Virus record (IMG/VR): IMGVR_UViG_3300042691_017437 | Span: 1-30,444 of that record | Direction: 5' to 3' (one strand) | From: a virus | DNA: 30,444 nucleotides | Part shown: positions 1 through 30,444 of the stretch, piece by piece | Numbering within the stretch: the stretch's first letter is position 1 | Layout: the number at the start of each line of letters is the position of its first letter | Made by a program: the position numbers and the translations under genes | Notes under the pieces: model-generated | Seen by the model: only the letters and a program-made list of their open reading frames with translations | Told to the model about the DNA's origin: nothing | Databases searched by the model: none

Positions 1-7
1 CGGGGAA

Positions 8-79
8 CTAGGAGGGCTCGGTGGCAGCAATCCACTGCTGCACCAGCTCAGGCGGTGGGGTGATCGGGTGGTTAGTCAT
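8..79 (-). CDS. 23-residue HPITPPP micro-protein
   Basis: A short reading frame encodes 23 residues beginning MTNHPITPPPELVQQW and ending in a TAG stop near the window edge. Its ATG overlaps the TGA of the upstream gene (76-279) as ATGA, the junction type used throughout this operon, which supports real translation. The N-terminus matches that of the next gene upstream, so the two are related or the motif was duplicated. I recall this N-terminal motif from small proteins of marine and freshwater Synechococcus-type cyanobacteria, but its function is unknown. It could be a truncated copy of a longer protein, because family members usually continue past the QQW segment. Confidence 0.5.
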   Translation of the reverse strand: MTNHPITPPPELVQQWIAATEPS

Positions 80-272
80 GCCTCCACCTCCGGCAGGGGA
101 ATGAGGTGCCACTCAACCACCTTGCTGTCCCAGTCCTCCCAGCAGTCTTCGTTGGTCCAACCTCCGGAGGCCTGGGGCCAATGGACTGCCGGGAACCACT
201 CGCCGTCGGCGTACCGCACCCAGTACCAGCGGTCCTTGATCAGCAGCTTCGGCGGTGGGGTGATCGGGTGGT
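51..272. repeat. Perfect 22-bp direct repeat, copies exactly 200 bp apart
   Basis: Positions 51-72 and 251-272 are identical over 22 bp. Both encode, on the minus strand, the N-terminal HPITPPP motif of two neighbouring small genes. Identity at the DNA level, not only in the protein, suggests a recent duplication or gene conversion of the gene start. Confidence 0.8.
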
Positions 273-279
273 CAGCCAA
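76..279 (-). CDS. Small unknown protein with N-terminal HPITPPP motif
   Basis: The gene encodes 67 residues starting MADHPITPPPKLLIKDRWYW. It is rich in Trp (eight residues) and acidic, which suits a small soluble protein. The start is a TTG that overlaps the TGA of the upstream gene, and GAGG lies about 9 nt upstream, so the alternative start codon is plausible. The TGA stop overlaps the ATG of the 23-residue gene downstream. No known domain is recognised beyond the N-terminal motif shared with that neighbour. Confidence 0.65.
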   Translation of the reverse strand: MADHPITPPPKLLIKDRWYWVRYADGEWFPAVHWPQASGGWTNEDCWEDWDSKVVEWHLIPLPEVEA

Positions 280-472
280 AAGTCAGATCCTCAATGATTT
301 TTGTTTGGTGTTGGTGTTGTCTGATAATCAGCCTGTGAAATCCATCTCCTGAGAACTGCCGCAGATAGCGATAGCCTTCGCGGCGCACTGCCTCAAGGTC
401 ATTGGCAGAGCCACCGGCTTGCCAGTCGCCTTGGGCGTCCTCAAGCTCCCATTCGTAGTGGATGTCAGTCAT
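272..472 (-). CDS. Small unknown protein
   Basis: It encodes 66 residues starting MTDIHYEWELEDAQGDWQ. I chose the ATG at 472 rather than an upstream start at 508 because it overlaps the stop of the AP2 gene by only 8 nt (ATGACTGA). The protein has an acidic N-terminal half and a basic, His- and Gln-rich C-terminal half. The central stretch around residues 20-45 looks like a small alpha-beta fold, but no family is recognised. Confidence 0.6.
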   Translation of the reverse strand: MTDIHYEWELEDAQGDWQAGGSANDLEAVRREGYRYLRQFSGDGFHRLIIRQHQHQTKIIEDLTFG

Positions 473-716
473 ACTCAGACAAATCATTAAGGATTGCGTA
501 GTCACCAATGATCGCTAGCGCTGCCTTGTTGTAAACACGAGCAGCTTCGACTTCGTCAGCAAAGTTGCCAAGGTTGAACACTGTTCCCTTGTGGCGCAGC
601 GCAGCTCGATACGGCTTCTTGGCGTTGTTGCTTTTCTGCACACCCCTGTATCGACTGAATTTGCCGGGCGGCAACGGGCGGCCTGCCATCGCGAAGTAGT
701 AATCCCTGTCGCTCAT
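465..716 (-). CDS. AP2/ERF-type DNA-binding domain protein
   Basis: The 83-residue protein carries one AP2-like domain: the YRGV motif, a run of short strands ending in LGNFADEVEAARVYNKAAL, then a Gly and ILN. This is the classical pattern YRGV, LG-x-F, EEAA-x-AY-(D/N)-x-AA and LN. Phage and cyanobacterial AP2 domains usually sit next to a homing endonuclease domain; here the domain stands alone. The ATG at 716 is chosen because GAGG precedes it by 6 nt; another ATG at 731 would add five residues. Likely role: DNA binding in regulation or a remnant of an HNH-AP2 homing endonuclease. The family assignment is firm and the role is inferred. Confidence 0.8.
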   Translation of the reverse strand: MSDRDYYFAMAGRPLPPGKFSRYRGVQKSNNAKKPYRAALRHKGTVFNLGNFADEVEAARVYNKAALAIIGDYAILNDLSEYD

Positions 717-724
717 CAGACGCC

Positions 725-787
725 TCACCATGTGTAAACCACTCCCAGCAGCAACGCCCAGATGATGATCAGCACCATTGGAATCAT
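725..787 (-). CDS. 20-residue membrane micro-protein
   Basis: A reading frame of 20 residues starts MIPMVLIIIWALLLGVVYTW. It is almost entirely hydrophobic, long enough for one membrane helix, and ends in Tyr-Thr-Trp as expected at a membrane interface. Its ATG overlaps the TGA of the upstream gene as ATGA and a GGAGG lies close upstream. Its end overlaps the alternative start of the AP2 gene. The coupling supports translation. The function is unknown; a small membrane regulator is one possibility, and it is shorter than any usual holin. Confidence 0.5.
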   Translation of the reverse strand: MIPMVLIIIWALLLGVVYTW

Positions 788-1173
788 GACTGCACCTCCG
801 GCGCCATCAGCATCTGCCGAATCCTGGTGGCCGTGAACGGCCCGCGAGCAATCCGCTGCCAGATCACCCGCATGGCAGCTACCGCCTCGATGTCAGCCAT
901 GCAGCTGCCGCATTCGTTCAGCGCTTGAGTGACCGCATCATGGGTCTCCCGATACAGCCTTGGCTCGGGTTCCATCAGCGCATCACGCCAAGCAGCCACC
1001 TGCGCCAGCGACTGCAAGCCGAAGTTGCTCACCTTCATCAGGTCATCGCTGTCGGCCATCATGATCTGCTCGGCCGTAAAATACCCACCACGCAGCAGCG
1101 CATTGATCGTGCGCGTGGTCATGTAAACCGTGGTTTCCGGTATCAGCCGGAAGTCGTCTTCACTGGGGTGCAT
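784..1173 (-). CDS. Protein with RNA polymerase alpha-CTD-like domain
   Basis: This is a 129-residue protein. Residues 19-67 match the pattern of the C-terminal domain of bacterial RNA polymerase alpha: an LS-x-RT-x-N-x-L-like start (here TTRTINALLRGGYFTAEQI), then a DDLMKVSNFGLQSL segment corresponding to DLLKI-x-NFG-x-KSL. The helix-hairpin-helix NFG-x-x-SL core is intact. Residues 70-129 form an additional helical region of unknown type. The protein could bind DNA upstream elements or host transcription partners in place of alpha, or be a generic helix-hairpin-helix DNA-binding protein. It sits in the leftward operon and overlaps its upstream neighbour by 14 nt. Confidence 0.75.
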   Translation of the reverse strand: MHPSEDDFRLIPETTVYMTTRTINALLRGGYFTAEQIMMADSDDLMKVSNFGLQSLAQVAAWRDALMEPEPRLYRETHDAVTQALNECGSCMADIEAVAAMRVIWQRIARGPFTATRIRQMLMAPEVQS

Positions 1174-1411
1174 TGATCGAATTCAGGTGATCGATAAGTT
1201 CTTGCCTGGTCTGCCACATCGGCTGACCGTCAACCTTGCGCTCCATCTCGGTAATGGCGCGGTGGATGCCTTTCAGGAACCAAAAGCGGCCGATGGCAGC
1301 GACTTTCGGCGCCTGGTTGAGCAACTGATCCCAGATCTTGTCCGGGCAGCTGTCCCAGTCCACGTCATCGCGAACAGTCATCCAGGGGCTCAACGCTTCG
1401 TTTAACGTCAT
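1160..1411 (-). CDS. Small unknown protein
   Basis: It encodes about 83 residues starting MTLNEALSPWMTVRDD. The exact start is uncertain: the ATG at 1411 gives a 47-nt overlap with the upstream gene and the ATG at 1381 gives 17 nt, which is more usual for this operon. No Shine-Dalgarno sequence is clear for either. The protein is predicted to be mostly helical, with a charged C-terminal half (around HRAITEMERKVDG). No family is recognised. Confidence 0.6.
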   Translation of the reverse strand: MTLNEALSPWMTVRDDVDWDSCPDKIWDQLLNQAPKVAAIGRFWFLKGIHRAITEMERKVDGQPMWQTRQELIDHLNSINAPQ

Positions 1412-1556
1412 CGTCCGGGTCGAGCCATTCGATGTATTGCCACATGGGGCCGTACTCATCGAAGGCTTTTGCTTTGGCATCGGTAAAACTGACGGCGGTG
1501 ACGTAGTCGAACACGTTCGACTGTGGAATGGTGAAATGGTAATGGCGTTCGGTCAT
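1365..1556 (-). CDS. Small unknown protein, phage early type
   Basis: The gene encodes 63 residues starting MTERHYHFTIPQSNVFDYV. The pattern of a His-Tyr-rich first strand followed by a short helix with AKAKAFDEYG resembles small phage proteins of the kind that carry a beta-strand and a helix, often seen in early operons. The C-terminal third is acidic (DPDDD). Its ATG overlaps the TGA of the 39-residue gene upstream as ATGA. No function can be assigned. Confidence 0.65.
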   Translation of the reverse strand: MTERHYHFTIPQSNVFDYVTAVSFTDAKAKAFDEYGPMWQYIEWLDPDDDVKRSVEPLDDCSR

Positions 1557-1672
1557 TCGCAGATCGGCAGTTGACCTGCCGGCGTAGTAGCGGTTTGGCA
1601 GCGCATGCCGTGCTCGTGGACGATCGCGGCGATCGTCAGGACGGGAATGATGAAGATCAGAAGGCGCTTCAT
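1553..1672 (-). CDS. 39-residue exported or membrane-anchored peptide
   Basis: The frame encodes 39 residues: MKRLLIFIIPVLTIAAIVHE, then a polar tail with two Cys residues. The N-terminus is a basic pair followed by a hydrophobic stretch of about 15 residues, typical of a signal peptide or signal anchor. Its TGA overlaps the ATG of the downstream gene as ATGA. The sequence just before its ATG, CGCTTTTGCC, resembles the pyrimidine-rich leader seen before several rightward genes near 15-18 kb. It may be a small envelope protein. Confidence 0.55.
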   Translation of the reverse strand: MKRLLIFIIPVLTIAAIVHEHGMRCQTATTPAGQLPICE

Positions 1673-1715
1673 GGCAAAAGCGGTGGACAGGCCAATGATC
1701 GCGTGATCAGCCGAG

Positions 1716-2186
1716 CTACGCAGCCGGCTTGTCGCAACTCGTTACATAGGCCTCACACTCGCTGGCGAACACCGGCCCCAGCTCCTCGAAATCCGGGAAC
1801 TGCATCCGGCAGCCGCTCTCGCTGCTGAAGAAATCGCAGCTGCTGCAGTACCGGGTCCCATCCTGGTGCGGCTTTCGGTGGCTCAGCCAGCTGTAGGTGA
1901 TCCCGCAGCGGGCCTGGCGGATCGCCTCCCTGCTCACCCCGTACCGGCGCCCGAGCTCAACGTGGGTGACATTGCGCGGCGTGGCCAGGATCTCCATCAC
2001 CTGGTCGTCAGTCAGCGATCTGTTCATGCCGACGTTGCCCTCGCTCCAGCGATAGCCGCAATCCTTGCATTCGTAGCGTTTTGCGATTGTTCCATTTCGT
2101 CTTTTGCTCTTTAAGAGAATTGTGCTGTTTTCATGGCTACAGACACCACTGCCTACCGTGGTCTGATCAACCGCATCGTGTTCCAT
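1716..2186 (-). CDS. Zinc-ribbon helix-turn-helix protein with C-terminal Cys cluster
   Basis: This 156-residue protein has three visible parts. Residues 16-45 form a zinc ribbon (Cys and His near 16-18, then CKDCGYRW). Residues 56-95 form a helix-turn-helix: LTDDQVMEILATP then LGRRYGVSREAIRQ, a strong resolvase or sigma-like recognition helix pattern. Residues 113-149 hold a second cluster, CSSCDFF then two more Cys. The whole suggests a DNA-binding regulator. The start codon overlaps that of the divergent gene at 2185, both inside one CCATGG, so each promoter must lie in the other gene or the messages are nearly leaderless. Confidence 0.7.
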   Translation of the reverse strand: MEHDAVDQTTVGSGVCSHENSTILLKSKRRNGTIAKRYECKDCGYRWSEGNVGMNRSLTDDQVMEILATPRNVTHVELGRRYGVSREAIRQARCGITYSWLSHRKPHQDGTRYCSSCDFFSSESGCRMQFPDFEELGPVFASECEAYVTSCDKPAA

Positions 2187-2376
2187 GGAGTTTGGTCAGT
2201 GGTTGCAGGCTGAAATGACGCCTGAGGACAAGTGGAAGGTTGAAATCGACGCCCGCAAGGTCGAGCCGCGCACGGCAATGCTCTACCGCTTGTGCTGCCA
2301 GCAGCAGTTCCAGCTCCAGCAGGCCGTCAACGAAATCGCCCGACTGGAGCTCCTGCTGATGGATTTCCGGCGCTAA
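2185..2376 (+). CDS. Small helical protein, lone rightward gene in leftward operon
   Basis: The gene encodes 63 residues starting MEFGQWLQAEMTPEDKWKVE and ending in a Gln- and Leu-rich helix with coiled-coil character. It reads against all its neighbours. Its start overlaps the divergent zinc-ribbon gene by 2 nt and its TAA overlaps the end of the convergent gene at 2373 by 4 nt, so it fills the gap exactly. A second possible start is the Met at codon 11 (MTPEDKW). The function is unknown. Confidence 0.6.
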   Translation: MEFGQWLQAEMTPEDKWKVEIDARKVEPRTAMLYRLCCQQQFQLQQAVNEIARLELLLMDFRR

Positions 2377-2684
2377 TCGAACAACTGGATGGCCTGCTGG
2401 TAGGTCGGCGCCTGGATGTGCCGGCTCAGCACCGTGCCATCCTCCGCGGGCAGCTCCACCACCCAGGTGGGCAGTTCCTCGCGCCAGCGCATCGTGAGCT
2501 CCCTGACCTCGTCAATCAGTGTGCCGGCCTGCTCGTAGCTCCAGCCCTTGCGGGCCACATTGAAGTGCGCCAGCGTTTCCACTCGATCGCACCACCGCAA
2601 CAGCGTGACAGCATCGGGATCCATGAATGGCTGCATCTGCTGGCGGTACAGCTCGATCAGCCTGGCTTGCGGATAAGGTTTCAT
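2373..2684 (-). CDS. Unknown 103-residue protein
   Basis: It encodes 103 residues starting MKPYPQARLIELYRQQMQPF. The ATG overlaps the TGA of the upstream zinc-ribbon-like gene as ATGA. The protein looks mainly helical with two long amphipathic helices around residues 35-75, followed by a short strand region (WVVELP, then a segment resembling an RHIQAPTYQQA repeat-like end). No domain is recognised. Confidence 0.6.
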   Translation of the reverse strand: MKPYPQARLIELYRQQMQPFMDPDAVTLLRWCDRVETLAHFNVARKGWSYEQAGTLIDEVRELTMRWREELPTWVVELPAEDGTVLSRHIQAPTYQQAIQLFD

Positions 2685-2887
2685 CGTTTTTTGAGGTAAT
2701 ACTGCCAGTCTTTTTTCAAGCCGCCGAACTGATCCAAGTCAGCAACAGCGGTCTTGTTGCTGCACACGTCGCAGCAACGCAACGTATAAGTGGCGATGTG
2801 GGTGACTGGTCCCACAAACCGATCGTCAATATAAAAGCCGCCCAGCTTGCGGCCACAAGGTTGGCAGAGCTTCTCAGGAGGTTTCAT
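2681..2887 (-). CDS. Small zinc-ribbon protein
   Basis: This 68-residue protein has CQPCGRKLGG near the N-terminus and RCCDVCSNK in the middle, which together supply two CxxC knuckles of a zinc ribbon. The C-terminus is basic (YLKKR). Such small zinc-binding proteins are common in phage early operons, where they can act as nucleic-acid or protein-binding factors. Its start lies inside the last 14 nt of the upstream 51-residue gene, with GGAGG about 3 nt further upstream of the ATG-proximal codons. The exact role is unknown. Confidence 0.65.
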   Translation of the reverse strand: MKPPEKLCQPCGRKLGGFYIDDRFVGPVTHIATYTLRCCDVCSNKTAVADLDQFGGLKKDWQYYLKKR

Positions 2888-3029
2888 TTTTCCCTTGGTT
2901 GTAGCCCCATTCTGCGGCGCAGCATGCGATGTGAAAAGACATGGCCTCAGGCGTGATCACGCCCTCCTCAATCCACTGAATCGCATCGGCGATCCAGTGC
3001 TCGATCAGCTCGATCGGTGGGTCGGTCAT
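2874..3029 (-). CDS. 51-residue protein of the PPIEL / HPITPPP-like group
   Basis: A frame of 51 residues starts MTDPPIELIEHWIADAIQW and ends in a Cys-Cys-containing region followed by WGYNQGKNETS. The N-terminus (MTDPPIELIEHWI) resembles the MTNHPITPPPELVQQWI start at the left edge, so it belongs to the same loose family. Its ATG overlaps the TGA of the upstream gene as ATGA and GGAG lies just upstream. This supports a real gene despite its size. The function is unknown. Confidence 0.6.
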   Translation of the reverse strand: MTDPPIELIEHWIADAIQWIEEGVITPEAMSFHIACCAAEWGYNQGKNETS

Positions 3030-3265
3030 CGGCGCATCTCCTCGGCGTGAACGGCGTCAATTTCGCGACGATGGATCTCTTCACGCAAGACCGCCACAGA
3101 GTGTGCCCTCTCGGCACTTCGATCGGGGTGACGAAGCGCCTGGCTAATCACCATGTTCAGCATGTCTACGCCTAGAAGGTCTAGGTGGTCCTCTTTCGTC
3201 ATCGCAGCCCAATCGCCTCGTCTCGCGGCAGCCAATGCTGCATAGCGGTTTCGGTTACGGCTCAC
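3026..3265 (-). CDS. Unknown 79-residue helical protein
   Basis: It encodes about 79 residues starting at a GTG (VSRNRNRYAALAAARRGDW). The GTG overlaps the TGA of the upstream gene as GTGA and is preceded by GGAGG at a spacing of 7 nt, which decides the start over an upstream one at 3295. The protein is charged, with two helices rich in Arg and Glu near the C-terminus (residues 50-79). No family is recognised. Confidence 0.65.
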   Translation of the reverse strand: MSRNRNRYAALAAARRGDWAAMTKEDHLDLLGVDMLNMVISQALRHPDRSAERAHSVAVLREEIHRREIDAVHAEEMRR

Positions 3266-3489
3266 GCTGCCGCCTCCACCTGAGCACCAGGCCACCGATT
3301 CGCCGCATAGCGCAGCGCCAGCGTTCTGTTCTCAGCCATCAGCGTTACCTTCACCGGCCTCGCTGCCTGCTGCTTCACGACCAGCGTGAACGGCTTTGCT
3401 CGCTTTGGCTCGGCAGGCCTGCTCACACCAGGGCCAAAGGCGCCCATCGGTTGATCGTGCCATTGAAACGTAACTGGTCCGCCTTTCAT
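3262..3489 (-). CDS. Unknown basic 75-residue protein
   Basis: The gene encodes 75 residues starting MKGGPVTFQWHDQPMGAFGP. It is basic and Ala- and Pro-rich in the middle. The segment after residue 40 (strand VKVTLM, helix with RTLALRYAANRWPGAQ) resembles small alpha-beta phage proteins in which a strand is followed by a Trp-containing helix. A 10-nt gap separates it from the upstream gene. No function is assigned. Confidence 0.55.
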   Translation of the reverse strand: MKGGPVTFQWHDQPMGAFGPGVSRPAEPKRAKPFTLVVKQQAARPVKVTLMAENRTLALRYAANRWPGAQVEAAA

Positions 3490-3499
3490 GATGATTAAG

Positions 3500-3757
3500 T
3501 CAGTTGTCGTTTGCCGTTCGAACGTATTGAACGGTTCTGCGGATGTCGCCGGCCAGCTCTTCGTTGCCGCTATGGGTAACGATGTCAGCCGCGCACAGCA
3601 TTCCGGCTTGAAACGCGTCTCGGACGCTTTCGCTGATCTGCTGGTTGGCCACTTCGACCGAAATCACGGCGCCATCTCTCGACTTCAGCAGCCAGGCCAG
3701 CACACGGCCAGCAAGCCCGCCGAGCGCGATCACGCCGACGATTTCTAGTGGTGTCAT
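3500..3757 (-). CDS. Small protein with N-terminal membrane segment
   Basis: This 85-residue protein starts MTPLEIVGVIALGGLAGRVL, and residues 4-24 form a hydrophobic segment able to span the membrane. The remaining 60 residues are soluble, helical and charged. AGGAGG lies 4 nt before the ATG. The ATG overlaps the TGA of the 26-residue frame upstream as ATGA. A membrane-anchored regulatory or superinfection-type role is possible but is not shown by the sequence. Confidence 0.65.
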   Translation of the reverse strand: MTPLEIVGVIALGGLAGRVLAWLLKSRDGAVISVEVANQQISESVRDAFQAGMLCAADIVTHSGNEELAGDIRRTVQYVRTANDN

Positions 3758-3834
3758 GCGTCCTCCTGACGCGTCAACGGGCCTATCAAAGCAAGCACCC
3801 GTGACGCTGGCTTCTGTCTGTTGTGAAACTTCAT
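3754..3834 (-). CDS. 26-residue linking micro-protein
   Basis: A frame of 26 residues (starting MKFHNRQKPASRVLALIGPL) exactly bridges two genes. Its ATG overlaps the TGA of the upstream gene and its TGA overlaps the ATG of the downstream gene, both as ATGA. It also contains the AGGAGG that serves the downstream gene. The peptide is basic. It may act as a short coupling or leader frame, or it may encode a peptide; the two overlaps make chance less likely but do not prove it. Confidence 0.45.
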   Translation of the reverse strand: MKFHNRQKPASRVLALIGPLTRQEDA

Positions 3835-4307
3835 GTTATGTAGATCTGCTCGTGGCCGTTCTCGGCCAGCCATGCCTTCAGCATGCCCTCAGCGACCTCG
3901 TGCGCCTCGCATTCGATCTCTTCGAGCACGCCAGGGCCCAGCTCCTCCTTCAGCAGCTCACGCAGCTTGTCGTGGCGCATCGTCTGGAACTTCGCCCGCT
4001 GCGCATCCACGATCGACTGCCGCCGCGCCGGCTCGAAGCCCTCCAGCTTCATCACACGTCGCTTCGCCTCACTGGCGAACGCCACCGTGATCCGCCGCTT
4101 CTTCCGCGCCTTGTGCATCCAGTCACGGTCAAACCGGACGCCCGCATCCACCTCCAGCCGGTTGGCCTCCCCGATGCTGTCGTCCATGCTCTGGATCGCC
4201 AGCGTCAGCTCCAGGTGAAACCGCCGCGCATCCTCAAGCGGCATCTCATAAATCTCTTCGATCGCGATCTCGCGTTCAAATTCGTGACTGCGAAAAGTGA
4301 GCTTCAT
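3831..4307 (-). CDS. Unknown 158-residue helical protein
   Basis: The protein starts MKLTFRSHEFEREIAIEEIY. A TTG twelve bases further upstream is possible but less likely. It is highly charged, mainly helical, and has an Arg/Lys-rich centre (KARKKRR near residue 70, then KRRVMKLEG). The C-terminal third is acidic. The basic centre could bind nucleic acid. It overlaps the upstream winged-helix gene by 32 nt. No family is recognised. Confidence 0.65.
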   Translation of the reverse strand: MKLTFRSHEFEREIAIEEIYEMPLEDARRFHLELTLAIQSMDDSIGEANRLEVDAGVRFDRDWMHKARKKRRITVAFASEAKRRVMKLEGFEPARRQSIVDAQRAKFQTMRHDKLRELLKEELGPGVLEEIECEAHEVAEGMLKAWLAENGHEQIYIT

Positions 4308-4776
4308 TCTGTGCAACAAATTGAATTGGGTTGAGCTTGATGTCCCATTCTCCCAGCAGCCGGTAGTAGCCGTACCGTCCGCTCAGAAAATTGCTCAGCG
4401 TCTTCCAGTTGACGTTCAGCCCTTTGGCCGCTTCACGCTCGTGGCCAAGCCACACCTCAGCTTCCTTGGCTGCGTTGGCCTTCAGCACCCACCGCGGGTA
4501 ATGCAGCAACCTGTCAGCCGTCAGGTTGTCCCAGTCGGCGATCCACCAGATCAGCCGGCCCTTCTTCGGCCATCCCACATACTGGATCAGCCCAGCGCAT
4601 TTCAGCCGGGCCAAAGACAAGCTGGTGGAGCTGCCCTGGACGCCTAGTAGCTCCACCAGCTCCTCAGTTGTGTAAAGCCCCGGCCCGAGCGCCTGAAGCT
4701 GGAGCAGCGTCAGGACAGTCTCAGGCCGGTGCCGGCGGCGAAGGTCAGCGAGCCATTCAGAACGGAATTGAGTCAT
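4276..4776 (-). CDS. Winged-helix-like protein
   Basis: This 166-residue protein starts MTQFRSEWLADLRRRHRPE. Residues 18-70 form a likely winged helix: a helix with VLTLLQLQALGPG, a turn, TTEELVELLGVQ, a recognition helix with SLSLARLKCAGLI, then a two-stranded wing (VGW and a RLIWWI strand). A second helical part after residue 95 contains GRYGYYRLLGEWD. It probably binds DNA, in transcription control or replication initiation. Its start overlaps the 3' end of ssb by 20 nt, so the two are translationally coupled. Confidence 0.65.
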   Translation of the reverse strand: MTQFRSEWLADLRRRHRPETVLTLLQLQALGPGLYTTEELVELLGVQGSSTSLSLARLKCAGLIQYVGWPKKGRLIWWIADWDNLTADRLLHYPRWVLKANAAKEAEVWLGHEREAAKGLNVNWKTLSNFLSGRYGYYRLLGEWDIKLNPIQFVAQNEAHFSQSRI

Positions 4777-5188
4777 CGGGCTCGTAGCTCGATGGCGCCG
4801 AATTCCAAGCCTGCTGCTGCTGCAGTGGCAGTGGGGCTGGCGCTGCCGCCGGAGCCCGATCTGCGTCGCGACCTGCCTCGGCTCGAGCTTGCCAGCTCTC
4901 CACCAAAGCGTTCTTGACTACCACCGCCTTTTTGAGCTCGCCGGTTGTCTTGTCGTTCCACTGCTCTTCTGCTACCTGGCCGGTAACGCAGACGCTGGCA
5001 CCCTTCCTGAGGTAGTTGGACACATACTCAGCCTGCTTGCCCCAGACTTCCACTTTCACCCAAAACGCCGGAGCGTCTTTCTTTTGCTGGCGAACAGCGA
5101 GCGAAAACTTCGCCACCATCTGGCCAGACTGCGTGGTCTGAAAATCGGGGTCGCGGCCGATGTTGCCGGTGACTGTTGCGTTGAACAT
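4757..5188 (-). CDS. ssb: Single-stranded DNA-binding protein
   Basis: The 143-residue protein starts MFNATVTGNIGRDPDF and carries a complete OB fold over residues 1-100. FWVKVEVWGKQAEYVSNYLR and KGASVCVTGQ match the bacterial SSB core. A Gln-, Ala- and Pro-rich linker follows. It ends DDSIPF, the acidic tip that recruits replication and repair partners in bacterial SSB. The ATG at 5188 is chosen over a TTG three codons upstream. It lacks a Shine-Dalgarno sequence and is preceded by GATCGCC. It works with the RecT and RecE-like proteins encoded upstream. Confidence 0.95.
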   Translation of the reverse strand: MFNATVTGNIGRDPDFQTTQSGQMVAKFSLAVRQQKKDAPAFWVKVEVWGKQAEYVSNYLRKGASVCVTGQVAEEQWNDKTTGELKKAVVVKNALVESWQARAEAGRDADRAPAAAPAPLPLQQQQAWNSAPSSYEPDDSIPF

Positions 5189-5193
5189 GGCGA

Positions 5194-5445
5194 TCAATCG
5201 TTACGGGGTTGGCAGATGACGAAGCAGCCTGCGCCATCACGACGCTTGCGCACCGAATAGCGGCGGGCAGTGTCGCGGCGGCTCAGGTTACCAGCGACCT
5301 GGGCGATCGTGGTCGGCTTGAACTCTTCAAACTCAACCTCGATCGCTTCGCCGGGTTCAAGATCCAGGATCTCATTCCGCAGCGGCGCAGTCTTCGACTG
5401 GCGCCCAGTCTGGGCGATAGCTTGTTCAGCAGTGATGCGATTCAT
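5194..5445 (-). CDS. Unknown 83-residue early protein
   Basis: The gene encodes 83 residues starting MNRITAEQAIAQTGRQSKTA. The middle is an acidic strand region (LDLEPGEAIEVEFEEF), followed by a helix and a basic end (RRYSVRKRRDGAGCF). This arrangement, an acidic first half then an Arg-rich hairpin, recurs in small phage proteins next to recombination genes. Its ATG overlaps the TGA of the excisionase-like gene. It may bind DNA in support of the recombination module; this is inference from position and charge. Confidence 0.65.
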   Translation of the reverse strand: MNRITAEQAIAQTGRQSKTAPLRNEILDLEPGEAIEVEFEEFKPTTIAQVAGNLSRRDTARRYSVRKRRDGAGCFVICQPRND

Positions 5446-5663
5446 TTGGAACCCGGAATGGAATTTGGAAAGCCGCGCATGTTGCGCTGCTCGTACTGGA
5501 CAATTTCGGTGATCGGATAAAGAACCCGACCCCCAGCCTTGAACCAGCGCGGACCACGTTGCTGTGACCGCCAGTTGTCGAGCGTGCTGAGCGAAACGAC
5601 ATTACGCCATCGCTCAGCAAGCTCGGCAGGTGTCAGGTAGCTCGATTCACCAAACTTCATCAT
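5442..5663 (-). CDS. Excisionase-like helix-turn-helix protein
   Basis: This 73-residue protein starts MMKFGESSYLTPAELAERWR. Residues 9-60 fit the small MerR/excisionase helix-turn-helix family (HTH_17): YLTPAELAERW, a recognition helix around SLSTLDNWRSQQRGP, and a wing with FKAGGRVLYPITEI. GGAGG lies 6 nt before the first ATG. Members act as excisionases or small repressors. No integrase is present in the window, so a regulatory role is equally possible. It overlaps the end of recT by 17 nt. Confidence 0.8.
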   Translation of the reverse strand: MMKFGESSYLTPAELAERWRNVVSLSTLDNWRSQQRGPRWFKAGGRVLYPITEIVQYEQRNMRGFPNSIPGSK

Positions 5664-6321
5664 TTCCCGCCTCCTCAGACGCGCTTTGCTGCTGGATTTT
5701 CTTGTTTAAGTCCTCAACCGTCGACGATTCCTCGACGATGCTTACCTGTTCAATATCAACAACTTCTTCTTGAGTTTTCATCCCCACTAGGTACTCAGGC
5801 ACATAGAGCCGCCCCCAAAACGCAGCTGCGCGATACCGAATCATCAGATCCGGCATGGTTTGCCATTTGGAGCCAGTTTTGGTCGCCCATCCTTCGCGCT
5901 TGGCCATAGCCATGGTCACAACAGGACCGCGCAACTCCTTCCCTGTTGCGACCTCCGTCGCGTAGGCAAAGCAGCTCAACGAGTCACCTTCTCCGCTGAT
6001 GTTGTAATCCAGCGGGGTGAAGCGTCCGCACCCATTGATCATCGCAATGATGAACTGAGACGACCAGCTAGGACGGCCGTGGATAATGTGAAGGTTCTGC
6101 ATCACCTGCAGTGGCCCCAATCCCATCCGGCCCGCGATCTCCATCGCCACCAGCGTATTCGCGAGTCCCTGCTGGCCTTGGTATTCCTTGGGCACCAGAG
6201 CAGATGAAGCCAAAGCTTTGGCAATCCGCTGCGCGTTCTCAAATTGTTGAATGCCGGTGAACACACCGTCAGACGATTGAGTAACAGCAAGCGCAGTGCT
6301 TGTCTTTTGTTCGTTAGACAT
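5647..6321 (-). CDS. recT: RecT-family single-strand annealing protein
   Basis: The 224-residue protein has the RecT pattern: LVPKEYQGQQGLANTLVAME, then MGLGPLQVMQNLHIIHGRPS with WSSQFIIAMIN, then an AKREGW block, GSKWQTMPDLMIRYRAAAFW, and YVPEYLVGMKTQEEV at the end. RecT proteins anneal single strands and promote strand invasion after end resection, and are the standard partner of RecE-type exonucleases. The nuclease gene is directly upstream and overlaps by one base (TGATG). The C-terminal 35 residues are acidic and variable, as usual for the family. Confidence 0.88.
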   Translation of the reverse strand: MSNEQKTSTALAVTQSSDGVFTGIQQFENAQRIAKALASSALVPKEYQGQQGLANTLVAMEIAGRMGLGPLQVMQNLHIIHGRPSWSSQFIIAMINGCGRFTPLDYNISGEGDSLSCFAYATEVATGKELRGPVVTMAMAKREGWATKTGSKWQTMPDLMIRYRAAAFWGRLYVPEYLVGMKTQEEVVDIEQVSIVEESSTVEDLNKKIQQQSASEEAGNDEVW

Positions 6322-7220
6322 CAGAAGCCTTCGATTTCAGTGATGGGCTGTTCTTGGTCGTCTTGCAGCCACGATGGAACTGCTAACGATTGGATTTCGT
6401 CGCCATAGCCGGGCCATCGATTTTCGACCCGGCATGTGGCAAGGAGTCGCAGGTCGTCAGCAGCTTCTTTTGCGCCGCGATCAATCAATTCCGTCGGGGT
6501 TGCGTACACCGCGACGGCAAACGGCGGCTTCTTTTCGACAGCGATAAATAGAAACTGCTCTGCTTTAAGTGATTGGCTATAAAACGAGGCTTGCACGTGA
6601 TAACGATACTTTATCACTGACCGCATGAAACCGCGGGGGCTCGCGTCGTCCGTGGTCTTGACATCTGCAATGATCCGCCGATCGTCCGTGTGAAAGTCAG
6701 GCCGGCACTTGCACTTTTCGCCAGTCTCTTCGTCCGTCCAGAAGTAAGACTGCTCGCACTTACCTGGCAGCCGCAGCAGCATCCTCGCTGCCGGGTGCTC
6801 GTGAACCGCCTGCGCCATCGCCTCGATCTGCGCAGCGTCCTCTGCCTTCAGGATCGTCTTGCCGGCCGCCTCCTGCTCGAAGTCAGCCCAGCGCAGTTTG
6901 CCCTCCTTCGTGCGGCGATCGATGCCGTCCGGCGCCACCAGGTACTCATCGTCGAACAGGTGGGGCTCGAGCACCCTGGTGTGCAACGCTGAGCCGATCA
7001 CCATCGCCGCTGTCGGTGGCTCGATCACGCGATCGGGGTTCAGATACCTGTTCCAGTAATGCAGCGGACTGCGGCGCAGCATGTCCAAGCCAGACTTCGA
7101 GATCTCTGGCCGGGCGTGATACTCGGCGTTGCTTAGCGTCATGAACTCGGGTGTCTTCGGCAAACTTACCGCCTTTTCACTCACCTTCACCATCTCCTGT
7201 TGTAATTCGTCACACTTCAC
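6321..7220 (-). CDS. RecE-like PD-(D/E)XK exonuclease
   Basis: The protein (up to 299 residues) matches the RecE/YqaJ-like nuclease fold. It contains an N-terminal region ISKSGLDMLRRSPLHYW, an AMVIGSALHTRVLEP helix, then the catalytic motifs KCRPDF (Asp near residue 175) and IADVKTT (Asp-x-Lys near 187), and the helix YHVQASFYSQ. These are the hallmarks of the DUF3799/RecE C-terminal family that resects DNA ends 5' to 3'. The start is uncertain: the GTG at 7220 gives the longest form, while AGGAG sits about 25 nt in and may serve a GTG near 7190. It is the first gene of the leftward operon. Confidence 0.88.
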   Translation of the reverse strand: MKCDELQQEMVKVSEKAVSLPKTPEFMTLSNAEYHARPEISKSGLDMLRRSPLHYWNRYLNPDRVIEPPTAAMVIGSALHTRVLEPHLFDDEYLVAPDGIDRRTKEGKLRWADFEQEAAGKTILKAEDAAQIEAMAQAVHEHPAARMLLRLPGKCEQSYFWTDEETGEKCKCRPDFHTDDRRIIADVKTTDDASPRGFMRSVIKYRYHVQASFYSQSLKAEQFLFIAVEKKPPFAVAVYATPTELIDRGAKEAADDLRLLATCRVENRWPGYGDEIQSLAVPSWLQDDQEQPITEIEGF

Positions 7221-7262
7221 GGCTTTTCACGGCTAAGCCCTTAGAATTGCTCGGCTTTTCCG

Positions 7263-7291
7263 TTTATCCCTTACTGACCGATTCAGGTCAA
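7263..7291 (-). promoter_or_regulatory. Putative leftward early promoter
   Basis: On the minus strand TTGACC (7286-7291) and GATAAA (7263-7268) are separated by 17 nt, a good match to the sigma-70-type consensus. A transcript would start near 7256 and serve the whole leftward operon. This is the only long gap upstream of that operon. Confidence 0.5.
7275..7290. promoter_or_regulatory. Inverted repeat overlapping the leftward -35
   Basis: TGACC-N6-GGTCA lies across the -35 of the leftward promoter and ends 7 bp before the helicase ATG. A dimeric regulator bound here could switch both divergent operons. Confidence 0.45.
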
Positions 7292-7296
7292 GACCC

Positions 7297-8676
7297 ATGC
7301 AACCCGCTATCCAGCTTCGTCCTCGCCAAACCAAGGCCATCGCGGATCTTCGCGCTGCTTATGCTGCCGGCTACAAAGCGCCATGCTTGGTCGCGCCTAC
7401 TGGTGCAGGCAAAACAACTATCGCCGCCGAGATCATCCGCTCGGCGATCGACAAGGGTGGCACCGTTTGGTTCCTCGCTCACCTCCGCGAGATCCTCGAC
7501 GACACCGCTCGTCGTCTTGACACCGCGGACATTCCGCACGGCTTCATCATGGCCGGCATGCCCCGCAATCCTTTCAAGCCGGTGCAAATCGTCTCTGTGC
7601 AGACAGCTGTTCGCCGGCCGGTGGTCGCCAAGCCAAGCTTGATCATCATCGACGAGGCCCACCTCTGCGTGGCTGACACCTATAAGAAGGTGGTCGCCGA
7701 AGCCGGGAACCCAAGACTGCTTTTGCTTACGGCCACCCCGAGCAGGCTGGACGGTCGCGGGCTCGGCGAGGTCTCTGACCTGATCATCCCCACCTGCTCC
7801 ACCGCTGACCTCATCGCCGAGGGCCTGCTCGCACCCATCCGCTACTACGCACCCACCAAGCCCGACCTCACCGGCATCCGCTCTCAGGCCGGTGACTACG
7901 CCCTTAACCAACTCGCCGAAGCGGTCGACCGCCCCTCGATCATCGGTGACGCCGTACTGCATTACCAACGCATTGCCCATGGCCGGCCCGCTGTCGCCTT
8001 CTGCGTCAACATCGCTCACGCCGAGCACACCGCCGCAGCCTTCACCGCCGCCGGCTACCGCGCTGTCGCCATCTCCGGCAACTCCACACGCGAGGAACGT
8101 CAAGCCGCACTCACCGGTCTGCGCAGCGGCACCATCGACATCGTCTGCAACTGCGCCCTCTGGGTCGCCGGTGTCGACTGCCCTGAAATCGGCTGCGTCA
8201 TCCTGCTGCGCCCCACCAAGTCCCTCACCATGTACCTTCAGTCGGTCGGTCGTGGTTTGCGAATAGCGAACGGCAAACGCGATCTGATCGTCTTAGATCA
8301 CGCAAGTTGCGTCTTTACGCATGGCCTTCCGCAAGATCCACGCGAATGGTCCCTCGACGCCAAACCCAAGCGAGCTGGCAGTCCCCCTGCTGTTCGTGAA
8401 TGTCCGTCCTGTTTTGCCGCTCATGCTCCAGCTCCTGTTTGCCCCTGCTGTGGCCACGTATATGTGCGGGAGACAGTGCCGCACGGTCCTGAACAGATCG
8501 ACGGCGAGCTGGTGGAGGTTGACGAAGCAGCTCTACGGCGTGAGCGGAATCGAGAGCAAGCTTCCGCGCAAACGCTCGAGCAACTGATCGAGATCGGCCG
8601 CAGACGCGGCATGAAACACCCAGAGGGCTGGGCCCGGCACGTTCTGTCCGCCCGCCAACGCAGGAGGGCAGCATGA
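7297..8676 (+). CDS. Superfamily 2 DEAH-type DNA helicase
   Basis: The 459-residue protein has the complete helicase core. Walker A APTGAGKT is at residues 34-41, DEAH at 119-122, motif III TATPSR at 145-150, and motif VI QSVGRGLR near 315. A zinc ribbon follows (CPSCFAAHAP and CPCCG, near residues 371-388). This is the phage type II restriction-like helicase seen in replication modules. The start has only a weak AGG upstream. It begins the rightward operon. It likely unwinds DNA for phage replication or recombination, with the VRR-NUC and primase proteins encoded downstream. Confidence 0.92.
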   Translation: MQPAIQLRPRQTKAIADLRAAYAAGYKAPCLVAPTGAGKTTIAAEIIRSAIDKGGTVWFLAHLREILDDTARRLDTADIPHGFIMAGMPRNPFKPVQIVSVQTAVRRPVVAKPSLIIIDEAHLCVADTYKKVVAEAGNPRLLLLTATPSRLDGRGLGEVSDLIIPTCSTADLIAEGLLAPIRYYAPTKPDLTGIRSQAGDYALNQLAEAVDRPSIIGDAVLHYQRIAHGRPAVAFCVNIAHAEHTAAAFTAAGYRAVAISGNSTREERQAALTGLRSGTIDIVCNCALWVAGVDCPEIGCVILLRPTKSLTMYLQSVGRGLRIANGKRDLIVLDHASCVFTHGLPQDPREWSLDAKPKRAGSPPAVRECPSCFAAHAPAPVCPCCGHVYVRETVPHGPEQIDGELVEVDEAALRRERNREQASAQTLEQLIEIGRRRGMKHPEGWARHVLSARQRRRAA

Positions 8677-8885
8677 ATATCGACCACTTCACCCACCCCG
8701 GCCAGGCGCACTTCGGTGATCCATCGATCGGGGCCACCTGTAAAGACTGCGTCTACTTCGCACCCCGCCCCTTCGTTCAGATCAAGCGGTTCTGCTGCTC
8801 CAAGGCCAAGGCCATGGCCGGCAAGTGGCTCAAGCCGATCCCGCCGAACGCCATCGCCTGCAAGTATTTCTCCAGGCGCCCATGA
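8673..8885 (+). CDS. Small Cys-rich protein
   Basis: This 70-residue protein starts MNIDHFTHPGQAHFGDPSIG. It has CKDC, then CC and a final C before KYFSRRP, which suggest one zinc or iron-sulfur site. The ATG overlaps the helicase TGA as ATGA and AGGAGG precedes it by 5 nt, so the start is secure. Cys-rich proteins of this size commonly accompany phage helicase and nuclease genes. The function is unknown. Confidence 0.75.
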   Translation: MNIDHFTHPGQAHFGDPSIGATCKDCVYFAPRPFVQIKRFCCSKAKAMAGKWLKPIPPNAIACKYFSRRP

Positions 8886-8910
8886 TGGAGCCCAGCACCT
8901 GTCCAGACCC

Positions 8911-9282
8911 GTGGCCAACACCGAGACCGACATCCAACAGCGGATCCGTCTCGCAGTTGGCACTCTTCCCGGCCTCCGCCTCTGGCGCAACAACTCCGGC
9001 AAGCTCCCAGATCCGCGCACCGGTCGCTGGGTCCAGTTCGGTGTCGCCTCCCCAGGTGGCTCCGATCTCATCGGCTACCGATCGGTCACCGTCACACCCG
9101 ACATGGTCGGCCGCAAACTCGCGGTCTTCACCGCCATCGAGGTCAAGACCGCAACCGGTCGCGTCACACCAGCCCAGCGCACTTTCATCGATCACATCCG
9201 AGCAGCCGGTGGCATCTCGGCCATCGTCCGTTCACCAGCAGAAGCGTTGCGAATTGCAACAGACGCCTTCCGTGGTGTCTGA
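8911..9282 (+). CDS. VRR-NUC domain nuclease
   Basis: The 123-residue protein is a single VRR-NUC domain: GVASPGGSDLIG supplies the metal-binding Asp, IEVKTATGRVTPAQRTFID supplies the E-x-K motif and following helix, and ISAIVRSPAEAL closes the fold. Stand-alone VRR-NUC proteins are common in phage replication modules and cut branched DNA. The GTG at 8911 (VANTETDIQQR) is chosen because upstream residues in the same frame are low-complexity and overlap the Cys-rich gene. No Shine-Dalgarno is visible. The catalytic residues are intact. Confidence 0.88.
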   Translation: MANTETDIQQRIRLAVGTLPGLRLWRNNSGKLPDPRTGRWVQFGVASPGGSDLIGYRSVTVTPDMVGRKLAVFTAIEVKTATGRVTPAQRTFIDHIRAAGGISAIVRSPAEALRIATDAFRGV

Positions 9283-9394
9283 GCCCCTGCGACGCTTCTT
9301 CAGCAAACTCGTTGAGTGGTTCCCGCTACCCACCGACGACGAGATGGATCGCGTCTTCAATTCACCCACACGCTCACATGCCCGTAGACCTTGA
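9275..9394 (+). CDS. Possible 39-residue overlapping gene
   Basis: A GTG overlapping the VRR-NUC stop opens a frame of 39 residues (VSEPLRRFFSKLVEWFPLPT, then DDEMDRVF and a basic tail). It ends 17 nt inside the primase gene. The fill of the gap and the amphipathic first helix suggest a real small gene, but the only support is position and composition. If it is not translated, the 95-bp gap before the primase contains nothing else that I can identify. Confidence 0.35.
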   Translation: MSEPLRRFFSKLVEWFPLPTDDEMDRVFNSPTRSHARRP

Positions 9395-12300
9395 TTCCGC
9401 TCGCCAGTTCCTCGCCGCCCTCGGCAAACCCAGAGGCACCACTCGCCTCCGCGGCTTCTATGCCAAGACTGACCCGCGCAAGGCCACTGATCACGGCGCA
9501 AAGGGTGACCCCAGCAAGGCGCTGATTGAGTCCTGGGTGGCCGATGGCCGCGGCGTCTACGTCGTCATCAACAACGGCGGTGACAAGGATGCCGACATCA
9601 CAGAGTGCATCGCCCTCTTCTGCGAGTGGGACGATCGGCCCAAGGACTGGCAGGTCACCGCATGGAAAGAGCTCGGCCTGCCCGAGCCCACCATTCAGGT
9701 CGACACCGGTGGCAAGTCCATCCACAACTACTGGGTCCTCTCCGGCCCCGTCAGCCCCGAGATCTGGAAGCCCATCCAGACCCGCTTGCTTGATTACGCC
9801 GACGCTGATCGGCAGCTCAAGAACCCCAGTCGGGTCATGCGCCTGCCCGGCACCCCGCACCCGGAGACCGGGGAGCTGGCCCAGCTGATCCACCTCTCGG
9901 ATGCCCGCTACTCGATCACCGAATTCGCCGCGACCATGCCGGTGCCGGTAGTCGACACCCGCATCGAGCAAGCCCGCAGGTTCACCGACTACGAAGCCCA
10001 GGGCCTCGACGAGATCCAGCGGGCACTGCAGGCCATCCCTCCGCGGGTGCCAGGCGGTAACACCTACCCCATGTACCGCAACATCCTCTGGGGTCTGATC
10101 GCTGCCGTCGAAGAGGCCGGCAGCTCGGCCGCCACCGCCATGTCGATGATGGCCTCGCACTCACCTCAGTGGCATGGCATCGATCAGGTGGCCGGCTCCG
10201 GTGGTGACGACGTTGCTGCTGGCACTTTTTGGTACTGGGCCAACCAGCATGGCTACCGGGCACCACGACGCGTCAAGCCGGGCCCGGCCGAGCTGCGCAA
10301 CTTGCCCCACAACTTGCCCCCCAAATCAGAGCCTGCTCATGGGCCAGCTGAAACCGCTGATCCAGAGCCGGATCTCGAGGATGACGCCCCCGATCCAGGG
10401 CCTGCCGCTTCCCTCCCATTTCGCCCCCTCGGCTTCGATCACGGCATCTACTACTACCTGCCGCGTAACGCCTGCCAGGTCATTCCGCTCACCGCCGCAC
10501 AGCACAACAAGTCCCACTTCCTGCAGCTCGCACCCCTCGAGTGGTGGGCTAACGGCTTTGCCAACGACAACGGTCGCATCGACTGGGATTCGGCCGTCAA
10601 CGCCATCCTCGGCTCTTGCATCACGCAGGGTGTCTACGACCCCTCCCGTGTCCGTGGCCGCGGGGCCTGGGCTGATGCTTCACGCGTCATCCTCCACCTC
10701 GGCAATCGCCTCGTGATTGACGGCCGCTCACACCAGATCACCAAGCTGCCAATCGATTTCAAGAGCTTCTACTTCTACGAAAACGCCAAGGCGATCGATG
10801 GGCCCGGCCGCGACATCCTCTCCGACGAGCTCGCCGCCAAGGTGCGGGTCATCGCCGAGCGCTTTCGCTGGGAGACACCGGCCAGCGCCAACCTGCTCCT
10901 CGGCTGGATCGTCCTCGCACCCGTTTGTGGCGCCCTGGACTGGCGGCCACACATCTGGGTGACCGGTGGCGCCGGCACCGGCAAGGCCCAGCCACACTCT
11001 GCGAATGTGCTCACCCCGACCGGTTGGCGATGTATGGGCGACATTGAGGTTGGGGACTTGGTCTCCACGCCGGACAACGGCTTCGCAAGAGTTCGCGGAA
11101 AGTACCCGCAGGGACAGCAGTTGACCTACCGGATCACATTCGCTGATGGCCGCTCGACCCGTGCTACCGCAGACCATCTCTGGAAAGTTCGCGTCAAGCA
11201 CTGCTGGCGGATCCGCACCACTGACGAGATGGCCGAGATTCTCGCCACCGAAACCCGGCAATCCCGCAGCCTCGCAGTCCCCCTCTGCCACGCAATGACC
11301 GTTCGCAACGGTGGGGCTACCTCGCTTCTGCCGCTGCACCCATACGCGCTTGGCGTCATGCTCGGCGACGGCTCGTTTGTTGAGGGCGGTGGCAACAACC
11401 TCACCGTCTTCGATTCGGAAATCGTCGGCCGGGCTCGTCAGTGTCTCGAGGGATCACCTTTTAACTTCTTCGACACGAACGTCGGCGGCCGGTATCGTCT
11501 CGGTGATCTGTCGCGCTACGGAAAGCAAACCAGGCAGACGATCAAGGATCTGAGGCTCCTGGGCACGCACTCCGACACAAAATTCATTCCTCGCGCCTAC
11601 CTCGAGGCCTCGATCGACGACCGCATCGAGTTGCTCAAGGGCCTCATGGACACAGACGGCACAGCCGAAAAGACCGGTGGCATCAGCTTCTGCACGGTGT
11701 CCGAGCAACTGCGTGATGACGTTGTCGAACTCGTTCGCTCACTGGGTGGCATCGCCAAAGTCAGCGTGAAGCAGCCCTCCTATACCCACAATGGCGAACG
11801 GCGCCAAGGCAGGACCGCCTTTATCATCGGCATTCGGCTGCCCGACCCCACCATCGCTTTCTCGTTGCCGCGCAAGCTAGAGCGGATCTCGCCCAACTAC
11901 CAGTACGCCGACTGCCTCTATCTCAACGTCGTGTCGATCGAACCGGACGCGCCCGAGGAGTGCTCCTGCATCGCCATCGATCACCCCGATCGGCTCTACG
12001 TGACTGACGACTTCGTGGTGACCCACAACACCACCATCCTCAAGTCCTTCATGAAACCGCTGCTCGGTGGCATGTTCGAGGGTGCCACCGGCGGCACCAC
12101 CGAGGCCGGCCTTCGCGGTCAACTTCGCTCTGACGCTATCCCGGTGGTGTTCGACGAACTCGAGCAGAACGAGCAGAAAGACAAGCAGCAAGTTCAGAAC
12201 ATCCTCGCCCTTGCACGCATCGCATCTTCGGAAGGCGGCAAGATTTACAAAGGCACAACTTCTGGCGGGTCAAACACATTTGAGATCCGCTCTATGTTCT

Positions 12301-13064
12301 GCTGCAGCTCCATCAACGTCGCTCTGATTCAACGCGCCGACCTCGATCGCTTTTGCGTACTTGGCCTGCGCAAGGATCACATGGACAAGGATGACTGGAA
12401 TGAATTTGAACAGCAAATCCTGAGCAACTGCACCGAAGAGAACGGCCGTCAGCTGGTGGCACGCACTCTCCAGCAGATCCCGACAATCCGCAAGAACGCC
12501 AAGACACTCGCGGCGGCCCTGTCACGCCGCTTCGGCCAGCGATTCGGCGATCAGTACGGCACCCTGCTGGCTGGCGCCTGGACGCTCGAGCCGGCTGGTG
12601 GCGGTGAACTTTCGCTGCAGCAGGCCATTGAGTGGATCAGCATGATGGACTGGGAAAGCCGCGAGGTGGACGCCACCGATGCGGATGAGGTGAAGTGCAT
12701 CAGCCACATCCTCCAGGCGCTGGTGCAGGTGGATGGCGGCAAGCGCATGTCGGTGCTTGAGCTCGTCCAGATGGCTCAGCGCGGCGTCATCTTCGCCGTC
12801 TACGGCCGGGACCAGCCCTCCGATGAGGTCGAGACGATCCTGGGCCGCTACGGGCTGCGGGTGACCGGTGGCGCCCTGGCGGTGGCCAACAACAACACCA
12901 ACCTGCAGAGCCTGCTGCGGGACACCCCATGGGCCGGCAACGCGTACCGGCAGTCTCTCAGGCGCCTTAACGGGGCTTCGGTGAGCGCTGGGACGGTCCG
13001 GTTCAAGGGAAGCGGTGTCGCTCGCGCAACTTTGGTCCCACTTGAGACGCTTGAGACTGTGTAA
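9378..13064 (+). CDS. Primase-helicase split by an intein
   Basis: The precursor has 1,228 residues, or 880 after splicing. The first 300 residues resemble RepB/AEP-type primases: CIALFCEWDDRP supplies acidic catalytic residues and IQVDTGGKSIHNYWVL the conserved His region. A Pro-rich linker follows near residues 325-350. The C-terminal part is a helicase of the D5/DUF927 or P4-alpha type with Walker A GGAGTGK-(intein)-TT and Walker B IPVVFDELEQ. The ATG at 9378 starts the first conserved segment (MPVDLDSARQFLAALG). The protein likely primes and unwinds at the phage origin. It is the last gene of the replication operon. Confidence 0.87.
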   Translation: MPVDLDSARQFLAALGKPRGTTRLRGFYAKTDPRKATDHGAKGDPSKALIESWVADGRGVYVVINNGGDKDADITECIALFCEWDDRPKDWQVTAWKELGLPEPTIQVDTGGKSIHNYWVLSGPVSPEIWKPIQTRLLDYADADRQLKNPSRVMRLPGTPHPETGELAQLIHLSDARYSITEFAATMPVPVVDTRIEQARRFTDYEAQGLDEIQRALQAIPPRVPGGNTYPMYRNILWGLIAAVEEAGSSAATAMSMMASHSPQWHGIDQVAGSGGDDVAAGTFWYWANQHGYRAPRRVKPGPAELRNLPHNLPPKSEPAHGPAETADPEPDLEDDAPDPGPAASLPFRPLGFDHGIYYYLPRNACQVIPLTAAQHNKSHFLQLAPLEWWANGFANDNGRIDWDSAVNAILGSCITQGVYDPSRVRGRGAWADASRVILHLGNRLVIDGRSHQITKLPIDFKSFYFYENAKAIDGPGRDILSDELAAKVRVIAERFRWETPASANLLLGWIVLAPVCGALDWRPHIWVTGGAGTGKAQPHSANVLTPTGWRCMGDIEVGDLVSTPDNGFARVRGKYPQGQQLTYRITFADGRSTRATADHLWKVRVKHCWRIRTTDEMAEILATETRQSRSLAVPLCHAMTVRNGGATSLLPLHPYALGVMLGDGSFVEGGGNNLTVFDSEIVGRARQCLEGSPFNFFDTNVGGRYRLGDLSRYGKQTRQTIKDLRLLGTHSDTKFIPRAYLEASIDDRIELLKGLMDTDGTAEKTGGISFCTVSEQLRDDVVELVRSLGGIAKVSVKQPSYTHNGERRQGRTAFIIGIRLPDPTIAFSLPRKLERISPNYQYADCLYLNVVSIEPDAPEECSCIAIDHPDRLYVTDDFVVTHNTTILKSFMKPLLGGMFEGATGGTTEAGLRGQLRSDAIPVVFDELEQNEQKDKQQVQNILALARIASSEGGKIYKGTTSGGSNTFEIRSMFCCSSINVALIQRADLDRFCVLGLRKDHMDKDDWNEFEQQILSNCTEENGRQLVARTLQQIPTIRKNAKTLAAALSRRFGQRFGDQYGTLLAGAWTLEPAGGGELSLQQAIEWISMMDWESREVDATDADEVKCISHILQALVQVDGGKRMSVLELVQMAQRGVIFAVYGRDQPSDEVETILGRYGLRVTGGALAVANNNTNLQSLLRDTPWAGNAYRQSLRRLNGASVSAGTVRFKGSGVARATLVPLETLETV
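10986..12029 (+). other. Ala1-type intein with LAGLIDADG homing endonuclease
   Basis: The intein comprises 348 residues inserted between the Lys and Thr of the helicase Walker A. It starts with Ala (AQPHSANVLTPTGW), not Cys or Ser, and ends TDDFVVTHN, with Thr as the +1 extein residue. Block A (NVLTPTGWRCMGDIEVGD), block B (TADHLW), block F (IAIDHPDRLYVTDDF) and block G (THN) are visible. The two endonuclease motifs LGVMLGDGS and LLKGLMDTDG keep their acidic residues, so the homing endonuclease looks intact. The frame is continuous with the host protein on both sides. Confidence 0.92.
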
Positions 13065-13104
13065 CGCTTTTTGGGGTTTTGAAACGAGCGTGTGTCGCTG
13101 TAAC

Positions 13105-13121
13105 CCCTTGCGCCGCAAGGG
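13105..13121. repeat. Near-perfect 17-bp palindrome after the primase
   Basis: CCCTTGCG-C-CGCAAGGG lies 40 bp after the primase stop. An RNA hairpin is impossible with a 1-nt loop, so it may be a protein-binding site. The 263 bp between the primase and the next frame contain no gene that I can support. Confidence 0.5.
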
Positions 13122-13172
13122 AAGTGACGGAAAAAACGGTTGTAACGGTTTTTCCCAGGACACCCCCATAGA

Positions 13173-13214
13173 GATACATATATCCCCTACCCCCTATACC
13201 CCCTTTTACCCCCC
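13173..13214 (-). other. G-quadruplex-forming tract
   Basis: The plus strand has five C-runs of 5, 4, 5, 5 and 6 bases. The last four (13184-13214) are separated by TA, TATA and TTTTA, so the minus strand reads G6, G5, G5, G4 with loops of 5, 4 and 2. This meets the usual G-quadruplex rule easily. The tract sits between the replication operon and the next genes. Confidence 0.6.
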
Positions 13215-13221
13215 TCTTTCT

Positions 13222-13281
13222 TATTATCTTTAATAATAGATTTGTTTGTTACAACGTCACAATCCAGGCCCTGACTGGATT
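13222..13281. promoter_or_regulatory. AT-rich segment with two inverted repeats
   Basis: TTATTA-N4-TAATAA (about 13,221-13,236) is followed by AATCCAG-N7-CTGGATT (13,261-13,281). The first is the most AT-rich DNA in the area and could hold a rightward promoter for the small gene at 13,328. The second is operator-like. A direct repeat TCACCGTCACAC (13,295 and 13,314, 19 bp apart) follows. I cannot define a start site. Confidence 0.35.
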
Positions 13282-13327
13282 TTGGGCGTAACGCTCACCG
13301 TCACACCACCGTTTCACCGTCACACGC

Positions 13328-13540
13328 TTGCCGAAGCCCCTCTCCGACCACCAACGCCTCGCCGCCGGCCCCACCAGCTGGCCCTCCCTGGCCCGTGGAG
13401 CCGCCTGCAAGGTCTACATGGGCTCTGGATGGGCCTCAGGCACCTGGCAGGGCGTACAGGGGCACAGAGCGGCCGTCTGGCTGGGCCGGGAGCAGCGGAC
13501 GGTGTACGTGGGGGATGCGCGGAACGTCAGGGCGGCGTAG
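13328..13540 (+). CDS. Unknown small protein with SH3/Tudor-like ending
   Basis: The frame encodes up to 70 residues. The C-terminal 45 (VYMGSGWASGTWQGVQGHR, then AVWLGREQRTVYV and DARNVRAA) look like a small five-stranded barrel of the SH3 or Tudor type. The N-terminal start is unclear: a TTG at 13328 opens the frame, and an ATG at 13418 (MGSGWASG) would keep only the barrel. There is no Shine-Dalgarno before either. It ends 45 bp before the next gene. The function is unknown. Confidence 0.55.
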   Translation: MPKPLSDHQRLAAGPTSWPSLARGAACKVYMGSGWASGTWQGVQGHRAAVWLGREQRTVYVGDARNVRAA

Positions 13541-13585
13541 AATGCCCTTGCCCCGGTCGACGGTGGGGTTTTGTAGGAGGCGCCA

Positions 13586-14365
13586 GTGGCGATCACGTTC
13601 TCCGGCAGCGGCAATTGGCGCGAAGGCTCGATCACCCTTGACGCGGATCAGGTGGTCAAGAACCTGGACATCATCCGCAGGGTGCAAATGCCGTTCGTGA
13701 TGAGCTACGCGCTCAACCGGCTGGGGCCTGTGCTGCAGGCAGCGCACCGGGACGAGATGCAGCGGGTGTTCAGGAATCCGGTGCCGTTCACGCTGAGCTC
13801 GATCTTTTACACCAGAGCTGACAAGCAAAAGCTCTACAGCTATATCGGCGTCAAAGAATTTGGAGCCAAGGGCAACCCGGCCTCAAAGTATCTTTATCCG
13901 CAGGTTCGTGAGCCTGGCGGCAGTGGATCGAAGCAGGTTTACGACACGCGCTTCACGAAGGCGCTTGCGCGTCGTGGGTTTATATCATCCGGCGCCTACA
14001 TGTTGCCGATTCGGCAAAGCGCTGCTGCGAGGTTGAACTCATACGGAAACATCTCCCAAGGGCAGTACACCCAGGTGCTGTATTCGATCGGCGCGATGAC
14101 AGATTTTGTCGACCGCCGGTATGGGCAGGCAAAGCGGGCACCCAAGAAGGAGTATTTCTTTGCCAGACCTTTCAGTCGCTCGGGATTGAAGCCTGGTATC
14201 TACCGGCGTTCCGGCCGCGACCTCGACATGCTGTTCAAGTATTTGCCATCGCTGCCGAGCGTGCAGACGCGCTACGACTTCTATGGCCTGACCGATCGGG
14301 TTGCGACGCAGGAGTTCCCGAACCTGGTGTTTGGCAAGCTGAGGGAGGTGATGGGTGGTCGTTGA
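13586..14365 (+). CDS. Likely virion or tail-associated protein, out of place
   Basis: This 259-residue protein starts at a GTG with AGGAGG 5 nt upstream (VAITFSGSGNWREG). The pattern (a helix with MSYALNRLGPVLQAAHRDEM, FRNPVPFTLSSIFY, a HYLK-like lysine region, YGNISQGQYTQVL, then KPGIYRRSGRD) resembles phage proteins annotated as minor tail or neck proteins in siphoviruses of Proteobacteria, where LD-x-YGN-x-S-x-GQ is conserved. It lies 5 kb upstream of the packaging genes, separate from the virion cluster. A membrane or tail role is an inference from resemblance only. Confidence 0.6.
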   Translation: MAITFSGSGNWREGSITLDADQVVKNLDIIRRVQMPFVMSYALNRLGPVLQAAHRDEMQRVFRNPVPFTLSSIFYTRADKQKLYSYIGVKEFGAKGNPASKYLYPQVREPGGSGSKQVYDTRFTKALARRGFISSGAYMLPIRQSAAARLNSYGNISQGQYTQVLYSIGAMTDFVDRRYGQAKRAPKKEYFFARPFSRSGLKPGIYRRSGRDLDMLFKYLPSLPSVQTRYDFYGLTDRVATQEFPNLVFGKLREVMGGR

Positions 14366-14390
14366 CAATTTGGTAGCCGCCGGCTACAGA
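14362..14390 (+). promoter_or_regulatory. Promoter with operator between -35 and -10
   Basis: TTGACA (14362-14367) and TACAGA (14385-14390) are 17 nt apart. The inverted repeat GTAGCC-GCC-GGCTAC (14373-14387) fills the spacer and touches the -10. A transcript would start near 14397, one base before the ATG of the regulator, so the message would be leaderless. This is an ideal arrangement for autorepression. Confidence 0.6.
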
Positions 14391-14397
14391 TGTGTTG

Positions 14398-14574
14398 ATG
14401 AAACCTCAAGACCTCGCTGCGCTCCGCGAGCGCCTGGAACTGACGCAGCAGGAGCTGGCTGACAAGCTCGGCGTCGATCGGGTGACGATTGCTCGATGGG
14501 AAACTGGGACTCGGGCGATGCCGGCTTTTTTGGGGCTGGCGCTCGAGACTGTGGAGCGCAGCCGGCAGGGCTAG
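14398..14574 (+). CDS. Cro/C1-type helix-turn-helix regulator
   Basis: The 58-residue protein starts MKPQDLAALRERLELTQQEL and is a single HTH_3 domain: LTQQELADKLGVDRVTIARW with the recognition helix, then a short helix (FLGLALETVER). It is close to the minimum size for a Cro-like repressor. The ATG at 14398 is chosen over GTG 14392 because the promoter predicts a start site just before it. The inverted repeat in its own promoter suggests self-regulation. The transcripts of the rightward small genes downstream may also be affected. Confidence 0.85.
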   Translation: MKPQDLAALRERLELTQQELADKLGVDRVTIARWETGTRAMPAFLGLALETVERSRQG

Positions 14575-14582
14575 GGACCTGC

Positions 14583-14640
14583 TGGGGTTTGGTTTTTAAG
14601 GGGCGATTTCACACACGGCGGGCTGCCGGTTTTTATGGCC
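14583..14640. repeat. Degenerate 58-bp element, copy A
   Basis: This segment shares its order of motifs with 15855-15908: GGGGTTTGGTTTTTAAGGGG, an ACACACGGC core, then GGTTTTTA and GGCC. The two copies bracket the small gene cluster at 14.8-15.8 kb. The 263-bp gap at 14575-14837 contains this element and no gene that I can support; two overlapping short frames there look like noise. Confidence 0.5.
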
Positions 14641-14837
14641 GCGGCGATGCTTGGCTTGCGAGCCTGCAGGACATGCGCACTATGTGCCGGGCCGCGGCGA
14701 CTTGGCACACGCTCCCGTGGCCTCTCTACCACGGCACCGGCCGCGATGCCGAATGTGAAGAAATGCGACAGCGGACGCCACGAGCGGTGTGGCCATCGGT
14801 TACAGTTCTGGGGCGTTCAGCAATCCACCTGCGCACC

Positions 14838-15164
14838 ATGACCGTTATCCGTTCCTACGCTCCCACTGGCGCCATCGGCAAGCGCCTGGCCCGTGCCAAG
14901 GCCATCCAGGCTCAGATCCAGCAGCTTGAAGCTGATCTCTCGAAGGATCGTGAGTTCCTGCTGGCTCACATGCAGCGTCACAACCTGGACCGCATCGAGA
15001 CCCAGGGCATGCTGGTGACCCGCAAGCATCGGCACAACTGGAGCTACAGCGCCGTATGCGACAACATGGCCCTGCAGCTGCGCCAGTTGCAGCTGGATGA
15101 GCAGGTGTGCGGTGTGGCCACCGATCGACCGAAGAGCTACGTCAGCCTGTCGGCCATCGGTTGA
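14838..15164 (+). CDS. Unknown coiled-coil protein
   Basis: The 108-residue protein starts MTVIRSYAPTGAIGKRLARA. Residues 12-55 form a long amphipathic helix with Ile, Leu and Gln in heptad positions (IQAQIQQLEADLSKDREFLL), a likely coiled coil. A basic middle with RKHRHNW follows, then a second helix rich in Leu and Gln. The ATG is chosen because upstream in-frame sequence is low-complexity. The leader (CCACCTGCGCACC) has no Shine-Dalgarno and resembles the pyrimidine-rich leaders further right. The function is unknown. Confidence 0.65.
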   Translation: MTVIRSYAPTGAIGKRLARAKAIQAQIQQLEADLSKDREFLLAHMQRHNLDRIETQGMLVTRKHRHNWSYSAVCDNMALQLRQLQLDEQVCGVATDRPKSYVSLSAIG

Positions 15165-15232
15165 CTTTTGCAACAATGCGGCTGCTGGGGTTCTGGCAGC
15201 CGCTTACCATTCGCTCAACGGCCACCGAGCCG

Positions 15233-15250
15233 CTTTTACCGCTTACCGCC
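15233..15250 (+). promoter_or_regulatory. Pyrimidine-rich leader, copy 1
   Basis: The sequence CTTTTACCGCTTACCGCC directly precedes ATG 15251. It belongs to a family (consensus YTTTACCRCTTACCTGCC) found before four genes and lacks any Shine-Dalgarno. Confidence 0.6.
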
Positions 15251-15466
15251 ATGGTCACTCTCAACAAGACCCGCGATTACACCCAGCAGGTGATTCGTGC
15301 CCTGCACGACGCCGGCTGGCACATTGAGGCTCATGGCCTCAGTAACGACCTGTACGGCATCAGCTACCAACCGCTCCCGAGCCAGTACCTGATGGTGCTC
15401 GAGGACGCCGAGCGCCTGGCTGAGCAGCTGCTCGCTAACGATTACGTTGCCCCTACCCTCGCCTGA
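15251..15466 (+). CDS. Unknown 71-residue protein
   Basis: It encodes 71 residues starting MVTLNKTRDYTQQVIRALHD. The first half alternates a helix (QQVIRALHDAGW) and a strand region (IEAHGLSNDLYGISY); the end is a helix with LEDAERLAEQLLAND. The start is preceded by the conserved leader, not by a Shine-Dalgarno. It is 3 nt from the next gene, with which it may be co-transcribed. No family is recognised. Confidence 0.65.
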   Translation: MVTLNKTRDYTQQVIRALHDAGWHIEAHGLSNDLYGISYQPLPSQYLMVLEDAERLAEQLLANDYVAPTLA

Positions 15467-15469
15467 CCC

Positions 15470-15664
15470 ATGGCCACCACCTACATCACCAAAGCCACCC
15501 GCGCCCGCATCATCGACAGCATGATCGACGCCATGCTTGAAGTGGGCGACATCAGCGAGGCTCAGATCGCCGAGACTGAGGCCTGGCTGGCTGGCCTGAG
15601 CAATTCTGAGCTCAAGTGCGAATGCGACGACCGATGCCCTGAAGAGTGGAGCCGACTGGCATGA
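15470..15664 (+). CDS. Small helical protein, paralogue A
   Basis: The gene encodes 64 residues starting MATTYITKATRARIIDSMID. Residues 13-50 (MLEVGDISEAQIAETEAWL) share a pattern with the next gene: an acidic GDI-x-E-x-QI turn between two helices and a DEL/SEL end. The C-terminus adds CECDDRCPEE, two Cys pairs that could bind a metal. The two genes overlap as ATGA. The function is unknown. Confidence 0.65.
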   Translation: MATTYITKATRARIIDSMIDAMLEVGDISEAQIAETEAWLAGLSNSELKCECDDRCPEEWSRLA

Positions 15665-15843
15665 CACACGATGAACGGATTGACGCTGTTGCGACCCTTG
15701 TGGCCGTAATGGTGAAAAGCGGCGACATCTTCGAGGATCAGATGATCGAACTGCGCAACGACCTGATGACCGCCACCGACGACGAACTGATGGAGGCTTG
15801 CCTCGAGTATTCCTTTGGGGACTTGCGGGGGGTCGGTTTTTAA
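15661..15843 (+). CDS. Small helical protein, paralogue B
   Basis: It encodes 60 residues starting MTHDERIDAVATLVAVMVKS. The stretch GDIFEDQMIELRNDLM matches the GDISEAQIAETEAWL stretch of its upstream neighbour, so the two are tandem paralogues. The Cys-rich tail of the first is absent here. Its last eight codons lie in the first unit of the 26-bp tandem repeat that follows, so part of the C-terminus comes from repeat DNA. It starts at an ATGA overlap. Confidence 0.6.
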   Translation: MTHDERIDAVATLVAVMVKSGDIFEDQMIELRNDLMTATDDELMEACLEYSFGDLRGVGF

Positions 15844-15872
15844 GGGACTTGCAAGGGGTCGGTTCTTTAGGG
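15821..15872. repeat. 26-bp tandem duplication
   Basis: Two 26-bp units (15821-15846 and 15847-15872) begin ACTTGC and contain GGGGTCGGTT followed by a T-run and AGGG. They differ at a few positions. The first unit covers the end of the coding sequence of the upstream gene. Confidence 0.65.
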
Positions 15873-15913
15873 GTGTTTTTACACACGGCTGGGGGTGGTT
15901 TTTAGGCCACCCC
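15855..15913. repeat. Degenerate 54-bp element, copy B, with a hairpin
   Basis: Positions 15855-15908 align with copy A at 14583-14640. The end of the copy includes GGGGTGG (15892-15898) and CCACCCC (15907-15913), a 7-bp stem with an 8-nt T-rich loop. A weak terminator for the small-gene operon is possible, though the T-run is in the loop. Confidence 0.45.
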
Positions 15914-15935
15914 GCTATATACAAAATCTTTGATT

Positions 15936-15998
15936 AGTACATTTGTACTATAGTACATTTGTACTGTAGTACATTTGTACTATTAGTACATTTGTACT
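15936..15998. repeat. Four iterated palindromes, AGTACATTTGTACT
   Basis: The same 14-bp sequence, with arms AGTACA and TGTACT around TT, occurs at 15936, 15952, 15968 and 15985. Start-to-start spacing is 16, 16 and 17 bp. All four are identical in the 14-bp core. This is AT-rich and without a gene. It has the look of operator or replication iterons. Confidence 0.75.
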
Positions 15999-16023
15999 AT
16001 TTGTGTCAAGATCTAAAACAGTG

Positions 16024-16073
16024 CTGTTTGCAAGTAATGCAAACTGCGCTGTTTGTAATTAACTCAAACTGCG
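16024..16073. repeat. 25-bp tandem repeat with inverted repeats
   Basis: Two directly abutting 25-bp units (16024-16048, 16049-16073) share the outer bases CTGTTTG and CAAACTGCG. The first contains GTTTGCA-N5-TGCAAAC, a 7-bp dyad; the second keeps GTTTG-N9-CAAAC. Each unit could bind one dimer. Confidence 0.7.
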
Positions 16074-16125
16074 GTGCACGGTTGGGTGCATCGGGTGCGG
16101 TGCACGGTTAGGTGCATCGGGTGCG
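16074..16125. repeat. 26-bp tandem repeat with inverted repeats
   Basis: Two abutting 26-bp units (16074-16099, 16100-16125) differ at one base. Each contains TGCAC-N6-GTGCA. The first unit directly abuts the preceding 25-bp array. From 16126 to 16371 I see CpG-rich DNA with no supported gene; ACCGGCGAACC occurs twice there (about 16300 and 16362). Confidence 0.75.
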
Positions 16126-16371
16126 GTGCCGCGCGGCGAACGTTTCGCGACGTTGCGCACGCTTGACGGATCGCCGGCCCGCGTGGTTCGCGCGTACGCG
16201 CTCCGCTGATCGGCGATCGCGTCGACGTGACTAGGTGATCGCGTCGGCATGCCGTCACGTTCGCCGACGGTGCCGTGCATGTCGCAACGCGGCCGACCGG
16301 CGAACCGTCACACGTGCTAGGTGCACGCGCGCTGATCGATCGGTAGGATTTGCGCACGCCAACCGGCGAAC

Positions 16372-16390
16372 CTTTTACCGCTTGCATGCC
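16372..16390 (+). promoter_or_regulatory. Pyrimidine-rich leader, copy 2
   Basis: CCTTTTACCGCTTGCATGCC immediately precedes ATG 16391, matching the other leaders except for the TGCA insert-like end. Confidence 0.5.
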
Positions 16391-17407
16391 ATGACACAAA
16401 CCCTCCCCAAAGGCGCGCAGCGCGTCGCCGACCGCGCCGGCGTCGCATCGGTGCACGCCGAATCCGGCTGCGCGTTCGGCGGCCGCTCTTATGTCGCATA
16501 CGCGGCGCCCGGTTACTGGTTCCCTGCGGTTGAATGCGGCACCGTGATCGCGTCAACCGTGCGCGAGCTCGCCGACTACGCGCGGCCGGCGCTGATTCCG
16601 GCCGACATGCCGACGCCGTCAGGATGCACGCCGGCCGAACCCGTCGCCGAACCGATCGAACCGACCGCGCGCGCCGCATGGCACGCGGCGCCGGCTGGCG
16701 TCGACGTGGTGCCGTTCGCGTCGGTTTCTGACGCGGTGCGGTTTGAAACCGCGGCGCTATTCGACGCGCGCCGTTACGCGCGCTCTGGCGCTGCCGACGG
16801 TCGCGCGGTGCTCGGCACCGTCGCCGACGGCGTCCGTTGGCGCGTTGCCGACGCCGTCGCCGACGCTGCCGACGGTTACCACGCCGACGCCGTCGCCGTT
16901 GTTGTGCTGGCGTCCGGCAACGCTGCTGACGCGGAAACGCTGCAGTTTGCCGGCGTTTCATACGTTCGCGCCGGCGATGGCGCTGAAGACTGCGACGCCG
17001 CGTTTTTGGCGTCGCATGCCGGCGCGCCGTCGCGCGACTTTGAAACAGTCGCCGACGCGCTCGCGCACGCTGCCGGCCGCGCCGTGCGCCGCTCGCCGGT
17101 GCTGCCGGGGGAGCATGCCGCGCCGGTGCTGCCGTCGCACGGCGACCGCGCGCCGGTGCTGCCGGTGCTGCCGGTGCTGCCGGGGGATCCCGGCTACGCT
17201 GCCGCGTGCTACGCGCTGCCGGTCAAACCGGCACCGCTGCGCAAAGCCGCAACGCTGCGCGCGCTCGCCGCTCGCGTCACGTCGCCGGCGTTCGCCGCTG
17301 ATCTGATCGCGCGCGCTGATCGCTTGGAAGCGATCGCCGACGGCGTGCCGCTCGCCGACCGCGTAACGCAACGCGCGTACGATCACGCGCCGCTGATTAC
17401 GCGCTGA
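16391..17407 (+). CDS. Ala-rich unknown protein of the CpG-rich island
   Basis: The 338-residue protein starts MTQTLPKGAQRVADRAGVAS. Residues 10-65 form a compact N-terminal part with GCAFGGRSYVAYAAPGYWFP. The middle is rich in Ala, Asp and Val. A Pro-Val-Leu-Pro repeat lies near residues 238-264. The end is a helix with LRALAARVTSPAFAADLIA, like a short coiled region. The codons favour GCG, CCG, TCG and GAA, unlike the genes on either side. The start follows the conserved leader. It is the first of four island genes. No family is recognised. Confidence 0.65.
   Translation: MTQTLPKGAQRVADRAGVASVHAESGCAFGGRSYVAYAAPGYWFPAVECGTVIASTVRELADYARPALIPADMPTPSGCTPAEPVAEPIEPTARAAWHAAPAGVDVVPFASVSDAVRFETAALFDARRYARSGAADGRAVLGTVADGVRWRVADAVADAADGYHADAVAVVVLASGNAADAETLQFAGVSYVRAGDGAEDCDAAFLASHAGAPSRDFETVADALAHAAGRAVRRSPVLPGEHAAPVLPSHGDRAPVLPVLPVLPGDPGYAAACYALPVKPAPLRKAATLRALAARVTSPAFAADLIARADRLEAIADGVPLADRVTQRAYDHAPLITR
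17153..17179 (+). repeat. CCGGTGCTG triplication
   Basis: Three exact copies of the 9-mer CCGGTGCTG encode three Pro-Val-Leu units inside the island gene. Copy number could vary by slippage. Confidence 0.6.
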
Positions 17408-17420
17408 TCATTCCCGCAAA

Positions 17421-17448
17421 CCTTTACCACTTACCTGCCATGCAAACC
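17421..17448 (+). promoter_or_regulatory. Pyrimidine-rich leader, copy 3
   Basis: This 28-bp block, TTTACCACTTACCTGCC followed by the ATG and the next eight coding bases, is identical to the one at 17804-17831. It has no Shine-Dalgarno. Confidence 0.7.
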
Positions 17449-17604
17449 CTTTACAGGATCGAAACGTTCGCCGGCACCGTCGCCGGTTGGCTGCCGGCGT
17501 CGCCGGCCGCGGTGCCGCTCGCCGTCGCCGAACGGCGCGCGCACCTTTACCGCGCGGTGCGTGGTGATTTGCGCCTGTTCCGCGTTGCGCCGGTGCTGCC
17601 GTGA
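17440..17604 (+). CDS. 54-residue island protein
   Basis: A frame of 54 residues starts MQTLYRIETFAGTVAGWLPA and ends LRLFRVAPVLP. The island codon style (GCG, CCG, GTC) is clear. It is basic and contains two possible strands around a central Ala-rich helix. Its end overlaps the GTG of the next gene as GTGA, which supports a real frame. The start follows the leader. No function is assigned. Confidence 0.6.
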   Translation: MQTLYRIETFAGTVAGWLPASPAAVPLAVAERRAHLYRAVRGDLRLFRVAPVLP

Positions 17605-17792
17605 CAAACCGTCAACCGCTCGAAACGGTGCGCAACGCCGACGGCGTCGCCGTCGGTTTGATCGCCGCGCCGACGGCAGCCGATCGCGCGATGCTCGCCG
17701 GAATTCTCAAACGCTACGCGGCCGACTACGCGGCCGGCGCGGTCGGCATTGTCGGACCCTACGGCACGTGGCGCGTTTCAGATCGCCACTAG
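17601..17792 (+). CDS. 63-residue island protein
   Basis: The frame starts at GTG (VTNRQPLETVRNADGVAVGL), overlapping the preceding TGA as GTGA. The protein has a helix with RAMLAGILKRYAADYAAG and a Gly-rich ending (GAVGIVGPYGTWRVSDRH). A fold of two strands and one helix is likely. It ends 11 bp before the conserved leader of the next gene. No family is recognised. Confidence 0.6.
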   Translation: MTNRQPLETVRNADGVAVGLIAAPTAADRAMLAGILKRYAADYAAGAVGIVGPYGTWRVSDRH

Positions 17793-17803
17793 CACAAACA
17801 AAC

Positions 17804-17831
17804 CCTTTACCACTTACCTGCCATGCAAACC
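17804..17831 (+). promoter_or_regulatory. Pyrimidine-rich leader, copy 4
   Basis: The block is identical over 28 bp to copy 3. It precedes the large island gene that starts at 17823. Confidence 0.7.
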
Positions 17832-18902
17832 GCAACCACAACCGGCGCAGCTCGCCGCAACGCGCCGGCCAACGTGCCGGCCGACGTTCGCGAGCTGCTA
17901 ACCACGTATCGGCTACAGCTCGCCGACTTGCTAACCACTTCAAACCCGAAACTTCTAAAGGGTTCGGAGCGCGTGCACAGTGCCATCCTTCACCACTTGC
18001 CAGAGCGCGCTCTGGCGCGCGCGATTAACCCTGTAACCGTCGGCAGCACCGCGCCGCGCGGTTACGTGCCGGCGTTGCGCGAGCTCGCCGAACAAACCGG
18101 CACGATCGGCCGCGCGAGCGTGCACAACGGTTGCGCGTTCGCCACGGCCGGATGTTCAGCCGCTTGTCTGGCAGGTTCCGGCCATGGGGGGCTCTCAGTC
18201 GACGTGACGGCGTGCCGCGGCCGGCGCACGCTTGCCATGCTCGCCGACGCTGAAACGTACGCGCGCGCCATTCTTTGGGCGATCGCGCGCGAGCATGCGC
18301 GCGCTGCCGGCCGCATGCTCGCCGTGCGGCTACGCGGCACCGATGAAACGCCGTGGCATGTTCGCCGGTTCGCGCTGCCACTTGCCGACGCCGTCGCGAT
18401 CCGTCGCCGGTTTGGCTTAACGATCGATCACGGCGACGCCGTCACGATGGCCGACGCGCTCGCGACCGCGCGCGCCGACGGTTCTGCCGTTCTGTACGAC
18501 TACAGCAAAGCGCCGGTGCACGGTCCGCTCGGATTGATCGCGCAGCGCGCGGCCGGCTGGCACGTTACGGCGTCGTTCGCCGCTGATCGCGCGACCGCGT
18601 GCGCCGACGCGCTCGCCGCGGCCGCTGCCGGGTTCGCCGTCGCCGTGCCGATCGCGTTACCTAAAGGCGCACCGCTGCCGGCCCGAATGCTGATCAGCAC
18701 CGGCGGCAGCACCGCGGCGCTGCGCGTGGTTGACGGCGACGCGACTGATCACCGTTTCACCGATGGCGCGGCCGGCGTCGCGATCGTGCTGCGCGAGAAA
18801 CGCGCGCGCGGTGCTGATCGATCGATCGCCGACCGTTTCATTGTGCCGGCCGCGCCGATCGTGCGTCTCGCCGACGGCGCCGTGCAATGGTTGCCGGCGT
18901 GA
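17823..18902 (+). CDS. Phage-conserved Cys-cluster protein (YDYTK / GDxTD family)
   Basis: This 359-residue protein matches a broad phage family of unknown function. The shared motifs are TSNPKLLKGS (residues 39-48), a Cys cluster with NGCAFATAGCSAACL and SGHGG (about 99-120), RLRGTDETPW (about 175), VLYDYSKAP (about 222), and VVDGDATDHRF (about 300). In other phages these read like vRLNGTSDipW, YDYTK and VDGDATDlRF. The Cys cluster suggests metal or iron-sulfur binding. The fold is often thought to be a TIM-like barrel, but I cannot confirm that. The codon use is that of the island. It ends 459 bp before the small terminase gene. Confidence 0.75.
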   Translation: MQTATTTGAARRNAPANVPADVRELLTTYRLQLADLLTTSNPKLLKGSERVHSAILHHLPERALARAINPVTVGSTAPRGYVPALRELAEQTGTIGRASVHNGCAFATAGCSAACLAGSGHGGLSVDVTACRGRRTLAMLADAETYARAILWAIAREHARAAGRMLAVRLRGTDETPWHVRRFALPLADAVAIRRRFGLTIDHGDAVTMADALATARADGSAVLYDYSKAPVHGPLGLIAQRAAGWHVTASFAADRATACADALAAAAAGFAVAVPIALPKGAPLPARMLISTGGSTAALRVVDGDATDHRFTDGAAGVAIVLREKRARGADRSIADRFIVPAAPIVRLADGAVQWLPA

Positions 18903-18916
18903 TTACCGATCGGTAA
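18903..18916. repeat. Perfect 14-bp palindrome after the island
   Basis: TTACCGATCGGTAA starts at the base after the stop codon of the preceding gene. It is a possible binding site and contains CGATCG. Confidence 0.55.
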
Positions 18917-18921
18917 AGTCT

Positions 18922-19022
18922 AAGCGCCGCGCTTAATCGCGCGGCGCTTCTGTATGCGCCGACGTGCTAAGCGTCGGCGTTTCTGTATGCGCCGGCGCGT
19001 GATCGTGCCGGCGTTTCTGTAT
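18922..19022 (+). repeat. Three tandem hairpins with compensating stem changes
   Basis: Three units (18924-18955, 18956-18988, 18989-19022; 32, 33 and 34 nt) each begin GCGCCG, form a stem-loop, and end TTTCTGTAT or TTCTGTAT. The first stem is AAGCGCCGCGC with GCGCGGCGCTT (11 bp, 6-nt loop). The second pairs CGCCGACG with CGTCGGCG. The third pairs a CGCCGGC arm with GCCGGCG-type sequence. The stem bases differ, yet pairing is kept. The first may act as a terminator (U-poor). Confidence 0.7.
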
Positions 19023-19064
19023 GCGATCGCCAGCCAATCGCGCGGCGATCGCGCGGCGATTGGC
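19023..19064. repeat. Long imperfect palindrome with two GCGATCGC
   Basis: GCCAATCGC (19033-19041) and GCGATTGGC (19056-19064) form 9-bp arms around a GCGATCGC centre (19045-19052). Another GCGATCGC is at 19023-19030. This octamer is the HIP1 element of cyanobacteria. Confidence 0.65.
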
Positions 19065-19102
19065 GCGCGCCGCAGCCAGCCGGTCGGCCCGGACACGCCG
19101 CC

Positions 19103-19152
19103 ACGATACAACACTATCGTGATAGCGTGGGTCCCTCTGGCCGCAGGGACTC
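19103..19152. promoter_or_regulatory. Operator-like dyad and a stem-loop
   Basis: ACGATA-N6-TATCGT (19103-19120) overlaps CTATC-GT-GATAG (19114-19125). It is followed by GGGTCCCT paired with AGGGACTC (19129-19152, 8-nt loop, one GU pair). Either could be part of a packaging site or a control region. The rest of 19153-19209 shows nothing that I can interpret. Confidence 0.4.
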
Positions 19153-19209
19153 GCGGGTTGATTCGAATCTCGTTATTTATCTAGGCATCAGCGCACGAAG
19201 TTAGTTCAG

Positions 19210-19235
19210 GTCTCACGGGTCTCATCTGCGTCTCA
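19210..19235 (+). repeat. Three GTCTCA repeats upstream of terS
   Basis: GTCTCA occurs at 19210, 19219 and 19230 (spacing 9 and 11). Three spaced short repeats next to a Nu1-like gene recall the R sites of the lambda cosB region, though the sequence is different. Confidence 0.4.
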
Positions 19236-19322
19236 CGCAATACCTCCCCTTTACCCGTCAACTGGGCAACCGGCCATATTACTCTCCAGGACTGGGTTTC
19301 AGCGCCTGGTGTCAACCAGAAC

Positions 19323-19347
19323 TGTAAACCTGTAACCTTGGTTTACA
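19323..19347. promoter_or_regulatory. Inverted repeat before terS
   Basis: TGTAAACC (19323-19330) and GGTTTACA (19340-19347) are perfect 8-bp arms with a 9-nt spacer. The repeat ends 13 bp before the proposed TTG start of the small terminase gene. It could be an operator or a hairpin that affects initiation. Confidence 0.5.
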
Positions 19348-19360
19348 CAGCCGGCAAACC

Positions 19361-19936
19361 TTGCCGCTCATCACGAAGTCAGAAGCAGCCGACGCCCTCG
19401 GGGTGTCCAGGACGGCCGTCTACAAGGCGATCAAGCAGGGCCGCTTGCCCGTCGTTCGCACGGCGGACGGCCGCGAGCTGATCAAATCTGAGACCCTGCG
19501 CGAGGACTGGTTCGCCAACACCATGCAGAAGATCGGCAGGGGCCCCAAGCCACCTGCTGGTGAGAAAGCATTCCCGCCGCCGCGGCCAAAGCCTCAGCCG
19601 GAGGAGCAGGAGCTCCCAGTTGAAGAGCCAAAGCGCGAGCAATCACTCGCAGCACCAGAGCCTGGCGACATCGTCCCCGAGTACAACGAGAGCCGAGCCC
19701 GCACCGAGTACCTGAAAGCCGAGCTGCTTGAGCTCGAGCGGAAGGAGAAGGAAGGGCTGCTGGTGCGGTCCGCTGATGTTCAGGCGAAGTGGGTGGAGGT
19801 GATTACCATCAGCCGCACCAAGGTGCTCGGGGTGGTGTCAAAGGCCAAGCAGCGGATCCCGGATCTCACCCAGGATCAGATCGCGATCCTCGAGGACATC
19901 ATTCGCGAGGCGCTGGAGGAGCTGGCCGATGGCTGA
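19361..19936 (+). CDS. Terminase small subunit (Nu1-like)
   Basis: The 191-residue protein starts at a TTG (LPLITKSEAADALGVSRTAV). The first 50 residues form a winged helix of the Nu1/MerR-like type: EAADALGVSRTAVYKAIKQG then LPVVRTADGRELI. A Pro- and Glu-rich linker lies at residues 60-110, and a long helical part (YLKAELLELERKEKEGLLV) follows. The pattern suits a DNA-recognition subunit that selects the packaging site. There is no in-frame ATG or GTG close upstream and no Shine-Dalgarno. It overlaps the large subunit gene by 8 nt. Confidence 0.85.
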   Translation: MPLITKSEAADALGVSRTAVYKAIKQGRLPVVRTADGRELIKSETLREDWFANTMQKIGRGPKPPAGEKAFPPPRPKPQPEEQELPVEEPKREQSLAAPEPGDIVPEYNESRARTEYLKAELLELERKEKEGLLVRSADVQAKWVEVITISRTKVLGVVSKAKQRIPDLTQDQIAILEDIIREALEELADG

Positions 19937-21782
19937 GGTTTCGGACCTGGCCAGGGAGGCGCTGCGAGCGTGGAAGCCACCGGATAAGCTGACGCTGAGC
20001 GAGTGGGCTGATCGGCACTTTTACCTGTCGGCCGAGAGCAGCGCCGAGGCTGGACGGTGGCACACGCTGCCGTACCAGAAGGGGATCATGGATGCGATAA
20101 CAGATCCAAGTATTGAACAAATAAGTGTGATGAAATCTGCACGTGTTGGATATACCAAGTGCTTAAATGCGTGCATTGCATTTCATATTCATCAAGATCC
20201 TTGTCCAATGATGTTGGTGCAGCCAACCATTGAAGACGCACAAGGATATTCCAAAGAAGAAATTGCCCCGATGCTGCGCGATACCCCCGTGCTGCGTGGG
20301 CTTGTCAGCGAGAGCAAGGCGAAGGACGGAGCCAACACGATCCTGCAGAAGCAGTATCCGGGCGGAACGCTGGGCCTGGTGGGGGCGAACAGTCCGCGAG
20401 GTTTCCGTCGTGTGAGCCGGCGGATCGTGATGTTTGACGAGACGGACGGCTACCCACCGAGCGCCGGGCCTGAAGGCGACCAGATCAAGCTGGGCATCAG
20501 GCGGACGGAGTATTACTGGAACCGCAAGATCATTGCTGGGTCGACGCCGACGCTGAAGGACGCGAGCCGGATTGAGCGGTTGTTCGCCCAGGGTGATCAG
20601 CGGCGGTATTTCGTGCCCTGCCCCGACTGCGACCACATGCAATACCTGAAGTGGTCGCACATGCGATGGGACGACCAGTATTCACCGGTGCATTACGTGT
20701 GCGAGCAGTGCGGCGTGCTGATCCCGCACTCGAAGAAGCGTTGGATGGTGGAGCGCGGCAAGTGGCGTGCGACGGCACCAGGCAACGGGAAGCATGCCTC
20801 GTTCCATGTCTGGGCGGCGTACAGCTACAGCCCGAATGCGAGCTGGGACAACCTGCGCGATGAGTTTCTGGAGGCGAAGAGCGACCCGGAGGCGCTGAAG
20901 ACGTTCGTCAACACCGTGCTCGGCGAGAGCTGGGAAGACGATTATGCGGCGAAGGTCGGCGCCGACAGCCTGCTCGAGCGTGCTGAGTTCTACGAGCACC
21001 GAATGATTCCGGCCGAGGCATCAGCGCTGACGATCGGCTGCGACGTTCAGGACAACAGGTTGAGTTTGAGCGTGTGGGCATGGGGCCGCGAGGAAGAAGG
21101 CTGGCTGATCGATCGCCAGGTGATCCACGGAGATCCCAGCCGGCCAGAGCCGTGGAAGCAGCTGGACGAGATTTTGCTGCGACCGTTCAAGCATGCGCTC
21201 GGCGGTGAGCTGCGGCCAGACGTGGTGTGCATCGACTCGGGCGGTCACCACACGATGGAGGTGTACCAGTACGCGAGGGAGCGCCAGAACATGGGCGTGA
21301 TTGCGATCAAGGGTCAGAGCCAGAAGGGCAAACCACCGATCGGCAAAGCCACCAAGGTGGATTTGAACATCAAGGGCAAGGCGTTGAAGAAAGGCGCCGA
21401 GGTGTACCCGGTTGGTAGCGACACGGTGAAGAGCCTGCTGTTTGGCCGGCTGAAGCACAACGAGCCGGGCCCTGGGTTCCTGCACTTCTACGCGGAGGCG
21501 GGGAAGGAGTATTTCGAGGAGCTGACGGCAGAGAAGCAGATTACGCGGTTTGTGCGCGGGTATCCCGAGAGAGTTTGGGTAAAGAAATCAAGCCAACGGA
21601 ACGAAGCGTTGGATGAACTGGTTTATGCGTATTCAGCGTTAAATCGGATGTATCAAAAGTATGATCGCAGAACGATCTGGGATCAGCTGGAGAAACGGCT
21701 TGAAAAGCCCATGGAAAGGGAGCGCAAGACGCCGCTAAGATCGAATAAGCCCGCAAAACGGAGCTTTGTCCGCCAGTGGTGA
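19929..21782 (+). CDS. Terminase large subunit (GpA type)
   Basis: The 617-residue protein is a lambda gpA-like terminase. The Walker A variant VMKSARVGYTK is at residues 67-77; this KSARVGY form is typical of GpA. The Walker B-like MFDETDGYP is near 165. The zinc-binding CPDCDHM, then a CEQCG pair, lies near 235 and 260. The nuclease part contains VVCIDSGGHHTMEVY (near 435). It drives DNA translocation and end cutting together with the small subunit. Segments 20094-20262 and about 21570-21780 are much poorer in G+C than the rest of the gene. Confidence 0.95.
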   Translation: MAEVSDLAREALRAWKPPDKLTLSEWADRHFYLSAESSAEAGRWHTLPYQKGIMDAITDPSIEQISVMKSARVGYTKCLNACIAFHIHQDPCPMMLVQPTIEDAQGYSKEEIAPMLRDTPVLRGLVSESKAKDGANTILQKQYPGGTLGLVGANSPRGFRRVSRRIVMFDETDGYPPSAGPEGDQIKLGIRRTEYYWNRKIIAGSTPTLKDASRIERLFAQGDQRRYFVPCPDCDHMQYLKWSHMRWDDQYSPVHYVCEQCGVLIPHSKKRWMVERGKWRATAPGNGKHASFHVWAAYSYSPNASWDNLRDEFLEAKSDPEALKTFVNTVLGESWEDDYAAKVGADSLLERAEFYEHRMIPAEASALTIGCDVQDNRLSLSVWAWGREEEGWLIDRQVIHGDPSRPEPWKQLDEILLRPFKHALGGELRPDVVCIDSGGHHTMEVYQYARERQNMGVIAIKGQSQKGKPPIGKATKVDLNIKGKALKKGAEVYPVGSDTVKSLLFGRLKHNEPGPGFLHFYAEAGKEYFEELTAEKQITRFVRGYPERVWVKKSSQRNEALDELVYAYSALNRMYQKYDRRTIWDQLEKRLEKPMERERKTPLRSNKPAKRSFVRQW

Positions 21783-21786
21783 GGCC

Positions 21787-22368
21787 GTGAGAATCCCAAC
21801 GACAATTCGCGCTGGCGACACCATTACCTGGGTGGACTTGCCAACGATCGACGCGTTTGGCGCTGCGATCGACAGCTCCAACCACGGCCTCACCTACTAC
21901 CTGCGCACCAACACCGCGAGTGAAGGCGCGACGGTGGTCGGCACAGCAGAGGGTACAGGGTGGCGATTCACGATCGCTTCGGGCACGTCGTCCGCGTTCG
22001 ATGCCGGCACCTGGTATTTCCAGGCGGTGGCCACGGCCACGGTGGGTGGCGCCAAGACGACGCTGGGCTCTGGTCAGCTGACGGTTGATCCGTCGCTGAG
22101 CTATGCCGGCTCACCGGGTGCGTTCGATGGGCGCTCGCAGTCGCAGAAGGATCTTGAAGCTGTTCAGGCTGCAATCCGCTCGCTGATGAGTGGCGGCGCG
22201 GTGCAGGAGTACCGGATCGGCACTAGGAGCCTGAAGCGCTACGACCTTGCTGATCTGCTGGCGCTTGAGACCAAGCTCAAGGCTGAAGTGGCTCGTGAAA
22301 ACAAGGCTGCCATGATCGCGAACGGTCTCGGCAACCCCCATAACCTGTTCGTGAGGTTCGGCCGCTGA
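21787..22368 (+). CDS. gpW-like head-tail connector with added N-terminal domain
   Basis: The protein has about 193 residues if it starts at GTG 21787 (VRIPTTIRAGDTITWVD); a TTG at 21766 would add seven. Residues 1-105 form a beta-rich, immunoglobulin-like part. Residues 120-180 (DLEAVQAAIRSLMSGGAVQE, then TRSLKRYDLADLLALETKL) are a clear gpW-type helix-hairpin-helix. In lambda, gpW lies between terminase and portal, exactly as here, and stabilises packaged DNA. The N-terminal domain is not part of lambda gpW. Confidence 0.75.
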   Translation: MRIPTTIRAGDTITWVDLPTIDAFGAAIDSSNHGLTYYLRTNTASEGATVVGTAEGTGWRFTIASGTSSAFDAGTWYFQAVATATVGGAKTTLGSGQLTVDPSLSYAGSPGAFDGRSQSQKDLEAVQAAIRSLMSGGAVQEYRIGTRSLKRYDLADLLALETKLKAEVARENKAAMIANGLGNPHNLFVRFGR

Positions 22369-23981
22369 TGGGACTCCGCACTCGTGTCATGACGGCCCTT
22401 GGATTTGGGTCGAAGCCTGAAGCTCAGCCGGCTCGTCGTCGCCGGCGCACCTATGCGGGTGCGGTGATCAATCGCCTGACGAGCGACTGGATCGCGAACG
22501 GCACCAGCGCCGACGCCGAGATCAAGACCAGTCTGCGGAAGCTGCGGGACCGCAGCCGGCAGATGGTGCGGGACAACCCGTATGCGCGGCAGGCGAAGCG
22601 CACCACGCAGATCAACGTGGTGGGCGGCGGGATCAAGCTGCAGTCGCAGGTGATGAGCCTGCGCGGGAACAAGCGCGACGATCGGATCAACGGCGCGATC
22701 GAAAGCCAGTGGACCCGATGGTGCAGGAAGGAATTCTGCGACGTGGCGGGCAAGAGCAGCTTCAATATGTTCGAGTGGCTGGCCGCCGGTGCGCTGCCCG
22801 AGTCTGGTGAGGTGATCTTCAGGATTCACCGACGGGCGTTCGGTGGCAGCAAGGTGCCGATGGCGCTGGAGATCATCGAGAGCGATCTGCTCGACGACGA
22901 GTATCAGGGTGCAGTGAGCGCCAAGAACAACGAGTGGCGGATGGGCGTCGAGATCGACCCCTACGGCCGCCCGGTGCAGTATGCGTTCCTGACGCGGCAC
23001 CCCGGCGATTATTGGTTCCAGGGGACGCCCGATCGCACCAGTGTGAAACACGTCTTCCTGCCAGCCAGGGATGTTGTTCACCTGTTTATCCCGGAGCGCC
23101 CCAATCAGCACCGAGGCGTGCCGTGGTTTGCGCCGGTGATTGGCGATGCTCATCAGCTGGCCGGCTACGAAGAAGCCGCGGTGGTGCGGGCCCGGTCGAC
23201 GGCATCACTGATGGGCTTCATCACATCACCCGAGGGTGAGCTCGAAGCCGATGACGTGGAAGAGGGTCAGCGGATCACCGAGTTCGAGCCTGGGGTGTTC
23301 AAGTATCTGGACGCCGGACAAAACGTGGTGGTGCCCGACCTGAAGTCGCCGGATGCGCAGTATGAGGGCTTCGTGCGGGCGAAGACGCGGCGGTTCGCCA
23401 GTGGTTTCGGCTGTTCCTATGAGACCCTGTCGCGGGACTTCTCTGAGACCAACTACAGCAGCAGCCGGTTGAGCCTGCTCGAGGATCGCGACCACTGGAA
23501 GGTGATCCAGAGCTACCTGATCGAAAATTTCCACACGCGGGTGTTCCGCGAGTGGCTGGATGTAGCGGTGCTCAGCGGTGAGCTGGCGCTGCCGGACTAC
23601 GAGCTGCGGCCAGAGCGCTATGACACACCGCGCTGGATGGCGCGTGGCTGGAGCTGGGTTGATCCGCTGAAGGAGGTGAAGGCCTACCGCGAAATGGAAG
23701 CTGCTGGGTACAAGACCAAAGCGCAAATTGTGGCCGAGCTGGGCGGCGACCTGGATGAGAACCTGCAGCAGATTGCGCGGGAGAAGAAGCTGGCCGACGA
23801 GCTGGGTGTTCAGCTGGACGCCGACATCGCCGCGGTACAACCGGCCGAGCAGCAGCCGGCTAGCGACGGGGAGCCTGCTTTACCTCCCGAGGCTCCCCGT
23901 CGCACACGCAATTCGCGTCGCAAGAAGGTGAGTAATGTGGATGGAGCTGAATCTGCGCGTCCTGATGGTCCGCTTAACTGA
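22368..23981 (+). CDS. Portal protein (lambda gpB family)
   Basis: The 537-residue protein belongs to the lambda-like portal family: DNPYARQAKRTTQINVVGGG near residue 70, EWLAAGALPESGEVIFRIHR near 135, and RRFASGFGCSYETLSRDFS near 340. It ends in an acidic helix and a Pro-rich, Arg-rich tail. It forms the dodecameric ring at the head vertex and is the docking site for the terminase. Its start overlaps the gpW-like gene by one base and its end overlaps the protease gene. Confidence 0.93.
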   Translation: MGLRTRVMTALGFGSKPEAQPARRRRRTYAGAVINRLTSDWIANGTSADAEIKTSLRKLRDRSRQMVRDNPYARQAKRTTQINVVGGGIKLQSQVMSLRGNKRDDRINGAIESQWTRWCRKEFCDVAGKSSFNMFEWLAAGALPESGEVIFRIHRRAFGGSKVPMALEIIESDLLDDEYQGAVSAKNNEWRMGVEIDPYGRPVQYAFLTRHPGDYWFQGTPDRTSVKHVFLPARDVVHLFIPERPNQHRGVPWFAPVIGDAHQLAGYEEAAVVRARSTASLMGFITSPEGELEADDVEEGQRITEFEPGVFKYLDAGQNVVVPDLKSPDAQYEGFVRAKTRRFASGFGCSYETLSRDFSETNYSSSRLSLLEDRDHWKVIQSYLIENFHTRVFREWLDVAVLSGELALPDYELRPERYDTPRWMARGWSWVDPLKEVKAYREMEAAGYKTKAQIVAELGGDLDENLQQIAREKKLADELGVQLDADIAAVQPAEQQPASDGEPALPPEAPRRTRNSRRKKVSNVDGAESARPDGPLN

Positions 23982-25918
23982 TGGATGACACCCGAGCGAT
24001 GCACGATCTGACCGAAGAGCAGGTCGCCGCGATTGGCGAAACCGTGAGCGAGGTTGTGGCCGAGCACATGGCTGAAGTTGTCGAAGATGTCGTCGAAACG
24101 CTGTCTGGCGAAGATCCTGAGGCTGAAACGCCTGAAGAGGAGGCCATGGAAGAGCGCAGCCTCGAAGGCAACTACACCCGAACCGAAGTCACCTCGTTCT
24201 CGGAGGTGGAGGATCGGAGCTTCGAGTTCCCCTTCAGCTCCGAGTATCCTGTGGCGCGGTACTTCGGTAACGAGGTGCTGAGCCACGAGGATCGCTCCGC
24301 CGATCTGGCACGTCTTAATGACGGTGCTCCGCTGCTCTTTAACCACAACCCCGACAAGGTTGTTGGCGTAGTGGAGCGCGCATGGATCGACGGCGCCAAA
24401 AAGCGTGGCTACGTAAAGGTCCGCTTCTCTCGCAATAGCTTTGCCAAGGAAGTGATGGCTGATGTCAAAGATGGCGTTCTTCGTGGCGTCAGCTTTGGTT
24501 ACGCCATCAACAAGATGGAAGAGCGAGGCGATAACTTCGTAGCCACTGAGTGGAGTCCTTACGAAGTTTCAGTTGTTAGCATCCCGGCAGACCCCACTGT
24601 GGGTGTAGGCCGGTCGCTCGCGACTGACTCTGCGGCCCCCGCCGCATCACCAACCCCCCAAGAACCTGAGGTTCACATGGAAAACACCCCTGACGTGGAG
24701 GTGATCCGGTCCAAGGCCGCCGAGGCCGAGCGGAGCCGTATCGCCACCATCACCGCACTCGGTGACAAGCATGGTCTCCAAGATCTGGCTCGTGAGCTGA
24801 TCGACGGTGGCCGTTCCGTGGACGAGGCTCGCGCCGCTGTCCTCGACAAACTCGACACCCGCAGCTCCAAAGTGGAACACCGCATTGCTGACGAAAAGGC
24901 CAACGATCTTGGTCTCACCGAGAAGGAGACTCGTGAGTTCTCCTTCATCCGCGCCCTGAACTACCTGGCCAACCCTGGCGACCGCAAGGCTCGCGAGCAA
25001 GCTGGCTTCGAGATCGAAGTCGGCGAGGCTGCTGCCAAGAAGTACGAGCGCTCTTCCAACGGGATCGTGATCCCCAACGAAGTGCTGCGTCGTGACCTCG
25101 TGGTCGGCACCAGCACCGCTGGCGGCAACCTGGTTTCCGCTGAACTGCTGAGCGGCAGCTTCATCGACCTCCTGCGCAATCGCATGGCGATGATGCAGGC
25201 CGGCGTGACGATGCTGTCTGGCCTGCAGGGCAACATCAGCCTCCCGAGACAAGGCTCGGCTGCGACCGCGTACTGGGTAGGCGAGGGCGGCAGCCCCACC
25301 GAGAGCCAGCAGGCAATCGACCAGGTCAACATGACCCCCAAGACTGTGGGTGCATTCGTTGACTACAGCCGCCGCCTGCTGCTGCAGTCCTCGATTGATG
25401 TTGAGGGCATGATCCGCGCCGACCTGGCTCGCGTGATCGCTCTTGAGCTCGATCGCGCTGCGATCTACGGCACCGGCAGCTCCAACCAGCCTCTGGGTCT
25501 GACCAACACCACCGGTATTGGCGCTCAGACCATCACCAGCTTCGGCACCTTCGCCGAGTACATCGGCATGGAAACCGATGTGGCAACCGCCAACGCTGAT
25601 GCTGGCTCCCTGCGCTACATCGTCAACGCAGCTGCCCGCGGCGCCCTGAAGAGCACCGAGAAGTCGGCGACCTCGACCGCTCAGTTCGTGTACGAGAACG
25701 ACCAGATCAACGGCTATCCGGTGATCGTGTCGAACCAGCTCGGCAACAACGACTGCCTGTTCGGTGACTTCAGCCAGTTTGTGGTTGGCATGTGGTCTGG
25801 CCTGGATCTGACCGTGGATCCCTACGCCGGCTCCACCGCTGGCACTGTGCGGATCATCGCCCTGCAGGACGTTGACTTCGCAGTCAAGCAGCCTGGCGCC
25901 TTCTGCTTCGGCACCTGA
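23981..25918 (+). CDS. Prohead protease fused to major capsid protein
   Basis: This is a 645-residue fusion. An acidic N-terminal region (about 60 residues) is followed by an HK97-type prohead protease (about residues 90-215): LLFNHNPDKVVGVVERAW with the catalytic His, DGVLRGVSFGY with the Ser, and YEVSVVSIPADPTVG. A coil and scaffold-like linker then leads to the capsid domain (about 300-645): LRNRMAMMQAGVTMLSG, SAATAYWVGEGGSPTES, and the C-terminal end AVKQPGAFCFGT. Cleavage by the protease probably releases the capsid part during maturation. HK97-type fold is firm; the cleavage site cannot be placed. Confidence 0.93.
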   Translation: MDDTRAMHDLTEEQVAAIGETVSEVVAEHMAEVVEDVVETLSGEDPEAETPEEEAMEERSLEGNYTRTEVTSFSEVEDRSFEFPFSSEYPVARYFGNEVLSHEDRSADLARLNDGAPLLFNHNPDKVVGVVERAWIDGAKKRGYVKVRFSRNSFAKEVMADVKDGVLRGVSFGYAINKMEERGDNFVATEWSPYEVSVVSIPADPTVGVGRSLATDSAAPAASPTPQEPEVHMENTPDVEVIRSKAAEAERSRIATITALGDKHGLQDLARELIDGGRSVDEARAAVLDKLDTRSSKVEHRIADEKANDLGLTEKETREFSFIRALNYLANPGDRKAREQAGFEIEVGEAAAKKYERSSNGIVIPNEVLRRDLVVGTSTAGGNLVSAELLSGSFIDLLRNRMAMMQAGVTMLSGLQGNISLPRQGSAATAYWVGEGGSPTESQQAIDQVNMTPKTVGAFVDYSRRLLLQSSIDVEGMIRADLARVIALELDRAAIYGTGSSNQPLGLTNTTGIGAQTITSFGTFAEYIGMETDVATANADAGSLRYIVNAAARGALKSTEKSATSTAQFVYENDQINGYPVIVSNQLGNNDCLFGDFSQFVVGMWSGLDLTVDPYAGSTAGTVRIIALQDVDFAVKQPGAFCFGT

Positions 25919-25923
25919 TCGCC

Positions 25924-26127
25924 ATGAGGATCGAGATCCTTCGCTCGGTCATGATTTCGGGGGAGTCAGTTCAGGCTGGCTCCTTCATTGAAATCAGCTT
26001 GGCCGACGCCAATCTGCTGATTGGCATGAACAAGGCTCGCCTGGCGCCTGCGCCTGAGCCTGAACCTGAGCCCGAGGCTCCGAAGCGGGGCCGCAAGTCC
26101 ACCACCACAACCTCTGAGGAGGCTTGA
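25924..26127 (+). CDS. Small head-region protein
   Basis: This 67-residue protein starts MRIEILRSVMISGESVQAGS. The first 40 residues form a small beta-strand and helix unit (FIEISLADANLLIGMNKARL), similar to the small proteins after the capsid gene in many siphoviruses. The rest is a Pro-Glu repeat and a basic, Thr-rich tail. It is 5 nt from the capsid stop and 3 nt from the next gene. A head-completion or tail-adaptor role is a guess from position. Confidence 0.7.
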   Translation: MRIEILRSVMISGESVQAGSFIEISLADANLLIGMNKARLAPAPEPEPEPEAPKRGRKSTTTTSEEA

Positions 26128-26130
26128 ACC

Positions 26131-26514
26131 ATGGCCATTCTTCGCCAAGCTCTCGACAAGCTCGAACTTGTCAACTTCCACGCAACCGCCGCTCGTACTG
26201 CCACTGGTAGTGCTACTGGCGTTGACGCGCAGTCCTACGACGGCGATCTCGTGCTCCTGCTTGACAGTGCCGCCGGCACTGGCACCACGCCGACACTGGC
26301 TGTGACCGTTGAGCATTCCGATTCGCTGGGTTCCGGCTACACCGCGATCAGCGGTGCAGCCTTCACCACCGTGACCACCACTGCTTCGCAGCAGAAACTG
26401 GTGGTCAGCAAGGACGAGGCCAAGCGCTACGTGCGCGTGACCTACACACTTGGTGGCACGACCCCCTCGTTCACCTTCTCCGTCAACGCTGTTGGCGTGA
26501 AGAAGTACGGCTGA
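26131..26514 (+). CDS. Head decoration-like structural protein
   Basis: The 127-residue protein starts MAILRQALDKLELVNFHATA. It is beta-rich: GDLVLLLDSAAGTGTTPTLA, then VEHSDSLGSGYTAISGAAF, then KRYVRVTYTLGG. The pattern of strands with Thr and Ser clusters resembles decoration or minor capsid proteins found after the capsid gene. GAGGAGG precedes the ATG within the previous stop region. A hairpin follows in the gap before the next gene. Confidence 0.75.
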   Translation: MAILRQALDKLELVNFHATAARTATGSATGVDAQSYDGDLVLLLDSAAGTGTTPTLAVTVEHSDSLGSGYTAISGAAFTTVTTTASQQKLVVSKDEAKRYVRVTYTLGGTTPSFTFSVNAVGVKKYG

Positions 26515-26522
26515 TGAAGCCA

Positions 26523-26546
26523 GGGCCCTAGCTACGGCTGGGGCCC
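26523..26546 (+). terminator. Strong UACG-loop hairpin between head genes
   Basis: The RNA would fold GGGCCCUAGC-UACG-GCUGGGGCCC: 10 pairs (one UG) with a UNCG-type tetraloop closed by C-G. There is no U-run after it, so it may protect or process the message rather than end it. Confidence 0.5.
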
Positions 26547-26565
26547 AACACTTTGAGGCACGGGC

Positions 26566-26997
26566 ATGATCACCGAAGACCTGTCACTGTTCCTCGCGGA
26601 TTTCGGCGTCACTGTCACCAGTGGCGCCGTTTCTGGCATGGGGATTTTGGACATGCCTAGCCAGATCGTGGCGGACGGCATGGTGCTGACGACTGACTAT
26701 CGGTTGACGGTGCGCACGTCTGAGTTCGGCGGCCTGATCTACGGCGCAGCGGTGACTGTGGACGGCGTCAGCTACCAGGTGCGGGAGGCGATGAAAATCG
26801 ATGACGGCAACTTCACTGAGCTGATGCTCACCCGTCTGGCGCCTGAGTCTGTGGCTGCTGGCCAGGATCCGCGCACCTTCGGCCTGGCTGATCTGACGGA
26901 TGTGAACATCACCAACGCCCAGCAAGGCGACCTGCTGGTGCATGACGGGACAGAATGGGTTGATACACCGGATGTAGACGGCGGGGGCGCGAGCTGA
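26566..26997 (+). CDS. FII-like head-tail attachment protein with extra tail
   Basis: The 143-residue protein starts MITEDLSLFLADFGVTVTSG. Residues 1-100 match the lambda gpFII / head-tail attachment pattern: LADFGVTVTS, RTSEFGGLIYGAAV, a strand VDGVSYQVREAM and DDGNFTELMLTRL. Residues 105-143 add a segment with LADLTDVNITNAQQGDLLV, a motif often found in fibre or tail proteins. It overlaps the next gene by one base. The role is closing the head and receiving the tail. Confidence 0.75.
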   Translation: MITEDLSLFLADFGVTVTSGAVSGMGILDMPSQIVADGMVLTTDYRLTVRTSEFGGLIYGAAVTVDGVSYQVREAMKIDDGNFTELMLTRLAPESVAAGQDPRTFGLADLTDVNITNAQQGDLLVHDGTEWVDTPDVDGGGAS

Positions 26998-28103
26998 TGG
27001 CGACGACTCGGCAGCGGATCAGGGTACGCCGGGATACCGCCGCCAACTGGACGGCCGCCAATCCGGTGCTTTTGGATGGCGAGATCGGCTACGAGACAGA
27101 CACGAAGCAGGCCAAAGTCGGCAACGGCAGCTCGGCGTGGTCGGCGCTCGAGTATGCGCCGTGGAACCGAAATCCGATTCTGCAGTCGATCCAACTGCTG
27201 ACGACTGGCGGCAATGCCGACACCGCCGGCGAGCTGGCATGGAACGCCGACGACCAGACGCTGGACGTTGCCAAGGGTGGCGGCACGGTGCTGCAGGTCG
27301 GGCAGGAGATGAGTTTCCTGGTTCACAACGGCACTGCCAGCACAATCCCTGACGGATCGGCGGTGATGTATGCCGGCACCAACGGCAACAGCGGCCGGCT
27401 ATCGGTGGCGCCGATGATCGCCAACGGTACGCTGCCGGGCTATGTGTTTTTGGGTGTGCTGACTGAAAGCATCGCGGCGGACGCTGATGGCTTTGTCACC
27501 ACCTTCGGCAAGGTGCGCGGCATCAACACCAGCGCCTATCCCGAAGATTCGATCCTGTGGGCGGACCCTGCAACACCGGGCGGCTTCACACTGGTCGAGC
27601 CTGATGGGCCGAACCTGAAGCTGCCGATCGCGGCGGTGATCAGCTCCGCCAACAACGGCACGATTTTCGTGCGGGCTAACACGGGCCAGAACCTGGCGGA
27701 CTGCCATGACGTTGAAACTAGCGGCGCCAGCGACGGCGACGTGCTGACCTGGGATGACGCGCAGAACCGCTGGGAGCACCGCCCCAGTCCGCCGCGCAGC
27801 ATCACGATCGCCGGCCCGCAGCCTGGGGACGCGTTCACGCTGTTTCGCACCACTTCTGATGCCACTCTCTCGAGCGTGGTTGGCTTGGTGTCCGGCGGCT
27901 CGGTCACCTACGAGCTGCGCTATGCGACTGATCGCACGACCGTCGGCACGCTGGCGACGGTCAGCGACACCGTGACCAACACCACCACAGGCGATGCTGC
28001 CACGATCCAGAACCAGCCGATGCCGCCCAGTAGCTACGTCTGGGTGAGCATCACGGCTGTGACCGGCACCGTCAACGAGTTCAATCTCTCAGTTGCGTTC
28101 TGA
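26997..28103 (+). CDS. Fibre-like or tropism-type virion protein
   Basis: The 368-residue protein starts MATTRQRIRVRRDTAANWTA. Residues 5-50 match the N-terminal Mtd-like domain of phage tail fibres (NPVLLDGEIGYETDTKQAKV, then GNGSSAWSAL). The middle is beta-rich. Near residue 235 it has LADCHDVETSGASDGDVLTW, a motif of fibre or host-binding proteins, also in part in the gene before. The rest is a Ser- and Thr-rich strand region. It probably sits on the virion surface. Confidence 0.7.
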   Translation: MATTRQRIRVRRDTAANWTAANPVLLDGEIGYETDTKQAKVGNGSSAWSALEYAPWNRNPILQSIQLLTTGGNADTAGELAWNADDQTLDVAKGGGTVLQVGQEMSFLVHNGTASTIPDGSAVMYAGTNGNSGRLSVAPMIANGTLPGYVFLGVLTESIAADADGFVTTFGKVRGINTSAYPEDSILWADPATPGGFTLVEPDGPNLKLPIAAVISSANNGTIFVRANTGQNLADCHDVETSGASDGDVLTWDDAQNRWEHRPSPPRSITIAGPQPGDAFTLFRTTSDATLSSVVGLVSGGSVTYELRYATDRTTVGTLATVSDTVTNTTTGDAATIQNQPMPPSSYVWVSITAVTGTVNEFNLSVAF

Positions 28104-28140
28104 CCCTAAACTGAAGCCATAGACAGGAGCCCTTCGATTC

Positions 28141-28560
28141 ATGGCCACCTTCAATAAATTTCACTCATTCGTGGAGGCGCTGGCCGAGAAGGTTCACAAC
28201 CTCGGCAGCGACACGCTGACGGTGGCACTGAGCAACACGGTGCCAATCAACACGAACACGCAGCTGAGCAACATCACTCAGATTGCCTACACCAACATCC
28301 AGAACGGCACGACCACCGGCCGCAACCTGGCTGGTGTGACCTCGGCGCAGACGACCGGCACCTACAAGCTGGATGCCAACGATCTGGTGCTGACCGCCAC
28401 CGGCACGGTGCCCACGTTCCGCTACGTGGTGCTGTACAACGACACCGCCACCAACGATGAGCTGATCGGCTGGTATGACTACGGCGCTGCTGTTGACCTG
28501 CTGAACGGCGAGACCTTCACGATCACCTGGGACGCTGCTGGCATCCTGACCCTGGCCTGA
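28141..28560 (+). CDS. Conserved phage structural protein
   Basis: The 139-residue protein starts MATFNKFHSFVEALAEKVHN. The N-terminal FNKF-x-SFVE-x-LAEKVHNLGSDTL pattern is shared by structural proteins of many tailed phages, usually near the tail or head genes. The rest is beta-rich, with LDANDLVLTATG, then FRYVVLYNDTATNDELIGWY. It lies alone between short gaps (37 and 22 nt). The role within the virion is not known to me. Confidence 0.75.
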   Translation: MATFNKFHSFVEALAEKVHNLGSDTLTVALSNTVPINTNTQLSNITQIAYTNIQNGTTTGRNLAGVTSAQTTGTYKLDANDLVLTATGTVPTFRYVVLYNDTATNDELIGWYDYGAAVDLLNGETFTITWDAAGILTLA

Positions 28561-28582
28561 TAACTGAAGCGGAGGCAGGACC

Positions 28583-30444
28583 GTGGCTGTTGCCCATAGT
28601 GCTGCCTCAGAGTCGCACACAGGTGCGACTGGTTCAGCAAGCCAGGCAGCGTTCAGCTGGACGCATACGCAGACGGGCACGCCGCGGGGCGTGGTCGTTT
28701 TTGTGTCCACCTACGCCAGCGTCACCAGCCTCGTCACCAGCGTCACCTATGGAGGCGTAGCGCTCACGCGCCTTACCGGCGGCTTGGCGCAGGATGCTGC
28801 TGGTGAGCTTGGCCGCCTCGACACCTTCTTCCTCGGCAGTGGCCTCGGCACCGGTAACCAGACCATCACGGTCAACCGGACCAACAACGCCACCGTCATG
28901 TATGCGGCGGCAGCCACCGTCACCGCTGGCGCCAACACCGCAGTCCCCGAAGCAACCATCGTGCTGCTCCAGGGCGACGGCACCTTGGCAGCGCAGACCG
29001 TTAATGACACCTCACCGGGGCAGAACAGCGTCCGCTATGCGGGCTGCTACTCCGGCCTAAACGCGCCACCAACGGCTGGTACGGGCAGCACGCTGCTCAA
29101 CAGCATTGACATCGGCAACTACGGCTCGGCGCTGGTGCGCGAGACCACCGCCGGCCAAGGCGCCCGCAGCATCGGCTTCACTGGTGCCACGGACGACCGC
29201 GCTGCAGTCCACCTCGCCATCCGCGAGCTGGTGCCGCGGAGTCTTCCGCAGACGGTCGCCAGCTTCACGCTGACGGGCAACGACGCCACCTTCACCAAGG
29301 CCAGCCCGAAGGAGATCGCCGCTGAGACAGGCGCGTTCACCCTGACCGGCAACCCGGCTGATCTGCTCCACGGCCCAGATCTACTGGCAGAGGTTGGTGC
29401 GTTTGCCCTGAACGGCAACCCAGCCGATACCCGCCACAACGTCCGCCTCGAGGGCGGCACTGGGGCGTTCACGCTGGCGGGGCAGCCGGCAACGCTGAGC
29501 AAGACTGCTGCGGCGAAGGTTCTCACAGCCGAGACAGGCGCCTTCGCCCTGAACGGAGGGCTGCCGACTTTCAAGGTTGCTTATCGCATTGATGCAACGG
29601 CTGGGCAGTTCAGCTTCACTGGTAATCCCGCTGGACTGGCTGATACCGACAAGTTAGTAGCTGAAACTGGCGCCTTCAGCCTCGCAAGCAATGGCGCCAC
29701 TCTGCGCCAGAACTACGCCATCACCGCCGAGGTCGGCACTTTTGCCGTTACCGGCCAACCAGCAACGCTGCGCCATAACCCGCGCATCCCGATCACCGTC
29801 AGCTCATTTGCACTGAACGGCGGCAACCCTGCGCTGCTGCGCGGCCGTTACCTCAGCGGCGGCACTGGCACCTTCACCGAGACCGGCCAGCCTGCCACCT
29901 TCCGCCGCACCTGGGCCATCCAAGGCGGCACCGGCAGCTTTACCTTCACTGGCACCCCCGCTGGCCTGACCGAGCTGGGCGCCTACGAGATCGACCCGAT
30001 CGCCGGCAGCTTCACGCTTTCGGGTCAGCCGGCCAGCCTGGCACAAAGCCAGAGCCTGCCGATCACGGTCGGCACCTTCGCCTTCACTGGCCAACCCGCC
30101 ACGCTGCGCCACAACCCGGCGCTCGCTGCCGATCGCGGTCAATTCACCTTTACCGGGCAGCCCGCTGCACTTAAGCAGGGCTATCGGATCGACGGTGGCA
30201 CCGGAGCATTCGCCTTTACCGGCAACCCTGCAACGCTTGCCAAGTCGGCAGCCAAGCAGCTCACGGCAGTTGCGGGTGTCTTCACGCTTGCTGGCCAGCC
30301 GGCAACACTCCGAGCCAATGCAGCGCTGACTGGCGAGCGCGGTCAATTCACCCTGACCGGTCAACCGGCAACCTTCGCCCGCACTCGTCAGATCGTCGGT
30401 GCTCGCGGCCAGTTCCTGCTAAGCGGCAACCCGGCATCGCTTAC
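28583..30444 (+). CDS. Large repeat virion protein, cut by the window end
   Basis: The gene begins at GTG 28583 with GGAGG 7 nt upstream and runs off the window; at least 620 residues are encoded. Residues 1-226 form a beta-rich N-terminal domain (SFTW-like WTHTQTGTPRGVVVFV, then VTYGGVALTRL, then LGSGLGTGNQTITVN), found in phage virion proteins. From residue 227 on, 18 repeats of 22-25 residues follow, each with the core FTLTGQPATL or a variant. The repeats probably form an extended beta-fibre. The C-terminus is outside the window. Confidence 0.8.
   Translation, partial: MAVAHSAASESHTGATGSASQAAFSWTHTQTGTPRGVVVFVSTYASVTSLVTSVTYGGVALTRLTGGLAQDAAGELGRLDTFFLGSGLGTGNQTITVNRTNNATVMYAAAATVTAGANTAVPEATIVLLQGDGTLAAQTVNDTSPGQNSVRYAGCYSGLNAPPTAGTGSTLLNSIDIGNYGSALVRETTAGQGARSIGFTGATDDRAAVHLAIRELVPRSLPQTVASFTLTGNDATFTKASPKEIAAETGAFTLTGNPADLLHGPDLLAEVGAFALNGNPADTRHNVRLEGGTGAFTLAGQPATLSKTAAAKVLTAETGAFALNGGLPTFKVAYRIDATAGQFSFTGNPAGLADTDKLVAETGAFSLASNGATLRQNYAITAEVGTFAVTGQPATLRHNPRIPITVSSFALNGGNPALLRGRYLSGGTGTFTETGQPATFRRTWAIQGGTGSFTFTGTPAGLTELGAYEIDPIAGSFTLSGQPASLAQSQSLPITVGTFAFTGQPATLRHNPALAADRGQFTFTGQPAALKQGYRIDGGTGAFAFTGNPATLAKSAAKQLTAVAGVFTLAGQPATLRANAALTGERGQFTLTGQPATFARTRQIVGARGQFLLSGNPASL
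29261..30444 (+). repeat. Eighteen FTLTGQPATL-type coding repeats
   Basis: Seventeen complete and one partial unit were read, with the core phi-F-x-phi-x-G-(N/Q)-P-A-x-L. Codons differ from unit to unit, so the repeats are old and kept for protein shape. Repeat 13 and repeat 8 share the block GQPATLRHNP. Confidence 0.85.

Follow-up and report, generated by a model that had tools for sequence, protein, structure and literature searches.

What is the function of the dense group of repeats that occupies the non-coding stretch 15818-16121 of the viral record IMGVR_UViG_3300042691_017437, whose 30,444 analysed nucleotides are called the window hereafter? Little is known of how cyanophages choose between dormancy and lysis, and few temperate siphoviruses of Synechococcus have been described, S-LBS1 among them. 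The window is a partial contig of an IMG/VR virus related to this Synechococcus phage S-LBS1, the nearest isolate by its large terminase (45%), and the order of the terminase, portal and capsid genes is common to both. Given this nearest isolate and the shared gene order, the window virus is likely a cyanophage with a cyanobacterial host. The search for the large terminase (TerL) in Cyanobacteriota gave a best identity of 46%. At the DNA level, the repeat region had no useful match among plasmids and phages, and Rfam gave only sub-threshold chance matches for the region.

Two contigs, G002 (55 kb) and G004 (53 kb), are syntenic with the window and many of their proteins are 70-93% identical to its own. 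The close relatives measure 53-57 kb and possess an integrase; a tyrosine integrase was detected in G002, G004, G026, G029 and G048, and none in the window contig, which is partial. In G007, an integrase match with an in-frame TGA (23177-23494) is possibly a decayed integrase.

Layout and composition of the repeat cluster

All the repeat elements of the cluster were recovered (Table 1), including the five repeat arrays named in a preliminary description of this DNA. The four copies of AGTACATTTGTACT are exact, with starts spaced by 16, 16 and 17 bp. The 25-bp units hold the palindromes AAACAGTGCTGTTT (16016-16029) and AAACTGCGCTGTTT (16041-16054), present also in G002, G004 and G039, and the counterparts of the hairpin in the same three relatives also fold, with a different sequence. 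The CGGTTAGGTG repeats of G002 and G004 are related to the 26-bp units of the window, and AGGTTAGGCA repeats are found at the equivalent place in S-LBS1. Both G002 and G004 hold the iteron-like repeats, the hairpin, the LexA boxes, the AAACAG palindromes and the CGGTTAGGTG repeats in the same order. The preliminary description had taken an absence of the repeats from close relatives as an observation that would speak against it; they are conserved there. The sharp change from AT-rich to CpG-rich DNA that it had reported was also measured, the array holding the 80-bp stretch of highest A+T content (0.76 versus a window mean of 0.38) and the CpG observed/expected ratio being 1.62 over 16.1-19.35 kb versus about 1.0 elsewhere in the window.

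Table 1. Elements of the repeat cluster and the genes that follow it, in window coordinates.
Feature	Position	Strand	Remarks
Two iteron-like direct repeats, 26 bp	15818-15843/15844-15869	+	85% alike; core GGGACTTGC...GGTCGGTTYTTTA
TTTTTACACA, DnaA-box-like	15876-15885	+	Fits TTWTNCACA; putative function
G+C-rich hairpin	about 15892-15914	+	
LexA-box-like palindrome 1, AGTACATTTGTACT	15936-15949	none	
LexA-box-like palindrome 2, AGTACATTTGTACT	15952-15965	none	
LexA-box-like palindrome 3, AGTACATTTGTACT	15968-15981	none	
LexA-box-like palindrome 4, AGTACATTTGTACT	15985-15998	none	
Two 25-bp units	16016-16040/16041-16065	none	76% alike
Two 26-bp units, TGCGGTGCACGGTTRGGTGCATCGGG	16070-16095/16096-16121	+	96% alike
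ORF1, 338 aa	16391-17407	+	First plausible downstream gene; no Pfam family
GP88-family gene, PF17338, 359 aa	17823-18902	+	Proposed target operon

One element of the preliminary description was not retrieved. It had assigned a RepB-like primase to the window, and the 9312-13064 ORF (1250 aa) contains no primase domain of the RepB type according to Pfam, whose only match there was a LAGLIDADG domain. This domain belongs to residues 551-908, an inserted segment of about 358 aa that is missing from the 862-aa homologue of G004 and sits at the P-loop (GTGK/TT), and the insertion is a probable intein with a homing endonuclease.

The palindromes as probable LexA boxes and their distribution

The consensus of the cyanobacterial LexA box established by a comparative study is RGTACNNNDGTWCB / AGTACWNWTGTACT (PMC3091678), and AGTACATTTGTACT fits it exactly. 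When scored with a weight matrix built from the 42 usable boxes published in a table of that study (PMC3091678), the window palindromes reached 21.09 of 21.83 bits and exceeded all 42 training boxes, the next best site in the whole window being at 7.9 bits. Dinucleotide-preserving shuffles of the window contained a mean of 0 LexA-like sites versus 4 in the real sequence. Of the nine best matrix sites in each of five relatives (49-57 kb), nearly all are inside one array (at least 8 of the 9 in the strongest of them), and every site above 13.4 bits falls in the array. In G007 the core of the box is altered (AGTACAGGTGTACT) and the palindrome is retained. On the host side, sites such as AGTACTAATGTTCT and AGAACATTTGTACT occur close upstream of lexA genes in cyanobacterial genomes, and the boxes upstream of recA, lexA and umuDC are the same 14-bp palindrome, near consensus, although the tabulated host boxes are mostly less perfect than the window array (PMC3091678). 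These matches suggest that the four palindromes are probably near-perfect binding sites for the host LexA. As related viruses keep these sites ahead of one and the same gene, the phage probably reads the stress state of its host at the array.

A wider pattern scan gave 82 viral stretches, about 50 of them with LexA-box-like arrays, a figure to be read with the facts that array and non-array records were sorted by eye, that many of the compared contigs are interrelated and that a few control records also carry LexA-like pairs. Some of the array lineages have no other detectable similarity to the window. Among them, T7-like cyanopodovirus contigs, with a TerL 87% identical to that of Prochlorococcus phage P-SSP10, carry the array with neither integrase nor GP88, as in G030. 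In one such contig (L058, 5000-6100), the large terminase gene is followed by LexA-like boxes and then by many short TACCTAAGTA repeats. LexA-like boxes are absent from S-LBS1, whose different repeat cluster is located between the genes for the primase and the small terminase, and no such boxes were found near TerL in the isolated cyanopodoviruses P-SSP10, P-SSP7, S-CBP3, S-RIP1 and P-GSP1.

This distribution bears on the nature of the protein that would bind the array. The palindromes could be the operators of a regulator encoded by the phage and sharing the LexA motif by chance, and two observations are in agreement with it: no host factor is known for the AAACAGYGCTGTTT and CGGTTRGGTG families, and proteins of G004 (L012) match an NrdR-like zinc ribbon and the C-terminal domain of the RNA polymerase alpha subunit, the latter match belonging probably to the homologue of window 784-1173. 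We nevertheless regard such a coincidence as decidedly doubtful, since the same palindrome, identical in sequence, is found in unrelated phage lineages of different gene content, which argues for a shared host factor.

The high scores of the array could also indicate a decoy, in which super-consensus LexA boxes, together with Fur-like ones, would titrate the regulators of the host with the rising copy number of the phage genome and so turn on host repair or iron genes to the benefit of the phage. Array sites that beat every published host site, the clustering of two kinds of host-type box and the arrays of integrase-less phages are all compatible with this proposal. It seems to us quite unlikely, as it leaves unexplained the fixed place and orientation of the array upstream of GP88, and as 2-6 sites per genome amount to little before replication is far advanced.

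In cellular DNA, no tandem array was found in 386 Cyanobacteriota genomes, so that the host is confirmed by no prophage in a named organism. The pattern scan of genome contigs led, among the matches listed, mostly to Bacteroidota and other non-cyanobacterial records. Tandem AGTACANNTGTACT pairs, 28-30 bp apart, were observed in Saprospiraceae and other Bacteroidota (L102, L103, L121, L148, L177, L186, L198). The pairs in Bacteroidota and other genomes imply that some other regulator can use the motif, and those of Bacteroidota suggest an unrelated regulator that uses an identical palindrome.

The array upstream of GP88 and the proposed control by host LexA

A GP88-family gene (PF17338) was detected in 18/49 array records and in L080, a record first placed among the controls and then counted with the array records. 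In all 19 records having both, GP88 is situated downstream of the array, at a distance of 0.8-3.6 kb, and is oriented away from it; a sign test on the 16 distinct records, near-identical pairs being left out, gave 16/16 (p = 3e-5). With L080 included, GP88 is present in 19/50 array records and in 0/32 others (Fisher p = 2e-5, for records that share ancestry). GP88 is likewise among the first genes in pelagiphages and in a Mesorhizobium phage, and no host-type LexA box was found upstream of it in pelagiphages, rhizobial phages or Caulobacter phages. ORF1, located between the array and GP88, is not conserved across lineages. The ORF1-GP88 module (16100-19350) has the CpG ratio of 1.62 and contains every HIP1 motif (GCGATCGC) of the window, five in number, and was probably acquired from a different source. 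GP88 was also considered as a Rep protein, and its AlphaFold model, of good quality (pLDDT 87), had no confident PDB match, so that it was not classed with replication proteins. Between GP88 and the small terminase gene, a tandem repeat of about 33 bp in 3-4 copies (18924-19047) marks the position at which the G002 and G004 contigs end.

We give about an even chance to the reading in which 15818-16121 is a multi-operator bound by the host LexA and controlling the early ORF1-GP88 operon of a cyanophage, a reading in which the host, the promoter, the role of GP88, the binding by LexA and the direction of its control are inferred. Dimers of host LexA on the four boxes would repress the rightward transcription of ORF1-GP88; upon DNA damage in the host, RecA-stimulated cleavage of LexA would free the array and the operon would be turned on. 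No sigma-70 promoter match was found at 15700-16500, and the promoter may be of another type. The S24 peptidase (PF00717) is absent from 47 of 48 viral array records, a set to which the window does not belong, and no repressor family appears among 25 of the 29 families listed for 53 G004 proteins. Since the relatives have an integrase and no recognisable S24-type repressor, host LexA may be part of their lysogeny repressor. The arrays of phages devoid of integrase or GP88 imply that a role in lysogeny cannot be general.

Two known systems can be compared with this proposal. In the Bacillus phage GIL01, the host LexA is the prophage repressor and controls induction (PMC4551915). GIL01 has SOS boxes in its promoter region and lacks a conventional repressor (PMC4551915), as the window-type phages would in the reading proposed here; GIL01, however, has one canonical and one weak box and a helper, gp7, whereas the window has four near-perfect boxes in tandem. 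The window-type phages also differ from GIL01 by another host group and by additional repeat families, and their control by LexA is predicted. The second system is the early promoter Pleft of L5-like (Cluster A) mycobacteriophages, which is controlled by a repressor (PMC5712189). In mycobacteriophage Phaded, the stoperator sites at the genome end are directly followed by a GP88-family gene, so that the resemblance extends to repeated operator sites near the genome end, a non-coding leader and then a GP88-family gene. L5-like phages, in contrast, have their own repressor and asymmetric 13-bp sites dispersed over the genome (PMC5712189), and the window has palindromes of the host-LexA type at one locus. 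The integrase unaccompanied by an S24 repressor, the parallel with Phaded and the Pleft of L5, and the place of GP88 among the first genes of other phages are the reasons for which an early operator of host LexA is favoured.

The preliminary description had left three options for the cluster, a control switch, a replication origin or a partition site. The fit to the LexA box, the conservation and the position of GP88 downstream support the control switch best, and an origin is possible. Partition of a plasmid-like prophage would be in agreement with the layout of the tandem palindromes, which resembles that of centromere arrays, but it is very improbable: no ParA/ParB was found among the same 25 of 29 families of G004, and the relatives have an integrase instead.

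Flanking repeats, replication and host stress

Judged by sequence alone, the window has the attributes of an iteron origin, namely tandem repeats of about two turns with AT-rich DNA and a DnaA-like box adjoining. The upstream repeats would be iterons for a phage initiator, TTTTTACACA a DnaA box and the AT-rich array the unwinding region, any binding of LexA gating initiation. Within 330 bp upstream of the arrays of other phages, the iteron core GGGACTYGC shows an enrichment of about 167-fold, divergent phages have direct repeats of 21-26 bp ahead of their arrays (as tandem units of 21 and 23 bp in L030 and L061), and TTTTTACACA is kept between the iteron-like repeats and the array within the clade. 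In most of the complete relatives the minimum of the cumulative GC skew is within about 4 kb of the array, and a repeat cluster of another kind occupies the corresponding position in S-LBS1, a phage devoid of LexA-like boxes. The combination of 21-26 bp tandem repeats, a DnaA-like box and AT-rich DNA is that of iteron origins of plasmids and phages, from which the window differs by palindromes that fit the consensus of a transcription factor and by the lack of a recognised cognate initiator. Unwinding does not need palindromes matching such a factor so exactly, the skew minimum coincides with a change of gene direction, and several array lineages have no DnaA-like box. Taken together, these data make an origin a tentative and somewhat unlikely interpretation of the cluster.

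The Fur box has a 7-1-7 form. Fur-box-like sites of this type (TGAKAATNATTMTCA, at least 13/15) were enriched 44-fold around the arrays, with 57 in 33.6 kb there and 20 in the other 519 kb, and the window group has none. Fur-type palindromes TGAGAATNATTCTCA, in one to several copies, adjoin the LexA-type boxes in L081, L061, L059, L040, L260 and L048. LexA boxes, Fur-type boxes and iterons by an early gene, possibly with an origin, could form a stress-sensing hub, widespread among cyanophages, at which DNA damage and metal status of the host would jointly gate the start of the phage, a proposal that we hold to be unlikely; its strongest version would have replication itself gated by LexA on the AT-rich segment.

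Control of phages by host LexA is already known, and no paper describing LexA-box arrays in cyanophages was found in the open-access literature. To our knowledge, the conservation in cyanophages of near-perfect LexA boxes in a tandem array, accompanied by Fur-like boxes and iterons beside GP88, is undescribed. Returning to the operator of host LexA, if this reading is true, many aquatic cyanophages would sense the SOS response of their host through one conserved locus and without a repressor of their own. Ultraviolet or chemical damage to the DNA of picocyanobacteria would then be linked to phage induction, and GP88, an uncharacterised family of early genes, would gain a regulatory context.

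Follow-up and report, generated by a model that had tools for sequence, protein, structure and literature searches.

Tandem hairpins between a GP88-like gene and the cohesive end of an uncultured phage genome are very probably stacked intrinsic terminators

Introduction

Close to the packaging genes of an uncultured phage, at positions 18922-19064 of the 30,444-nucleotide DNA analysed here (the window), lies a short repeat whose copies differ in their stem bases while keeping the pairing. What is such a repeat for? A preliminary description, made from the sequence alone, proposed that it is selected for structure and not for sequence, and named an RNA structure array, a transcription stop or a DNA site for packaging as possible roles. 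At the level of listings and abstract openings, a literature search yielded no description of the array.

Results

Gene neighbourhood and affiliation

The array starts 20 nt past the stop codon of a GP88-like gene (17823-18902, + strand; phrog_1617, E = 3.6e-26; PF17338, E = 1.1e-8) and lies on the same strand. This gene is the last one of a rightward operon before the cohesive end (cos) of the phage. The first gene to the right of cos is terS (19361-19936, + strand; phrog_57, E = 1.9e-25), which is followed by a terL of the GpA type (19929-21782, + strand; phrog_15; PF05876 and PF20454) and by genes for a head-tail joining protein, the portal and the major head protein. The array was thus correctly described as adjoining the packaging genes. 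Elsewhere in the window, varied tandem repeats, partly palindromic, are clustered at 15818-16129 (four copies of TAGTACATTTGTACTA, AAACAGCGCTGTTTGCAAGTAACGC and two 26-nt repeats); it may represent an origin or an operator. A primase-helicase-like ORF of 1250 aa (9312-13064) apparently carries a LAGLIDADG intein inserted in its Walker A motif (GTGK, then AQPHS to VVTHN, then TT).

A comparison of terL with named phages gave 791 matches, all below 60% identity; the best 30 of them, with Synechococcus phage S-LBS1 and Roseobacter phages at the top, reach up to 47%. No match to the GP88-like protein was found in the phage collection, and a search of genome_contigs for relatives of terL likewise came up empty. 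A GP88 relative does occur on one MAG contig, L143, which is labelled Gammaproteobacteria; this is too weak as an indication of the host. Around position 3590, as judged by eye, this contig is identical to the related locus L016 until just past the first hairpin and its tail and then diverges, at either a chimeric assembly or a real junction.

Three hairpins with strand-specific tails

The units follow each other head to tail at 18924-18955 (32 nt), 18956-18988 (33 nt) and 18989-19022 (34 nt). Hairpin 1 (18922-18955 with its tail, + strand) has a stem of 11 bp at 18922-18949 and a loop of 6 nt, hairpin 2 (18956-18988, + strand) a stem of 10 bp at 18956-18980 and a loop of 5 nt, and hairpin 3 (18989-19022, + strand) a stem of 11 bp at 18989-19014 and a loop of 4 nt. 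The stems are perfect or near-perfect, and each is followed by (T/C)TTCTGTAT; TTCTGTAT occurs three times in the window, every copy inside the array. Folding of each unit, the check proposed at the outset, gave minimum free energies of -22.7, -18.3 and -22.6 kcal/mol for units 1, 2 and 3 (z about -4 each), which none of 200 shuffles equalled. Among 2000 dinucleotide shuffles of 18903-19155, not one contained three such hairpins (1950 had none, 49 had one and 1 had two). The tandem arrangement of 32-34 nt units is confirmed. The sequences reported to flank all units on both sides turned out to be parts of this architecture: GCGCCG, which is common to the units, is the 5′ arm of the outer stem, and the common 3′ flank combines the opposite arm with the tail. 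The 3′ flank is not uniform, however, since units 2 and 3 end in TTTCTGTAT but unit 1 in CTTCTGTAT.

All three units have a stable G+C-rich hairpin with a short loop and, directly after the stem, a U-rich tract. The tract is imperfect, with 5 T in 8 positions per unit (UUUCUGUAU). The + strand carries the T-rich tails of all three hairpins; on the minus strand a T-rich stretch (4/8) is found for unit 1 only. A pattern-based terminator scan called units 2 and 3 and missed unit 1. A search of the window against Rfam returned no match above the gathering score.

Compensating changes in the stems

Because a MAFFT alignment of the three units set the stems out of register, the inner pairs were counted arm by arm with a script. 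Stem pairs 1-6 are nearly constant across the units, pair 1 being G-C or G-T. Pairs 7-9 vary with compensation (C-G/A-T/G-C, G-C/C-G/C-G and C-G/G-C/G-T across the units), and all nine cells are paired. This result, nine of nine inner pairs when each arm is combined with its own partner, is equalled by 4 of 216 column-wise permutations, and random local bases would reach full inner pairing with P ~ 3e-4. The stem bases do differ while pairing persists, as had been noticed, and the pairing exceeds what the high GC content leads one to expect. Swapping the arms of units 2 and 3 still leaves 8 of 9 inner pairs, and the strength of the covariation therefore comes mainly from unit 1 against the other two. 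Taken alone, the covariation among three units is modest evidence.

The palindrome at 19023-19064

The long palindrome reported to follow the array is present and consists of two 9-bp inverted repeats whose arms interleave (19023-19031/19044-19052 and 19033-19041/19056-19064). It has no T tail and perhaps lies outside the stack. One 9-bp arm pair occurred in 60 of 1000 shuffles and two in 1 of 1000. As an RNA fold it is not significant (z -1.3, equalled by 19 of 200 shuffles) and, given also the absent T tail, we ruled it out as a fourth terminator. Its GCGATCGC motif was considered as a cyanobacterial iterated palindrome; it is not enriched in the window (5 copies found, 5.25 expected), and this identity was discarded as well. 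The segment 19023-19100 aligns locally with two relatives, L016 (z 9.0) and L023 (z 7.5). L016 retains a 9-bp arm pair with altered sequence; in L023, judged by eye, the right arm is not retained. Candidate explanations for the palindrome are a site bound by a protein, a degraded fourth unit, or no function at all.

Hairpins downstream of GP88 in relatives

The comparison with relatives covered 23 non-redundant loci, namely the window, L016 and 21 of 24 GP88 loci; two near copies of L101 (L107, L108) and one locus cut at its contig end (L117) were left out. At least one T-tailed hairpin lies within 300 nt of the stop codon, on the GP88 strand, in 21 of the 23 loci, so that the place after the 3′ end of the gene and the strand are both kept. 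The first hairpin begins 15-76 nt past the stop in 19/23 loci; in L103 and L114 the sole hairpin is distant (209 and 175 nt), and L115 and L116 have no such hairpin within the 300 nt. In total, 34 hairpins were found on the same strand. The opposite strand had 10, and 200 shuffles gave 1.17 on average and at most 4; the palindromic hairpins of L095, L096, L098 and L110 were scored twice by the scan, once per strand.

Stacks on the GP88 strand recur in 6 of the 23 loci according to the scan, with three hairpins each in the window, L102 and L105 and two each in L016, L104 and L118; second hairpins were seen by eye in L100, L101, L109 and L112. Inside a genome the tails are alike (TTTGTTGTATC in L104 and L105, TTTTGTTGTGCC and TTTGCTGTGCC in L102), and the recurring stacks have unrelated stems between genomes. 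Pairwise comparisons by eye showed a C-G pair exchanged for G-C in hairpin 2 of L095 versus L096, a pair that is only half-changed in L110 and there forms a counter-example; in L109, an A.C mismatch of L101 has become A-T and one G-C has become G-T. In local alignments with eight relatives, the array of the window was not alignable (z -1.2 to 4.4), whereas the sequence left of cosN reached z 8.6-17.2 in 5/8 and that to its right z 49-68 in 6/8. A search of viral_contigs with the tail pattern returned four loci (L082-L085), whose flanks, inspected by eye, contain no comparable array.

One subclade separates the hairpin from cos. In L095, L096 and L110, cos lies 522-557 nt from the GP88 stop and the hairpin is still found 26 nt past the stop. 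Between GP88 and cos these genomes carry a small minus-strand ORF (49 aa in L110; by eye in L095 and L096), and L098, where cos was not found, has a similar ORF of 53 aa downstream of GP88. Among the loci read, this convergent ORF of about 49-53 aa occurs only in these four. The second hairpin of L095, L096 and L110 has a T-rich tail on the minus strand and would serve the small convergent gene.

Related phages have thus kept the stems; their decay would have spoken against the initial proposal. The relatives keep structure, strand and place and do not keep sequence, and we judge the proposed selection for structure to be right.

The cohesive end

Contig ends were mapped in 80 terL relatives taken from viral contigs. 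In 27 of the 80, the contig start is the base matching window position 19156; 24 of these begin exactly 26 nt 5′ of a conserved TAGGCA. Included in the 27 are L033, L039 and L044, which start at the cos base after a stretch resembling a sequencing adapter. Three further contigs start one base off. Contig G014 starts with GGTTAATTCGAAT (L025) and has the same 13 nt at its end (L091), and 4 of 11 right ends examined fall at cos (L102, L105, which is on the same contig as L091, L108 and L118). From these traces, the linear virion DNA is deduced to end in a cohesive overlap of 12-13 nt. The contig ends mark cosN at 19156-19168, a separate neighbour of the array, and hence place the array at the right chromosome end, 134 nt before the terminus.

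Several smaller elements surround cos. Three GTCTCA motifs lie to its right at about 19210-19236 (by eye), and an inverted repeat, GGGTCCCT..AGGGACTC, immediately to its left. Further left, at 19102-19121, is a dyad CACGATA/TATCGTG, in whose position L016, L023 and L046 seem to carry a differently lettered dyad; it is perhaps a protein site or a cosQ-like element. Several GAGAATGATTCTCATT palindromes occur within the last 200 nt left of cos in the subclade of L017, L018 and L110, and GATTCTCA is also found near cos in L104, L105 and L118.

Discussion

Judged from sequence features, the array very probably represents three stacked intrinsic (Rho-independent) terminators of the + strand, which close the rightward operon at the right-hand end of the virion chromosome. 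The strand-specific T tails, the position after the stop codon and the recurrence in relatives without sequence conservation argue for the transcription stop among the roles first considered; keeping structure, strand and gene association but not sequence is the mark of terminators. Polymerase leaving the GP88-like gene would transcribe the G+C-rich hairpins one by one, each with a short, imperfect U tract behind it. Given these tracts (5 T in 8), single units may be weak. Each would end part of the transcripts, and few would get past all three. The ribosome at the stop codon may hinder the first hairpin, which is only 20 nt away. According to a published study, terminator tR2 has next to no activity when it lies within several base pairs of a gene, and it becomes stronger with distance (PMC4824070). 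Stacking would offset both the imperfect U tracts and the closeness of the first hairpin to the stop codon, and once the genome circularises through cos, the stack would shield cos, terS and the late genes from read-through transcription. The units presumably arose by tandem duplication, after which the inner stems would have drifted by compensatory change.

The position of the array, 134 nt left of the cohesive end and in the part of the chromosome that is packaged last, would also suit a DNA element whose hairpins extrude or bind terminase and thereby help packaging to end at cos, as a cosQ-like or accessory site. Such a site should keep a conserved sequence and a constant spacing to the cohesive end. 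The sequence, copy number and distance to cos of the array instead vary among relatives while the flanks of cos are conserved, in L095, L096 and L110 the hairpin has remained beside GP88, some 500 nt from cos, and T tails confined to one strand would make no sense in a DNA site. The cosQ of lambda-like phages, by contrast, is described in PMC4669245 as 7 bp long and highly conserved. We have dropped the packaging role, which we regard as very unlikely, on account of this non-conservation and because in some relatives a gene separates the array from cos. That the units encode, or are processed into, a small structured RNA, with the stems as protection or product and termination as a side effect, is more doubtful still: the stable folds with compensating changes that speak for it are equally expected of terminators, Rfam matches none of it, and loop and sequence are not conserved between relatives. 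An RNA structure array as a separate function thus finds no support beyond what terminators provide.

A further possibility leaves the hairpins as terminators and makes them conditional. Late in infection, a phage antiterminator would let polymerase pass the three hairpins and continue beyond cos to terS and the late genes, and the stack would be the early-to-late gate of an uncharacterised phage lineage whose late genes are reached only via antitermination. The late genes do come next and in the same direction, and no promoter-like site was found at 15500-20500 in a scan that covers the sigma-70 type only. No antiterminator or nut/put-like site was identified, without a dedicated search, and weak but plain terminators account for the anatomy. 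We consider the gate improbable; if true, it would be a new early/late switch.

With plain stacked terminators as the preferred reading, an odd-looking repeat becomes ordinary gene punctuation, and in this uncultured lineage terminators before cos would retain structure and position as their sequence changes. The analysis also produced a single-base position for cos, derived from contig ends, and a map of the genome with terS and terL at the left end and GP88 at the right end.

Two known systems can be compared. Like lambda-like cos regions, the phage has a 12-13 nt cohesive end beside terS, and terS starts about 205 nt right of cos with repeated GTCTCA motifs in between; the cohesive end of lambda is given as 12 nt in PMC4669245. 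The hairpin array lies outside this region, in which the subsites are assigned by position only. With tandem intrinsic terminators, the array shares the G+C-rich hairpin, short loop and U-rich tail, the location directly after a stop codon, the strand specificity and the presence of several in series. It differs from them in that its units are near-copies that have their outer pairs and tails in common and diverge at the inner pairs, and in its imperfect U tract.
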